A stretch of DNA of 64,000 nucleotides. Origin: Gigantopelta aegis (Eukaryota > Mollusca > Gastropoda > Neomphalida > Peltospiridae). Below, in pieces: positions 1-64,000 of the stretch (positions are counted from its first letter, which is position 1; the number at the start of each line of letters is the position of its first letter). Location of the stretch: NCBI RefSeq assembly GCF_016097555.1, contig NC_054706.1, positions 26,885,029-26,949,028 on the forward strand, given 5' to 3'. Position numbers and translations under genes: made by a program. The notes below the pieces were generated by a model. The model was not told where the DNA came from. It made no database searches and saw only the letters and a program-made list of their open reading frames with translations.

Positions 1-1460
1 TGATACGTGTCTTATATATATACACGTCTTATATATAGGATCCCGAGTAAAATCGGGCATGGGTCCTCTTCTATATATACGATATTTCCATCTTCTTATA
101 GACGTATATACAGATACGTGTACGTATATAGTGATACGTGTCTTATATATATATACACGTCTTATATATAGGATCCCCAGTAAAATCGGGCATGGGTCCT
201 CTTCTATATATACGATATTTCCATCTTCTTATAGACGTATATACGGATACGTGTACGTATAGTGATACGTGTCTTATATATATACACGTCTTATATATAG
301 GATCCCGAGTAAAATCGGGCATGGGTCCTCTTCTATATATACGATATTTCCATCTTCTTATAGACGTATATACGGATACGTGTACGTATATAGTGATACG
401 TGTCTTATATATATACACGTCTTATATATAGGATCCCGAGTAAAATCGGGCATGGGTCCTCTTCTATATATACGATATTTCCATCTTCTTATAGACGTAT
501 ATACGGATACGTGTACGTATATAGTGATACGTGTCTTATATATATACACGTCTTATATATAGGATCCCGAGTAAAATCGGGCATGGGTCCTCTTCTATAT
601 ATACGATATTTCCATCTTCTTATAGACGTATATACGGATACGTGTACGTATAGTGATACGTGTCTTATATATATACACATCTTATATATAGGATCCCGAG
701 TAAAATCGGGCATGGGTCCTCTTCTATATATACGATATTTCCATCTTCTTATAGACGTATATACGGATACGTGTACGTATATAGAGTGATACGTGTCTTA
801 TATATATATACACGTCTTATATATAGGATCCCCAGTAAAATCGGGCATGGGTCCTCTTCTATATATACGATATTTCCATCTTCTTATAGACGTATATACG
901 GATACGTGTACGTATAGTGATACGTGTCTTATATATATACACGTCTTATATATAGGATCCCGAGTAAAATCGGGCATGGGTCCTCTTCTATATATACGAT
1001 ATTTCCATCTTCTTATAGACGTATATACGGATACGTGTACGTATATAGTGATACGTGTCTTATATATATATATACACGTCTTATATATAGGATCCCCAGT
1101 AAAATCGGGCATGGGTCCTCTTCTATATATACGATATTTCCATCTTCTTATAGACGTATATACGGATACGTGTACGTATATAGTGATACGTGTCTTATAT
1201 ATATACACGTCTTATATATAGGATCCCGAGTAAAATCGGGCATGGGTCCTCTTATATATATACGATATTTCCATCTTCTTATAGACGTATATACGGATAC
1301 GTGTACGTATAGTGATACGTGTCTTATATATATACACGTCTTATATATAGGATCCCGAGTAAAATCGGGCATGGGTCCTCTTCTATATATACGATATTTC
1401 CATCTTCTTATAGACGTATATACGGATACGTGTCTTTGACGTATAGTGATACGTGTCTTG
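1..1460. repeat. Satellite array, 131-bp monomer, about 11 copies
   Basis: Tandem head-to-tail array. Units begin at 1, 132, 263, 394, 525, 654, 787, 918, 1049, 1184 and 1313, with a decayed partial unit at 1447. Each unit carries TA runs flanked by ACGTGT/ACACGT arms and a GGATCC site followed by a CCCGA...TCGGG dyad. Units 2, 7 and 9 share a variant (GGATCCCCAG with a longer TA run), and two linker lengths alternate near the unit ends. This hints at partial higher-order structure. Open frames crossing the array repeat in all phases and are not genes. The array runs off the left window edge, so its real length is unknown. Confidence 0.95.
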
Positions 1461-2265
1461 TAATTCTTTTTTTTGTCGAACGTACAGTGGTACGTGTTTA
1501 TTCTCTTCTCATCCTGTTTTCCTTTGTTTAATGCAGCAGGAGAGAGAGCAAAAACGTGTTGACGGCAGCAGCGGTTCATCCCGAGTGAAGAAGAGCGTCA
1601 TGTCATGTCATGTCATGTCATAGGGTTTTACGTGCACATTCAGAACAAGCTGTTGTAGCGCACGCCTGACGTGGGCGCAAGAGCCGGCCTTGGCCGGCTC
1701 CTCCGTCCATGACAGGAAAGGTGGGGGGAGGGGAGAGGAGGGACCGCCTGCACTGGCAGGTGCAAGGGAGCAGGCGGGTGGTGGTGGTGGTGGTGGTGCT
1801 ATGGAATTTGAATGGAGCAGTTAAATGCCAAAGAGAAAAGGGTGCGCAATTTTGATTGAGGGAATTTGGCGCAATTTTGAACGGTTGGTCGAAAGGTAAA
1901 TGGCCGAGCTAATATAGGTTTTGATATTAGTGAATCGAGAGTAGCTCGTTAATTTTAGACCTTTACGATGCTGTGGTGTCTCCCTAGGTTGCCCATAAGG
2001 CCCTTAAAAGGGCCTGAGAAGAGCGTCGGTCCCTCTTCTTATTTATAAAAAAATAATGGTGGACGCAAAAAAAAACGAACGAACGAGATTAAAAAAAATA
2101 TATATATGTGTCGGTTTTTTTTTTTTTTTTTGCGGAGTGACGTGCGTGTGGTAGTGGTAGTTATGTGTGTGTATATTGTCTGTTACAAAATTTAAAAAAA
2201 AAAAAAACTTTTTCGATGTGTGTGTTGCGCGTGTTATTTTAGTGTGTGTGTGTGTGTTATTATTC

Positions 2266-2266
<1 letters not shown>
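1461..2266. other. Noncoding flank with two perfect hairpins
   Basis: No gene seen. The stretch holds an ATGTC pentamer repeat (about 1599-1621), a GC-rich part with a perfect 20-nt inverted repeat at 1681-1700 (GAGCCGGCC arms), GGT repeats near 1780-1798, and an 18-nt perfect inverted repeat at 1998-2015 (AGGCCCTT arms). The second hairpin superficially resembles a histone 3' stem-loop, but the flanking ACCA and AAA signals are missing on both strands. Confidence 0.6.

Positions 2267-2358
<92 letters not shown>
2267..2358. repeat. (GA)n microsatellite, about 90 bp
   Basis: Uninterrupted GA dinucleotide repeat. Confidence 0.97.
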
Positions 2359-2360
<2 letters not shown>

Positions 2361-3308
2361 AATACCGTAAAAGCTAGGTTTTCGGAATTAGGGTTCTTTT
2401 TTTAAGTGACGCCGGAGAGGTGCGGTTAAGGGAGAGAGAGAGAGATAGATTATAGAGGATAAAGTAATAATAAACATAAAATAAAAAACTAATTTTAAAA
2501 ATGTTTTTTTTCTCCTTGGGCGTACGTTACGTTTTTTGTGTGTGGTGACGGCGGGTGGTGGTGGGGGTTTTTTAAAAATATTTTTTTATTTTTTGTTAGA
2601 TGTGTTTTAACGTGTGTTATAATAAAAAGTGTTTAAAAAAGACTATACCTGTGTTGTTTGTTTTTGTTTATAACAAAAAGTGGCAGTTTACGTGGAGTAG
2701 ACGACACTACTACTATATATACATATATGTTAACACGTAAAAAAAAAGGAACGACCAACCAAACGCCATTTATCGCTTTGGTGGTTTAACCAACCAAACA
2801 ACATTTATCGCTTCGGTGGTTTTAACCAATCAAAAGCTACTTATTGCTTCGGTGGTCTTGGTCGATCAAAAAAGACCCGCTTACCGCTTCGGTGGTCTGG
2901 CCAATCAAAAGCAACTTATTGCTTCAACGATTCCAGCCAACCACAACGTACCACTTCGGTGGTTTTATTAAACACAGTATATATATATATATAAACCTCC
3001 CACCCATCACACTGGCAGTAGTATTCATAATTCATATAGCCCTACTGGGGTGTCGTTAAACATTCCTTCCTTCATTCATATACCCCTAGACATTACATTC
3101 ACTGTAAATATCCCCCTCAAATATAGAACTTAATATCTGACGCCCTTATATATATCAACCTAAATCCTAGTCTTTTGTCTTGGCTCCACTTTTTTTCTTC
3201 TTTTTTTCCTTTTTTTTTAAAATGTGGATTTTTTGTTCGTTTGTCCGGGGTTTTTTTTTTTTTTTTTTTTTTTCTCCCCCTTCTTTATAATTGTATATGT
3301 ATATATGC

Positions 3309-3397
<89 letters not shown>

Positions 3398-4267
3398 GTT
3401 CTATGTTTTATGCTGTGTTTTATACGTTTAATTTATCAAGGGTTACAATGCGTCTAATCTCTCTGGCAGGAGTAATACGCTGTATATTAGTAATCCTTAT
3501 ACGTTTTAACTTTTTGACTTTTGTTCTTAACCATATTATGTGATTAATAAAAACAAAATTATTTTAGGTATTTTAATAATTATGTGACCCCTATTGGAAC
3601 TACATCTCGTATGGATTGGTATCCTTATTGGGATTCCAGAGGGGGTTTAACATTAATACTGCCCACAATTTTACTTTACTTTTATACGACTGGACACTAA
3701 AATATAATCCACCTTTTCCCTTTCTACTTACATTAACATCTTTTAATTTATTACTATGACATGTTGTTTTTGGGGTTTTTTCTTTTTTTCTTATTATTGT
3801 TTTATTGTTATTTTATTATTTACTTTTTTTTATCCTTCTCATTGTTTTAAATGGATGTTAAACGTTAGATGATAGCTCTTTTGACTTAAGTTAAGTCACA
3901 GCACCAATCACATAGTTTTATGCGGGTTCATGTTATGGTTAATATGGAGATATCATTCATCAATCTCCACTTTCCAATTCTTAACATTTCCATTATGCTG
4001 GAGGTGGTGGACGGGACGGCCTAGGGAAATGAATTAAAATGGGGCAGACCTTCCCGTCTACTCTCCTCCGACATAAATACCAGATTAACCAGACATATTT
4101 TATTGTCAATATTTTACTTTTTACGTAATCATTTGTAGAAACCCTTTTTAACCCTTTCTATAAACACTTTTTAACTTCCTTGTAAATAAAGTTTATTTAA
4201 CCATTAATTAGTATTTTTATCTAATCAAATGTATAAACGTTTTTAATTTTAATTTTAATTGTTGTTG

Positions 4268-4303
<36 letters not shown>

Positions 4304-4491
4304 AACACTCCCCACCACCTCTCGTTTTGAGCACAGTTTCTGGCCCTAGTCAGAAATCGTGCTCGCAACGAGCGTGCTTGAACATTAAATTGATATAAGC
4401 ACGTTAATTCCCGACATCTGACCTGACAGTCATTTGTGGGCATACATACATACATACACTGGCAGTGTTTTTAAAGTTAGCGAAACGTATA
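2359..4491. repeat. Noncoding; CCAAT minisatellite and GT/T tracts
   Basis: No gene recognised. About 2750-2965 holds five degenerate copies of a roughly 38-44 bp unit. Each has a core of TTATCGCTTCGGTGGTTT followed by CCAACCAAA or CCAATCAAA, so CCAAT-box-like words recur at regular spacing. (GT)n tracts interrupted by TTGTG lie at about 3315-3393. Poly-T runs occur near 3250-3273 and 4270-4300. The rest is AT-rich. Confidence 0.7.
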
Positions 4492-4813
4492 ATGGATCTT
4501 ATCAGCGGCTATGGTGGTGTTGGTGGTGAGGAAGAGTACGATTGTTACGTGCCGTCACCGTCAACAACAACGTCTTCTTCTCACTCGTCTTCTTCTTCAC
4601 CGACCCAACTGTCTTCGAACTTAGATGCCGAAGAAGAGAACGCCTACGAGTCGTCCAGTGCAGCAGCCAGCCCAACCTTCTTCTACGTCTTCGCCTAACG
4701 CATCACCAATGGCGAGCACATCGAAGGAACAGCCCTTTGACGAACGTTTAATAGAACTGTACGAGCTGGATGAAAACAACGCGTGGTCGTTTCCCGTAAG
4801 AAAAGTAGAATAA
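4492..4813 (+). other. GC-rich coding-like segment, origin unknown, possibly foreign
   Basis: An ATG at 4492 opens a Ser/Thr/Glu-rich low-complexity reading frame (begins MDLISGYGGVGGEEEY). It has GC-rich codons unlike the AT-rich surroundings. The stretch ends shortly before a poly-C tract (4824-4862), and coding character further on lies in another frame (around ERLIELYELDENNAWSF). I recognise no family. The composition resembles the GC-rich segment at 14827-15396, so both may come from one foreign, perhaps viral, source. That link is inference only. Confidence 0.35.
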
Positions 4814-4819
4814 GTTACA

Positions 4820-4823
<4 letters not shown>

Positions 4824-4862
<39 letters not shown>
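4824..4862. repeat. Poly-C homopolymer, 39 bp
   Basis: Uninterrupted C run between two unrelated coding-like stretches. Similar C or G runs recur at 6289-6309, 7310-7325, 15303-15322 and 16847-16993. They may be genuine homopolymers or assembly artefacts. Confidence 0.8.
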
Positions 4863-4871
4863 ATTTCCGGA

Positions 4872-5285
4872 GTGAGACAGGTCCACTTTGCCGGGAAAAC
4901 CCCCACCCTTTACGAATATTACTTCCTTCAAGAATCTATCAATTCCATTTCAACCAACTCTTCTTTCAGCTTAGAAACCTCAGTCTTCTATTTCACCAGG
5001 CTCTCGGATGGTAGAGTTTTCATCCATTCCAACACCGACACTCCCCTCCTCAAACTGGGTAGCTATTTTCACCTTCGTCCCGACCCCATCACTAAAGCAA
5101 AAATGGTAGTCCTGTTGGAAACTTGTTACCAAGAGCCCACAGACACTAACAAGAGCCTGACCTACCCCCACTCTTCTACCCCCACCCACTCAGAACTAGG
5201 ATACTCTCAGGACCCCCAACTTAGCCAAAACTATCCATCAGCATGTGTTAAACTCAATCCCCCTCCCCAGAAACGTAAACATTAG
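4872..5285 (+). CDS. Hypothetical ORF, 137 codons
   Basis: Open frame (MRQVHFAGKTPTLYEYY...) that is open upstream to the poly-C tract. The ordered first 95 codons are followed by a Pro/Ser/Thr-rich tail ending KLNPPPQKRKH. There is no recognisable domain, signal peptide or membrane segment. It could be an N-terminal gag-like piece of the downstream LINE, part of the same foreign segment as 4492-4813, or chance. Real coding status is unproven. Confidence 0.25.
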   Translation: MRQVHFAGKTPTLYEYYFLQESINSISTNSSFSLETSVFYFTRLSDGRVFIHSNTDTPLLKLGSYFHLRPDPITKAKMVVLLETCYQEPTDTNKSLTYPHSSTPTHSELGYSQDPQLSQNYPSACVKLNPPPQKRKH

Positions 5286-6480
5286 CCCTAAACAAGATAA
5301 ACAACCAGAAGTGCTTGGCTCCGTTCAGGTCCGCACTCCACCCACAGACGTCGATATGCAAACACCCTGCACGTGCTTTCGCGGCTCGACTTGGGGATCC
5401 TTCACTTTTGTTGTTTTTATCAGCGATATGAAGTTTTCTACTGGGATGTATGCGGCCATTGGAACTGATTGAACGCTGGAACGCTTCTCGTCTCGACAGT
5501 CTGCACCACCAGGTTGGATTCTTTTTTAGCGAGATACCTTGCCTCCACGTCATTTCTCCGTCTGACTATGTTGACTTTCTTTTTTCGTGACTCGTATGAC
5601 GGCCATTCTGCAGAACGCCACGGTTGTTCGCGTTTAGTCTCTACATGTCCGAGCATGTCCTAGCAGCACTGGAAGATTGACCGCCCCACTCTAAGAATAA
5701 ATAGGAAGCGGGGTCGGCCCCTACTACTCTTTTTCTAGACTTTACCTTGCTTTATAGTGATACCATCTCGTATCCTCCGGAGTCGGGCCCGTCCGCACCA
5801 CTATACCAACCTATGACGACTGGACTATACCCTAGTCTGATTCTCTCTCTCGTTCAGACGGATCCGGCTTCTCAAGATCTGTATTTCAGCACAGCACTAC
5901 ACCGTCAACGTCTATTGACTGTCAATCTAGGGGTTTTCTTGACGGGATGCAACCCATCTTGTCCCTACAAGCTGTGCACCCTAACGGCCTTAACGAGGCC
6001 ACTCATGTGGACATATAGATCGGACTTTAAACTTTTAGACCTTCGTTCAAAAGTTTATGTCGAAATTACTTTCTTTTTTTAATATTATTAAATAGTCCGA
6101 TCCTCTCTTCTTTCTCTTATTTATTTTTGGACTGTCCTTATAAAATGCTCCAAATTATATAAATATTCAACCGAGCAGTCAATTATTTTTATTTTTGGCT
6201 TGTAACTTTTTTTTTCTCTTTTAAAAAACAAATTATATTAACTTTTTTACTAATTGCTATTTTAAAACTTCTGCCCATTTTCAACTCCCCCCCCCCCCCC
6301 CCCCCCCCCATCTTATCTAATTTGACCACCCGATCTAATCTAGCGACCAAACTTAATGAGTAGAATTTTCTTTATTAATTATATTAGAGATGCGCATAAA
6401 AATTTTAAAGGCCCACTATTTAATTTTTGGATGTAAATTTCAAAATTGTCCGCTTAATTTTTTTCTGTCCCGGGACAAGC
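5286..6480. other. Unassigned stretch upstream of the LINE
   Basis: Only short open frames in different phases; the longest is at 5747-6082 and is not recognisable. It becomes AT-rich after 6060 and has a C homopolymer at 6289-6309. It may hold the 5' UTR of the LINE that follows, but no boundary can be drawn. Confidence 0.4.
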
Positions 6481-6544
6481 CCCTGGCTATCCAGAGACAG
6501 GCCCCGGGACGGACATGCTCGAAACTCTAGTGGTATATGAGCAT

Positions 6545-7341
6545 GTAAAAATTATTCGCACTCGCACTCCCACTCGCAGGTAAGCAACACCATACTCCCG
6601 ACACGCGGTCTCCAGTTAATTCGCAGGCCACTCGGCGGTCTCCGACGCCTTCCGAAGTGTGTTCGGAGACGGCCGGGAGGCCTGATTCGACTAATTTACC
6701 TTCCTCGGAAACTTCCGTATCATCAAAAAGTAAACAAGAATCCCAACCTAGTGTTAGAGCGTCTGTGTCCAATACAAACATAACTACGCAAGCTAAAGAT
6801 GTCACTGTCCCCCCTAAAAAACCTACCCCACCGGTTGCGGAGGGCGTATGGGGTGACGAGATTCATAATGTTACCATGGGGTGACGAGATTCAAAATGTT
6901 ACCATCTGGAGGAATGGTTATTGGGACATTCTCCTTAAAAATAGTAATAACTGTGTGGACTTGATCTTCTTCAGAGAACACTCATACCCTTTGCTGCCGT
7001 TCCGTCCTAAACCCATCAAGTGTGCCCAATGCCAGAGGTGGGGACATAATGTTAGGAAATGCAGATCTAGAGGGGACCCAGTATGCTTCAGGTGTGGGGA
7101 TAAGCACCCAAAACGGGGACCGGACAATCCGTGTATTAAAACGCTTAACTGTGCTAACTGTAGGGGTCAGCACTATTCGCATAGCCAGGAGTGCCACCAC
7201 TACCAGGAAGCAGTTAGGCTACTCAACTCCAAGCCAAGGGAGTCGTCCGATCACCCGTCAGGGGTGTCACATAATCCAGTCATGCATCATAGACGCACAC
7301 ATGCTGCTGCCCCCCCCCCCCCCCCTTCTCAGACCTGTTAA
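6545..7341 (+). pseudogene. LINE ORF1 (gag-like, CCHC zinc knuckles)
   Basis: Nucleic-acid-binding ORF1 of the LINE. A Ser/Thr/Pro-rich N-terminal part (about 6550-6850, GKQHHTPDTRSPV...) leads into a region with CCHC knuckles: CAQCQRWGHNVRKC, then CFRCGDKHPKRGPDNPC and CANCRGQHYSHSQEC. A 31-32 bp direct duplication at about 6849-6905 (two copies of GGTGACGAGATTCA..AATGTTACCAT) shifts the frame, so the ORF is broken. A poly-C run at 7310-7325 interrupts it again. Continuation in the other frame (MLLPPPPPLLRP...) reaches about 7669. Confidence 0.75.
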
Positions 7342-7783
7342 TCACAATGTTGGGGACGCCCATGTAAAGCCCCCACCTTTGATCAAAACAAGATTTATTA
7401 ACGGCCCAGAACAACCTATTACAGCAGTGCAACTTATGCGCATACTGACAGGACTGTTTCTGGACGGTTCATTAGGGGCACCTGTTAAGGGAATCATTGA
7501 TGAGGAGTCGATTAAATCGGCCACACACGCAGCCTGTCTTACTTTTAAGCACCATCTCGGGGTACCAATTAGCGAACCTAGTGTCTTACCCAATAATTTT
7601 GATTGGTACGCTCCTAGAATAACCAAGCCAACTCTTGTCTCCACACCAAGTCATCATAATATAGATTAATTAAAATTAATTCTAATTCAATAACTCAGTA
7701 TTGCTTCAAACCAATCATAGGAGACAAGAGAACTAAAGTATTTCCTACCCCCCTACTTAAAAATAATATTAATAATAATGTAG

Positions 7784-7819
<36 letters not shown>

Positions 7820-7857
7820 TTTAAAAAACTAAAGCTAACATAGAAAGTTATAAAGGC

Positions 7858-10359
7858 TTGGCCATTCTACAATGGAACGCTAAAGGCCTGAAATCCATGG
7901 GCCATGGAGACGAGCTAAAAAAATATATTAAGAATATTAGTCCAGTTATTGATGTTATATGTATCCAAGAAACCTGGCTTACTACTTATAATCAAAATAA
8001 AGTTAAAAATAATTATTTGTTTTACAAGTTTCAATATCCCAGGCTATTTCGGCTTTTTCCATAATACCAACTTTACTTCTAGGGGAGGAGTAGCTACTTT
8101 TGTCAGAAATGACCTGTCATACTCCCGTATCCCGCTACAAGATACACACACTAATATTGAGGTCATGGGCATTACAGTTCATGGTGGAACTGAAAATATT
8201 GATATTTATAATTTTTATATCCACCCAGGCAGCCTACAATGTAAACTTACGATTAATAGCTACCTGGACTCTTTACCTAAACTAAATAACAATAAACTAA
8301 TTATTTTAGGGGACTTTAACTGCCGAAATACTTTATGGGGCTCTAATTATATTGATAAACAAGGGGCCATTGTTGAACAATTTATGGAAGTAGTTAAAGT
8401 TACTTGTATCAATGATTGTACTCCCACATTTTATTCAGATTCCTACCACTCCTGGACATGGCTTGACCTCACCATGGTATCAGACGGGATGGCCCCTAAA
8501 TGTGAGTGGCAGGTCATGAACGACTTTAATAGTGATCACCTCCCTATAACCACCCACTATAATCTCAATGGGGCATGGAGGGAACCGATTAAGGCTAAAG
8601 ATAAATGGAATTTTAATAAAGCAGACTGGCCAGGTTTCTTTAAATTATGTTCTAATCTTAATTCAGATAATATTAGAAATAAAAATAAGATACGTTTAAT
8701 AAAAACTTGACAGACAGTATAATTAATATAGCAAATAGAACTATTCCGATATCTAATGCTAAAGTTAAATATAATGCAGTACCATGGTGGAGTGATGAAC
8801 TTGCTAAACTTACTAAACAGAAATAAAATGCGTAAAAACTACCAAAAAAATAAAACTCAAGATAATCTTAATATTACTTTAAAGAAAGTAAATTTAAAGT
8901 TACTCAAGAGATTTTTAAAGCTAAAAAAGAATCATGGATAAACTTCTGTTCATCACTTAACAATAAAGCAAATAGTAAAGACGTCTGGTCAAAGATAAAA
9001 CGCATCCAGGGAAAACCAGTCCCAAAATCGTCACTACTAAAATCTAATAAATTATATACTAATAATCAACAAAAAGCCAGTCTTTGGGCAAACGTTTAAA
9101 AAAAACCTCAAGTAATAATAACTTCCCGTTAAAATTTTCTCAACGTAAAGAAATGCTTGAAATTTTTTTAAAATACCCCTGGATGCTAAATTTCCCAGTA
9201 CCACTACTAATTATAATATACCATTTACTATCCAGGAGATGGTTGAGGCTTTTACTCACAGGAAAGGGACCGCTCCAGGACCCGATAAATTTAACTATTT
9301 ATTCTTTAAGAACATGCCTGAAGTTACCTTCAACCTTTTTCTGGAATTGTATAATATGATTTGGAAACAGGGCTATCTTCCCCTTGCACGGAAGCATGCT
9401 GAGGTTTTTAGCCTCCCCAAAAAGGGGAAGGACTTAACAAACCCCTCTAATTACCGCCCTATTTCCTTAACATCCAGTATTTGTAAAACCATGGAGGGTA
9501 TGGTCAATTCCAGACTCAGCTTTTATCTAGAAAGTAATCACCTTTTGACTAGTTTTCAGAGTGGATTTAGAAAAAAACACTCTACTTCCGACCACCTATT
9601 TAGACTTCAATCAGAAATTTCTAATGCTTTTAGTTTTGGTGATAAGGTGGTTGGAATTTGTGTTGACCTGGAAAAGGCCTACGACATGGTTTGGCGCATG
9701 GGTTACTAATCAAGGTGTATGACATGGGCATTAGGGGACCCATGTTTACATTTATTGAACGTTTTATAACTAATAGATCTTTCTCTGTTAATGTAGCGGA
9801 ATCTTTTTCCGAGGTCCTAAATCTGGAGAATGGCATCCCCCAGGGATCGGTTATAGCCCCAACACTTTTCAGTATTTTTATTAATGATTTGGCTTCGGTC
9901 TTGACTAACTCCTCTAGGAATGACACCAAGCTAAGTATTAGACTTTTTGCTGATGATACAGCATTTTGGCGATCTGGAAAGTGTATTGAAAAAATTAAAA
10001 TAGATATTCAAAAAGATATAGACAAGTTACAAAATTGGGCTGACTCATGGGGAGTTACAATCTCTAGATCCAAGACTTCTGCTATGTTATTTTCAACTAA
10101 TCATTTATCTAGAACTCATAAATTAAATCTTACACTTGATAATCATCCTATAGCACAACTAACAACTGTTAAATTTCTGGGAGTTACCTTTGACCCGGCA
10201 CTCTCTTTTGTTAAACATATCAATGAAGTAGTTAATAGTTGTAGTAATTATATTAATTTATTTAGGGTTCTGTCGGCCACCTCTTGGGGAGCCGACAGGC
10301 ATACTTTGCTAATGATACTTGAAGCTTTAATAGTCTCCAGGCTCCAATATGGTGCTCAG
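7858..10359 (+). pseudogene. LINE ORF2, 5' part: endonuclease and reverse transcriptase
   Basis: The endonuclease shows AILQWNAKGLKS, then IQETWL, GDFNCRNTLWG, WTWLDLTMVS and SDHLPI, all expected for LINE APE-type endonucleases. The frame changes near 8050, between the IQETWL part and the rest. From 8704 to about 9240 the frame is broken several times. The RT part shows NYRPISLTSS, FQSGFRKKHSTSDHL, GICVDLEKAYDMVW, NGIPQGSVIAPTLF and the catalytic FADDT motif (about 9945-9962). One frame change falls near 9700. It stops at the Harbinger insertion after QYGAQ and resumes at 13570. Confidence 0.85.
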
Positions 10360-10527
10360 GGTCCGTATTCATAAACGTACTTAAGTCAAAGCATGATACT
10401 TATGTACCTACTTAAGTCAAGTATCAAGAACAAGTGGTATTCAGTATACTACTTACCTAAAGCATTATACTTAAACTGGTACTTACATTTAAGACACCTA
10501 CAAGGGTTTACCTAACTTTAAGTTAGC

Positions 10528-11464
10528 AGCACAGGATGAGCTGGAAAGACGACGTGCAAGACGTCGAGAACGTGTTTTTCGAGACCGGTTTCACCCACTG
10601 GACATGTACAATGATTTATAACTGTATCAAAGATACCGACTGGATAGGAGAACCATTTTAGATTTGATTGACGCTGTCGGAGATGTACTTGACCCACATA
10701 CAGTTAGGAATCATGCTCTACCAAGTAGTCTGAAAATTTTTGCAGCTCTACGTTTCTGTGCTACGGGATCATTTCAACAGGTAACTGGCGATACCGTCCA
10801 TGTATCACAACCAACAATGAGCCGAGTAATTTCACAAGTTACTCATGCTTTGCTTCATTTATTGCCAACAATTGTGAACTTTCCCAGGTCTGAAGATATC
10901 CCTAACATCGTCCAAGAGTTTTATGAAATTGCTCATTTCCCAAGTGTTGTGAGTGTGATAGACGGGACGCATGTATGGATTCTAGGTCCAACACAACATG
11001 AGTGGCGATATGTAAATCGTAAACACTACTATTCAATAAATACTCAAGTAGTGATGGATGCACAATACCGGTTCATTAACGTCGTTGCCAAATGGCCAGG
11101 AAGTACCCATGACTCGGTAATTCTTCGAGAAAGTGGACTTTGTACAATTCTTAAACAACGAAATGGAGATGAGGTTCTATTAGGGGACAGTGGTTATCCA
11201 GTAAGATCATGGCTGATCACGCCATCTCCAAATCCAAACACGGAGCAACAGCATAGGTACAATAGGTCCCACAAGAGAACGAGATGTTTGGTAGAGAGAG
11301 GAATCGGACAATGGAAACGACGATTCCATTGCCTCCATGGACAGTTGAGATATTCGCCGCAAAAATCATGTGAAATAATTACGGTGTGTGCAATTCTTCA
11401 CAATATTTCTATTAACAGGGGTTTGCCGGATTTTCAATGTGGTGGAATATGGACATTTACGTGA
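10528..11464 (+). pseudogene. Harbinger transposase (HARBI1-like, DDE)
   Basis: The reading frame runs from about AAQDELERRRARRRERVF through a TAA stop at about 10618 and continues RYRLDRRTILDLIDAVGD; the longest intact part starts at 10664. The helix-turn-helix part ends in HVSQPTMSRVISQV. The DDE core has SVIDGTHVWI (first Asp), LLGDSGYPVRSWL (second Asp) and CLVERGIGQWKRRF (Glu). It ends with a typical ILHNISINRGLP region. One nonsense codon in the N-terminal part appears to be the main lesion, and the catalytic residues survive. Confidence 0.88.
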
Positions 11465-11600
11465 CAAGCATGAAATGGGTGTTTCAGTAGGAGATACCAT
11501 CTGATCAACACTGTGCGATGATTTGTCGCTGTCATCATAAGTGCTGAAAAGAACAATTGTTATTTATAATAAATACACATAATATTACATTTTCATTGTC

Positions 11601-11915
11601 TGTTTTATTTAACGACGCACTCAACACATTTTATTTACGGTTATATGGCGTCGGACATATGGTTAAGGACCACACAGATATTGAGAGAGAAAACCCGTTG
11701 TCGCCACTTCATGGGCTACTCTTTTTGATTAGCAGCAAGGGATCTTTTATATGCATCATCTCACAGACAGGGTAGTACATACCACGGCCTTTGATATACC
11801 AGTCGTGGTGCACTGGCTGTGACGAGAAATAGCCCAATGGGCCCATCGACGGGGATCAATCCCACAACGACCGCGCATCGAGCGAACGCTTTACTATTGG
11901 GCTACGTTCCGCTCC
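11601..11915 (-). mobile_element. tRNA-derived SINE (type 1) inside the Harbinger element
   Basis: On the minus strand it starts with a tRNA-like head (near GCGGAACGTAGCCCAATAG) and a B-box region. The conserved central body includes AAAGATCCCTTGCTGCTAAT and GCGACAACGGG. It ends with the tail GTGTTGAGTGCGTCGTTAAA. The three SINE types in this window share this body and differ in the head and tail. Confidence 0.85.
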
Positions 11916-12403
11916 TGTCTATGTTTGAATGCATATAGAATGATGTAACCTATCATAATTATGCGATATTAATATAAATATAGAAAATACTATTTTATTG
12001 CCTTAAGATATTGTTTTTATTATGCCAATGTAGAGGACATTTGCAGAGTATAAATAAATAAATAAATAAACAAACAAACAAACAAACAAACAAACAAACA
12101 AACAAACAAATACATGTATTACCATCACCTAATTTGCTACAAGTAAAATGAATAGGTCTATCAAGGAGTTCGCAATATAATATCTGGCTAAAATGAAACG
12201 TCAGTATTTGAAAAATACAGCTGTATTGGTTTTTTTAACACACATAAAACACACACATTGGTGAACTTTATTAAATATATAAATGCTAACGGTTTATATT
12301 CATGCAAGTAATTTACATTTCAGTTAGGCTTATGCCACGCGAGATATATTTTCATAAGTAAAAGATTTTTGGAAAATTATGTTGCCATATTTTAAAACTT
12401 TAA

Positions 12404-13059
12404 CTAGTGATTCGAGGATTTAAGAATTGCATACCTTGAACTTGTACCAGCCTGTGGGGAGACAATATTTGTAGTATTATCCTCAACATGAACCTGTGAA
12501 CTGTCTAAACCCCCATCGATTCCGTGCACTGTGGGATCTTCTTCTCCAAGTATCGCAGCTATCTTCTGTGATATAACTGAAGGCTGCACTGGTGGAGGCC
12601 CACCACCTTGTTATAAAATAAAATAGAATTGAATTGAATTGAATTGAATTGAATTGAATAGAATAGAATAGAATAGAATAGAATAGAATAGAATGAATAA
12701 ATGAATGAATGAATTCATTATCCTTACCCAGATTGTTACTACAACGTTGGTAATTTTAAAATTAATAATGAAATTATGCTTACCAGTTTTTGTAAGTTCC
12801 TTCCGATATTGGCGATATTCGTCTTTCATGGTATAACATAGGTTTTGCCATTTTTTCAGAAAGTCTGCCTCACCACGAATTACAGACGGGTTTCATCTAT
12901 TCAAGCTTGCTTGATTTGAACCCACGCATCGTGGGTTTTTTTGTTTGTTATTGCTGACGAAAACTTGGATGTAAGTAAAGCAAATTGGTTTTCGTATTCT
13001 TCAACCAAACGGTATTTCTCATCTTCGGTGAAATTTGCTTTCCTCTTCTTCTTGTCCAT
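12404..13059 (-). pseudogene. Harbinger Myb/SANT-like DNA-binding protein
   Basis: Starts MDKKKRKANFTEDEKYRLVE at 13059, a trihelix/Myb-like module that in this superfamily binds the transposon ends with the transposase. After a break at about 12900 it resumes in another frame as IRGEADFLKKWQNLCYTMKD, then reaches a splice-donor-like GTAAGC at about 12783. The next piece begins near 12605 (GGGPPPVQPSVISQ) and is acidic. A GAATA/GAATT microsatellite (about 12625-12700) sits in the apparent intron. It is convergent to the transposase gene. Confidence 0.75.
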
Positions 13060-13569
13060 TGTTAGAGTTGGACAGGAAAGGAAAGAGGCGGTTGTAAAAA
13101 TATTTGTAAGAGAAGGGTGTATCAACTAAAAGTGTTAAACATATTCTACCCCTTGCCGCATCCCCAAAGTATACAACAGACAAATATATTATATCTTCCC
13201 CTAAAGTTTTCTAAATTATATTAATACATTAAAAACGTGTTTTTCAGGGTACTTTAAGGTTCATGGAAGGGTATGTGCATTTCATCAACACCCCCAAGTG
13301 ACGCGCCTGTATGAATCCCTCTAACATTTGTAACTGTTCGATGTGTTGGCACAGAGCCAAATCGTTGAAATCGACATGAAATGCATTTCGAGACCCTAGC
13401 AACAACACGTGAGAAACTTTAGGCATGATGCTTAGATTTAGGTATCATACTAAGATATGTATGATACCTAAGTAATTTGATGAATACTAACTAAGTATAA
13501 TGACTAGTTTAGTATGATACTTAGGGTTTAAGTATACTTAAATTAAGAAGTTTTATGAATACGGAGCCA

Positions 13570-14713
13570 GGCCTTCTGTTGCGTCTCTCCGACTCAGTTG
13601 GATAGACTGGAAACAGTCTATAATAAGGCGCTCAGAACAATAACCAAAGTCACTCCTAGTACCCCGAATGACAGTCTGCGTGTTGAGCTCAATATCCTCC
13701 CACTCAGTGTTAGGCGTACCCAACTATGTCTTAGACACTGGTTTAAAACCAAACATTTAGTACCACTTAATCCAGTAGCGGTTATGGAGCCTAATAATGA
13801 TGAATATTTGCATATAGACATTAACTCTACTAGTTAAAGGTTTAACTCTGCTATTAATTTTAACAATAGAATGGCTTCTAACCTTGAACTCTTGGATTTA
13901 AATCTGGATAAATCTTCTCCCTCTTTGGAGCCACCCTGGCTAACTAAACCTCCAAATGTCTCCCTACTTTTAAGAGATGAAACTTTAAAAACTGAGTTTA
14001 ATCCCTTCAAAAATATAATTTTTAAAGCTGCCCTAAATGATTATTATGCTGACTATATGCATATTTACACAGATGGCTCCAAGGATCCTGACACTGGTAA
14101 AGCCGGTATTGCATTTTATGCCATGTCAGGCCTACCTACCACTCCCATTTCTTGCCAATCCAGAATAACTGACCATGTCTCTGTATTTACTACAGAACTG
14201 GTCGCCATTTACTCTGCGCTTAAATGGGTACTATCTGTTTCCAATAAATACCCCGCACCCCAAAAATTTCTTATCCTTTCCGACTCTTTGAGCTCTTTAC
14301 AAGCTCTTCAGAATCTTAAATTCAAGAGTTCATACTTAATTAAACAAATTATAAACATTATTAATTATATTAACAATAAAGGGTATTTTATTACTTTGGA
14401 ATCGGTCCCTGCCCATGTCGGTATCTCTGGCAATGAGCACGCCGATTATTTTGCTAAAAAGGCACTGCTAATGAATAAAATTGAAATCAATATCAAGGTT
14501 AATTTTAATGAAGTTATGGCCATAACGCATAAAAAATTTCTCAAATTTTGGCAAGCAGAGTGGGATAATAAAACAAGACTATGGCACTATTTAATCAAAT
14601 CTAAAATTAATTCTAAAAACCCCACTTTTTCTAATCCTAAAGCCGAAAAGATTATCACTAAACTCCGACTGGGGGTTGTATTTGGACTGAACGACAGCAA
14701 ATATAAAATTTAA
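13570..14713 (+). pseudogene. LINE ORF2, 3' part: RT thumb and RNase H
   Basis: Continues the RT C-terminal region (TQLDRLETVYNKALRTITKV, then LNILPLSVRRTQLCLRHW). A stop at about 13836 falls between this and the RNase H frame. The RNase H domain shows IYTDGSKDPDTGKAGIAF, TTELVAIYSALKWVL, ILSDSLSSLQAL and VPAHVGISGNEHADYFAKKA, with the Asp-Glu-Asp-Asp catalytic set visible. The frame ends at 14711. A piece of the C-terminal zinc region follows to 14826. Confidence 0.85.
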
Positions 14714-14826
14714 AAAAGTAAAACTCCAATGTGTACTACCTGTAACCAATTGGATAACGTAAGACATTATTTGTTTTATTGTAACAAATATAACAATGAA
14801 AGAATTACTTTTAAAAATATAATTAA

Positions 14827-15396
14827 GCGACGGCCATCGTTAACGGCGAGCTCGACGATGAGGAAGAGGAAGGAGAAGATGGCGGCGGTCTGTCGGCCAT
14901 CGACGCGTACTACAACGAAGAGTACACCCCGGACTACTCCAACGTGCTCGACTCGTGGATGGCCGTACCCAACATGGCGTCGTACGAGAAGAGGCGTGCC
15001 GCCTTTAATGCGGCTATAAACACTGGCGACGAAACGAAAACAACAAAGGCGGCCATAGATACTCTTGTTTCCATGGGGATGTACCCGTACCCCGACGACA
15101 AGGGTCGCCGGAGCATAAACAATCTTGGGTGCTATTCCTGCTGTTACGAGATGAGGGGCGTGGACGTCACTAGCAACGACGACGCGTCGTTAATAATAGC
15201 CGACCACCCGACGAACTGTACGTTCCAGAGACTCTCGTTGAATGGAATCATGCACGACGTCACCCGGGAACCGTTCTTTGGCGTGGCGACCCATGACTTC
15301 ACGGGGGGGGGGGGGGGGGGGGCGGCTAACCTGGCGGCTCAACCATTAATAGCGAGCTTGTATGTGATATTTGTACATGATTTTATAATATGGTAA
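14827..15396 (+). other. GC-rich open frame, faintly BIR-like, possibly virus-derived fossil
   Basis: Abruptly follows the truncated LINE. The frame starts ATAIVNGELDDEEEEGED, has strongly GC-ending codons, and runs to a G homopolymer (15303-15322) and beyond. A central part (YEKRRAAF ... GMYPYP ... GCYSCC ... ADHPTNC) has the order of a BIR domain: Arg-x-x-Phe start, Gly-aromatic-x-Tyr, Cys-x2-Cys, then His and Cys. The His-Cys spacing is not canonical. BIR proteins occur in hosts and in several large DNA viruses, including molluscan herpesviruses. Viral origin is a hypothesis. No complete gene is present. Confidence 0.35.
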
Positions 15397-15793
15397 CCAG
15401 AGACTAACTTTAAGCGACGAAATGCGGTTAATGATTTGATTGATCGTATGCCTTGGTTTATATCAATGACACACTGAAGACTGCAACATCATAATATACC
15501 AGAAACCTTTTTCAAGTTGTTTTCCTTTCTTCTTAAAAGAATATAATACACCCGAGCGATAACAAATTGAAACTGGCGATTTGATACTCTCATCAGATCT
15601 ATGTTAATGACAAGCTAGATACTATCAATTACACAAAAACACCGCTGAATAATGGTCCACATTTCCGAATTCATTAAAGGATAAAAGTGATAAATTCAAT
15701 ACCCCTATAACTTTACCGACAAAGCCGCGGGACGACCGCTGCTATTAGGGACAGGATCTACGTGTAGACGGTGATAAGAAAAGAAAAATTAAA
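15397..15793. other. No feature seen
   Basis: AT-rich noncoding sequence without a recognised repeat. Confidence 0.5.
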
Positions 15794-16109
15794 TGTTTTA
15801 TTTAACGACGCACACAATACATTTTATTGACGGTTATATGGCGTCAGACATATTTTTAAGGACCACACAGATCTTAAGAGAGCAAACACGCTGTCGCCAC
15901 TTCATGGGTTACTCTTTTCGATTAGCAGCAAGGGATCTTTTATATGCACCATCCCACAGTCAGGGTAGTACATACCACGGCCTTTGATATACCAGTCGTG
16001 GTGCACTGGCTGGAACGAGAAATAGCCCAATTGGTCCACCGACGGGAATCGATCCCAGACCGACCGCGCATCGAAGGAGCGGTTTACCACTGTGCTACGT
16101 CCCGCCCCT
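15794..16109 (-). mobile_element. tRNA-derived SINE (type 1), full length
   Basis: Head GGGGCGGGACGTAGCACAG at the right end on the minus strand, with a GATCGATTCCCGTCGG B-box region. The shared body and tail end at the left in GCGTCGTTAAATAAAACATT. Confidence 0.88.
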
Positions 16110-16339
16110 TAAAGTGATGAAGACAATGAGGAAATAGTTTTCATATTTATAAATCTGTAAATGAGACAAAATGTTTCCTTTAATTAGTACAATGTATTAT
16201 TGGTTTCGTGTTCACGTAATCCGACTGTGTTGTCTTGTGCTTGTATTTAAAAAATTTTTTTTTTAGCAATCAGATTATGAAACAAACAGAAAACTTTCAC
16301 TTCTTCTTTCCTTCCATTTCCTTCCTTCTTTATTTCAAG

Positions 16340-16715
16340 ACCGGCCTCCGTGGCGTCGTGGCAGGCCATCGGTCTACAGGCTGGTAGGTACTGCGTTCGG
16401 ATCCCAGTCGAGGCATGGGGATTTTTAATCCAGATATCGACTCCAAACCCTGAGTGAGTGCTCCGCAAGGCTCAATGGGTAGGTGTAAACAACTTACACC
16501 GACCAGTGATCCATAACTGGTTCAACAAAGGCCATGGTTTGTGCTATCCTGCCTGTGGGAAGCGCAAATAAAAGATCCCTTGCTGCTAATCGGAAGAGTA
16601 GCCCATGTAGTGGCGACAGCGGGTTTCCTCTCAAAATCTGTGTGGTCCTTAACCATATGTCTGACGCCATATAACCGTAAATAAAATGTGTTGAGTGCGT
16701 CGTTAAATAAAACAC
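16340..16715 (+). mobile_element. SINE (type 2), full length with target duplication
   Basis: Type 2 head ACCGGCCTCCGTGGCGTCGT followed by GGATCCCAGTCGAGGCATGG, then the same body and tail as type 1. It is flanked by a direct repeat TCTTTATTTCAA on both sides (about 16328 and 16729). Confidence 0.88.
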
Positions 16716-16846
16716 TTCTTTCTTCTTTTCTTTATTTCAAAAATATTAATTTCTGTTCATGTGTTAAATTGCATAAATATATCATTGTCATCATTATTTA
16801 TGTATTACGGAGAAGGCCTAGTAAGTTGTAACAGGTAGAGCGGAGC

Positions 16847-16923
16847 GGGGGGGGGGGGGGGGTGGTGGGGGGGGGGGGGGGGGGGGGTGGGTGGGGGGGG
16901 GGCGGTGGGGGGGGGGGGGGGGT

Positions 16924-16993
<70 letters not shown>
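16847..16993. repeat. G-rich low-complexity block, 147 bp
   Basis: Almost pure G with scattered T and C. It gives spurious Pro-rich frames on the other strand and is strongly quadruplex-prone. Base-call and length errors are likely here. Confidence 0.9.
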
Positions 16994-17101
16994 CTGGGGT
17001 GCTCTACCCACCTCCAATAATTCTGAATGGAAAATGTTATACTTGTAAATCTTAAGGTAGAGATTAAGGCGCTCCCTATCATTATCAAATATTGTAAATA
17101 T

Positions 17102-17590
17102 GTATTTATTATAGTTTGCTGTTTTTATTATAAGTTGTTTTTATTATAACTTGAACCGGCCTCGGTGGCGTCGTGGTTAGGCCATCGATCTACAGGCTGT
17201 TAGGTACTGGGTCCGGATCCCAGTCGCGGCATGGGAGTTTTAATCCAAACCCTGACTGAGTGCTCCGCAAGGCTCAGTGGATAGGTGTAAACCACTTGCA
17301 CCGACAAGTAATCCATAACTGGTTCAACAAAGGCCATGGTTTGTGCTATCCTGCCTGTGGGAAGCGCAAATAAAAGATCCCTTGCTGCCTGTCGTAAAAG
17401 TGTAGCCTATGTGGCGACAGCTGGTTTCCTCTTAAAAACAGTGTCAGAATGACCATATGTTTGACGTCCAATAGCCGATGATAAGATAAAAAATCAATGT
17501 GCTCTAGTAGCGTCGTTCAATAAAACAAACTTTACTTTATTATAAGTTGTTTTTATTATAAGTTGTTTTTATTATAAGTTGTATATCTCA
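17102..17590. repeat. 17-bp tandem repeat (TTTTTATTATAAGTTG) split by a SINE
   Basis: Copies at about 17110-17155 and 17533-17585 flank the SINE at 17157-17534, showing that the SINE inserted into a short tandem array. Confidence 0.75.
17157..17534 (+). mobile_element. SINE (type 2)
   Basis: Head CCGGCCTCGGTGGCGTCGTG, a body with AAAGATCCCTTGCTGCCTGT, and a tail variant ending CGTCGTTCAATAAAACAAAC. Confidence 0.88.
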
Positions 17591-17618
17591 AAGCAATAAA
17601 GAACTTGAACTTGCCTGG

Positions 17619-17927
17619 GGCGGGACGTAGCTCAGTGGTGCAGTGCTCGCTGGATGCGCGGTCGGTGTGGGATCGATCCCCGTCAGTGGACCCACTGGGC
17701 TATTTCCCGTTCCAGCCAGTGCACCACGACTGATATATCAAAGGCCGTGGTATATACTACCCCGTCTGTGGGATGGTGCATACAACAGATCCCTTGCTGC
17801 TAATCGAAAAGAGTAGCCCATGAAGTGACGTCAGCGGGTTTCCTCTCTCAATATCTGTGTGGTCCTTAAACATATGTCTGACGCCATATAACCGTAAATA
17901 AAATGTGTTGAGGGCGTCGTTCTTTCT
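17619..17927 (+). mobile_element. SINE (type 1) with target duplication
   Basis: Head GGGGCGGGACGTAGCTCAGT, body and tail complete. It is flanked by TGAACTTGCCT on both sides (about 17606 and 17929). Confidence 0.9.
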
Positions 17928-18418
17928 TTGAACTTGCCTTGGCTATATGGACAATGTAAAGGAAAATATTTAGGGTACCAAGGCTATGTCCTGAAGGGGC
18001 ACGATGGCCATTGAAGATAGACCAAGGCAGATGAGGAGGACGTTTAAAAAAAGCTAAATATACCCACCTTTTCTGTGCCATCCATGAAAAAGAAAATAAA
18101 TTACCGCATTGCCGCATTAATTTTGGAACTTTGGTCTGATCAGAAACCGATTTTGTTTTTTGTTGGCCTTATATACCATATATAAAGAGGACATCACAGG
18201 GAAATCATTTTCTATAATCGCTTCCAATGGCACCCGGGTCATCACCATGGAAAGGTCAATCAAATGTTTTTAACTCTCACATGCTGGAATATCAGCGTGT
18301 GATATTAAATATAATACACGATTTTTCCTCCAAAAGAGCGTGTATATAAAAAAACATCATAATGCACTTTATAACACAACATACGTCATTGTATTATGTA
18401 AGAAAAGTCAAAAGTTTA

Positions 18419-18792
18419 ACGTTTGTTTTGTTTAACGATANNNNNNNNNNNNNNNNNNNNNNNNNNNNNNNNNNNNNNNNNNNNNNNNNNNNNNNNNNNN
18501 NNNNNNNNNNNNNNNNNNNNNNNNNNNNNNNNNNNNNNNNNNNNNNNNNNNNNNNNNNNNNNNNNNNNNNNNNNNNNNNNNNNNNNNNNNNNNNNNNNNN
18601 NNNNNNNNNNNNNNNNNNNNNNNNNNNNNNNNNNNNNNNNCACTGGGTCGGTGCAAGTGGTTTACAACCTACCCTTGAGCTTGCGGAGCCCACTCATTTT
18701 GGAGTCGTATCTGGATTAAAAATTCCATCCTCGACTGGGATCCGAACCCGTACCACCACCGTAACCCGTGGCCTCCCACGCCACCGACACTT
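18419..18792 (-). mobile_element. SINE (type 2) spanning an assembly gap
   Basis: The tail (GTTTGTTTTGTTTAACGA) lies left of the gap. The head, ending near GTGGCGTGGGAGGCCACGG on the minus strand, lies right of it. It interrupts the GT31 pseudogene at 18793-19328. Confidence 0.75.
18441..18640. other. Assembly gap, 200 N
   Basis: Exactly 200 N, a fixed scaffold-gap size. The true length is unknown. Confidence 0.99.
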
Positions 18793-19328
18793 TTGGCAGA
18801 CCGAACAAAAACACTATCCTTAAATTGATCTTCGTAAAAACACATTCTTGTTTGCCCAAGTCTCTCGAAATTATTCTACGTCTCTGAAAATTCTCCGTGG
18901 CACTGTGAACAATAATTAAGAACTTCAAAATTACTCACGTTTGTACATACACTGGGATTGTTTATCACGTATGGGAAATTCGACGTCAGTGGATACAGCG
19001 TGCGTTTTGGTACCTTCCCCACTATTGTCCCCTGCACTCCACTCCGGATTCAGACGACCTCTTCTGAGCAGCTCGGCAAGTCTTTAGGAAGATTCCGGAA
19101 TGTTTAATACAACGTCATAGCTGCCGTCGGGGTTCTCAACAGCACTTTTCATGACAACCCGGGTGTTGTTGAATATTTTCAAAGCCAGACTACGGTACTG
19201 AATGCTTGCAACGTAGATGTAATAGAAAAAACGGGCAGCATCAGTACCAGAAGCGGAGTCGAGTAGTAGATGAACTCCTTAGACCTGAAGTTTTTCAGGT
19301 GCTGTATTATGATTAGGCTAAACGCCAT
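18793..19328 (-). pseudogene. GT31 glycosyltransferase pseudogene fragment
   Basis: On the minus strand an ATG at 19328 begins MAFSLIIIQHLKN and a hydrophobic segment FIYYSTPLLVLMLPVFS that fits a type II signal anchor. After several frame breaks, the conserved GT31 block appears as FLIIVHSATENFQRRRI and INLRIVFLFGLPK. It parallels FNSAWNNFQRRRILRETWAG and IRTIFIMGKPS in the gene at 22826-23833. The copy stops at a type 2 SINE immediately after FGLPK. It is a decayed paralogue of the nearby gene, in the same orientation. Confidence 0.7.
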
Positions 19329-20116
19329 ACCGCTTTCGTTTTTTAGTGATGCTAAGAGGTTTGCCGTCTCTCTTCCTCTCTCTCTCTCGTATTGTTTGTT
19401 CTGCTGCTGCTTATTCTAAAACCCATTCCTTCCACTTGAATTACATAGAATGGTGCCTGCAAAACAATAACAAGAAAAATCAATTACCATGTATGACAAA
19501 CATTCTATTCGTGTCATGTAACATGTCTGACGATTTGAATTTGGAAGTGTGGGAAGATGTGTGTACAGCATTAATCTCCCTGGGGCTACGAGGCCTTGAG
19601 ATTCCTGGATTGGTCTTTAATCGCGCAGTTTTGAATCGCAAACGCAACTGGGTGTATTTTGTGATTTTTAAACTTTCATATACGTGTTGCTGATGATACG
19701 CTTCAGTCTTGTCAGGAGGGATGACACACGCTGTTACGCATCTCCTAGGAAAGTGGAGGTCCTCCAAAGGACGAGCACCTAATAGTGGATCTTCGAAGCA
19801 ATCACGACTGCCTAACGTCCTTTCGACTCTGTCCTGTGCAAAGATACGATTTTGATATCGAAATACGGTTGTGTCGTTCAGATTTATATTTCAGCAAACA
19901 CAAGGTTGCTTCACGCCAAATCAATCGCCACTACAAACATTTTATAATAACAGTGATATGAGCGGTGGATCAGTCCATCTATATAACAATTGTAAAATAA
20001 AAAATCCATATTTGTGTAAAGCATAATTCAAAAACATATTATGATAAAATGACAACAGAAATTAATGCTTTTGGGGAATAATACAAGTGAATGTTGCTGA
20101 TCTAAGACATTAACCT
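19329..20116. other. No gene recognised
   Basis: A 115-codon open frame at 19346-19693 (+) has no recognisable domain and no supporting context. Otherwise noncoding. Confidence 0.4.
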
Positions 20117-20234
20117 GGGGCCTAATTCACAAAGGTCTCTTAGGCTCTGCTAGACAACAAAGCATCTTCTTTGCAAGTATTTTAGCATTGCACTGCGAGA
20201 TCGCAAAGTTGCGAGAGTTTAGTGAAATAGGCCC
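20117..20234. mobile_element. Small MITE with 17-bp terminal inverted repeats
   Basis: The left end GGGGCCTAATTCACAAAG matches the complement of the right end GGGGCCTATTTCACTAAA. The 118-bp element has no coding capacity. This end type is common in Harbinger-related MITEs, though no clear target duplication is visible. Confidence 0.65.
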
Positions 20235-20458
20235 CATATCGAGCCATTACGTAATCACTGCGATGCCCTATTTGTGTTTTGTGTTATCTTTTAGCAAACC
20301 TGCTATCTAATTATTGAACGCATAGAAAACTTTATTGCGTCTTTTCTCTGTTTTCTTTATTCTTTCTTTGTTTCTCTCTTTCAATAATATTTATTTCTGT
20401 TCATATTTAAATTGCACAAATATAATACTATCGTAACATGTATGTATTATGGAGAAGG

Positions 20459-20822
20459 CCCGTCGGTAAACCCATTGGGCTATTTCTCGTTCTAGCCAGT
20501 GCTCCACAACTGGTGTAACAAAGGCCGTGATATGTACTACCCTGTCTGTGGGATGGTGCATATAAAAGACCCCTTGCTGCTAATCGAAAAGAGTAGCCTA
20601 TTTGGCGACAGCGAGTTTCCTCTAAAAAACAGTGTGGTCCTTAACCATATGTTTGACGTCCAATAGCCGATGATAAGATAAAAAAATCAATGTGCTGTAG
20701 TAGACACTGATATTCTAAAAAAGAAAATATATTTAATATGTAAGTTTAATCGTAGATATGTTTTATTAGTCGGAAACATCTTACAATGCAGCAAACTCAG
20801 GAATGTCCCTTTAATATATATG
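20459..20822 (+). mobile_element. Truncated SINE (type 1) followed by the right end of a TTAA MITE
   Basis: The SINE body lacks its head and runs to GTGCTGTAGTAG at about 20705. From there to 20819 lies the right part of the MITE family seen complete at 33976-34301, ending CTCAGGAATGTCCCTTTAA. This fits a MITE inserted in a SINE tail that later lost its left half. Confidence 0.7.
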
Positions 20823-21148
20823 AAATATGTGTTATAAACCAATTCATAAATGATCAATGTAATGGTAATTAACGTCTAAGCCCTTGAACGGCAGATCACT
20901 CGGGCTACAGAATGATATAAATTCAACACTTGTACGAAAAACAAAAAGACGGAAAAAAAGGCATGAGTGTTTAAACGATACGACAACACACTGATTTTAA
21001 TCTGTGGGTATTCGGTGTCAGTTACAGGTCACTTGCATCACTTAAGACGTTTAAGGGTGCAAGAAGAAACCCTCTTCCGTCGCAAAGACCACACCAAGCT
21101 TGGATAGGGCACGACGAGGCGTCAAGCAAATAATCCAATGAATCTTAA
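20823..21148. other. No feature seen
   Basis: Noncoding, no recognised repeat. Confidence 0.5.
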
Positions 21149-21157
21149 ACAGGTGCG

Positions 21158-21276
21158 TGGGGCGGGATTTAGCTCAGTCGTTTGAGTGCTCGCTTGAGGT
21201 GCTTGCGTCGCAGGATCGAACCACCTCGATGGATTCATTAAGCAGTGGTGTCGTTAAACAAAACTAACTTTAAACT
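21158..21276 (+). mobile_element. Short SINE (type 3 head) with 13-bp target duplication
   Basis: Head GGGCGGGATTTAGCTCAGTC with CTTGCGTCGCAGGATCGAAC, then a jump straight to the tail GTGGTGTCGTTAAACAAAAC, so the body is internally deleted. It is flanked by AAACAGGTGCGTG on both sides, showing that this short form itself transposed. Confidence 0.85.
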
Positions 21277-21329
21277 TTTTAAACAGGTGCGTGTGCCAAA
21301 ATCTATAGACTGTGGCTTACATACTTATT

Positions 21330-21445
21330 TACTTATACGTATTTGACGTGCCTATATCCAAATAAGGTTCAAGCACGCTCTCCTGGTGGCACAGTCCAGG
21401 AGCCTGCTCTGACTCTCCGGGACAAAAAGACTTAGTCTAAGAGGT
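21330..21445. repeat. Dispersed repeat fragment (shared with 53895-54075)
   Basis: Contains CCTATATCCAAATAAGGTTC and AAGCACGCTCTCCTGG, matching CTTATATCCAATTGAGGTTC and AAGCACGCTGTCCTGG at 53905. It is a decayed copy of a dispersed element. Confidence 0.6.
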
Positions 21446-22095
21446 AGATGTCTTCAATCAGAATTTTAGGTAAGGAAAGTTTGAAAGTCTACTTTATATC
21501 AAAATTGGTGCCGATTCCAAAAATAGAAGTCTTATTGATCCCATTAATACAAAATTGCCATTTGGGTCAACAACAAAAAAAATGGCGAGCAAATTTTTCT
21601 TAAGAAGTGCGTTACACGTTTTATTCTGACAAAGGAAATTAAAAAACAAAACAAAAAAAACAATAGACATTTAAATAAGCCTCTTGTTTTATAAATCGCC
21701 AGATTCTGATATATTAGAAACATGTTTATATAAAATAGTTGTGCTTCTTTGTCGCAAACAATAAATACCATGCACATGCATTGCAATAATTATACATCAA
21801 ACCAAACATGCATACGCACGCAAACACGCACGAACGCACAATCGCAAAACGTTTATTTAGCTATAAAATATATACCTACCTATGTACTAAATACATATAT
21901 AGCTACCTACTTTCCCAGTTTCCCAGTATTTATTTTTTCGTACTTTAGTGTCCAAAATTACAAGTTATAATTACCGCATAAATGTACGAATTGTATATGT
22001 ATCATATGGTTATTGCACACTTTCGACGTTTTGATTGACAGCCGATAATCCCTACTGGCGAAGGAAGCGGGGGTAGGGGATGGGGCAGCAGTGAT

Positions 22096-22097
<2 letters not shown>

Positions 22098-22182
<85 letters not shown>
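22098..22182. repeat. (TA)n(TG)n microsatellite
   Basis: Compound dinucleotide repeat. The rest of 21446-22305 shows no gene. Confidence 0.95.
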
Positions 22183-22186
<4 letters not shown>

Positions 22187-22309
22187 CCCTCCCTCCCACC
22201 CCCCTTCACATTTTGCACCTTCCTACGCCAGTGGTCCCGATCGAGTCAATCTTCTGTCAGTCAAAACATTGAAGTGTGTAATAGACACGCGTATTACTAC
22301 AGCAAGTTC

Positions 22310-22510
22310 ATAGGCGTACCGGGTCCCATTTTTATTTTTGTGGGGTGGGGGAGGCAGACTGAATTTTACCCGAATTAAACGAAATACCCGAATCTGGATG
22401 ATATTTATTCATATTAGCATTACTGCCAAACAGCTATCTAGGGAGGCAAACGAATCACTACGCATTTGTACTTATGGACTACAACTAGTATTGTGGGTAG
22501 AATGGTTTCA
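22310..22510. repeat. Dispersed repeat, copy also at 37275-37445
   Basis: Both copies share AATTAAACGAAA..GCCCGAATCTGGAT, TTATTCATATTAGCATTACT and AAACGAATCACT.CGCATTT in order. Noncoding and of unknown class. Confidence 0.7.
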
Positions 22511-22825
22511 TTCCACCTCATTTAGACCGAATATCTCTATCGGTTTTGCCCGAATTTGAGGATTTGCCCTGAGGGAGTACATTTATGCGGTAACTCACTT
22601 TTGTCATGCAACCATGCTTCCTATTGACTTGATAACCCCCTACCTGATAATTCGAAGTGTTATCATATCACTAGGAAATCAGGTGTGCGCATGATGTTTG
22701 CTAAATTTTTAGGTAGGTCATTTTCTCATTTTCAAAACATCCATTTACAGGATCGCACGTGATCGCAGTCTCTGGGTGTTGGTATTGGTTCAGCGCTATT
22801 TTGTTATTTAGAGTACAGTTTTGCT

Positions 22826-23833
22826 TTATGTCTTGAAAAACTGTAGCAAGAGACCGAATATGTAGACCTCATCGATGGAGATAAACGGAGCCATGAATGA
22901 TGCCTCGTACATCTTCGGTATGACGTCATTTGTGAAAATCGTCGCATATCCGGTGCAGAAATCTGGAAAGTGTTTCTGACCAGGAAAGACGTCCTTCGAA
23001 ACGAACCATATACTCTGTGGGTCTCTAATAATCACGCTTGTTCCACTGGTCTTGAAGTGACAAGCAACTGTTGTGTTTCTGGATGATAACATTGGAAGAA
23101 TATCCTCAACTACTTTGAACACATTGACAAAGATATCATCATCGGCTTTGATGACGTATTTTGCATGTATACGGTAATCATTGATCCATTTTAAACACGT
23201 CAGAGCTTTCATTGACAGATTTTGGAAACTGTCTATAAAATCTCCTTGGACTATATCACCGTACGACGCTGCCTCGTTGAGAATTTTTATCTGATCGTGA
23301 GATGAACTTGGCTTTCCCATAATGAAAATGGTCCTAATAGTCAAATTGTGGAATGTGTTTTTACCAGCCCAAGTCTCTCGCAGTATTCTCCGCCTTTGAA
23401 AATTATTCCAAGCACTGTTGAAATATATTAATAAGTCCACCGATTTTCCTTTACAGACATCTTCGCTGGATATCAGAAATTTGCGTAAATGTGGATGACG
23501 TTTTTTAGACTTATGGCCCATAGGTATAAATCTGCTGTCAAACAAGCGTCTAATTTCCTTGTCTTTAACTACTGGCGAAATAGTAGTGGTAGTGGTGGGT
23601 GGCGTCGACGTTGATGTCGTGTTGTGTACTGAGATGAAATGTTTATTCTCAAGGACATTTCTGATAGCGAATAGTTGAAGTTTTGTCCGCGATTGCCACT
23701 CGTACATTGACGTCTCACGCGTAAGGATCAGTGATATAATAGAACTAAATATCACGGAAACAACCAGAAAGCGTCTGATTTTCCTGCAAGCTAACAGTGA
23801 TGTTATAGTTCTGCTACACTTCCTCCAATACAT
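22826..23833 (-). CDS. Beta-1,3-galactosyl/N-acetylglucosaminyltransferase-like protein (GT31)
   Basis: 335 codons in one exon, typical of GT31 enzymes, which transfer galactose or GlcNAc in beta-1,3 linkage in the Golgi lumen. Residues about 22-38 (FLVVSVIFSSIISLILT) form a type II signal anchor. A Ser/Thr/Pro stem follows to about 120. The catalytic part shows NFQRRRILRETWAG (144-157), IFIMGKPS (169-176), the metal-binding DDD at 231-233 in KYVIKADDDIFVNV, and CTGYATIFTND near 293-303. The usual late EDVYVG is replaced by DEVYIFG at 321-327, and the protein stops eight residues later, about 40-70 residues short of the family. It may be 3'-truncated, spliced onward, or a recent pseudogene. 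It is the only long host-type frame in the left half. Confidence 0.8.
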   Translation of the reverse strand: MYWRKCSRTITSLLACRKIRRFLVVSVIFSSIISLILTRETSMYEWQSRTKLQLFAIRNVLENKHFISVHNTTSTSTPPTTTTTISPVVKDKEIRRLFDSRFIPMGHKSKKRHPHLRKFLISSEDVCKGKSVDLLIYFNSAWNNFQRRRILRETWAGKNTFHNLTIRTIFIMGKPSSSHDQIKILNEAASYGDIVQGDFIDSFQNLSMKALTCLKWINDYRIHAKYVIKADDDIFVNVFKVVEDILPMLSSRNTTVACHFKTSGTSVIIRDPQSIWFVSKDVFPGQKHFPDFCTGYATIFTNDVIPKMYEASFMAPFISIDEVYIFGLLLQFFKT

Positions 23834-24011
23834 TCCTGCAATCTGAGACTATGTCACTCTTGTTGACCAAAACCCAACATCCTTTTTAAAACAGTTTTGC
23901 AATGAGTGTGCTAATCTAATCCTTATCTGGCCAAGCCCTAAGTCTACTTCTCAAATCAATTTATACTTATCCTGTTATAAAAAGTAGTTAGAAATTGCAT
24001 TTAGATGGTGC

Positions 24012-24408
24012 TACGTTTGTCGTTAGTTTTTGTTATGTTTTGTATTATTGGTTTAGTTAGCACCTGAAAGGTACCATGTTTGTCTGAGCTGTGAACACTG
24101 CTGTGTTAGGTGATAGGGATTTTCTGGATATTAATTTATGGGATAAGGATAGATTTAATTTATAATTAAAACTCGAGTATTAGTAATTTAGGGGAGTGGT
24201 TGTATTTTAATAGCTAAAATCAACCTAATTCGTTATAATTGTATGTGTCTGTTATTTTGTGGTAATTGTAAATAAACGTTGATGTTGTAGGTAATAATTA
24301 GTTATCATTATAGTAAACAGCTACCTTGAAAGCCAGATCAGATATATCGAATCTGTGCACCTAATTAACGGCATGTTCCAGAATTTAAGGGCGCCCGTTA
24401 CAAATATA
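24012..24408 (+). mobile_element. LTR fragment of the element at 39761-43482
   Basis: Matches the 3' portion of both LTRs of that element and ends GGGCGCCCGTTACA. It lacks the 5' part of the LTR. It marks the left end of duplicated block A. Confidence 0.8.
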
Positions 24409-24879
24409 CATGCCCAGATAATATAATAAGGAATTTAACTAAACATTAACAGAATAAAATGGAGTTACAGCATTTTGTCCCTCCGCAAAAATCCAAAGTT
24501 GTAAAAAACAACAACACAACAACAACACAAACCCTCGGCCATCCACGATAACCAAATTTAGTGTTCGAGATTTTGGACTACCTGATTTGTGAGTTCTGTG
24601 ATTTTAGATGGGACAGTCAACTTAATCAGTAGTATTACAGAATTATTTACAGTAATTTTCCCCAGAAATATCATAACATGGGTCATAATCCACTGCCTGC
24701 TAATAACACAATACCCACATTTTCTCCATACCATTAAACAAAGATTAATATTAGGAGATGCCACGACGCTTCAGATTGGTGAAAAAAAGCATCACAATAC
24801 CCTGTGATGTTAGTAACACCGGTACAATTGCCGCAAAACAGAAATCACAGGTCGGGGCAACTAAACGAAAGGCCAAGAA

Positions 24880-26081
24880 AAGAAAGAAGTGTTTTATTTA
24901 AAGCCGCACACCCTAGTTCCATCCAGCGAAAATAAATTATAATTTGGTTAATCTACAAACCTGTAACACACTTAGATCACGTTTTTATCAAATGGAATGA
25001 AAAAGCAGGTTTTATATCGATAAATACCATGGGAATCCCCATGTCCCAATTGCTTGAAATAATTTTGAAAGTTTGTATTCTGATGTCACCGGTAGATGTC
25101 GCTCGAAGCACAACAATGCCTACGTCACGACAAATTTCACAGACTTGGGGTGCGTTCTTTTCACCTCTCCTGGACATGTTCCAACTGTTCTGTCCTGGTT
25201 GTATCCCCTCTCCAGATATCGTAGGACTTAGCAAAATTATTGGTTTTAAGGGTTTGTAACGTTTTGTATTGAGATACTTGCTTGTCTGAACTTTATTGTT
25301 ACTGAAAATGTTCACGAACTGTGAAGAAAAATCTCACAAATGAACAACAACAAATCGGATGTTGATTGCGCGAACCGTGCACGAGAAAACAAACCGAACC
25401 AAAATGATAACGGTCACGTGGTATACCAACGTCTGTGACATTGAAATGGAAATATCCCGTCTAAAAATAGATTAGACCTTGTCTGCTCAACGTTTTTTTC
25501 TCAAACGTGCGTCCGTTTTTCAGAAATGCGAAAAATGCATTTTGTGGTATTACAAACACCAGGATTACCAAAAAACACTTCAGGTGAATGGAAATGTATA
25601 TTCTAAATAATAAACGGTAAGTAAAGTGCAATTTTATTTGTGAAAAAATGGGTTTAATAGCGAAAAACAACGCCGTAATGGTTAACAACTAGCCGTAACT
25701 AGGGTGTGTCCCTTTAACGACGCACTCAACACATTTTATTTACGGTTATATGGCGTCAGACATATGGTTAATGACCACACAGATTTTGAGAGGAAACCCG
25801 CTGTCGCCACTCTATGGGCTACTCTTTCCGATTAGCAGAAAGTGCTCTTTTATTTGCGCTTCCCACAGGCAGGATAGCACAAACCATGGTCTTTGAACCA
25901 GTTATGGATCACTGGTCGGTGCAAGTGGTTTACACATACCCACTGAGCCTTGCGGAGCACTCACTCAGGGTTTGGAGTCGGTATCTCGATTAAAAATTCC
26001 ATGCCTCGACTGGGATCCGAACCCAGTACCTACCAGCCTGTAGACCGATGGCCTAACCACGACGCCACCGAGGCCGGTACG
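24880..26081 (-). mobile_element. SINE (type 2) split by a TTAA MITE
   Basis: The SINE tail begins at about 24885 (GAAGTGTTTTATTTAA), is interrupted by the MITE at 24898-25717, and resumes CGACGCACTCAACAC at 25718. It runs to the head ACCGAGGCCGG (minus-strand start near 26081). Copy B lacks it. The flanks AACGAAAGGCCAA and TACGAATAGACCAA look like a diverged target duplication. Confidence 0.85.
24898..25717. mobile_element. TTAA-flanked MITE nested in a SINE tail
   Basis: TTAA lies at 24898-24901 and 25714-25717. Inside them, AGCCGCACACCCTAGTT on the left matches AGGGACACACCCTAGTT read from the right. TTAA duplications are the hallmark of piggyBac-type transposition. There is no coding capacity. 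An internal 60-bp stretch (about 25149-25205) matches the left end of the MITE at 52108. Confidence 0.85.
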
Positions 26082-26149
26082 AATAGACCAATGAACTAAC
26101 TAAACAGTAATTTTATCATTTCAGGTTACCGCTGTTTCACGGACAAATG

Positions 26150-26265
26150 ATGATACTATATACCAATGGGCTCTGGGTGGGAGCCGATACTGGGCTACGA
26201 ACCATGTACCTACCAGCCTTATGTCCAACGGCTCAACCACGACGCCACCGAGGCTGGATTCATCA
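26150..26265 (-). mobile_element. SINE head fragment, shared by both duplicated blocks
   Basis: Contains CCACGACGCCACCGAGGCTGG and GGGCTACGAACCATGTACC. The same fragment is at about 48640-48745 in copy B, so it predates the duplication. Confidence 0.7.
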
Positions 26266-26318
26266 TTCAACGCAAAAATCAACGGACTGATACGGTACTT
26301 TTTTCTGTTCTGAAACTA

Positions 26319-27027
26319 AAGTACTAATCAAAATTATACCCAGGTGATGTTCCAGTCTTATATATTATTTATGAAAATCTCTGGAATAAAAACCATAAAA
26401 ATGTGTCAGTATTATTATAACCTGTTATGGTATTCAAATAACCGGTACAAAAAAATGACAATAAATCACCTATTACAGATAGAAATATGAGATGTATTTA
26501 CAATTTTGCTGCAAAACATATGTAATTTGAAACGGACTATAACACCCAGGTCGATATTGATTAAACCTGACAGGTGAAATCACAAGTACTAAGTGTAAGA
26601 ATACATAGCAGTCCAGCATATTAAATCAAATAACTAAAATAATTATATAAATTTGCTAACAACAAAATGACTTCTGTTGTATCCATATAATCAATGTGCT
26701 AATAAATAATTTGTTCAAATCTTAATCTGACAAAGCAGTATATTGAACTTATGTATTGGAAAGGACAGGTGTATTATTTCTGCTATCAATATCAAGCTGG
26801 GTGTTATAGTCTGTTTCAAATTACATATCTTTTGCAGTAAAATTGTAAATACATCTCATATTTCTATCTATAACAGGTCATTTATAGTAATTTTTTGTAC
26901 CGGTTGTTTTGAATACCGTAACAGGTCATGATAATACTGACATATTTTTATGGTTTTTATTCCAGGGATTTTCATAAATAATATATAAGACTGGAAAATC
27001 ACCTGAGTATAATTTTGATTAGTACTT
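26319..27027. mobile_element. Foldback element, long inverted repeats, TA target duplication
   Basis: Starts AAGTACTAATCAAAATT and ends in its complement. The arms are about 245 bp each (26319-26563 and 26785-27027) with small differences. TA flanks both sides, and copy B shows the intact empty site (GAAACTAATCCCTGATG) at 48798. It has no ORF, so it depends on a transposase encoded elsewhere. It is related to the element at 56190-57202. Confidence 0.9.
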
Positions 27028-27647
27028 TAATCCCTGATGTAGCGCGTTAACTATTACGTAACTACTTGCTCACCAGAGGGCGGATTCAGTGAGATGGATC
27101 AAAATGGCTGCGCCCGTTTTATATAAGTACCGTCACATTTGAACCGTATTATTAATTAATATACCAATATATATGTTGATATTAAGCAATAATGTGCATT
27201 AAATATCGTTGATTATGCATAACAGTCCTAGGGTCTTCCCCAATCATCCCATTAATACAGCAAAGTAAGAGAAGACAACCACTGGTGAAGAGTTCTCTCG
27301 TCTTTTTCACTCTGTCTTGTACTGAAATAAAGGTAAACAATAGTATATGTTGACACCAGAGTGCATTGTTTGATCATTGACTATTAGCTACATTAGCCAC
27401 AAGAAGTTAAGGGCCAGCAACAGCAACGGTAACAACAACAATAAAAACAACAGCAACAATAACGACTGAAACACTACTTACCTTTACGTGAAACGTCAGG
27501 TTAAAGACACACTAGTGAAAACGTGGAGAGGAAAACAAGAGACAACGTGTTCTATCGATTATATGGAAATACAACTCAGACACCTATGCAACGTTTGATT
27601 TTAAAATATACTGTGAAGTGTTTCAAGTGTATATATATATATATATA

Positions 27648-29249
27648 CTACTCAAAAGAATTTAAGGGTCAGACGATATTTTCGACATTATTTTCTGAAT
27701 GTCAATTATATTAGCTAGACCATAATGTCACGCATGGTATTGTTCCATTTTGACGAAAGTGGGTCTAAGCAACCCATAAATGAATTAAAATCCACTGTCA
27801 TTGACACTGTCGACTAGTTCTAATGACGAAAACATGCTTACATTTGCACGTAAATTAGGGCGAAAGCGAAAGGTCTGCTAAGTGCCCATAACTTGCTTTT
27901 TCACAAAGCGCTTCATTTGCACGCTTTGCACGTGTATTCCATGTTCCCAATGCTGAATTTCCGTATAATTGGAGCTTGCGTTCGTGTACGGTGCACACTC
28001 CAAATTCGACAATGGTACGACTTCAACTGACTATCGAAGATCGAGGAAGGGCTATTGCTTGGCTTCAGGATGGCAATACGCAAAGAAATGTTGCTCTGAG
28101 ACTTGGTGTCAGTCAGAGTGTCGTTGGCCGACTGTGGCAACGGTACCAAGCAACGAATTCTGTTCGAAATCGTCCACGTTCGGGAAGACCCCGAAGCACT
28201 ACAAATAGAGAGGACCGCTACATCACCAATATGGCTCTACGTCAACGCACAACCACTGCACGCCGATTACGTGACAATCTGCAGACTGCGACTGGAACTC
28301 GAGTGTCTGATCAAACCATACGCAATCGTCTGAGAGCCAATAATCTACGCTGCCGTCGCCAGGCTGTTCGACCACCACTCCTACCACGTCACAGAACGGC
28401 CAGACGTCACTGGTGCACGCTTCATCTGCGGTGGCAACATGTTCAGTGGGGTCGAGTGATGTTCACTGATGAGTCCAGGTTTAGTCTCCAGTTCAACGAC
28501 GGTCGGGTTCGTGTCTACAGACGTCCTGGGGAGCGCTTCGCTGACGTTAACGTTAGACAACGTCACCGGTTCGGTGGTGGCAGCGTCATGGTGTGGGGCG
28601 GCATCTCTATCCACCACAGGACCCCCCCTCTATGTGGTGGATGGCAATCTGAATGGAATCCGCTATCTGAATGAGATTATCCGGCCGTTGGTTCTCCCAG
28701 GCCTTCAGCAGATTGGCGGCGGGGCAGTTCTGCATGATGACAATGCCAGACCCCACCGCGCCAGGGTGGTAACGGACTTTCTCAGACAACAAGGTATCGC
28801 CAGGATGGATTGGCCAGCCTATTCGCCTGACTTGGCCCCAATAGAGAACGCTTGGGACGAATTACGCAGGAGAGTTCGGGATAACCATGCCCCTCCGGCC
28901 AACCTTCGTGATCTGGGTCAACTTCTTATGGCAGAGTGGCAGGCCATTCCCCAAGAGTTCTTCAGACGTCTTATCAACAGCATGAGGCAACGATGTGTCG
29001 AGTGTATTCGCGCCAGGGGTGGATTAACACACTATTAAACGAATGTTCTAATGTGTAAAATCCATGTTTGACAACCTTCAACTTTGACAGCATGTCATGT
29101 GACTTTCTTGTATACAGTGACGTTTATTTGTGGTTTTTTGTAAATATGGAACAATAAATAAAAATTTTGGTGTAGTTTACATCATCAATCTAATACACTC
29201 TGAAAATTATTTGGTTATCAATTTTTGACCCTTAAATTCTTTTGAGTAG
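27648..29249 (+). mobile_element. Tc1/mariner transposon, near-complete
   Basis: The ends are CTACTCAAAAGAATTTAAGG on the left and its complement at the right, flanked by TA. It is 1602 bp with a single transposase gene. It is inserted in a TA run of block A and is absent from block B. Confidence 0.93.
28012..29038 (+). pseudogene. Tc1-family transposase (DD34E) with one frameshift
   Basis: About 340 codons, the normal Tc1 length. N-terminal paired helix-turn-helix DNA-binding motifs (RGRAIAWLQDGNTQRNVALR and SVVGRLWQRYQ) are followed by the linker RPRSGRPRST. The catalytic region has FTDESRF (first Asp), VMVWGGIS, LHDDNARPHRA (second Asp) and SPDLAPIENAWDELRRR, with 34 residues between the second Asp and the Glu. 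The frame changes at a C7 run at about 28622-28628. Otherwise the two parts join cleanly, and all catalytic residues remain. The frameshift could also be a homopolymer sequencing error. Confidence 0.92.
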
Positions 29250-29270
29250 TATATTATATATATGTAACGG

Positions 29271-29574
29271 GGTAGAATTATTTGACACTGTATGTGTGTA
29301 TGTTTTATTTTATTAGCTAGTTATTTTATAATATTTTATTAATTGGTTATTTCGTTTGGTTTTAGGATATTCGTCGTAGAGAATACCCTATAAGACAACG
29401 CCCTAACCTTTCTTTCCCGTCAAACTAGTTTAGCCAATGATATTTTATTCTGGTGTCATGTGATCGTTGGTCACGGCTAGTCCGTGCACATTCACACTGA
29501 ACAACAAGCCATCAACATCAACGTATTATTGAGCTATTTCCGTTATATTTTCATCTTTTTTACGACGGTTACAC
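29271..29574 (+). mobile_element. Possible solo LTR
   Basis: Bounded by TGTAACGGGG and GACGGTTACA, a TG...CA pair with inverted TGTAAC ends as in many LTRs. No coding part or convincing target duplication is seen, so the assignment is tentative. Confidence 0.35.
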
Positions 29575-30847
29575 AGGTTTGGGTAACATGCATGTATACA
29601 TTTATATAATTGTTGTGCTCATTATTTCCATTATGATTTAAATATTAACTATTTGTAGATATAAAATCATAATAATCTGTACTAACTATAGGTACACATA
29701 AAATGATAAATGTAGCTGAGACTATAGAAAAGGGTAATGTTTATAAGTATTTAAAAGTATATTCAAAGTATTTTAAATATATATTCTTAATTTACTAACT
29801 GTAAATAAAATATAATAATTACAAGGGTAATTATGTTGTATACAATAACGATAAATATATAGGTATAATTGTCGGGCATTTAACCATTATATATTTTAGC
29901 TTATATTATGTTTGTTTATAGGATAACGAGTTGACTAGATATCAACTACAGTAGGTAGCAACCAGTTCGGTCCATAGCCCACAGCCAAGGTGTGTAGCTA
30001 ATCTATTTATAGGTGTTTGTGTGTGTTTAGTCATGCACATTTCGTATTAGGAACGCACTTTTTGTGTGTTGTAGGTTTCACAAGCGTGTTGGCCAGCACT
30101 TGTCATTTTGTAAGACTGTTCGATGAGCCAGTAGTGTGATTATGCTATATTACATCAGTGGGCCATGTCCACGGATGAGGTTTTGGATGTATATACATGT
30201 TTATTTTGATAACGTATAACTGTTAAGTAATATATAAATTGATATGCTTGACAATGCGTATTTTGTCAAGTTGTGAGATGTAGAATAGTATAACATTTGA
30301 ATTGTATGATGACACGTTGTTTTATCAATTATATTATATTGTATTATATTATTGTATTGTATTATTGCATTGTATTGTATTGTATTACACTATATTACAC
30401 TTAACACTACACTACACGACACATTACACTACACTACACATTACACACTACACATTACACATTACACTACATTACACATTACATTATTTTAATATACTAT
30501 TTTCAGGACCTTTATATGTCCTTACATCAAAATAAAGTTATGCCTAACGTTTTTTGTTTTCTGAACGCTGGACAGCTTTCAGTGTCAAATTGCCATTGAA
30601 ATGTTTTTTATTTGATGACTATGAATGCATACGTCAATCATGGAGTGTCACCCATGTACGTTTGCTTAAATGTCAATAAACCTAGTGTCGAGACCTCGAC
30701 TAATTTACATCTAATTTGCAAAGTTATCAAATTCTTAAAGTATGTGATCTAAAAAATACCACAAACTTTGATTGCACTGAAAATGTAAGATATTATATGA
30801 TATATATTTATATTATATTATATTATATTATATTATATTATTATTAT

Positions 30848-30888
<41 letters not shown>

Positions 30889-31084
30889 GTATATATTATA
30901 AATAATAATAATATAATATAATATAATATAATATAATATAATATAAATCAATCAATCGCATACGCACACGCACACGCACACGCAAACTTACACAAACAGA
31001 TGCGAAAAGACACATGCACACATACACTCACCAAACACACACACACCACACACAAACACATAATTCCATACACCACACACACGC
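29575..31084. repeat. AT-rich stretch with TTGTA/ACACT repeats and a long TA palindrome
   Basis: No gene. (TTGTA)n and (ACACT)n tracts lie at about 30330-30485. At about 30820-30950, a (TATTA)n arm, TATTATTATTTATAATA, a (TA)n centre and the complementary arm form a roughly 130-bp palindrome. CA-rich microsatellites lie at 30960-31110. Confidence 0.7.
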
Positions 31085-31455
31085 ATGCACCACACACACA
31101 CACACACCACCACCACCACCACCACCACAAACAACAAAACCACTACAAAATACAAAAACCACGAACAAAAGAAAACTAAAGAACAACAGCCCCCTTACCC
31201 CAAAGCATTTCTCGACCTCTGAACATATCGTAAAGGGATTGTCCTGTGTTTTCACCCACTGTGAAATGTTTCCCACTAGCAGAGCCTTTTTGGCCACTAC
31301 AATTACATAGTAAGTACAGGTTTCTCTTCAGAATATCAGTGTCTGTATATCCAGTGTATTTGCAGGTGTCTGCTAATGGCTGCAGGGGACAGTTTGTTTT
31401 TAATTTTACTTCGTAATTCATGTATATATTTGTTTGGTACGTACAGAGTTATTAG

Positions 31456-32343
31456 AAGATACAATATATTATATCCCTCAATCAAGACAGTTAAATGTTT
31501 TCAAAATCACGCGAGAAGCTCAGCGCCTGCGCAAATCGCGTAAATTCCCAGTTCTACTGGCGTCCCGCTAATTGAAGAAAAACAAGCTGGCCATTGGGTT
31601 TGCAGTTGACCTAGATAATGTAGATAAGCGAGCATTGCGAAACTATAGCGATGTGGTGGGCATTTTATGTACCAAACAGAACTGGATCATCTATTCTAAA
31701 TGCTGAAATAATAAACATATTCCAGACACTGCAGCTTTAACAACGCTGCGGTAATCAATGATCATGTTAGTGATCTTAGTGGTCATGATAAAATTATATT
31801 TTTATTTTCCAACAATTTTATTATGCGATCTTGTGCCAAAACCTGTGCACAGATTTTAAAAGTAAGAAAAAGTTATTTATTTGTCAAGTTGTAACTATTA
31901 TATTTCATTTTTTATCTTTCATTTTAATGTTCTTTTATTTGTATAATATTATCGTCTCTCATAACTCTGTATTGAGTGGCTTTTAAAATATTATGTTAAT
32001 TGTTTTATATTTTTATATAACATGTATGTTATTTATAAAAAGGTGAGACGGGAATAAAATATTGAATTGAACATATGGTAATTGTCACATATAGTCTTAG
32101 AGAGGAAACCCGCTACTGTTTATTTTAATAAATTACTGTTTGTGACGGTAAATAAAACAACAAAATCCTTTAAAATATCCATTAAACATGATTCTATAGA
32201 ACAATTCATATTAAATTTTCCTAAAACAAAGCGTAGAAAATCATCATGGTATCAATGTTCAATCTTTTTCAAATGTGCAAACTAGAACTTTGAACAAAGT
32301 TTGTAATTTAAAAAAATACTTGGCGTGTTACCCTTCTAATATG
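31456..32343. other. No feature seen
   Basis: AT-rich noncoding sequence, with no recognised repeat apart from a possible SINE scrap near 32085-32125 (TCTTAGAGAGGAAACCCGCTAC). Confidence 0.5.
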
Positions 32344-32656
32344 GGCGGGACGTAGCTCAGTGTTAAAACACTCGCCTAATGCGCTGTCGGTCTAGGATCG
32401 ATCCACGTCGGTGGCCCATTGGGCTATTTCTCGTTACAGCCAGTGCACCACGACTGTTATATCACATGCCGTGGTATGTGCTATCCTGTCTATCGGATGG
32501 TGCATATAAAAGATCCCTTGCTATTAATGTAATAATGTAGCGGGTTTCTTTTCTAAGACTGTATGTCAGAATTACCAAATATTTGACATCCAATAGCTGA
32601 TGATTAATAAATCAATGTGCTTTAGTGGTGTTGTTAAACAAAACAAACTTTAAACC
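32344..32656 (+). mobile_element. SINE (type 1 head, GTGGTGTTGTTAAACAAAAC tail)
   Basis: Head GGGCGGGACGTAGCTCAGTG, the GGATCGATCCACGTCGGTGG region, a body with AAAGATCCCTTGCTATTAAT, and a tail ending AACAAACTTTAAA. Confidence 0.88.
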
Positions 32657-32859
32657 CTTATATGAGATTTGTTACACCTAACCACAAAAAATCCACAACA
32701 ATAATTGTTCATGATAGGTGTGTGAGGCTAGAGTCTAGGCGAATCGTCAAGTGTGGCTCATACATACATATTATGATCCATCTGGATCCAGCTCTAGCTA
32801 GTAGGCAACAGGAGCAGATGTGCTTTATGCAGTCTTTCCCTAACTTGGCCATCTGACAG

Positions 32860-33052
32860 TGGCGGATCCACAAAATCCATTTGTAGGGCGAGGGAAGGGG
32901 GGGGGGGGCAATGACATGAGGCGGAATGCCAATGGCGGAGGTTTGGAGGGGATCGTAAAAAAATTAAAATTAACATATAATAAAATTATAACTGTCGCAA
33001 AATTTAGAGGGGGGCGGGCCCTTAGGGCCACCCCCTAGATCCACCTCTGCCT
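32860..33052. mobile_element. Short MITE, hAT-like ends
   Basis: CAGTGGCGGATCCAC at the left pairs with the complement of the right end, AGGCAGAGGTGGATCTAGG. No ORF. The target duplication is not clear. Confidence 0.5.
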
Positions 33053-33224
33053 TAGTAGACTGCCCTCTCTACATGATCTTCTTCACATATATTTTTGTTC
33101 TTGCAGACTGCTTCCTTTTGATCTTATTCACATCAGTGCAAGGACTTGTTCAGCCATGGAACAGTATTATATTCTCCGATGTGTGCGCACACTTTCTACT
33201 GTGATGTCTTTTGAGCCAACAGGC

Positions 33225-33275
33225 TAGATTAAGCAATGTGCTCTAGTGGTGTCGTCAAACAAAACAAATTTTAAT
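33225..33275 (+). mobile_element. SINE tail fragment
   Basis: Only GTGCTCTAGTGGTGTCGTCA and the following AAACAAAACAAATTTTAA remain. Confidence 0.65.
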
Positions 33276-33363
33276 GCATCGGACTATCGTAACACCCCTA
33301 CTATTCACCGTTAATACACCCACCCCCTGCAAAAAAATCCTGGATTCGCGCCTGTTTCCGTTC

Positions 33364-33672
33364 GTTAAGCCGTATTTAGCTCAGTCGGTTGGGTGATCGC
33401 TCAAGACGCTTGCGTCGCAGGATCGAACCATCTCGGTGGCTCATTTAACTTTTTTTTTTCTCGTTCCAACCAGTGCACCACAACTGGACAAAGGCCATGG
33501 TATGTATTTCCTGTCTATGGAAAAGTGCATATAAAAAGATCCCTTACTGCATTAGGAAAAATATAGCGGGTTTTCTCTGAAGACTACAAGTCAGAATTGC
33601 TAAATGTGTGACATGCAACAGCCGATGATTAATTAATCAATGTGCTCCAGTGGTGTCAAAATAAACTGTAAA
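33364..33672 (+). mobile_element. SINE (type 3)
   Basis: Head GCCGTATTTAGCTCAGTCGG with CTTGCGTCGCAGGATCGAAC. The body carries TATAAAAAGATCCCTTACTG, and the tail ends in a GTGGTGTC variant. Confidence 0.82.
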
Positions 33673-33756
33673 CTCTTATACCTTAAATTGCCGTCGTTTA
33701 AAATGTGCCGATGATAACTGGTATTGTACAAGTACACTATTCATATTTCCACTGAG

Positions 33757-33975
33757 CTATTTTGCGTTCTAGCCAGTGCACCATAACCGGTATATCAAAG
33801 GCCTTGATATGTGCAAGTCTGTGGGATAGTGCATATAAAATACCCCTTGCTACTACTAGAATCCAAATGTAGCGGGTCGTCTCTCTAAGACAATAACATG
33901 TCAGAATTACCAAATGTTTGACATCCAATATTAATAAATCCATGATTAATAAATCAATTTTCTATAGTAGTGTCG
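33757..33975 (+). mobile_element. Headless SINE interrupted by a TTAA MITE
   Basis: The body starts at GAGCTATTTTGCGTTCTAGCC, and the tail ATAGTAGTGTCG stops exactly at the TTAA of the next element. AGTAAACAAACAAA beyond that MITE looks like the rest of the tail. Confidence 0.8.
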
Positions 33976-34301
33976 TTAAAGGGACATTCCTGAGTTTGCT
34001 GCATTGTAAGATATTTCCGACTAATAAAATATTTCTACGATTAAACTTACATATTAAATATATTTTCTTGTTTAGAATATCAGTGTCTGTATATTCAGTG
34101 GGTTTCTGGTCGTCTTAATATTTGTAAGAAGCCCAAACTAGGAAATAAAATGAAATTTAACCTAGTACAAACACGTTTAATATACAGCCACTAATATTTT
34201 ATGCAGAAAAATATAGTTGATATGTAATTACAGTCGTTAAAAAGTATCTTTTAGTCGATAACATCTTTAAAATCGCAGCAAACTCAGGACTGTCCCTTTA
34301 A
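33976..34301. mobile_element. TTAA MITE, 326 bp, complete
   Basis: Bounded by TTAA, with inverted ends AGGGACATTCCTGAGTTTGC and AGGGACAGTCCTGAGTTTGC. The complement arms continue through GCTGC. No ORF. It is a piggyBac-type non-autonomous element. A right-half copy is at 20706-20819, and related sequence occurs near 31225 and 49930. Confidence 0.9.
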
Positions 34302-34371
34302 GTAAACAAACAAATCGTATTCATGTCTAGGTGCGCTGTTTGTTTGTTATGTACCTATTTTTTTAACTTAT

Positions 34372-34500
34372 ACAGTCAAACTTCGTTAACTCGAAGTTGA
34401 AGGGGACGACGAAATAGTTCGAGTTTCAGGGAGTTCGAGTGTTCGAAATTCGTACAGCAGACCTCAAAGTGAAACTGCATTGCAGTATTATCATTTCGTT
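34372..34500. mobile_element. Terminal fragment of a pogo/Tigger-like MITE
   Basis: CAGTCAAACTTCGTTAACTCG followed by repeated GTTCGAG words resembles pogo-type ends. The partner end is not found and may lie in or beyond the gap at 35054. Confidence 0.4.
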
Positions 34501-35053
34501 GATATCGGATGCTAGCACATTTCTTCTGTGTATATGATAAAACTAAGTAGATATTAACAGAAACGAGATAAATCCGATCAATTTGACGTACATCTCTATG
34601 TACTTTTATTGTATTAATTGACAGTAAAGTAAAAAAAAAAAAAAAACGAAAACTGAAAGCACGTACTTACATATAACAGGAAGTAAGCGATAAATTAAAG
34701 TTGATATATTTTTCAAATGTCAAAACAAGGCGGAACGTAACGTTGTAATAAATTAAAATACTGAATGTCGATTAGCACTAAATACGTTTGTTTACCAAAT
34801 AAAAAATACACAATATAAATAGCAAAATTATTGTAAATCACAAAAATCATTTTAAAAACCCTCACTAACATAGCGAGACATAACATAACAAATCAAAACG
34901 CTGTATGCCAAAAAGCGTGACTATTGACCGATCTGGCTATCCCCCCGTTACCGGGTCCTTCTCCAGATTGCTCGATCTCTGATGTATCAGTTTCTAACAT
35001 AACTAAACGACTAGCGGGCAACGGGCAACTCATTTTACGTGCCCCTATCCACG

Positions 35054-35253
35054 NNNNNNNNNNNNNNNNNNNNNNNNNNNNNNNNNNNNNNNNNNNNNNN
35101 NNNNNNNNNNNNNNNNNNNNNNNNNNNNNNNNNNNNNNNNNNNNNNNNNNNNNNNNNNNNNNNNNNNNNNNNNNNNNNNNNNNNNNNNNNNNNNNNNNNN
35201 NNNNNNNNNNNNNNNNNNNNNNNNNNNNNNNNNNNNNNNNNNNNNNNNNNNNN
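35054..35253. other. Assembly gap, 200 N
   Basis: Exactly 200 N. The flanks 34501-35053 and 35254-35680 hold no recognised gene. Confidence 0.99.
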
Positions 35254-35684
35254 ATTATAAAAACGATTAACATTACACAACAAAAACAATTAAACTATAA
35301 AATGACCTCACAAATATTAAACAAATATTTTGTACAAAGTTGAACTTTAATCCTATATCAAAGAATCATGAAGGCCATTTCACTTTGATCACATATTAAA
35401 GATCACAGTATGGGATCATTGGACTAATACTAATCATCATAAAGAGCATTAAATCACCTTTGTGCAACTAAGCCCCAATTACATTACTTATGTTCATTAT
35501 AATTTTAATTGTTTATATAATACAATATTTTTATATTGGTTTGAGACACAAAATAATAAGGATTGTCCCACTATGAACTGGGGATGTCACTTTTTTACAC
35601 TGTAGGCAAACTGAGTGAAGGCATACTGGGTTGTAGGCAAAATGGGTGTAGGCAAAGTGGGTTGTAGGCAGAATGGGTTAGAAC

Positions 35685-36367
35685 CATAGATATTAACGCA
35701 CTAGCACAGGGGATAATTAAATCCTTTCTGGCCTCACAAATTGTTCCATGCCATTGCTGGGACTCGAACCTGTGGCACCGAATCGCCCACAAATTGCTAG
35801 ACTAACCACGATGCGCTCTGAGCTATCGAGGCATCCATAAAAAGGATGTTCTTTAACTCAACCACATGCATGGGGCCTACAATCTACGCGGTCGATCCCG
35901 CTTATGTGCACGAAAAAGTGGGCAGACCTGGCACTTGCTAGTATGTATTGATGTATGAATATCTATATATTGTATGTATGTCGAGGTTGACTGTTACATA
36001 CATAGATATTAACGCACTGGCACAGGGGATAATTAAATCCTTTCTGGCCTCACAAATTGTCCCATGCTGTTGCTGGGATTCGAACCGGTGGCACCGAATG
36101 GCTCGCAAATTGCGAGACTAACCACGATGCGCTCTGAGCTATCGAGGCATCCATAAACAGGATGCTCTTTAACTCATCCACATGCATGGGGCCTACAATC
36201 TACGCGGTCGATCCCGCTTACGTGCACGAAACAGTGGGCAGACCTGGCACTGGCTAGTATGTATTGATGTGTGAATATCTATATATTGTATGTTTGTCGA
36301 GGTTGACTGTTACATACATAGATATTAACGCACTGGCACAGGGGATAACTAAATCCTTTCTGGCCTC
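35685..36367. repeat. Tandem 318-bp repeat, about 2.2 copies, each with a tRNA-like module
   Basis: Copies start at about 35685, 36003 and 36320 (partial), at TAGATATTAACGCACT. On the minus strand each contains GATAGCTCAGAGCGCATCGT (A-box-like) and GGTTCGAGTCCC or GGTTCGAATCCC (a consensus B box) about 45 nt later. The spacing and missing cloverleaf arms rule out a working tRNA. It is best read as a tRNA-derived SINE head captured in a tandem unit. Confidence 0.8.
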
Positions 36368-36484
36368 TATGTATGTATGTATGTATGTATGCATAGGTGG
36401 ATGTATGTGTGTATGAATGGATGTAGGGAGGTAGGTGGGTGGGTTGGTACGTACGTACCTACGTATGTATGGATCGATGGATGG
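36362..36484. repeat. (GTAT)n/(GGTG)-type microsatellite
   Basis: GTAT tetramers grading into GGTAGGTGG and CGTAC words. Confidence 0.8.
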
Positions 36485-36485
36485 T

Positions 36486-36546
36486 TTGAAGTTTATTTTG
36501 TTTAACGACACCACTAGAACACATTGATTGATTTATTAATCAACAG
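36486..36546 (-). mobile_element. SINE tail fragment
   Basis: GTTTATTTTGTTTAACGACA with CCACTAGAACACATTGATTG, the 3' end of a SINE in minus orientation. Confidence 0.75.
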
Positions 36547-36764
36547 TTAAAGTTTTAGACAGGAAACGATTCAAATGCAGATATGTGTGGGTGTACTTTG
36601 TTAAAGTCAATATAATGCGTACATTGTATATTTTAACCGGTGTCTAGACTTTTTAACTGCAATAATGTTATCATCCTGTTTCATCTCTGCTGTAGGTATA
36701 ACTAGTTTCTGTATGTTTTTGTTTTACTGGCAACATGTACCCTGTTCATTATCACACACACATA

Positions 36765-36886
36765 CACATCACGACTGGCATAACAAACGTCTTGGTATGT
36801 GCTATCCTGTCTGTGGAATGGTGCATATAAACGATCACTTTCTACTAATGTAAAAATTACCAAATGTTTGACATCCAATTAATAAA
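36765..36886 (+). mobile_element. SINE body fragment
   Basis: CATCACGACTGGCATAAC, GTGCTATCCTGTCTGTGGAA and TTACCAAATGTTTGACATCC match the SINE body. Head and tail are missing. Confidence 0.75.
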
Positions 36887-37274
36887 CAAACATTGGGACA
36901 TGTTGGGCCGCAATTGAGACATCTTGGACACATGGGACATTTTGGGCTTCAATATGGGGGTATGTTCCCCCGCAAACGTTTGAAAACTAGATGTCCTGAA
37001 TTACAATTTCCTGTATTCAACAAGTAAAATTCATCTCTGACTTAAGATTTACACCAATAATATTTTTGATTCAGAATTAAGGCATATCCAGCGCCCCTCA
37101 CCCACTCCCACTCCGCCGTGCCTGACCAATAAAGTAATAAAAACCCACCACAGCAGTCGCCTCTGTTCATGATGTAAACTTCCTTCACACGGATGATCTG
37201 TTGAAGACATGTAATAAAGAATACTAAACGAGTTCCCTTGTGAGACCGTTTTTATTATATCGAACATATGCGTA

Positions 37275-37445
37275 CGGGCTCACATTTTTGTAGGGGCGCT
37301 TTTGTCCTAATTAAACGAAAATGCCCGAATCTGGATTACAACGTTTATTCATATTAGCATTACTGCTAAACAGCTATACTGGGTTGTAAACGAATCACTG
37401 CGCATTTTGACATGGATTATAATTAATTTTGAGGGTAGATTGATG
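37275..37445. repeat. Dispersed repeat, second copy (see 22310-22510)
   Basis: Same ordered blocks as the first copy. No coding capacity. The rest of 36887-37740 shows nothing recognisable. Confidence 0.7.
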
Positions 37446-37743
37446 GAAATACGCTTATGACAACGAGTGCGTTTTTATCGTATTTCATGAGCGAAAGCGT
37501 ACTAAACGATCTCACAGGGAACGAGTATAGTATTTTATTTATTACACCGCACATCAATGAACAAAAACCGCACGGAATGACTTCCAAAGTGACGAAACAA
37601 AACTTGAAAATGCACAGATTAAAGATCTGGAAATTGACGTCACTTCATTTAGCTATTTACCAATGACACATTGAATTCCTACGCCACACATCTATCAATG
37701 AAGTTTACAGAAACAATGTTATAAAGATATTCAAGCCTAAACA

Positions 37744-37747
<4 letters not shown>

Positions 37748-37803
<56 letters not shown>

Positions 37804-38890
37804 AAAGTATGATGCTAACATTACCCTTACCCTACCCTACCTTACCCTACCCTATGCTACCCTATCCTACCCCATCCTACCCTACCTTACCCAACCCTAC
37901 CCTAGTATACTCCACCCTACCCTACCATACCTTACCCCACTCTATCCTACTACCTTAGGGACCATCTCAAAATTCATATGATGCCAAAAAAGACGAAATG
38001 GTTACGTCTGGGGGGGGGGAGGGATGGGGTTAATAATTTTGCACTTGCCATTTCGTCTTTGAAATTTAAGTTGGCATCAAGATTAAAAACCTTCAGAAAT
38101 GATCGTTTTCCAAGAACAGCAGGAAAACTAAGCCGACATTCCGCAGGAACAGGAACTCTATGTTCTGTGTGTGTTCCGGGTACCATCCAGCCAATCAGAC
38201 AATTACACCACCTCCCCTGACAGCCAATTAGAACTCGCGATACAAATATGCATAGCATTTACTAACCAGTCCCACTTACCTGTGCGTAACATTTCTTCAT
38301 CAAATTTTTGTTCGAATCTGCACGTCTTCATCCACCATTACAGCTATCTGTAGACACTAGTTTTGTAAAAACACGATAGAGGGCATGTCTGTTCCGTATC
38401 GAATATGACACATCAGGCCTTTGTGTATAATTTCATGCTAAATGAACAAACCTTGTTTTATATGTTTACTTTTAATTAACCTAATTTATATATAGTTTTG
38501 CGTATCATATTTGATACGGGCAGCGCTCTAGGGTTAAAATTGACAACTTTATGATAAATGAGGCAAACAAGAAACAAATACATGAAATAGAAACATTTTA
38601 TTACTAGTATGCCCTACATGTATTCTGCATTTCTATATAAATACATAATGTACAAGTAGTGACGTTTTCATCTGAAATAAATGATGATGCCAAAACATTT
38701 TTTAGTTTTATTTTTTTGAGGTGAGGGGGGTCTCAAGAGAGACTAAACTGTTTCTTTTTTTGGCATCATATGACTTTTGAGATGGTCCTTACCCTACTCT
38801 ATCCTACCCTACCCTACCTTACCCTAGTAGCTACACTATACTACCCTACTTTACCTTACCCTACACTACTCTACCTTACCTACCTTACCC
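37748..38890. repeat. (TA)n and degenerate (TACCC)n array split by an insertion
   Basis: (TA)n lies at 37748-37800. TACCC-type repeats (TACCC, TACCT, TATCC mixed) lie at about 37818-37962 and continue at 38788-38890, on both sides of the element at 37965-38787. Confidence 0.85.
37965..38787. mobile_element. Non-autonomous DNA transposon with 35-bp inverted ends
   Basis: GGACCATCTCAAAATTCATA at the left and GGACCATCTCAAAAGTCATA read from the right both continue as TGATGCCAAAAAA. It is flanked by TTA on each side, as expected for Harbinger-type insertion, apart from one extra G at the left. The short open frames inside are not recognisable. Confidence 0.8.
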
Positions 38891-39159
38891 AGATCCACTA
38901 TCCACCATGGCTGTCTCTCAAATGTTGTGTGTATACAGGAGTGAGACTTCACGGCGTCGTTGGACAGACGTCCGTCGACGGCGTTACTGGACACAAACAA
39001 GTGGCTATATGTCGTCGACACGTAGGTTCGTCTGCGCAATGCCCAATTTTTGCGTCCTCTACCGTGGAAAAGAACTGAAATACAAAAGCAAATACCACGT
39101 TTTAAACAAGTGGTTAAACGGGTGAGATTTGTGGGGACAATAGTATTTCATAATGTCAT

Positions 39160-39412
<253 letters not shown>

Positions 39413-39760
39413 ATATATCCAGACCAACATAGAGGCAGGGACAGACACAAAGTAAACAGCTTGATGTGGAAGGTTTTAAAATTTAAGTTTGCTCAAAGGT
39501 AATGTAAAACCTAACCTTCACTGTTAAAGGGAGAATCATGTCAAATTTGAGCCTTATGTGTTGAAAAGATGTATACCCGGACCACCAACATATACTGACA
39601 ATTTAATAAATTAAAAACGCGCAATTTTAGAATGAGTACTGGTATTGCTGCTTGGAAGTCATGTCACCTGTAAACCACGTCTGTATGCACATAATAAACA
39701 CAGTAATTTAAGAAAAGGCACCTCGTTTTGAACAGCCTGATTTTAAAAACAACATACATA

Positions 39761-42700
39761 TGTAGTGAAAACGGATTTAGGTTGTATCGAAAATAGGTTG
39801 TGTGAAATTATTTTTTTTTATTAATAACTAATGTTTTATTTTATCATATATGAGATATAGTTTTGTTTATTTGGAAATAATTTTGGTATGGTCATTTGGT
39901 ATATATATATATTGTAATTGGTATATAATAATTTGGGTATTAACTGAGCTTTGATGTTGAGAAGTCCTGAGTTGACTGTATTAATTAAATTACTAAAGTA
40001 CTTTGTCTTACTTGGAGATAGCAAAAGGTACCATGTATGCCTACCTGTTAATATGTTCTTCGTTTGTCGTTAGTTTTTATTATGTTTTGTATTATTGGTT
40101 TAGTTGGCACCTGAAAGGTACCATGTTTGCCTGAGCTGTGAACACTGCTGTGTTAGGTGATAGGGATTTTCTGGATCTTAATTTATGGGATAAGGATAAA
40201 TTTATAATTAAAACTCGAGTATTAATAATTTAGGGGAGGGGTATTATTTTAATAGCTGAAATCAACCTAACTCGTTATAATTGTATTTGCGTATTATCTT
40301 GTGGTGAGTGTAAATAAACGTTGATGTTGTAGTTAATAATTAGTTATCATTGTAGTAACCAGCTACCTTGAAAGCCAGATCAGATATATCGATTCTGAGG
40401 AACTAATTAACGGCCCGTTCCAGAATTTAAGGGGTCCCGCTACATAATTTGGGGGCTCGTTCGGGATTTTCTGACTGAAACATGGTTTAAGGTAGTTATA
40501 TTTCAGATGAATTGATTAGTTTTGAAAATGTAAATCTTGGGGAGAAAGTTTTACTAAAAGGTAGTGCAGTGGTTGAAAGAAAAGTTGGATTTGAAATACA
40601 GGGGCATAGTTTTCAATTTAAAGGTTTTCAGCTTAAAGCCATGCTGACTCAGAGATATGATCCACAAGAATGTGAGGTTACACACCAATGTGCACTTAGA
40701 GCTAAGAAGCGACAAAGACAGGAGACTCCTGATTACACATTGCTAGGGTTTTTGTTTTTTAAATTCCTTATGTCTATAAAGAGGTTCCTTCCAATATGGA
40801 ACAGGATGTAAGAAATCAGGTTGGGTTTGCTACGGTTGGAGTTGGTTCTGCAGAGGTTGGGGTTGGGTCTGCTACGTTTGAGGATGTGCCAGTATTTGGT
40901 ATGTTTAAACAAACCAAGTGTGGCAGGAATGTAAGAAAACCCTTGAGGTATACTCCTTAAAAAGTCTCATTTCGTTCAGTTCTATTCATAGACAATCTAA
41001 TTAAAATGAGATCCACTGGTTAATTACTATTACCTGTGGATCTAACAGCACCCCGTTGGATCTCATGTCCAGTTGACCTTTCATTCGACCAATCATAACC
41101 TTAGTTGCAAAATCATGCCAGTGATTTGAAAAGTATTCGAGATTATGCCGAAGTGTATACGAAATGATTCGGGTGACGCACAAAGTATGCCAGAAACTAA
41201 TTTCAGTATAATATTTTATATAAAATTTGTTTCAAGACAAAAAAACCCACAAACCCCATGATGGTATAGCCATAAAATATGTTTACACTAGTATACAATC
41301 CAGAATTTATTACTGCACTTTTCCCCCTTTTTTAATGTTGAAATAGACCAACAAATTTGCCTATTGCATAAATAGTCTCGCCCGATATTTTTTGAATTTG
41401 TATGCTCCTGTCGATATTTAAATTGTTATTTATAGATGAAATGTCATCTGGACATGGGGAGTCAACGTAATGCTGTTAGATCTATCGGTAGGCCAGTAGA
41501 GCTAATTTTAATCTGATTGATTCATAGAAACGTCTTTCCTAACATACAATAAATAATGAAACAAACAAATAAAATAATAAATACACACACACACACACAC
41601 ACACCGAAAAACCCCAATGTCTTTAATTTCTTAAGCTATAATGTCAGATATTTTAGGTACGAGTGGGTGTTGATGAGAGTAAGAATACCGAGAGGTAGGC
41701 TTCCGTAGTCGATACATTAAGCCTATAGTCTGGACATGGTAGTTTTTCTCTGTAGAAAGATTTAATAGCTAAACGCTTTGACATAGATCAATGAGAGTGA
41801 TTGCATTTCATGAAGTACAATTCTGTAGTTGATCAAGGTTTGTGTCAAATTCGGTTAACTATTGTCTTTCCTGTCCTGTTCTAAGTTGTGTCTATCAAGG
41901 GATAGTATAAATCAAGTCAAGGGATTGTTATAAAATTCTTAATTTATAGTCTTCATAGAAAATTTAAATGGAGCATGGAAAATAACTAGGCTTGTGTCTA
42001 TCTAGGGGTAGTATAAATCAAGTCAAGGGTTAGTTATTAGTCCTTGGTTCATTTGTTTTTACTCACTGTACAACCAATTTACAAAGTTCTCAAAAGAAAT
42101 ATTCTTATTTCTGGTGGATTTTGATGCAATATACTCTTTAAAAAAGTAGGGGAACCTAAAATATTAATGTTAATATCAACTATTAGACCAAACATACGTT
42201 TTGACCACAGACATCCTAGCAAAGAACGTTGAGGTCTCTTTATCAACAGACAGAAACGCATTCCATAGTTTGCGCATGCATCACGCAGTTGCCCTGTACA
42301 CGTGCGTGGGGTGTCATTCTCGATTTTGACAATTTCCAGGAAGGTTCATTAATCACTGTGGAAAATTATTTCTGTCACATTTTTTCATTCTGTTGATCAT
42401 ATAGTTGTTATTGTTTTGTTTTTAGTCTTTATTGTTTGAATTTGCGATTTACTGATTAAAAAAATGTCAACTTTCAAATTTAATTTCTGACCCCCAATCG
42501 TCCTTCAACATCTTTGGTGGTCATAAAACCAACTGTAATACTGAATTACCGGTTGTAATGTTTGCCTAATTAATTCACTATTATCATATAACCATTCCCC
42601 ACAGCTAATATACCTTACAATTTTGGCAATTGTAAATTTTTATTAGAGTTAGAGTATATATATGAGCTGTTAAAAACAGTTATCCTGCGACTTTTTGTGA

Positions 42701-43482
42701 AATCTGGCTTATAGACTGCAAATATTATATATTTGTTTTTTTAAGGTGAGGGAGGGCGAATATAGTGAAAACGGATTTAGGTTGTATCAAAAATAGGTTG
42801 AGTTAAATTTTTTAATAATTAAAATTTTATTATATGGGACAGTTTTGTTTATTTGGAAATAATTTGGGTATGGAAATTGGGTATATATATATTTTGTAAT
42901 TGGTATATAATAATTTGGGTATTAACTGAGCTTTGATTTAGTTATTATTATTATTATTATTATTATTATGTTAAGGATAAATTATTTAAGAGGGTCATGT
43001 TGAGAAGTCCTGAGTTGACTATGTTAACTAAAATTACTAAAGTAATTTGGCTTACTTGGAGATAGCAAACGGTATGCCTACCTGTTAAATAGAATATGTT
43101 CTTCGTTTGTCGTTAGTTTTTGTTATGTTTTGTATTATTGGTATTATTGGTTTAGTTAGCATCTGAAAGGTACCATGTTTGTCTGAGCTGTGAACACTGC
43201 TGGATATTAATTTATGGGATAAGGATAGATTTAATTTATAATTAAAACTCGAGTGAGTATTAGTAATTTAGGGGAGTGGTTGTATTTTAATAGCTAAAAT
43301 CAACCTAATTCGTTATAATTGTATGTGTCTGTTATTTTGTGGTAATTGTAAATAAACGTTGATGTTGTAGGTAATAATTAGTTATCATTATAGTAAACAG
43401 CTACCTTGAAAGCCAGATCAGATATATCGAATCTGTACACCTAATTAACGGCATGTTCCAGAATTTACGGGCGCCCGTTACA
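39761..43482 (+). mobile_element. LTR retrotransposon fossil, short and non-autonomous
   Basis: Two direct LTRs: 39761-40445 and 42757-43482. Just inside the 5' LTR is GGGGGCTCGTTCGGGAT (about 40449-40465), which resembles a proline-tRNA primer-binding site. A purine tract (AAGGTGAGGGAGGG, about 42742) precedes the 3' LTR. The internal part is only about 2.3 kb, with a short open frame near the 5' end (40512-40811) and no recognisable gag, protease or polymerase. It is broken or always was non-coding. A foldback MITE lies inside it at 40993-41522. The LTRs differ noticeably, so it is old. Superfamily uncertain (Gypsy-like at most). Confidence 0.75.
40993..41522. mobile_element. Foldback MITE, same family as 52998-53609, nested in the LTR element
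   Basis: Left arm CAATCTAATTAAAATGAGAT and right arm AGCTAATTTTAATCTGATTG are complementary at the ends. The internal blocks TCTCGCCCGATATTTTTTGA and ATTTGTATGCTCC match the other copy. Confidence 0.7.
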
Positions 43483-43859
43483 CATGTACATGCCCAGATA
43501 ATATAATAAGGAATTTAACTAAACATTAACAGAATTACAGCATTTTCCCCTCTGCAAAAATCCAAAGTTTAAAAAACAACAACAAAAACCCTCGACAATC
43601 CACGATAACCAAGTGATAATTTTATTTTGTTTTGGACTACCTGATTTGTCAGTTTTGTGATTTTAGATGGGGCAGTCAACTTAATCAACAGTATTACAGA
43701 ATTATTTACAGTAATTTCCCCCAGAAATATGATAACAAGGGTCATAATCCACTGCCTGCTAATAACACAATACCCACATTTTCTCCATACCATTAAACAA
43801 AGACTAATATTAGGAGATGCTACGACGCTTCAGACTGGTGGGGAAAAAATGCATCACAA

Positions 43860-43997
43860 TAGAGGGTTCCCGGCTCCGACGGATTACCCACAGTGCCTTA
43901 CGGTCGGCCATATTGGTAGGCAGCTGAGCGTATCGTGATCTTTTTATCGTCATTGTTTACAAGCTATTGTCCGGTTTCATTTCTTTATCTGAACATA
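43860..43997 (+). promoter_or_regulatory. Left end and presumptive promoter of the transposase gene
   Basis: 138-bp leader between the insertion point and the transposase ATG. It contains GGATTACCCACAGTGCCTTA, which resembles the ZNF143/THAP11 promoter motif family (CCCACAATGC), followed by GGCCATATTGG, a YY1-like GCCAT word. The motif readings are by eye. The region must serve as both transposon end and promoter. Confidence 0.4.
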
Positions 43998-45926
43998 ATG
44001 CCTACAACGTGTGCCATTGTTGATTGTAATTCACGGTGCGGAAAAGATAACAGTAGGTTTTATCGACTGCCTAAAGTCCTAATTCACCAGGGTGAAGATA
44101 CTAAAGAGAGAAGTGAGCGAAGGAAGAGGTCTTGGCTTGCAGCCATAAATCGTCAGGAATTGACAAAGAAAGCTGTGGAAAATTGTAGAGTTTGTTCCAG
44201 GCATTTTATTAGTGGTACGTTTTTATGTTTTTAATAACTGAATAATCATTATAATGCGCATTCGTGTGTCACTGGGGGTGGGGTGAAACAAGCAGGTTAT
44301 TTTTAAAGCCACACACACCACCTCTACAACCAATTTAAATATTGACAATTTTCTGTAGGGGCCTAGAGATTATTTAATTTTTTGATAAATAAAAAATTGT
44401 TTTAAGCTGGAATTAACTGTGTGTGTGTGGACAGACTTGTATATTTTCCAATACATAATGTATGAGTATATGTTAATTCAGTATTTGTTGTGTGATCAAA
44501 CATATACCAAGCTATTAATAACCGTAAAACATATTTAAGAGCAAATATACATGTATGCATGTTAGGAATATTTGGAAGTCTTACTGGAAAGATTTCCCCA
44601 CATACATGTACATATATTTATCAGTCTCTCATATTATGTCTTTTCTTTTTTTTAGGAAAGCCATCAACTTTGTATGATGAAACCAACCCAGATTGGGTGC
44701 CTTCTTTAAACCTGGGTTACAAGCAGTGTACCTCAACTGATCCGGGCCAAAGATACAGTAGGTTACAAAACCGAAAAGAAACCAAACAGACTAGGGCAGC
44801 TGCTTTAACTCTTTTGGATCTGAACGCGTTATTTGAAGAGTGGGGAGCTGTTTCCGATACAGATACCGAACCTGAGGTAGATAACGAAACTGAGGATGCC
44901 CATATGTCTGACCCTGAAAAGCTTAGAGTAGCAATAGCAGAAATTGTGGTGCTTAAGGAGGAAAATGAAAAACTGCACGAGGAAATTAAAACTTTAGAGA
45001 AAGTGGTATTTAAATTGAAGTCCCATAAACCAGAAGATTTCGAAAATGATGATGACAAGGTCAAGTATTATACTGGCTTGTCCAGTTTTGTCACACTCAT
45101 GGCTTTGTTTGATTTGCTAAAAACAGAAATAACAGAAAATAAGCTTTCTTTGTTGACAAGATTCCAAAAATGTATTATAACACTGATGCGGCTTCGACTA
45201 AATCTTTCCATCACTGATCTGAGTTACCGGTTTGGTGTGTCAAATTCTACCATATCGAAGGTGTTTCTGGCTACTGTCAGTGTGATGTATGAAAGGCTCC
45301 TGCCACTAGTGCGTTGGCCAGACAGAGACGAGCTTCATGACACCATGCCAATGGGGTTTAGAAAATATTTTGGACGTAAAGTAACTGTAATTATTGACTG
45401 TTTTGAGCTCTTTATTGACAGACCATCCAATATGACAGCTCGAGCGCAGACATGGTCAAACTATAAACATCATAACACAGCAAAATATCTCATTGGGATT
45501 ACACTGCAAGGAACTGTTAGTTTTATTTCAGAAGGATGGGGTGGAAGAGTGAGCGACAAACATTTGACGCCTAATTGCGACTTTCTGTCAAATTTGATTT
45601 ATGGGGATGTCATTTTAGCTGACCGAGGTTTCGAGATTCAGGAAATGGTAGCTGTGTACGGAGCTGAGGTGCGATATCCAGCTTTTATGAGAGGGAAATC
45701 CCAACTGACCGCATCTGAAGTGGAATCCACAAGGAAAATTGCAAATGTGAGGATTCATGTAGAGCGAGTAATTGGCTGTGTGCGACAAAAATTAACCATT
45801 CTTGGAGGGACATGCCCCATTGACCATCTGATTTCAAAAGAAAATTCAAAACCACTTTTAGATAAAGTTGTTTTTGTTTGTTGTGCACTTACAAATATGT
45901 GCCCATCAGTTGTGCCATTTGAATGA
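43998..45926 (+). CDS. THAP-domain DDE transposase (two exons)
   Basis: Exon 1 43998-44214 and exon 2 44656-45926 join through GT/AG signals (GTGGTACGT donor, TTTTTTTAG acceptor) into 495 codons. The splice completes the THAP zinc finger: CAIVDC, then CRVCSRHF, then ISGKPS...[10 protein letters not shown]. Residues about 161-195 form a coiled coil. An HTH follows ([20 protein letters not shown]). The DDE core has VIIDCFEL (Asp 320), [10 protein letters not shown] (Asp 395) and [14 protein letters not shown] (Glu 442). It cuts and pastes the element in the nucleus. No stop or frameshift is seen, so it looks intact. A hammerhead ribozyme begins 85 nt after the stop. Confidence 0.9.
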
Positions 45927-46010
45927 CAGCAAACAATATATATTTTTACAGAACAGCAGCCATGAAGGACTTGAGACATGTAACAAAAATAATTTCAAAA
46001 CTCCAAACCC

Positions 46011-46119
46011 AACATGTCTGCAGTTTATTACTTTTTCCATCTGTTGAGATTTTTTTTCTCACAGGAAACTGTAGTAACCCAAGCTGCACTGACGAGCCCT
46101 GGGTTGGGCGAAACATGTT
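46011..46119 (+). ncRNA. Hammerhead ribozyme in the transposase 3' UTR
   Basis: All conserved parts are present in order. Stem III 5' strand AACATGT (46011-46017) is followed by C at 46018 as the cleavage nucleotide (GUC). Stem I is TGCAGTTT (46019-46026) pairing with AAGCTGCA (46081-46088, one wobble), with an extended arm between (TTTCC with GGAAA, TTAC with GTAA). The core is CTGACGA (46089-46095). Stem II is GCCC/GGGC with loop TGGGTT (46096-46109). GAAA follows, then stem III 3' strand ACATGTT (46113-46119), 7 bp perfect. The open helix is stem III, as in type III hammerheads. Predicted cut is between 46018 and 46019. Confidence 0.9.
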
Positions 46120-46766
46120 ACCATGTTATTTTTTGTATCAAAAAGTAGATTGTGCCTCAAATCTTGAAACTAATGTATAAAACATATTACAGCCGAATAA
46201 TTTAATACATGTATTGAGAAATTCAGTAACATGCTTGGTGGATGTTACAAATTAGTTTGCTATATTTGATTAGTTTTGTCAATATCAGCTTTCCTTTTAT
46301 AGTTGCCAATCGTCAAGCTGTCAGTATTTGTAATTACATGTTGCTGGTCAATTTGTACCGGATTTGGTCATTTTGAAAAACCATGGTCATTCCGTACTTC
46401 ATTTAGTACTATAAAATAAATAAATCTACAAATAATGCAAACACCTTTGCAATATTTATAAACAGTTTTTGCTTTGCTAACCATTTAACACTCATGTTTT
46501 TTGACGTTGCAGTATTGCATATTCTAATCTTTATTACTGTTATTGTCACACTCAAATGTTTCTTGTGTTTTCACTGAACATTCATATTTAATAATTTATT
46601 TAAGACTTCAAATACCTTTGACCGAAGTGAAATATGGTACTTACAACTATGATGTTGCGTCTTTAATGGTGAGATTTATATACAGTGTAGATGTACTTGT
46701 GATTTGAAAGGTGGTGTATGTGTGACTGTTTTAGCAAATACAAAAAATTTGCTTTAAAATTTGTTT
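46120..46766. other. Spacer between the two ribozymes
   Basis: AT-rich, no ORF of note and no further structure recognised. The cleavage points lie 819 bp apart, so fully cleaved transcripts of the two genes would not overlap. Confidence 0.6.
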
Positions 46767-46844
46767 ACACGTTTCGCCCTCCCAGGGCTCATCAGTGCAG
46801 CTAGGGTTCCTTATCATTTCTGACAAGAAAACTGCAGACGTGTT
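46767..46844 (-). ncRNA. Hammerhead ribozyme in the YqaJ-PHD 3' UTR
   Basis: Read on the minus strand from 46844. Stem III 5' strand is ACACGT (46843-46838), then cleavage C at 46837. Stem I TGCAG (46836-46832) pairs with CTGCA (46800-46796). The core is CTGATGA (46795-46789). Stem II is GCCC/GGGC with loop TGGGA (46788-46776), then GAAA (46775-46772), and stem III 3' strand ACGTGT (46772-46767), 6 bp. Relative to the plus-strand ribozyme, stem III carries a compensated change (U-A there, C-G here). Similarity to that copy stops at the ribozyme edges. It begins 185 nt after the YqaJ-PHD stop. Confidence 0.9.
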
Positions 46845-47028
46845 GTTGAGCTCTATTCCATTTAATAATTGAAGTTCATGGAAACAATTTGTATATTCAA
46901 GCTTACAAGTTCCTTGCTGTTGATTTCACTGGACAAACATGATGAAAATCACAACCCAGTAATAAAAATGCATACAGGTTAAATAAAAGTTAATTATATG
47001 CACATGTATGTCTTTCTGAAGTTAAGGA

Positions 47029-48474
47029 TTATTTCCTTCTCTTTATCTTAGAAGTTTTAATATTGTTTACAGCTTCTTTCTCCACACAATCCAAACAATA
47101 CCATTTTCCTACCGGTTCTTTCTTCAACTTCATGCAGGAAAAATGAAACCACATGAATGGCTTGTGGGGACAATCTGCCGAGTCGCAAGCTATCATTTTG
47201 GAATCGCTGCTTGAATTGTTGCAGATGCAGTACAGTGTTGCATCATCATCGGAACTATCATGTCCTGTTGAAATGACCATTTTATCCACAGGAATTGCTG
47301 AGGTATGATCACTACAATGGGGGTCCACTTGACCGAGCGTACTGGTATATGATGGGGATTCCACTTTATTTTTTTCTAACACACAGCTTTTTTTGACACT
47401 TTTCTTTCCTTCCCTGTTTTATAGATTTGGACTTTGCTGCAGTAAGGCTGACCTGATTAGTGGAATCAGTCAGTGGTGTGGTCTTCTTACTGAACAGAGA
47501 TGACTGACTAGCTCCGGAAGTATTACTGTTGTAAAAAACTTGGTCGATTTTAAAGTAATTTGTTCCCAAAGTTCAGGGCAGGGCTCAATCCTCTCCATAA
47601 ACAAATCATCTGTGGTCCACACTATAAAGTCACAATACTCCAAATTGCAAACATGCAGTTGAGATTGCACCTGATAAAAATAAGGATGATTTCGCTTCAA
47701 CCGAAGAGCCCCATCAATCGTTTCTAAGCATGAATTCTTCCCAGCACGTACATTTTCATCCTTCATGCAATATGGACATTTAATTTCAATGCATCCCTTA
47801 CCACATTCAACAAGACCATCTGGGGAAGCACCCAAATGGGGATAACATGCACTTAAAAAAAGCCCACAATCACTGATGTTGACATTTTGATGAAGGGTAC
47901 TAATTTGATTCAAGTAACTTTCTCTTGCTGTTAGCTCATGTTGACATCCCCACCTAGTTGCTGCAGATGAAAATGTTGCTTCTGTTGGGTAGCATATTGA
48001 CTTCAGCAAGCTCAGTGAAGGATTGCTACAAGACGTCGAACATACTGCTTTCATTTTTGAAGCTGTAACACGCCCAGTCCTAAATCTAAACCACATTTTT
48101 GACGTTGACTGTTCTCTAGTTGCAAGCTCCACATTGACAATTTCTTCATCAGTGACAGCAAGTTCCTTAAACACGCTTTCGCAGTGACTGAAAATCTTGA
48201 TTGTGGATTCATTGTGCAAATTTTCATCATACAATTCGCTTAATATCATGGGGTATTTAATGTCAAGAACTTTTGGAATATAAATGCTGTTGTAGTTTCT
48301 GTTTACAGACAGACATGCTGGTTTTTCACTTGAAATCTTGTTAAAAAAGGTCTCCCACTGTGAAGTTGATGCCTTTTCCACAGGTTTCGTCGAACGAATG
48401 GGGGTATCCGAGATTTGTGTTTCAGGATGGTCAATTTGTCGATCCAGTCGTTTCTTGAGACTTTTCGAAGACAT
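47029..48474 (-). CDS. YqaJ-type nuclease with C-terminal PHD finger
   Basis: From M at 48474 (MSSKSLKKRLDRQ) an open frame runs to 47470. It holds a YqaJ/lambda-exonuclease-like domain: FRTGRVTASKM, then ATRWGCQHELTARESY, LSACYPHLGASPDGLV and CIEIKCPY, with Asp in SPDG and Glu-x-Lys as expected catalytic residues. A donor-like CAGTAAGA near 47499 and AG acceptors near 47400-47430 suggest a short intron. The next exon encodes an ING-like PHD finger (LYCICNN ... WFHFSCMKL ... WYCLDC) and ends KTSKIKRRK at 47029. PHD fingers of this type read histone H3 tails, which may guide target choice (inference). The N-terminus looks short for the family. Confidence 0.78.
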
Positions 48475-49159
48475 AAAATTTATATTTTTCAATGGGGCAT
48501 GTGATGTTAATAACACCGGTACAATGGCCGCAAAACAGAAATCACTGATGGGGCAACTTAAAGAATACACCAATTAACTAACTAAACGGTAATTTTATCA
48601 TTTCACTTTACCGCTGTTTCACGGACAAATGATGATAATACCAATGGGCTCTGGGTGGGAGCCGATACTGGGCTACGAACCATGTACCTACCAGCCGTAT
48701 GCCCAACGGCTCAACCACGACGCCACCGAGGCTGGTTTCATCATTCAACGCAAAAATCAACAGACTGAAACGGTACTTTTTTCTGTTCTGAAACTAATCC
48801 CTGATGTAGCGCGTTAACTATTACGTAACTACCGGCTCACCAGAGGGCGGATTCAGTGAGATGGAACAAAATGGCTGCGCCCGTTTTATATAAGAAACGT
48901 CACATTTGAACCGTATTATTAATTGATATACCAATATATGTGTTGATATTAACGAATAATGTGCATTAAATATTGTTGATTATGCATACCAGGGTCTTCC
49001 CCAATGATCCCTTTAATACAGCAAAGTAAGAGAAGACAACCGCAGGTGAAGAGTTCTCTCATCTTTTTCACTCTGTCTTGTACTGAAATAAAGGTAAACA
49101 GTACTATATGTTGACACCAGAGTGCATTGTTTGATCATCGACTATTAGCTACATTAGTC

Positions 49160-49407
49160 ACAAGAAGTTAAGGGCCAACAACAACAATAACAACAACAAT
49201 AATAAAAACAACAGCAACAACAACAACAACATCAACAACAATAAAAGCAACAGCAATAAAATAGCAACCACAACAACAGCAACAACAACAACAAAAACAC
49301 CAGAAGCAACAAAAAACAGCAACAAAAATAACAATAATAACAACAACAGCAACAACAATAAAAACAACAGCAACGATACCAACAAAAACAACAGCTACAA
49401 CAAGAAC

Positions 49408-49439
<32 letters not shown>

Positions 49440-49480
49440 CAACAACAATAAATACAACAACAACAATAACGACTGAAACA
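49160..49480. repeat. (AAC)n/(AAT)n microsatellite, expanded in copy B
   Basis: About 300 bp of AAC, AAT and AGC triplets, against about 60 bp at the matching position in copy A (27415-27475). The Leu-rich minus-strand frame here is an artefact. Confidence 0.9.
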
Positions 49481-49709
49481 CTACTTACCTTTATGCGAAA
49501 AGTCAGGTTAAAGACACACTAGTGAAAACGTGGAGAGGAAAACAAGAGGCTGTTAGAAACAATGCACCACCCTATTTCATTGCTCCACTATATATGGAGA
49601 CGTGTTCTATCGATTATATGGAAATACGACAACTCAAACACATGACAACTCAAACACATGTGCAACATTTGATTTTAAAATATTCAGTGAGGTGTTTCAA
49701 GTATGTATT

Positions 49710-49714
<5 letters not shown>

Positions 49715-49774
<60 letters not shown>

Positions 49775-49850
49775 GCGCGCATACACCACACACACACACA
49801 CACACACACACCACCACCACCACCACCACCACCACCACCACAAACAACAA
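49715..49850. repeat. (CT)n(CA)n(CAC)n compound microsatellite
   Basis: CT at about 49718-49772, CA at 49787-49812, CAC to about 49840. The block beyond it matches copy A at 31110. Confidence 0.95.
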
Positions 49851-50155
49851 AACCAATACAAAATACAAAAGAAACCACGAGCAAAACAGCCCCCTTACCC
49901 CAAAGCATTTCTCGACCGCTGAACATAACGTAAAGGGACTGTCCTGTGTTTTGGCCCACTGTGAAATGCTTCCCACTAGCAGAGCCTTTTTGGCCACTAC
50001 AATTACATAGTAAGTACAGGTTTCTCTACAGAATATCAGTTTCTGTATATCCAATGTATTTGCAAGTGTCTGCTAATGGCTGCAGCGGACATTTTGTTTT
50101 TAATTTTACTTCGTAATTCATGTATATATATTTGTTCGGTACGTACGGAGTTATT

Positions 50156-52107
50156 GGAAGGTAAAAACCTGTTTGACCTACAACAAACATTAGGACGGCA
50201 ACAAACATCGTATAGTGGGAGAGCCTGGAGTTCACATATAAATGTACCTATTGGTCTAACGAAATATGTAGTTTGTGTATTAGTAATAGTACTAACACAG
50301 GATACGTTTTCCGTTCTTATGTTCTGACGAATGTAAATGAAGGAACAGAAGTCACAAATTGGTAATGTATTTTCTATTTTCCTTTCCGAGATAAAACATG
50401 ATTAACAAGATAGCAACATGATGATACAGATAATATATAAGTCTGAGTTCTTAGGTGAACAATAGTTGACACTGCGACTGAGAACCCCAAGGGAATAAAC
50501 AGCAGAGCTGTTCTCCTTGGGTACCCGCTTCGGTATATCTGGGTCTATATCTTTCGCTCTCACTTAGGTCCCTCTGGGTCTATTTTATAGGACCCGGCTC
50601 AAATGGTTATGTGTTAATTTTCCTTGGGAATTTGTTTCTTGTCAATAGTGTTTCCCTAGGCAACATACTCGAGCTAAGACCTCGTTTGTGAATTGTGTCA
50701 TTAGTCGGCACATATCTATTATATCAAGAGATCAGTTGTAATCTGTTAACTGCTGACGATTCTGACATAATAATAAATATTTACGTTTGTTGGCAGATTG
50801 GGTACCAACTTGAAGCAAAAATTAAAATCCATATCATTCTTGATTGTTGTAATTTAGTTTCACACTAATTGGTCTGATTTTAAGACCCTACTTAACTAAA
50901 GACTAAGTGATACAATAACAATTAACTGAATTATACATGCACACTAAATATATATAAATTAAATTTGGATATAATTGTAAATGTCCCACTATAACAGTAC
51001 TACCAGTAAATGTTCTTTAGTATGCACATACCAAGTTTGATTAGGGGGAACTATCATGAAACTAATCAATATGCACACACTGAGTTCATTTGATGTAGGA
51101 AAAATAAGCATATTGTTTCAAAATATTTTGTATGTTATAAATATGCATACTTTAAATAAATGCCATTATTCGATCTTGAATGCATATCGTTATAATGTAA
51201 TAAATACGTAAATTCTAAAATACATTTTACATGTCATATACATGTATATTCTGTTTCAAAACATAATAAATATACATGTTTTAAACAAATGTCATTATTA
51301 GGTCTTGAATGCATACCGTTATTATGTGATAAATATGTAAATTCATAAATATATTTACATGCCAAAAATATTATATTCTGTTTCTACATTATGATAAATA
51401 TTTATGTTGTTGAATATATTACTTATGTCACAAACATGCGTGTACCTGAATACATTTCACATGTAATACATATTCTTAATCGTGTGTGCAGTCCTCTGCG
51501 GCGAATTATTGATTTCGAGAAAGGGATATTAAAGGCGCTCAATCAAGGATTTAGTGAGCCTTATTTCTGTAAATATGGATTATAAATGGAAATTACATTC
51601 ATTTGGAATACCAAACCTAGTTATTGTATGATCAAAAAAAAATTAACTACGATCGAGGGAATTCCATGACAAGCTTCATTTTTAAAATTTGGAAGTCTTC
51701 TTGTGAAAAGTCATAAAAATACGGCAAAACAGACTCATAGTGATCAGGCTGTATATACAACAACCGTATAATGTATTTTTAGAATTTTTATAAAAACGAC
51801 CTCCATGTATAGACTTGGCAGATGAGGGCCGGCTATATAATAAATTAATTTTTAAAAAAAGAAAATTATTTCATGACGAAAATAACTGCGAATACGCTGA
51901 AATAAAATAATAAACAATCGGAACATGAACTCACCATTTATTATAATTATTATTATATTATTATCAGGCGCGGGTGCATGGAATTTAGCAGGGGAGAGAG
52001 TCTAGACGGTTACAACGATTTAGTCTCTCCCGAAACAAACACGCCGAGCTCCAGACTGGGAATTAGCAATTAATCGAAAACCCTGCATTTGTATATTGCG
52101 CGTATTC
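50156..52107. repeat. Intergenic, with a hairpin and a 2-copy tandem repeat
   Basis: No gene recognised. A hairpin at 50485-50522 (CCCAAGG with CCTTGGG outside, AACAGC with GCTGTT inside) stands out. A 130-137 bp unit is tandemly repeated at 51114-51250 and 51251-51378 (TGCATACTTTAAATAAATG-type words). The rest is AT-rich. Confidence 0.6.
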
Positions 52108-52556
52108 ATGGGGTGCGCTCCTTTCACCTCTCCTGGACATGTTCCAACTGTTCTGTCCTGGACAGCGAAAGGAACGATTTTGGAACAGGAAGTTACTTCA
52201 ACAACATGGCTGCCTCTATTGTTGTGGTCAAGCATTCGATCGTTTCAATTATTAAACATAAAATAAACGCTTTAACTTACACACTACAGTAAATCAGAAT
52301 AATGATGTCGCCTCTTTGACTGGTGGTTATGTTGTTTAACTAGTCCTTGTAATTTTTATACCTGCATTTGGCTAGCTAATTAGTAATTTTTACTTTCCTA
52401 AAACATAAACCATGCATTTTCCGCCATTTTGTCTTCCGGCTGCACCACGTCGTCGTCTGGCAGAGGCGGAGTAAGTCCTGGACAGTGTGCCCGTTCACTC
52501 CATTGCTGTGCGGAGTACTCTGGCTCTCCGGGAGAGTGAAAGGAGCGCACCCAATG
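52108..52556. mobile_element. MITE with inverted ends GGGTGCGCTCCTTTCAC
   Basis: The left end GGGTGCGCTCCTTTCACCTC and the complement of the right end GGGTGCGCTCCTTTCACTCT match for about 17 bp. No ORF. Its first 60 bp also occur inside the MITE at 24898-25717. Target duplication not clear. Confidence 0.7.
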
Positions 52557-52997
52557 TTTCACGTGCAGAAGGCGCGCTTGGACAGATAAAGTGGTTTGTA
52601 CTGTAAGCGGTCGTTGTTTTTGGTGTGGGTTTTTTAATTAACAGTTGTGTTCTGTATTTCATGGTGGCCGCGCTTTGTCGACTGTAACAAAGGCAATAAG
52701 TTTGGATCACCAAATGGCATTATATTCATGTGTACATCGTTATGTGTAAAATTGTCATATTAATGTCTTAAAATCAAGCATTGACCGTTTCTTCTTTCTT
52801 TCTTTTTTTGAGAGTATACTGTTTTGCGAATTCAGTTACAATGGCGGAACAGTATTTATGAGATTTCAAGCGAAACTGCTATTTTATAGATAGATAACTG
52901 GTTTAATGTGCTCATATGCAACGGGGGTTTCGAACACGCCCCGCGATATCAAACATTCGTCGGAAAAGTCGTTAGTGGATTGATCATCTGTAGGCCT

Positions 52998-53609
52998 ATA
53001 GATCTACCAATCTAATTAAAATTAGCTCCACTATTACATGTGGATCTAAAGACAGCCAGTTGGAGCTCATGTCCACCAATCAAAACCTTACTTGCAGAAT
53101 CCTGCCAGTGATTTAAAAATAATTTGAAAACATTCCGAATTATCCTGAGGGTATACGACATGTTTTGTGTGAATTACGAATGCCTTAAAACATGTTTTAT
53201 TTTATAAAATAAATAATTTGTAATGTAAAACTGAAGACTGATTTAGGTTTTTTTAATTTTATAAATAAATAAATAATTTTTGATGTAAAATTGAAGACTG
53301 ATAACCCACCCCGTACGTATTGATATGGTTCGCTGTACTGCGGCCACTAAAATAGACTCGCCCGATATTTTTAGAATTTGTATGCTCCCAAATAACGTTA
53401 TAAAAGGCGAAGTGTGATTGGTCAATATTTAAATTATTATTTACAGACAAAATGTTACCTGGCCATTGGGGACTACGCAGTGTTGTTAGTTTTAAATCAC
53501 TGGCAGGATTCTGCAAGTAAGGTTTTGATTGGTGGACATGAGCTCCAACTGGCTGTCATTAGATCCACATGTAATAGTGGAGCTAATTTTAATTAGATTG
53601 ATAGATCTA
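52998..53609. mobile_element. Foldback MITE with arms of about 120 bp
   Basis: The left arm (about 53001-53120: GATCTACCAATCTAATTAAA, then TGGAGCTCATGTCCACCAAT) is the complement of the right arm (about 53488-53607). No ORF. Same family as 40993-41522. Confidence 0.85.
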
Positions 53610-53894
53610 CGCTCTCGTAGTATTGCACGGTCGTAATTCTGTAGTTTTTGGTGAGCTTTCAGATAATGTTTTAGCATATTTTTAACGTTTTTTTTTTTTT
53701 TTAAACCCTGTATTTTCATACTGTAAAATAATGTTTGATATTCACGAGCGTCGGAAGCAATTACAAGTTGATAAGGCCATGAAAGCAATTGTATATGAGA
53801 TCTATGCGATCGCCATAGGAAGACAAAAAAACCGCCTCTGACCTAAAAAGTACCGGCCGTACCGCTGATATTAATAGTTTCATTTCATTTCAGC

Positions 53895-54075
53895 TTATTT
53901 TCGTGCTTATATCCAATTGAGGTTCAAGCACGCTGTCCTGGGCACACACCTCAGCTATTTGGGCTGTCTGTCCAAGACTTTGGGTTATTGTTAGTTGGTT
54001 AGTGGTTAGTGAGAGAGAAGAGGGTGTAGTGGCCGTACACACACCCGTTTCAGACATTTTATTGCAAATTCCGCT
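53895..54075. repeat. Dispersed repeat copy (see 21330-21445)
   Basis: Shares CTTATATCCAATTGAGGTTC and the CACGCTGTCCTGG block. It also has a GTTAGTGGTTAGTGAGAGAG tract. Confidence 0.65.
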
Positions 54076-54107
54076 CACTTCAAACTTACCCCTCCCCTTC
54101 CTGTCCT

Positions 54108-54165
54108 GGGCCCCGTTCCACGAAGCGATCTTAGCCCTAAGATCAGCTTAAGTGCATAGGGTAGC
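54108..54165. mobile_element. MITE terminal fragment
   Basis: GGGCCCCGTTCCACGAAGCG followed by a CTTAG..CTAAG dyad, resembling the end type of the 20117 element. The partner end is missing. Confidence 0.45.
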
Positions 54166-54251
54166 TCTAGCACCACCCCCACCCCCACCCCCCACCCCCG
54201 CGCGCGCAATAATTCTGAATAAAAAATATTCTTGTTTGTTACTGAAAATAT

Positions 54252-54342
54252 CGCTCCAGCCAGTGCACCATGACTGGTATATCAAAGGCCGTGATATGTG
54301 CTGTTGTGTATGTAGGAAAGTACATATAAAAGATCCCTTGCA
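54252..54342 (+). mobile_element. SINE body fragment
   Basis: CCAGCCAGTGCACCATGACT through AAAAGATCCCTTGCAC. Head and tail missing. Confidence 0.75.
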
Positions 54343-54729
54343 CATTTTTTCAGTTACCACAGGTGTTAGAAGATGGCAGTGACTGGGTGGGGTGCAGCTA
54401 TATATTAAGATGATTTTCAACTGGGAAGGGGCATTATCCCCCCCATCCCCACTTCTCATGCCTATGGTTACATCAATTTAAATTGTTACAAAATGTACAC
54501 TGCTTGCATGTGTTCCATGATTGTAATATTGTAACATGGTTGTAGATGAAAAAGGAACTTTTGTAAAGACGCATTTTTATATTCATCCACATGAGAAATT
54601 TATAGTATCATACTTCAAGACAAGTTGCTGCCAGACGCCAATTTCATATACACACCATAGACAATCGGCTATTCAGACGAGTCCAGATACATACTATTAC
54701 TGCGACCGACAGAACCCAGGCATATTATT

Positions 54730-54960
54730 CACGGGAGGCCCACTGGACAACAGTACCGCGATAAAATCATTGCACCGATCGTTGACCCTTCGCACGTAAT
54801 AAGGCTTGGGTTAAGTTTTGTTCTTCCTAACGACAACGTCCAAGCTCATCATAGTCGACTGGTCAGTGCATACTTGCTGCAGCAAAACATCAACACACTA
54901 TCATAGCCAACTATAGGTCCAGATCTTTCACCCATTGAATACGTATGGGACATCATCGGA
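54730..54960 (+). pseudogene. Tc1/mariner transposase remnant
   Basis: The frame TGQQYRDKIIAPIVDPSHVI, then FVLPNDNVQAHHSRLV, and after one stop GPDLSPIEYVWDIIG, matches the second Asp and Glu region of Tc1 transposases. N- and C-terminal parts are absent, and a SINE begins right after it. Confidence 0.75.
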
Positions 54961-54963
54961 TGA

Positions 54964-55226
54964 GGGGGGTGGGACGTAGCCAAGTGGTACAGCTGTCGCC
55001 TGATGCTCGATCGATCTAGGATGGATTCTCGTCGGTGGGCCCATTGGGCTATTTTTCGTTCTAGCCAGTGCTCCATAACTGGTGTACCAAAGGTCGTGGT
55101 ATGTACTATCCTGTCTGTGGGGTGGTGCATGTAAAAGATCCCTTACTGCTAATAGTAAAGAGTAGCCCATGAAGTGGCGACAGCGGCTTTCCTCTCTCAT
55201 GTGTGGTCCATACAATAAAACACTTC
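54964..55226 (+). mobile_element. SINE (type 1), inserted at the end of the Tc1 remnant
   Basis: Head GGTGGGACGTAGCCAAGTGG, a complete body, a tail shortened to TCCATACAATAAAACACTTCC. TCGGATGA occurs on both sides (about 54955 and 55239) as target duplication. An open frame of about 40 codons continues to the right (SDDFSETINAIRPDDSW) but is not Tc1-like. Confidence 0.85.
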
Positions 55227-56189
55227 CTTCCTTCCTTCGTCGGATGACTTCTCCGAAACCATCAACGCCATCCGACCAGATGACAGTTGGACGCCACGGT
55301 TCAAAAGGATCGGGACAGAACTGTCCAAACTGCTAATGAACGTTTCATCTGGAACCTTTTTTTTTTTTTTTTTTTATAGTTATGTCTGTAATTGTTTTTG
55401 TTGTCGTTTTTTTAAATATTTATCTACAGAACCCTGTTTAAATTTGTTATCTGTCCCAACGACAAGGATGAAATGACAGACTTACAATACAAAATTATAC
55501 ATTATCATTTTGGTATACAGATCGAAATTTTCATTCAGTATTTACAATTGTTATTATCACGAGGTTATACATGTATGTATGGATATTAATGATACAGATA
55601 GAATTGTTTTATATATATTATGTAGCCCAAGTTCTCATAGCTTATAATTTTGGACTCGACATGTAAATTAATTAAACAAAAATTAGCTATACAAAAATGG
55701 GTTCTGCGAGATATTTTCTATTATATTGTATCTACTTATACATTCATCTCCACCCAACGCCACAAACCACCACCCTCCTCCCCACCCCCACCCCCCCCCC
55801 CCAAAAAAAAAAAACCCAAACCACACACAAATCCCTCAAACAAACAAACTTCAAATATACACATCATGACTACGCATACATACACAGACACGCACACAAG
55901 TGTTTCATGTCGCAAATGAAATAAACAAGCTACAGGTGCAGATATTATATGACTTCACAAATGAAGTCACAGTATTCTTATATAAAACATATGAATTATT
56001 TTACTATGACTGGCATGGCTGTCTGTCGTAAAATATTAATATACATGTACATAACATCAAAGTAAACAACAGTTACAAATTGAATAATTTGTTCAGAAGT
56101 AATTGCCTGACTATGTCTTAAATAGATTATGATACATAGCCCATGTAGTTTGAAATTTGTTGTGGAAACTTTTACTATGATAAATGCTA
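55227..56189. other. No gene; poly-T and poly-C/A tracts
   Basis: Poly-T at about 55358-55376 and a C/A-rich tract at about 55760-55815. Otherwise AT-rich noncoding sequence. Confidence 0.5.
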
Positions 56190-57202
56190 AAGTAGTGTCG
56201 GAAATAGAATAAAACCGATTTTCGTCGTTTATGTCTTTCATATTAAACTGACAGGTAAATATTTTGTAAATATCTATTTAATAATACTCTACCTAATTTA
56301 GCATTTACTTGTTTCGGCTCTCATTGATGTACAAGGTAGTGTTTACTCTTGAAATTAAATGAAAGATGTCAGTAAACAGGTGATTTGTGTACTTTATTGG
56401 AACAGACTATAACAAATTTTGATCGACATGTGTCAATTTCATTGTTGTTGCAATATGTGAGGGACCGTCTCTGATGACGGTTTACCCCTATCCCTTTCTA
56501 AAACAAAATATTTGTAGACATTTCTAGGTAACTTTTGAGCAAAACTGTCAAGAACCATTTTGAGTGTGTGATCTATTATACCGATAAGGTGCTATACATT
56601 AAAGGAGCTATCTCCAAGTTGCATAATGACAGCTATTGCAAATTAAAAAAAAAAAATTGCTATAAAATTTAAAGTCTACACCTTCAACTATATGCCCATA
56701 AATGATTCTAACAAAATAATTTTAACTACTAGTAGAAAATACATTTTTATTGGAGAATCTTTATCACAAACAGATGCTCAATTATAACTATGATATAGCA
56801 CCTGGTGGTTGCAAGATTGTGTAAATTTCTAATGAACTTATATTGAATTTATAGTCACTAAATATGCTGATAATACTTAATAATTTATGCTGCAATTCAA
56901 AATACTCAGTTAACTTGCCGCTTTAAATTAAAAGTTTGGTTAAGGGTAAATGAAACTGACACATGTCGATCAAAATGTGTTATAGTCTGTTCCAATAAAG
57001 TGCACAAATCACCTGTTTACCGAAATATTTCTTTTAATTTCAAGAGTAAATACCACATTGTACATCAATGAGAGCCTAAACATGTAAATGCTAAATTAGG
57101 TAGAGTATCATTAAATAGATATTTACAAAATATTTACTTGTTAGTTTAATATGAAAGAAATAATCGACGAAAATCAGTTTTATTCTATTTCCGACACTAC
57201 TT
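56190..57202. mobile_element. Foldback element, long inverted repeats, TA target duplication
   Basis: Starts AAGTAGTGTCGGAAATAG and ends in its complement, with TA on both sides. The arms are about 255 bp (56190-56443 and 56947-57202), and the centre has no ORF. The inner arm ends share GACTATAACA and GGTCGATAT/ATCGACAT-type words with the element at 26319-27027, which also starts AAGTA and uses TA. Confidence 0.9.
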
Positions 57203-58767
57203 TAGTACTTTTCTGTTAGATATCTAGATTTGGTAAGATATCTGTTACTTTACATTTATAGATAAATAATTTAGCAAGTAATAGAAACAGATCACAAATT
57301 TTGTCAGTTGTTGTAATATTATTTTCTTCTATTAGAATCAATTTGGCATCGAGACATAAATACTGAATATGAGGACATTTATCAAGTTGGACAAAAGAAT
57401 TCCAAAGGGTTTTGACTGGTAAGCAGTCCCAAAAATGTGTAATATGGTTTCTGGAGTGTTTTTACAAAATGTACAAAGATTAGTTTCAGCTTTGTTATTT
57501 TTTTGTAAAGTAAATGTTAGTTGTAATAATTCTATGCAATAATCTGCATTGGAACCACCTTAACTTAGTATAGTTTAGAATATATTGTTGCCCAACCGAT
57601 TTCAGAATTAAAGAGTTCTTCCCATTTTGCTTCTGTCCTTATTCATCTGGAACATGCCATGTCGAACTTGTACATACTTGGCGAACCACGAGTTTTTACC
57701 TATTATTAATTAGTGCATGATAGAAACCTTCATGATCACTTTAACAACAATGACCTGGGGCAAATCTGGGTCACATTCGAGAAAGCCTCACTTTCTGGTT
57801 TGAAATTTTTTTTGTCTATGACTTTGCCACTAATTAGTCTTCCAATAAATATTAAAACCTCTCTGCTATATTGTGTTATTTTATCATATCCCTATATGTA
57901 TATTATGTATAGGTGCATGTGTATGTGTAAATAATAGAGGTGGGAGGAGTTTCGGACCTTAGACATGAAGAGTGTACAGGGGGAGAGAATCGACAGTGTA
58001 TTATTACGCATTGCACCACCAAAGACAATGCATTATAAACAAACTGCTACATTTTACCAAACCATTTTTGAAATATATACAATTTACCAACATTTCTAAC
58101 CGTAACATGTAGTTGCTTGTTTTCAGTCAAAATGATAGCCAGTGTTTCGGCCAGAAAGAAATTTTTGGGTATGGCGCTATGGAATTGAATAAAACCAGTA
58201 TGGGGGGACTCCCTCAAAAAGAAAATGGGTTACGCTTAGAGTTAAGGTTAAGAAAATCATACATTAATGATAAGAGTAATTAATTTTGTCAAACGGTTAG
58301 CTTAAAAAATCTAATCTGCAAAGAAACTGGTGTGTGTGTGTGTGTGTGTGTTTACATCTTATTTGTTGACCTGTGCCCTTTTCAGGCTGTGATATTGTTG
58401 TTATGATGTAAAGATGGCGAAGGCAATAGTTATCCAGATTCTGCCTAACAAATTTAAACTTTGAGGATTTAAATACTTGTATCAGGCGCGGATGCAGGAT
58501 TTCTGAAAGGGGTGGGGGTGGGGTCCAAATGTGATGAGTGATGTCTCCTTTTACACAGAACAGTCAATATAATCAAGTTTCCCATAAAGTTTATGGTCGA
58601 TTTTCAAAAAGGGGGGAGGGGGTCCGGACTCCTGGACCCCCTACCCACCAGAACCACTACTGGGTATGAATAGGTTACCAGACAAATTAGAGAATTTATT
58701 GTTGCACGAAGATACTACAGACTGGATAGTGAGAAAATTAAGCATTTACATCACTTCCACAAATAGA
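57203..58767. other. No gene recognised
   Basis: AT-rich. (GT)n at 58331-58351. Sequence at about 58485-58660 (GGCGCGGATGCAGGATTTCT, GGTCCGGACTCCTGGACCCC) looks like a decayed MITE. Confidence 0.5.
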
Positions 58768-59113
58768 AAAGTAAAGTTTGTTTTATTCAACGACGCCACT
58801 AGAGCACATTGCTTTTATATCTTATCATCGGCTATTGGACGTCAAACATATGGTCATTCAACCACTGTTTTTTTCCCCAGAGGAAACCTGCTGTCGCCAC
58901 ATAGGCTACTATTTTACGATAAGCAGCAAGGGATCTTTTATTTGCGCTTCCCACAAGCAGGATAGCACAAACCATGACCTTTGTTGTACCATTTATGGAT
59001 CACTGGTCGGTGCAAGTGGTTTACACCTACCCACTTAGCTTTGCGGAGAACTCACTCAGGGTTTGGAGTCGGTATCTGGATTAAAAATCCCATGTCTCGA
59101 CTGGGATCCGAAC
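58768..59113 (-). mobile_element. SINE (type 2), head-truncated, with target duplication
   Basis: The tail AAGTTTGTTTTATTCAACGA lies at the left. The body and most of the head run to CGACTGGGATCCGAAC at the right. CCACAAATAG lies on both sides. Confidence 0.85.
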
Positions 59114-59173
59114 TCCACAAATAGATGCAGTAAAGGTAGCACTGTTCAAGATGACGTTTTCTTTGTGTATGTG

Positions 59174-59487
59174 AGGGGCCGGATTTAGCTCAGTCGGTTT
59201 AGTGCTCGTTTGATGTGGTTGCGTCGTAGGATCGAACCGCCTCGGCGGATCCATTCAACTGATTGGCTTTTCCTCGTTCCAACCAGTACACCACACTTGG
59301 TCACAGGCTGTAGTATGTGCTTTCCTGTTTGGGAATGTGCATATAGAAGATCCCTTGCTGCATTAGGGAAAACGTAGGTTTCCTCTGATCACTCCATGTC
59401 AGAATTACCAAATGTTTGGCATCCAATACCGATGATTAATAAATCAATGTGCTCTAGTGGTGTCGTTAAACAAGCCAAACTTTAACT
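59174..59487 (+). mobile_element. SINE (type 3), full length, with target duplication
   Basis: Head GGGGCCGGATTTAGCTCAGT with GGATCGAACCGCCTCGGCGG, then body, then tail GTGGTGTCGTTAAACAAGCC. Flanked by TTGTGTATGT (about 59163 and 59489). Confidence 0.88.
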
Positions 59488-59787
59488 TTTGTGTATGTAC
59501 GTTGCTAGACCACCTATTATTGGGTGGCGTATTTTCAAAATCGAATATTTTTAGGAACAACAACCCTTTTGTTGACATTTGTATCCTATTTTGGGGTTTG
59601 ACCGGATACATATAGTAGTAACTGCAAAGTTAACGTTGGGACGAATCACATTGTTGCTCAGACAATTTGTCCTGTCAGTGACATGCATACTCACTGTCAA
59701 GAGAAGGAAAATGGGAATGATACAAATTTGTTTCCACAATTCTTACTAAAACATCAACCATTGTCTATTTATCATAGAGAAGTTGGT
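59488..59787. other. No feature seen
   Basis: Noncoding sequence between the SINE and the satellite. Confidence 0.5.
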
Positions 59788-60945
59788 ATTAATGATATGG
59801 CCTGTATGATGCAATATTACTTCTATTGCTTGGCATTATAGACATGGCCTGTATGATGCAATATTGCGTCTATTGGTCGGCATTATAGACATGACCTGTA
59901 CGATGCAATATTACATCTATTGGTTGGCATTATTGACATGGCCGGTATCATGCAATATTACTTCTATTGGTTGGCATTATAGATATGGCCTGTATGATAC
60001 AATATTACTTCTATTGGCTAGTATTAAAGACATGACCTGTATGATGCAATATTACTTCTATTGATTAGTATTAAAGACATGGCCTCTACGATGCAATATT
60101 ACTTCTATAGGTTGGCATTATAGACATGGCTTGTATGATGCAATATTACTTCTATGGGTTGGCATTAAAGACATAGCCTGTACGATGCAATATTACTTCT
60201 ATAGGTTGGCATTATAGACATGGCCTGTATGATGCAATATTACTTCTATAGGTTGACATTATAGACATGGCCTGTATGATGCAATATTACTATTGGTTGG
60301 CATTATAGACATGGCCTGTATGATGCAATATTACTTCTATCTGTTGGCATTATAGACATGGCCTGTACGATGCAATATTACTTCTATCTGTTGGCATTAT
60401 AGACATGGCCTGTACGATGCAATATTACTTCTGTTGGTTGACATTATAGACATGGCCTGTACGATGCAATATTACTTCTTTTGGTTGGCATTATAGACAT
60501 GGCCTGTAAGATGCAATATTACTTCTACAGGTTGGCATTATAGACATGGCCTGTACGATGCAATATTACTTCTGTTGGTTGACATTATAGACATGGCCTG
60601 TACGATGCAATATTACTTCTTTTGGTTGGCATTATAGACATGGCCTGTAAGATGCAATATTACTTCTACAGGTTGGCATTATAGACATGGCCTATATGAT
60701 GCATTATTACTTCTATTGGTTGGCATTATAGACATGGCCTGTATGATGCAATATTACTTCTATAGGTTGGCATTATAGACATGGCCTATATGATGCAATA
60801 TTACTTCGATAGGTTGGCATTATAGACAGCCTATATGATGCAATATTACTTCTGTTGGTTGGCATTATAGACATGACCTGTATGTTGCAATAGTACTTCT
60901 ATTGGTTGGCATTATAGACAGCCTATATGATGCAATAGACAATAG
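59788..60945. repeat. Satellite, 47-bp monomer, about 24 copies
   Basis: Monomer of the form GACATGGCCTGTATGATGCA, ATATTACTTCTATTGGTTGG, CATTATA. Variation is ordered in places: a three-monomer block of 141 bp at 60401-60541 is repeated almost exactly at 60542-60682, showing recent block duplication. The last copies are shortened. It lies 3' of the sperm H1/protamine-like gene. Confidence 0.95.
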
Positions 60946-61365
60946 ACAAGATTAATGATCAAAACATGCAACATGAATTACTTCACAGATAGCCTGGATT
61001 AACAGTCACTACACTATTAACTCTACAACAGCAACTCACCAGTAAATTAATGAAATTCCTGGCAACTCAGTTCAGGGACTTCATGGAATCCCTGAATAGT
61101 TTATTGATTACATGAAACCCCTGACCAACACAGGGTTTTCATTAAATTACTGAAATCTTCAGGGTTTCACGAAATCCCTAGTTTAACAATCTTACTGTAA
61201 CACATACACAAATTACCTTGTTAATAATAATAAAAAGTAGCAAATTTCCCCTCCTTCATCCCGTTATTCTTTTCTTTTCTTTTTTGTTGTTTTTTGTTTT
61301 GTTTTTGTGATACAAGACGAATTGATGTAAAAGGAGACAATAAAACCTCATTCAAGTGGTTTGGT
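60946..61365. other. Downstream region of the sperm protein gene
   Basis: No gene. On the minus strand, A-rich and purine-rich sequence (about 61262-61310, CAAAACAAAAAACAAC...) lies downstream of the histone stem-loop. A histone downstream element complementary to U7 snRNA would be expected within about 20 nt of the stem-loop, but I cannot point to a convincing one. Confidence 0.4.
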
Positions 61366-61381
61366 GGCCCTGAAAAGGGCC
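61366..61381 (-). promoter_or_regulatory. Histone-type mRNA 3' stem-loop
   Basis: On the minus strand GGCCCTTTTCAGGGCC: a perfect 6-bp stem with loop UUUC, followed by ACCA as in replication-dependent histone mRNAs and preceded by AACC. It lies 25 nt after the stop codon of the gene at 61407. In histone mRNAs this element binds SLBP and directs cleavage without polyadenylation. Confidence 0.92.
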
Positions 61382-61406
61382 GGTTGAATAGTTAGTGATT
61401 TGATAT

Positions 61407-64000
61407 TTATTTTCTTAGCCACGATTTGCTTTCATTTTTTTTGTTGGCCTCTTCCTCGCTTTTCTTGACCTCTTCCTTGCTTTTCTTGACCTCTTCCTCG
61501 CCTTTCTTGACCTCTTCCTCTTCCCCGCCTTTCTTACCCTCTTCCTCGCCTTTCTTACCCTCTTCCTCGCCTTTCTTACCCTCTTCCTCCTCGCTTTTGC
61601 ACTCGCACTTGCAAAGTAATTTCTTTGTTTGTTTGGATTCTTTGGATTGCTTGGATGCCTTGGGTTTTTTGGATGCCTTGGATTTTTTGGATCCCTTGGA
61701 TTTTTTGGATCCCTTGGATGTTTTGGATCCCTTGGATGTTTTGGATCCCTTAGATTTTTTGGATCCCTTAGACAATGAACGTCGTCGACGCTTTGGTTGA
61801 ACTGCTTCATCATCTTTGAGTGCTTTGGATGGACGCTTTGGTTGAACTGCTTTTTTGTCGCGTGTTGATCGTGGTTTTCGACTTCTCGATCGACTTCTCG
61901 ATGCACCTTTTGATGAACTACGCTTTTGCTTTCGAAGTCGCGATCGACTTCTTGATGCACCTTTTGATGCTCCACTTCTTGCTGCACCTTTTGACGAACT
62001 ACGCTTTCCTTTTCGACGTCGTGATCCACTTCTCGATGCACCTTTTGGTGCTCCACTGCTCGCCACACCTTTCAATGAAGTACGCTTTCGTTTTGGACGT
62101 CGTGATCCACTTCTCGATGCACCTTTCGATGAAGTGCGCTTTCGTTTTGGACGTCGTGATCCACTTCTCGATGCACCTTTCGATGAAGTACGCTTTTGTT
62201 TTGGACGTTGAGATCCACTTCCCGATGCACCTTTTGATACTTCACTGCTCGCCGCACCTTTCGATGAACTAGGCTTTCGTTTTCGACGTCGCGATCCACT
62301 TCTCGATGCATGTTTTTGTGCTCCAATGCTTGTGGAACCTTTTGATGAACTACGCTTTCCTTTTCGACGCCGTGATCCACTTCTCGATGCACCTTTTGGT
62401 GCTCCACTGCTCGCACCTTTCGATGAAGTACGCTTTCCTTTTCGACGCCGTGATCCACTTCTCGATGCTCCACTGCTCGCTGCACGTTTTGATGAACTTG
62501 GCTTTCGTTTTCTACGTCGCAATCCACTTCTCGATGCACCTTTTGGTGCTCCACTGCTCGCTGCACCTTTCGATGAACTACGCTTTCCTTTTCGACGCCG
62601 TGATACACTTCTCGATGCACCTTTTGGTGCTCCACTGCTCGCTGCACGTTTTGATGAACTTGGCTTTCGTTTTCGACGTCGCGATCCACTTCTCGATGCA
62701 CCTTTTGGTGCTCCACTACTCGCCTCACCTTTCGATGAACCACGCTTTCCTTTTCGACGTCGTGATCCACTTCTCGATGCACCTTTTGGTGCTCCACTGC
62801 TCGCACCTTTCGATGAAGTACGCTTTCCTTTTCGACGCCGTGATCCACTTCTCGATGCTCCACTGCTCGCTGCACGTTTTGATGAACTTGGCTTTCGTTT
62901 TTGACGTCGCGATCCACTTCTCGATGCACCTTTTGGTGCTCCACTGCTCGCTGCACCTTTCGATGAACTACGCTTTCCTTTTCGACGCCGTGATCCACTT
63001 CTCGATGCACCTTTTGGTGCTCCACTGCTCGCTGCACGTTTTGATGAACTTGGCTTTCGTTTTCGACGTCGTGATCCACTTCTCGATGCACCTTTTGGTG
63101 CCCCACTGCTCGCTGCACGCTTCGATGAACTACGACGTCTGGACCGGCTTCTAGATTTTGATCCTAGTGATTTACTCCGCGATCTACCTTTTGGTGCACG
63201 TTTTGATGGGCGACGTGCAGACCGGCTTCTAGATTTAGATGCCTGCGATTTACCTTTTGGTGCACGTCGGGATTGGCTTCTTCTAGACTTGGTGTGTCGT
63301 TTTGATCGACTACCTTTTGATCGGCTAAATTTCGAAGAACCACGTTTAGAATGACTACGTCGTGATGGAGATCTAGGTCGGGATCCTTTTCCAGACCGAG
63401 ATCTGCTACGTCCTTTTCCTTTTCGGCTGCTAGATCTACTTCTTCGACGCGCACCTTTTCCACCTTTACTACCTCGTCCACCTTTTTTACCTTTACTACC
63501 TCGTCCACCATTTTTACCTTTACCACCTTGTCCACCTTTTTTACCTTTACCACCTTTTTTACCTTTACTGCCTTGTCTACGTGGACCACAATGAGGTTCC
63601 TTTTCTTTAACCCAAAAACCAAGACGGTATCGACCAGTGACACCAGTGGTTTTTGTACCTTTAGGTCGAATCAAAATTCCGTGTTTCAGACCTTTCCCGA
63701 GAGCTGACCTAATTTGTCCTTTCAGCAGTTGTGGAGGAACATTTGCCATGCTGGTAGTGGCAATATATTTTCGAATTGCCTGAGCAGATGTTCCCTTTTC
63801 ATCCTTGATGGTGTTGATGGCATCCACAATTTTCAGGATCATGGACGACGGAGCCTTCATTCGTGGGGGTGTTTGTTTACCACTGCTAGTAAATTCAACA
63901 CCGACATTTGGGGCTCCATCAACGGGTGTTCCGCATCTAGACGTGGAGTTCGATTGAGAAGACCCGGACTGGGACGTTTTAGACCTAGACCGGGAGCTAG
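61407..64000 (-). CDS. Sperm-specific linker-histone/protamine-like protein (PL-I type), 5' end outside window
   Basis: Compacts sperm DNA. The frame is open to the window edge. At least 46 codons of Ser/Arg/Thr-rich tail (SSRSRSKTSQSGSSQSNSTS) precede the Met at 63860, so that Met is probably internal. From it, residues about 3-82 form an H1 winged-helix domain (ILKIVDAINTIKDEKGTSAQ, GKGLKHGILIRPKGTKTTG, RYRLGF). A KGKKGG-repeat region is followed by an SR-rich part. Then about 15-20 copies of a roughly 26-residue unit (SSKRAASSGAPKGASRSGSR type) run to about residue 660. A SKGSKK run and a tail of EEEGKKG repeats with CKCECK complete it. There are no introns. It is longer than described PL-I proteins. 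A histone stem-loop follows. Confidence 0.9.
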   Translation of the reverse strand, partial: SSRSRSKTSQSGSSQSNSTSRCGTPVDGAPNVGVEFTSSGKQTPPRMKAPSSMILKIVDAINTIKDEKGTSAQAIRKYIATTSMANVPPQLLKGQIRSALGKGLKHGILIRPKGTKTTGVTGRYRLGFWVKEKEPHCGPRRQGSKGKKGGKGKKGGQGGKGKNGGRGSKGKKGGRGSKGGKGARRRSRSSSRKGKGRSRSRSGKGSRPRSPSRRSHSKRGSSKFSRSKGSRSKRHTKSRRSQSRRAPKGKSQASKSRSRSARRPSKRAPKGRSRSKSLGSKSRSRSRRRSSSKRAASSGAPKGASRSGSRRRKRKPSSSKRAASSGAPKGASRSGSRRRKGKRSSSKGAASSGAPKGASRSGSRRQKRKPSSSKRAASSGASRSGSRRRKGKRTSSKGASSGAPKGASRSGSRRRKGKRGSSKGEASSGAPKGASRSGSRRRKRKPSSSKRAASSGAPKGASRSVSRRRKGKRSSSKGAASSGAPKGASRSGLRRRKRKPSSSKRAASSGASRSGSRRRKGKRTSSKGASSGAPKGASRSGSRRRKGKRSSSKGSTSIGAQKHASRSGSRRRKRKPSSSKGAASSEVSKGASGSGSQRPKQKRTSSKGASRSGSRRPKRKRTSSKGASRSGSRRPKRKRTSLKGVASSGAPKGASRSGSRRRKGKRSSSKGAARSGASKGASRSRSRLRKQKRSSSKGASRSRSRSRKPRSTRDKKAVQPKRPSKALKDDEAVQPKRRRRSLSKGSKKSKGSKTSKGSKTSKGSKKSKGSKKSKASKKPKASKQSKESKQTKKLLCKCECKSEEEEGKKGEEEGKKGEEEGKKGGEEEEVKKGEEEVKKSKEEVKKSEEEANKKNESKSWLRK

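Follow-up and report, generated by a model that had tools for sequence, protein, structure and literature searches.

ISL2EU elements are grouped with PIF/Harbinger and Spy in the PHIS superfamily, and passages of the published description give them a THAP-HTH-DDE transposase, a YqaJ gene, an AT target-site duplication and terminal inverted repeats (PMC4482050). The element analysed here, which lies in a window of 64,000 nucleotides of the genome of the deep-sea snail Gigantopelta aegis, is like ISL2EU in all of these features, but unlike the described elements it bears two hammerhead ribozymes, with one in each gene's 3' UTR. In a term search the word ribozyme was absent from the two papers on ISL2EU, and no hammerhead in a cut-and-paste transposon was found in the open-licence literature searched.

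Hammerheads have been described in several other settings. Retrozymes, Penelope-like elements and Terminons are retroelements which, in the relevant extracts of the reports, carry type I motifs in animals, in tandem or terminal repeats (PMC7761336, PMC7229834). The snail element likewise is a mobile element bearing hammerheads, but it is a DNA transposon of the DDE kind, and each of its genes has a single type III copy, the two being on opposite strands. Extended type III hammerheads are described, in excerpts of two papers, from HDV-like RNAs, termites, dipterans and Drosophila pseudoobscura (PMC7936874, PMC3088659), and three of the four ribozyme-bearing families considered below (families 1-3) share their plan of a long helix I with an internal loop, a pseudoknot to loop II and an open stem III. 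The termite genomic copies are reported, in sections of the same work, as stand-alone motifs, no ORF being recognisable within 2 kb of them (PMC7936874), in contrast to the snail hammerheads, which are attached to transposon genes. A precedent for their position is provided by mammalian Clec2, for which extracts of the report describe a discontinuous type III hammerhead with a very long helix I in the mRNA 3' UTR (PMC6155905); Clec2 is however a host gene, whereas the snail ribozymes belong to a mobile element, one per gene and on opposite strands.

The element of the window and its two hammerheads

The window contains an ISL2EU cut-and-paste DNA transposon with a THAP-DDE transposase gene and a convergent YqaJ-PHD gene (Table 1). 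The two convergent transposon genes proposed in the earlier note are borne out by Pfam matches to DDE_Tnp_4 (E 4.8e-48), HTH_Tnp_4 (5.4e-15) and THAP (2e-9) in the transposase, and to YqaJ (5e-20) and PHD in the second gene, which is convergent with and adjoins the transposase in related copies too. In the genomic frame, YqaJ and PHD are separated by two in-frame stops, both of which could be removed with a short GT-AG intron. Compared with the full-length copies L018, L022 and L027, the window copy has lost ~750 bp at its right end, and the terminal repeat of that side with them; positions 43862-48499 were rejected as the true element ends, as other copies run ~750 bp further right. The left end, AT followed by AGAGGG, is found in the window and in 7 of the 8 other copies listed. 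The three full-length copies have AT flanking both sides, and thus an AT target-site duplication, together with 14-bp terminal inverted repeats, AGAGGGTTCYCGGC. The right end of these copies and of L021 reads AGAGGGTTCTCGGC on the other strand; in the window copy the left AT is present and the right end has been lost. A paralogous segment elsewhere in the window, which is without the element, contains ACCCT and is not a clean AT-only empty site.

Table 1. Features of the window, with positions counted from its first nucleotide.
Feature	Positions	Strand	Basis
ISL2EU element remnant, left-complete	43861-48498		comparison with full-length copies L018, L022, L027
AT target-site duplication, left copy	43859-43860		AT followed by AGAGGG at left end
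Left terminal inverted repeat, AGAGGGTTCCCGGC	43861-43874	+	copy comparison
Transposase exon 1, THAP domain	43998-44214	+	splice inferred from GT-AG and frame; Pfam THAP
Transposase exon 2, HTH_Tnp_4 and DDE_Tnp_4, ends at stop codon	44656-45926	+	ORF, Pfam
Type III hammerhead, transposase 3' UTR; predicted cut 46018/46019	46011-46119	+	descriptor, fold, Rfam
First AATAAA signals, transposase gene (46415 and 46419), 3' of its ribozyme	46415-46424	+
First AATAAA, YqaJ-PHD gene, 3' of its ribozyme	46595-46600	-
Type III hammerhead, YqaJ-PHD 3' UTR; predicted cut 46837/46836	46767-46844	-	descriptor, fold, Rfam
Second gene, PHD finger part; gene ends at 47029	47029-47382	-	ORF, Pfam
Second gene, YqaJ exonuclease part	47470-48474	-	ORF, Pfam
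Paralogous segment without element, CATCACAATACCCTGTGATG	24790-24809		element-less counterpart at 24799/24803

The complete hammerheads that the earlier note had read between the genes, each sense to and just 3' of its own gene, were confirmed by descriptor, by minimum-free-energy folds and by sub-cut-off matches to Rfam RF00008 (type III), and their distances from the gene ends (85 nt for the transposase, 185 nt for YqaJ-PHD) fit. The forward-strand ribozyme consists of stem III AACAUGU/ACAUGUU, a GUC site with the cut before U, a CUGACGA core, stem II GCCC/GGGC and GAAA, and its reverse-strand counterpart of stem III ACACGU/ACGUGU, the same GUC site and U, CUGAUGA, GCCC/GGGC and GAAA. As such, both have the CUGANGA and GAAA core, RUH cut site, three helices and open stem III of the type III class. 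The hammerhead is the minimum-free-energy fold of both (z -3.3 and -3.6). The RF00008 scores were 40.4 bits (E 4.8e-7) for the reverse-strand and 22.0 bits (E 0.081) for the forward-strand ribozyme, both below the curated cut-off of 48.5 bits, at which a scan lists neither; the length of helix I probably explains this. The descriptor scan of the 64 kb detected these two full motifs and no others, and 120 Markov strands scanned in the same way gave none. There is a single motif per strand and the genes are DDE and YqaJ-PHD, which is not the organisation of a retrozyme or Penelope-like element, with same-strand hammerheads in terminal or tandem repeats and, in Penelope-like elements, a reverse transcriptase.

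We considered whether a foreign element, such as a retrozyme, a Penelope-like element or an integrated viroid-like or HDV-like circular RNA, is nested between the genes. Ribozymes of two polarities and the extended type III architecture are indeed known from HDV-like RNAs, according to passages of PMC7936874, but the 636 nt between the ribozymes (46125-46760) are not rod-like (z +0.65) and contain no ORF of 100 aa, and in four families the ribozymes are placed alike with respect to the ends of the genes. We regard such nesting as unlikely in the extreme.

Recurrence and conservation of the paired hammerheads

Hammerheads with their core and paired helices are present in the same position and orientation across several ISL2EU families of this genome. 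A sense match to the transposase-side ribozyme lies at most 200 bp downstream in 16 of 16 transposase loci that have 70% identity or more and extend to the C-terminus, counted as matches reaching query residue 410 (12 of family 1 and four of family 2), the ribozyme match being partial at C9:68745925 and C1:11016455. More distant 3' flanks, 40 in number, were selected on transposase match only, as those of 106 matches that extend near the C-terminus, with exclusion of weaker transposase matches, mostly below 41% identity. Nine of these flanks have a strict hammerhead and one a degenerate one, and the hammerhead-bearing flanks constitute two further families (47-59% identity). The nine flanks gave 15 strict motif matches, compared with 1 in 1,600 Markov flanks. 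No hammerhead was found in 11 of the 13 clusters of the 40 flanks (the singletons L052, L054 and L071 being ambiguous), and so ISL2EU elements can dispense with them. Genome-wide searches by core pattern gave 87 exact ribozyme cores (69, 12 and 6) and none for reversed-pattern controls; 78 of the 87 are sense to, and at most 1.5 kb downstream of, an ISL2EU gene match, six more lie within 6 kb of one (84 in total) and three are without any. Loci L016-L035 were selected by DNA match to the transposase-side ribozyme and so necessarily have it; counts free of this bias come from the 16 loci and the 40 flanks.

In families 1 to 4 the ribozymes are on both strands and at both genes, with the same placement relative to gene ends. 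Because this paired arrangement recurs in distantly related elements of the same genome, the hammerheads look like a conserved component of the element rather than an accident. The earlier note had allowed for a chance insertion, recognisable by absence of ribozymes from all related elements; the same-place hammerheads in three further families argue against this. The ribozyme-bearing families occupy well-separated parts of the transposase tree, amid fish, bivalve, priapulid and other sequences; the neighbours of families 1, 3 and 4 in this tree include Haliotis, Patella, pipefishes, Mytilus, Ylistrum, Priapulus and Sinanodonta. Family-3 ribozymes reach up to 45.3 bits against RF00008, again below its cut-off.

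Among eight ribozymes of the four families, the type of base pair varies at 12 of 16 shared helix positions; helices were counted only while pairing, so pairing itself is true by construction and the variation in pair type alone is informative. Helices were read by descriptor because MAFFT misplaced the 5' strands when the eight ribozymes were aligned (A3). A bulge of stem I is complementary to loop II in families 1-3, and the two co-vary (CCC:GGG to UCC:GGA). Pair counts from two sequences were uninformative, 235 of 500 shuffles being equally high. The minimum-free-energy fold is not the hammerhead for either family-4 ribozyme, and departs from it at the cut site for the family-2 transposase-side ribozyme. 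Between the window and L032 of family 2 (transposase DNA 73%), the intergenic alignment is limited to the two ribozyme regions. In L035 of the same family the YqaJ-side 3' UTR aligns too (46766-47237, 66%), and conservation on that side therefore extends beyond the ribozyme. These comparisons bear on whether the ribozymes are functionless passengers carried since an old insertion or duplication. That none was found in the same 11 distant clusters would agree with this, as would near-neutral divergence among recent family-1 copies, in which the lower divergence of the ribozymes compared with the rest of the intergenic DNA is not significant (19 of 1,810 against 142 of 8,661 sites, p 0.07). However, core and helices have been kept on both genes, with compensatory changes, while the spacer has diverged past alignment, and we consider functionless carriage quite improbable.

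Proposed effect on the element's own transcripts

We favour, with some reserve, the explanation that several ISL2EU elements of Gigantopelta aegis have an old, built-in type III hammerhead in the 3' UTR of each convergent gene that throttles their own output. From the sequence we infer that these RNAs would be cleaved, in cells as well, and that throttling would be the benefit. Each ribozyme would cut the mRNA of its own gene between stop codon and poly(A) signal, leaving a tail-less coding part and a downstream part that starts with a 5'-OH end. Both proteins would then be made only from mRNA that escapes or precedes cleavage, and the most likely effect is that the element would thereby keep its output of transposase and YqaJ-PHD low. 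Loss of the poly(A) tail together with limited output is plausible on the placement of the signals. In the transposase 3' UTRs examined from the four families, no AATAAA precedes the ribozyme and the first one lies downstream. The YqaJ-PHD gene of the window has ATTAAA at 46866, upstream of its ribozyme; variants of this kind follow the stop codon and precede the ribozyme in the YqaJ-PHD gene of family 1 and in both family-3 genes, and family 4 has AATAAA near the YqaJ end, so some tailing 5' of the cut is possible.

The same signals bear on a positive role in 3'-end maturation, in which the ribozyme would serve as an inbuilt signal for 3' processing, and defined tail-less ends would keep the RNA nuclear or free expression from host polyadenylation. 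In favour of such a role, the motif is at the same place on both genes of four families and canonical poly(A) signals are mostly further downstream. However, AATAAA signals are present in all four families, and the mRNA-side product would end in the stem III strand set free by the cut, which no evident structure would protect. Such a role appears rather unlikely.

It had also been proposed in the earlier note that the cuts prevent convergent transcripts from overlapping into dsRNA. The genes are convergent and the cut points lie ~818 bp apart, but the first AATAAA past each ribozyme already ends the transcripts without overlap in families 1, 3 and 4. The signals of the ribozyme-less copy L036 would give overlapping transcript ends (one of five ribozyme-less copies listed, the other four being less clear), and cutting an RNA does not alone stop the polymerase. 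This proposal does not stand well against these observations, and we judge it very unlikely.

Many family-2 deletion derivatives with broken genes retain the YqaJ-side core, and for persistence in these copies no throttling function is therefore needed. Retention without genes would suit insulation from host transcripts, in which read-through from either side would be cut inside the element by the ribozyme of the strand concerned; so would the fact that each strand has its ribozyme in families 1 to 4. In contrast, the transposase-side core is often mutated in derivatives, reading CUGGYGA in 5 of the 8 family-2 loci fetched, by which two-strand coverage is lost; insulation is accordingly improbable.

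Hammerheads outside retroelements

In the portions of the literature surveyed, natural eukaryotic mobile-element hammerheads have so far been tied to retroelements and RNA replicons. In the snail they lie instead where the two genes of a DNA transposon end, on opposite strands and one to each gene, and they recur in families that share just about half of their transposase residues. Such elements provide a testable setting for the role of animal hammerheads outside retroelements and for the ways in which cut-and-paste elements may restrain their transposase, and are a possible home for the orphan type III hammerheads of invertebrate genomes. Sub-threshold Rfam scores may account for such ribozymes having been overlooked. 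We suggest, tentatively and with more doubt than confidence, that control by paired hammerheads in the 3' UTRs is an ancient trait of the ISL2EU lineage throughout the animals, with a single gain and losses in some clades. If so, the orphan extended type III hammerheads of insects would derive from such DNA transposons, and those of HDV-like agents would perhaps have the same source, further back.

Searches of viral contigs with a single protein and with an alignment found no relative of the transposase. One 724-base viral-contig stretch that matched the core pattern (L001) resembles a type I hammerhead by eye and was taken as convergence; neither it nor six matches to a shorter core pattern had an Rfam match at curated cut-offs. 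A possible HDV-type match in the ISL2EU locus L063 (28.3 bits against a cut-off of 44, E 0.15) overlaps the YqaJ part; the eight other loci of the cluster had no such match listed, and it was attributed to chance.

The window copy and its element

Complete hammerheads lie where the earlier note had placed them (see table), as sequence and a descriptor scan for the full motif agree, in a window located at C8:26885029-26949028 (C, contig) of the 1.149-Gb assembly of the peltospirid gastropod Gigantopelta aegis. The descriptor found these two full hammerheads, and no others elsewhere in the window or in 120 Markov strands. The Rfam type III model scored them at 40.4 bits (E 4.8e-7) and 22.0 bits (E 0.081), neither reaching its curated cut-off, and a cut-off scan of the window lists neither. 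In both, the MFE structure is the hammerhead fold, and helix I is long with a 5-nt bulge on its 3' side.

Features of the window
Feature	Coordinates	Strand	Remarks
Tandem array	1-1459		129-bp units
Tandem array	35685-36367		316-bp units
Transposase THAP exon	43998-44214		
Transposase second exon	44656-45926		HTH_Tnp_4 + DDE_Tnp_4
Hammerhead, transposase side	46011-46119	+	
Hammerhead, YqaJ side	46767-46844	-	
Tandem array	59782-60937		47-bp units
Histone 3' stem-loop	61340-61386	-	Rfam RF00032, 36.2 bits; just beyond stop of 817-aa ORF
817-aa ORF	61407-63860	-	linker-histone domain (Pfam E 5.5e-14), then long K/R/S repeat tail

Convergent to the transposase, whose best protein match is a Gigantopelta aegis transposase (97% identical), runs a second gene with YqaJ and PHD domains; both of the in-frame stops that separate these two parts could be spliced out with a GT-AG intron such as 47490-47404. 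The left end of the window copy is present, and about 750 bp are missing on the right relative to full-length copies. Three full-length relatives (L018, L022 and L027; ~5.2-5.3 kb) have 14-bp terminal repeats with AT on either side, and in this resemble ISL2EU, for which terminal repeats and flanking AT are published features (PMC4482050). Protein records of the bivalve Sinanodonta woodiana have both gene types under neighbouring locus tags (ACJMK2_023143 and _023144), and the two-gene unit is therefore not peculiar to this snail. The insertion lies in one copy of a duplicated segment (24008-24869 and 26081-27634 versus 43098-43861 and 48500-49708; mostly 88-95% identical, in pieces) and is absent from the other, where the element-free site reads CATCACAATACCCTGTGATG.

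Most animal hammerheads are described as type I motifs associated with retroelements (PMC7761336 and PMC7229834). Extended type III forms with a loop pseudoknot are described from HDV-like RNAs, termites, flies and D. pseudoobscura (passages of PMC7936874 and PMC3088659), those of termites being isolated motifs without recognisable ORFs nearby (PMC7936874, same passages). No hammerhead in a cut-and-paste transposon is reported among the matches listed in the open-access literature, including the available portions of PMC6155905, PMC7761336, PMC7229834, PMC3088659, PMC6431247, PMC8490949, PMC12477314, PMC4482050, PMC9179366 and PMC7936874; subscription papers and bioRxiv preprints, where such cases may be described, fall mostly outside this body.

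Distribution in the genome

All genome-wide and family counts come from one genome, that of Gigantopelta aegis, in which family 1 is the window's own and families 2-4 are further ribozyme-bearing ISL2EU families. Exact core matches numbered 87 (69 for families 1 and 2, 12 for family 3, 6 for family 4), and reversed core patterns gave none in the same search. Seventy-eight of the 87 are sense to, and at most 1.5 kb downstream of, a transposase or PHD match, and six further cores have an ISL2EU match no more than 6 kb away; the remaining three have none at that distance, one of them (C12:16124313) lying 0.6 kb from a transposase-side ribozyme match on the opposite strand. On sequence grounds, we regard the ribozymes as part of the element.

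A match to the transposase-side ribozyme served to pick twelve family 1 loci, the window's own included. The descriptor finds this ribozyme complete at 10 of them and the YqaJ-side ribozyme at 7; both are complete at 5 loci and at least one at all 12. Since these loci were chosen by ribozyme match, selection by transposase gives the fairer count: each of the 16 transposase loci with at least 70% identity that reach query residue 410 (12 in family 1, 4 in family 2) is followed within 200 bp by a transposase-side ribozyme match in the same orientation, partial at two of them. Transposase identity in family 2 is 70-74%. Several of its eight fetched loci are deletion derivatives; six of the eight have at least one complete ribozyme, one (L031) has both, and at five CUGGYGA replaces CUGAUGA in the transposase-side core. 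Convergent exact-core pairs of family 2 type occur three times, at C2:12251154/12252118, C3:15930234/15931127 (L031) and C10:62981246/62982111. The deletion derivatives (for example L028-L030, L033 and L034) retain transposase and PHD remnants; genome-wide, their YqaJ-side ribozyme is intact in many copies, and an A-to-G change in the transposase-side core is common to them.

For 40 less similar transposase matches in this genome, the 3' flank was fetched as well. Nine have a strict hammerhead, six in family 3 (L040, L041, L042, L043, L047 and L072) and three in family 4 (L037, L045 and L055), and that of L057 is degenerate; strict motif matches numbered 15 in the 40 flanks versus 1 in 1,600 Markov flanks. 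By DNA similarity the flanks form 13 clusters, with ribozymes in two and none found in 11 by descriptor, pattern and Rfam searches, which detect known shapes only. In clusters like that of L036 the inter-gene stretch is covered, since the YqaJ-PHD end falls inside the flank; the flanks of L052, L054 and L071, also among the 11, contain no YqaJ end, and no hammerhead was seen in them. In family 3, the opposite-strand ribozymes of L041 (380-454 and 1170-1246) have nearly the same sequence, a likeness that would fit inverted duplication or conversion; those of family 1 differ more from each other.

Conservation, folding and descent

Between the window and the family 2 copy L032, both exons, ribozyme-core blocks and 46008-46120 align, the last being the transposase-side ribozyme to within 3 bases; no other inter-gene DNA does. 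L035 gives the same pattern on the transposase side (block 46009-46120), and on the YqaJ side a 66% block (46766-47237) that reaches from the ribozyme across the 3' UTR and into the PHD exon. The eight ribozymes compared, one per gene from each of the four families, share 16 helix positions, and the type of base pair differs at 12 of them; pairing at the shared positions is true by construction because helices were counted only as far as paired. In families 1-3 the helix I bulge is complementary to loop II and both change together, bulge:loop II being CCC:GGG in families 1 and 2 (AACCCA:UGGGUU in the window's + copy) and UCC:GGA in family 3; the family 4 ribozymes are compact, and this pseudoknot was not found in them. 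Both ribozymes of family 1 and both of family 3 have the hammerhead fold as MFE structure, as does the YqaJ-side ribozyme of family 2; its transposase-side counterpart departs from that fold at the cut site. For neither family 4 ribozyme is the MFE structure a hammerhead, so this family may have gained its ribozymes independently or be a weaker case. Divergence of the ribozymes among family 1 copies is only slightly below that of the remaining intergenic DNA (p 0.07), as expected of young copies drifting neutrally; this divergence and the CUGGYGA cores of family 2 speak against simple constancy of the ribozymes.

In a transposase tree of 31 rows, six of them labelled snail rows, families 1 and 2 are joined in one clade (99/98); rows from Haliotis, Patella and pipefishes lie nearby, and row P0003 beside family 2. 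Rows of Mytilus, Priapulus and Ylistrum cluster with family 4 (100/99) and three bivalve rows with the ribozyme-less families 5 and 6 (98/96), and family 3 is a deep branch with no firm placement. One gain or loss suffices for the six labelled snail rows; the ribozyme state was covered for these six and for P0003.

Predicted effect on transcripts, and other features

Hammerhead products carry a 2',3'-cyclic phosphate and a 5'-OH (PMC7936874, in excerpt). In the transposase 3' UTRs examined from the four families, the stretch from stop codon to ribozyme has no AATAAA, and the first such signal comes after the ribozyme, the family 3 stop having been placed from the flank design. In family 1 ATTAAA variants precede the ribozyme of the YqaJ-PHD gene, in family 3 those of both genes, and family 4 has an AATAAA near the YqaJ end. 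With AATAAA mostly downstream, the predicted self-cleavage would usually separate the poly(A) tail from the mRNA. Because mRNA without a tail is as a rule badly exported, translated and retained, throttling of gene output would be our first choice of role for the ribozymes. It had also been proposed that the cuts avoid dsRNA by keeping the convergent transcripts from overlapping. The positions of poly(A) signals speak against this, and we consider the idea weak because the first signal after each ribozyme is enough to separate the transcripts in families 1, 3 and 4, and because the signals of L036, which has no ribozymes, would permit overlap (the other four ribozyme-less copies examined are less clear).

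An IMG/VR viral contig (L001) has at 601-652 a type I-like hammerhead with the core stretch CUGAUGAGCCCUGGG in common, a likeness taken as convergence. Within the window, the 817-aa ORF and its stem-loop are presumably a protamine-like H1 gene.
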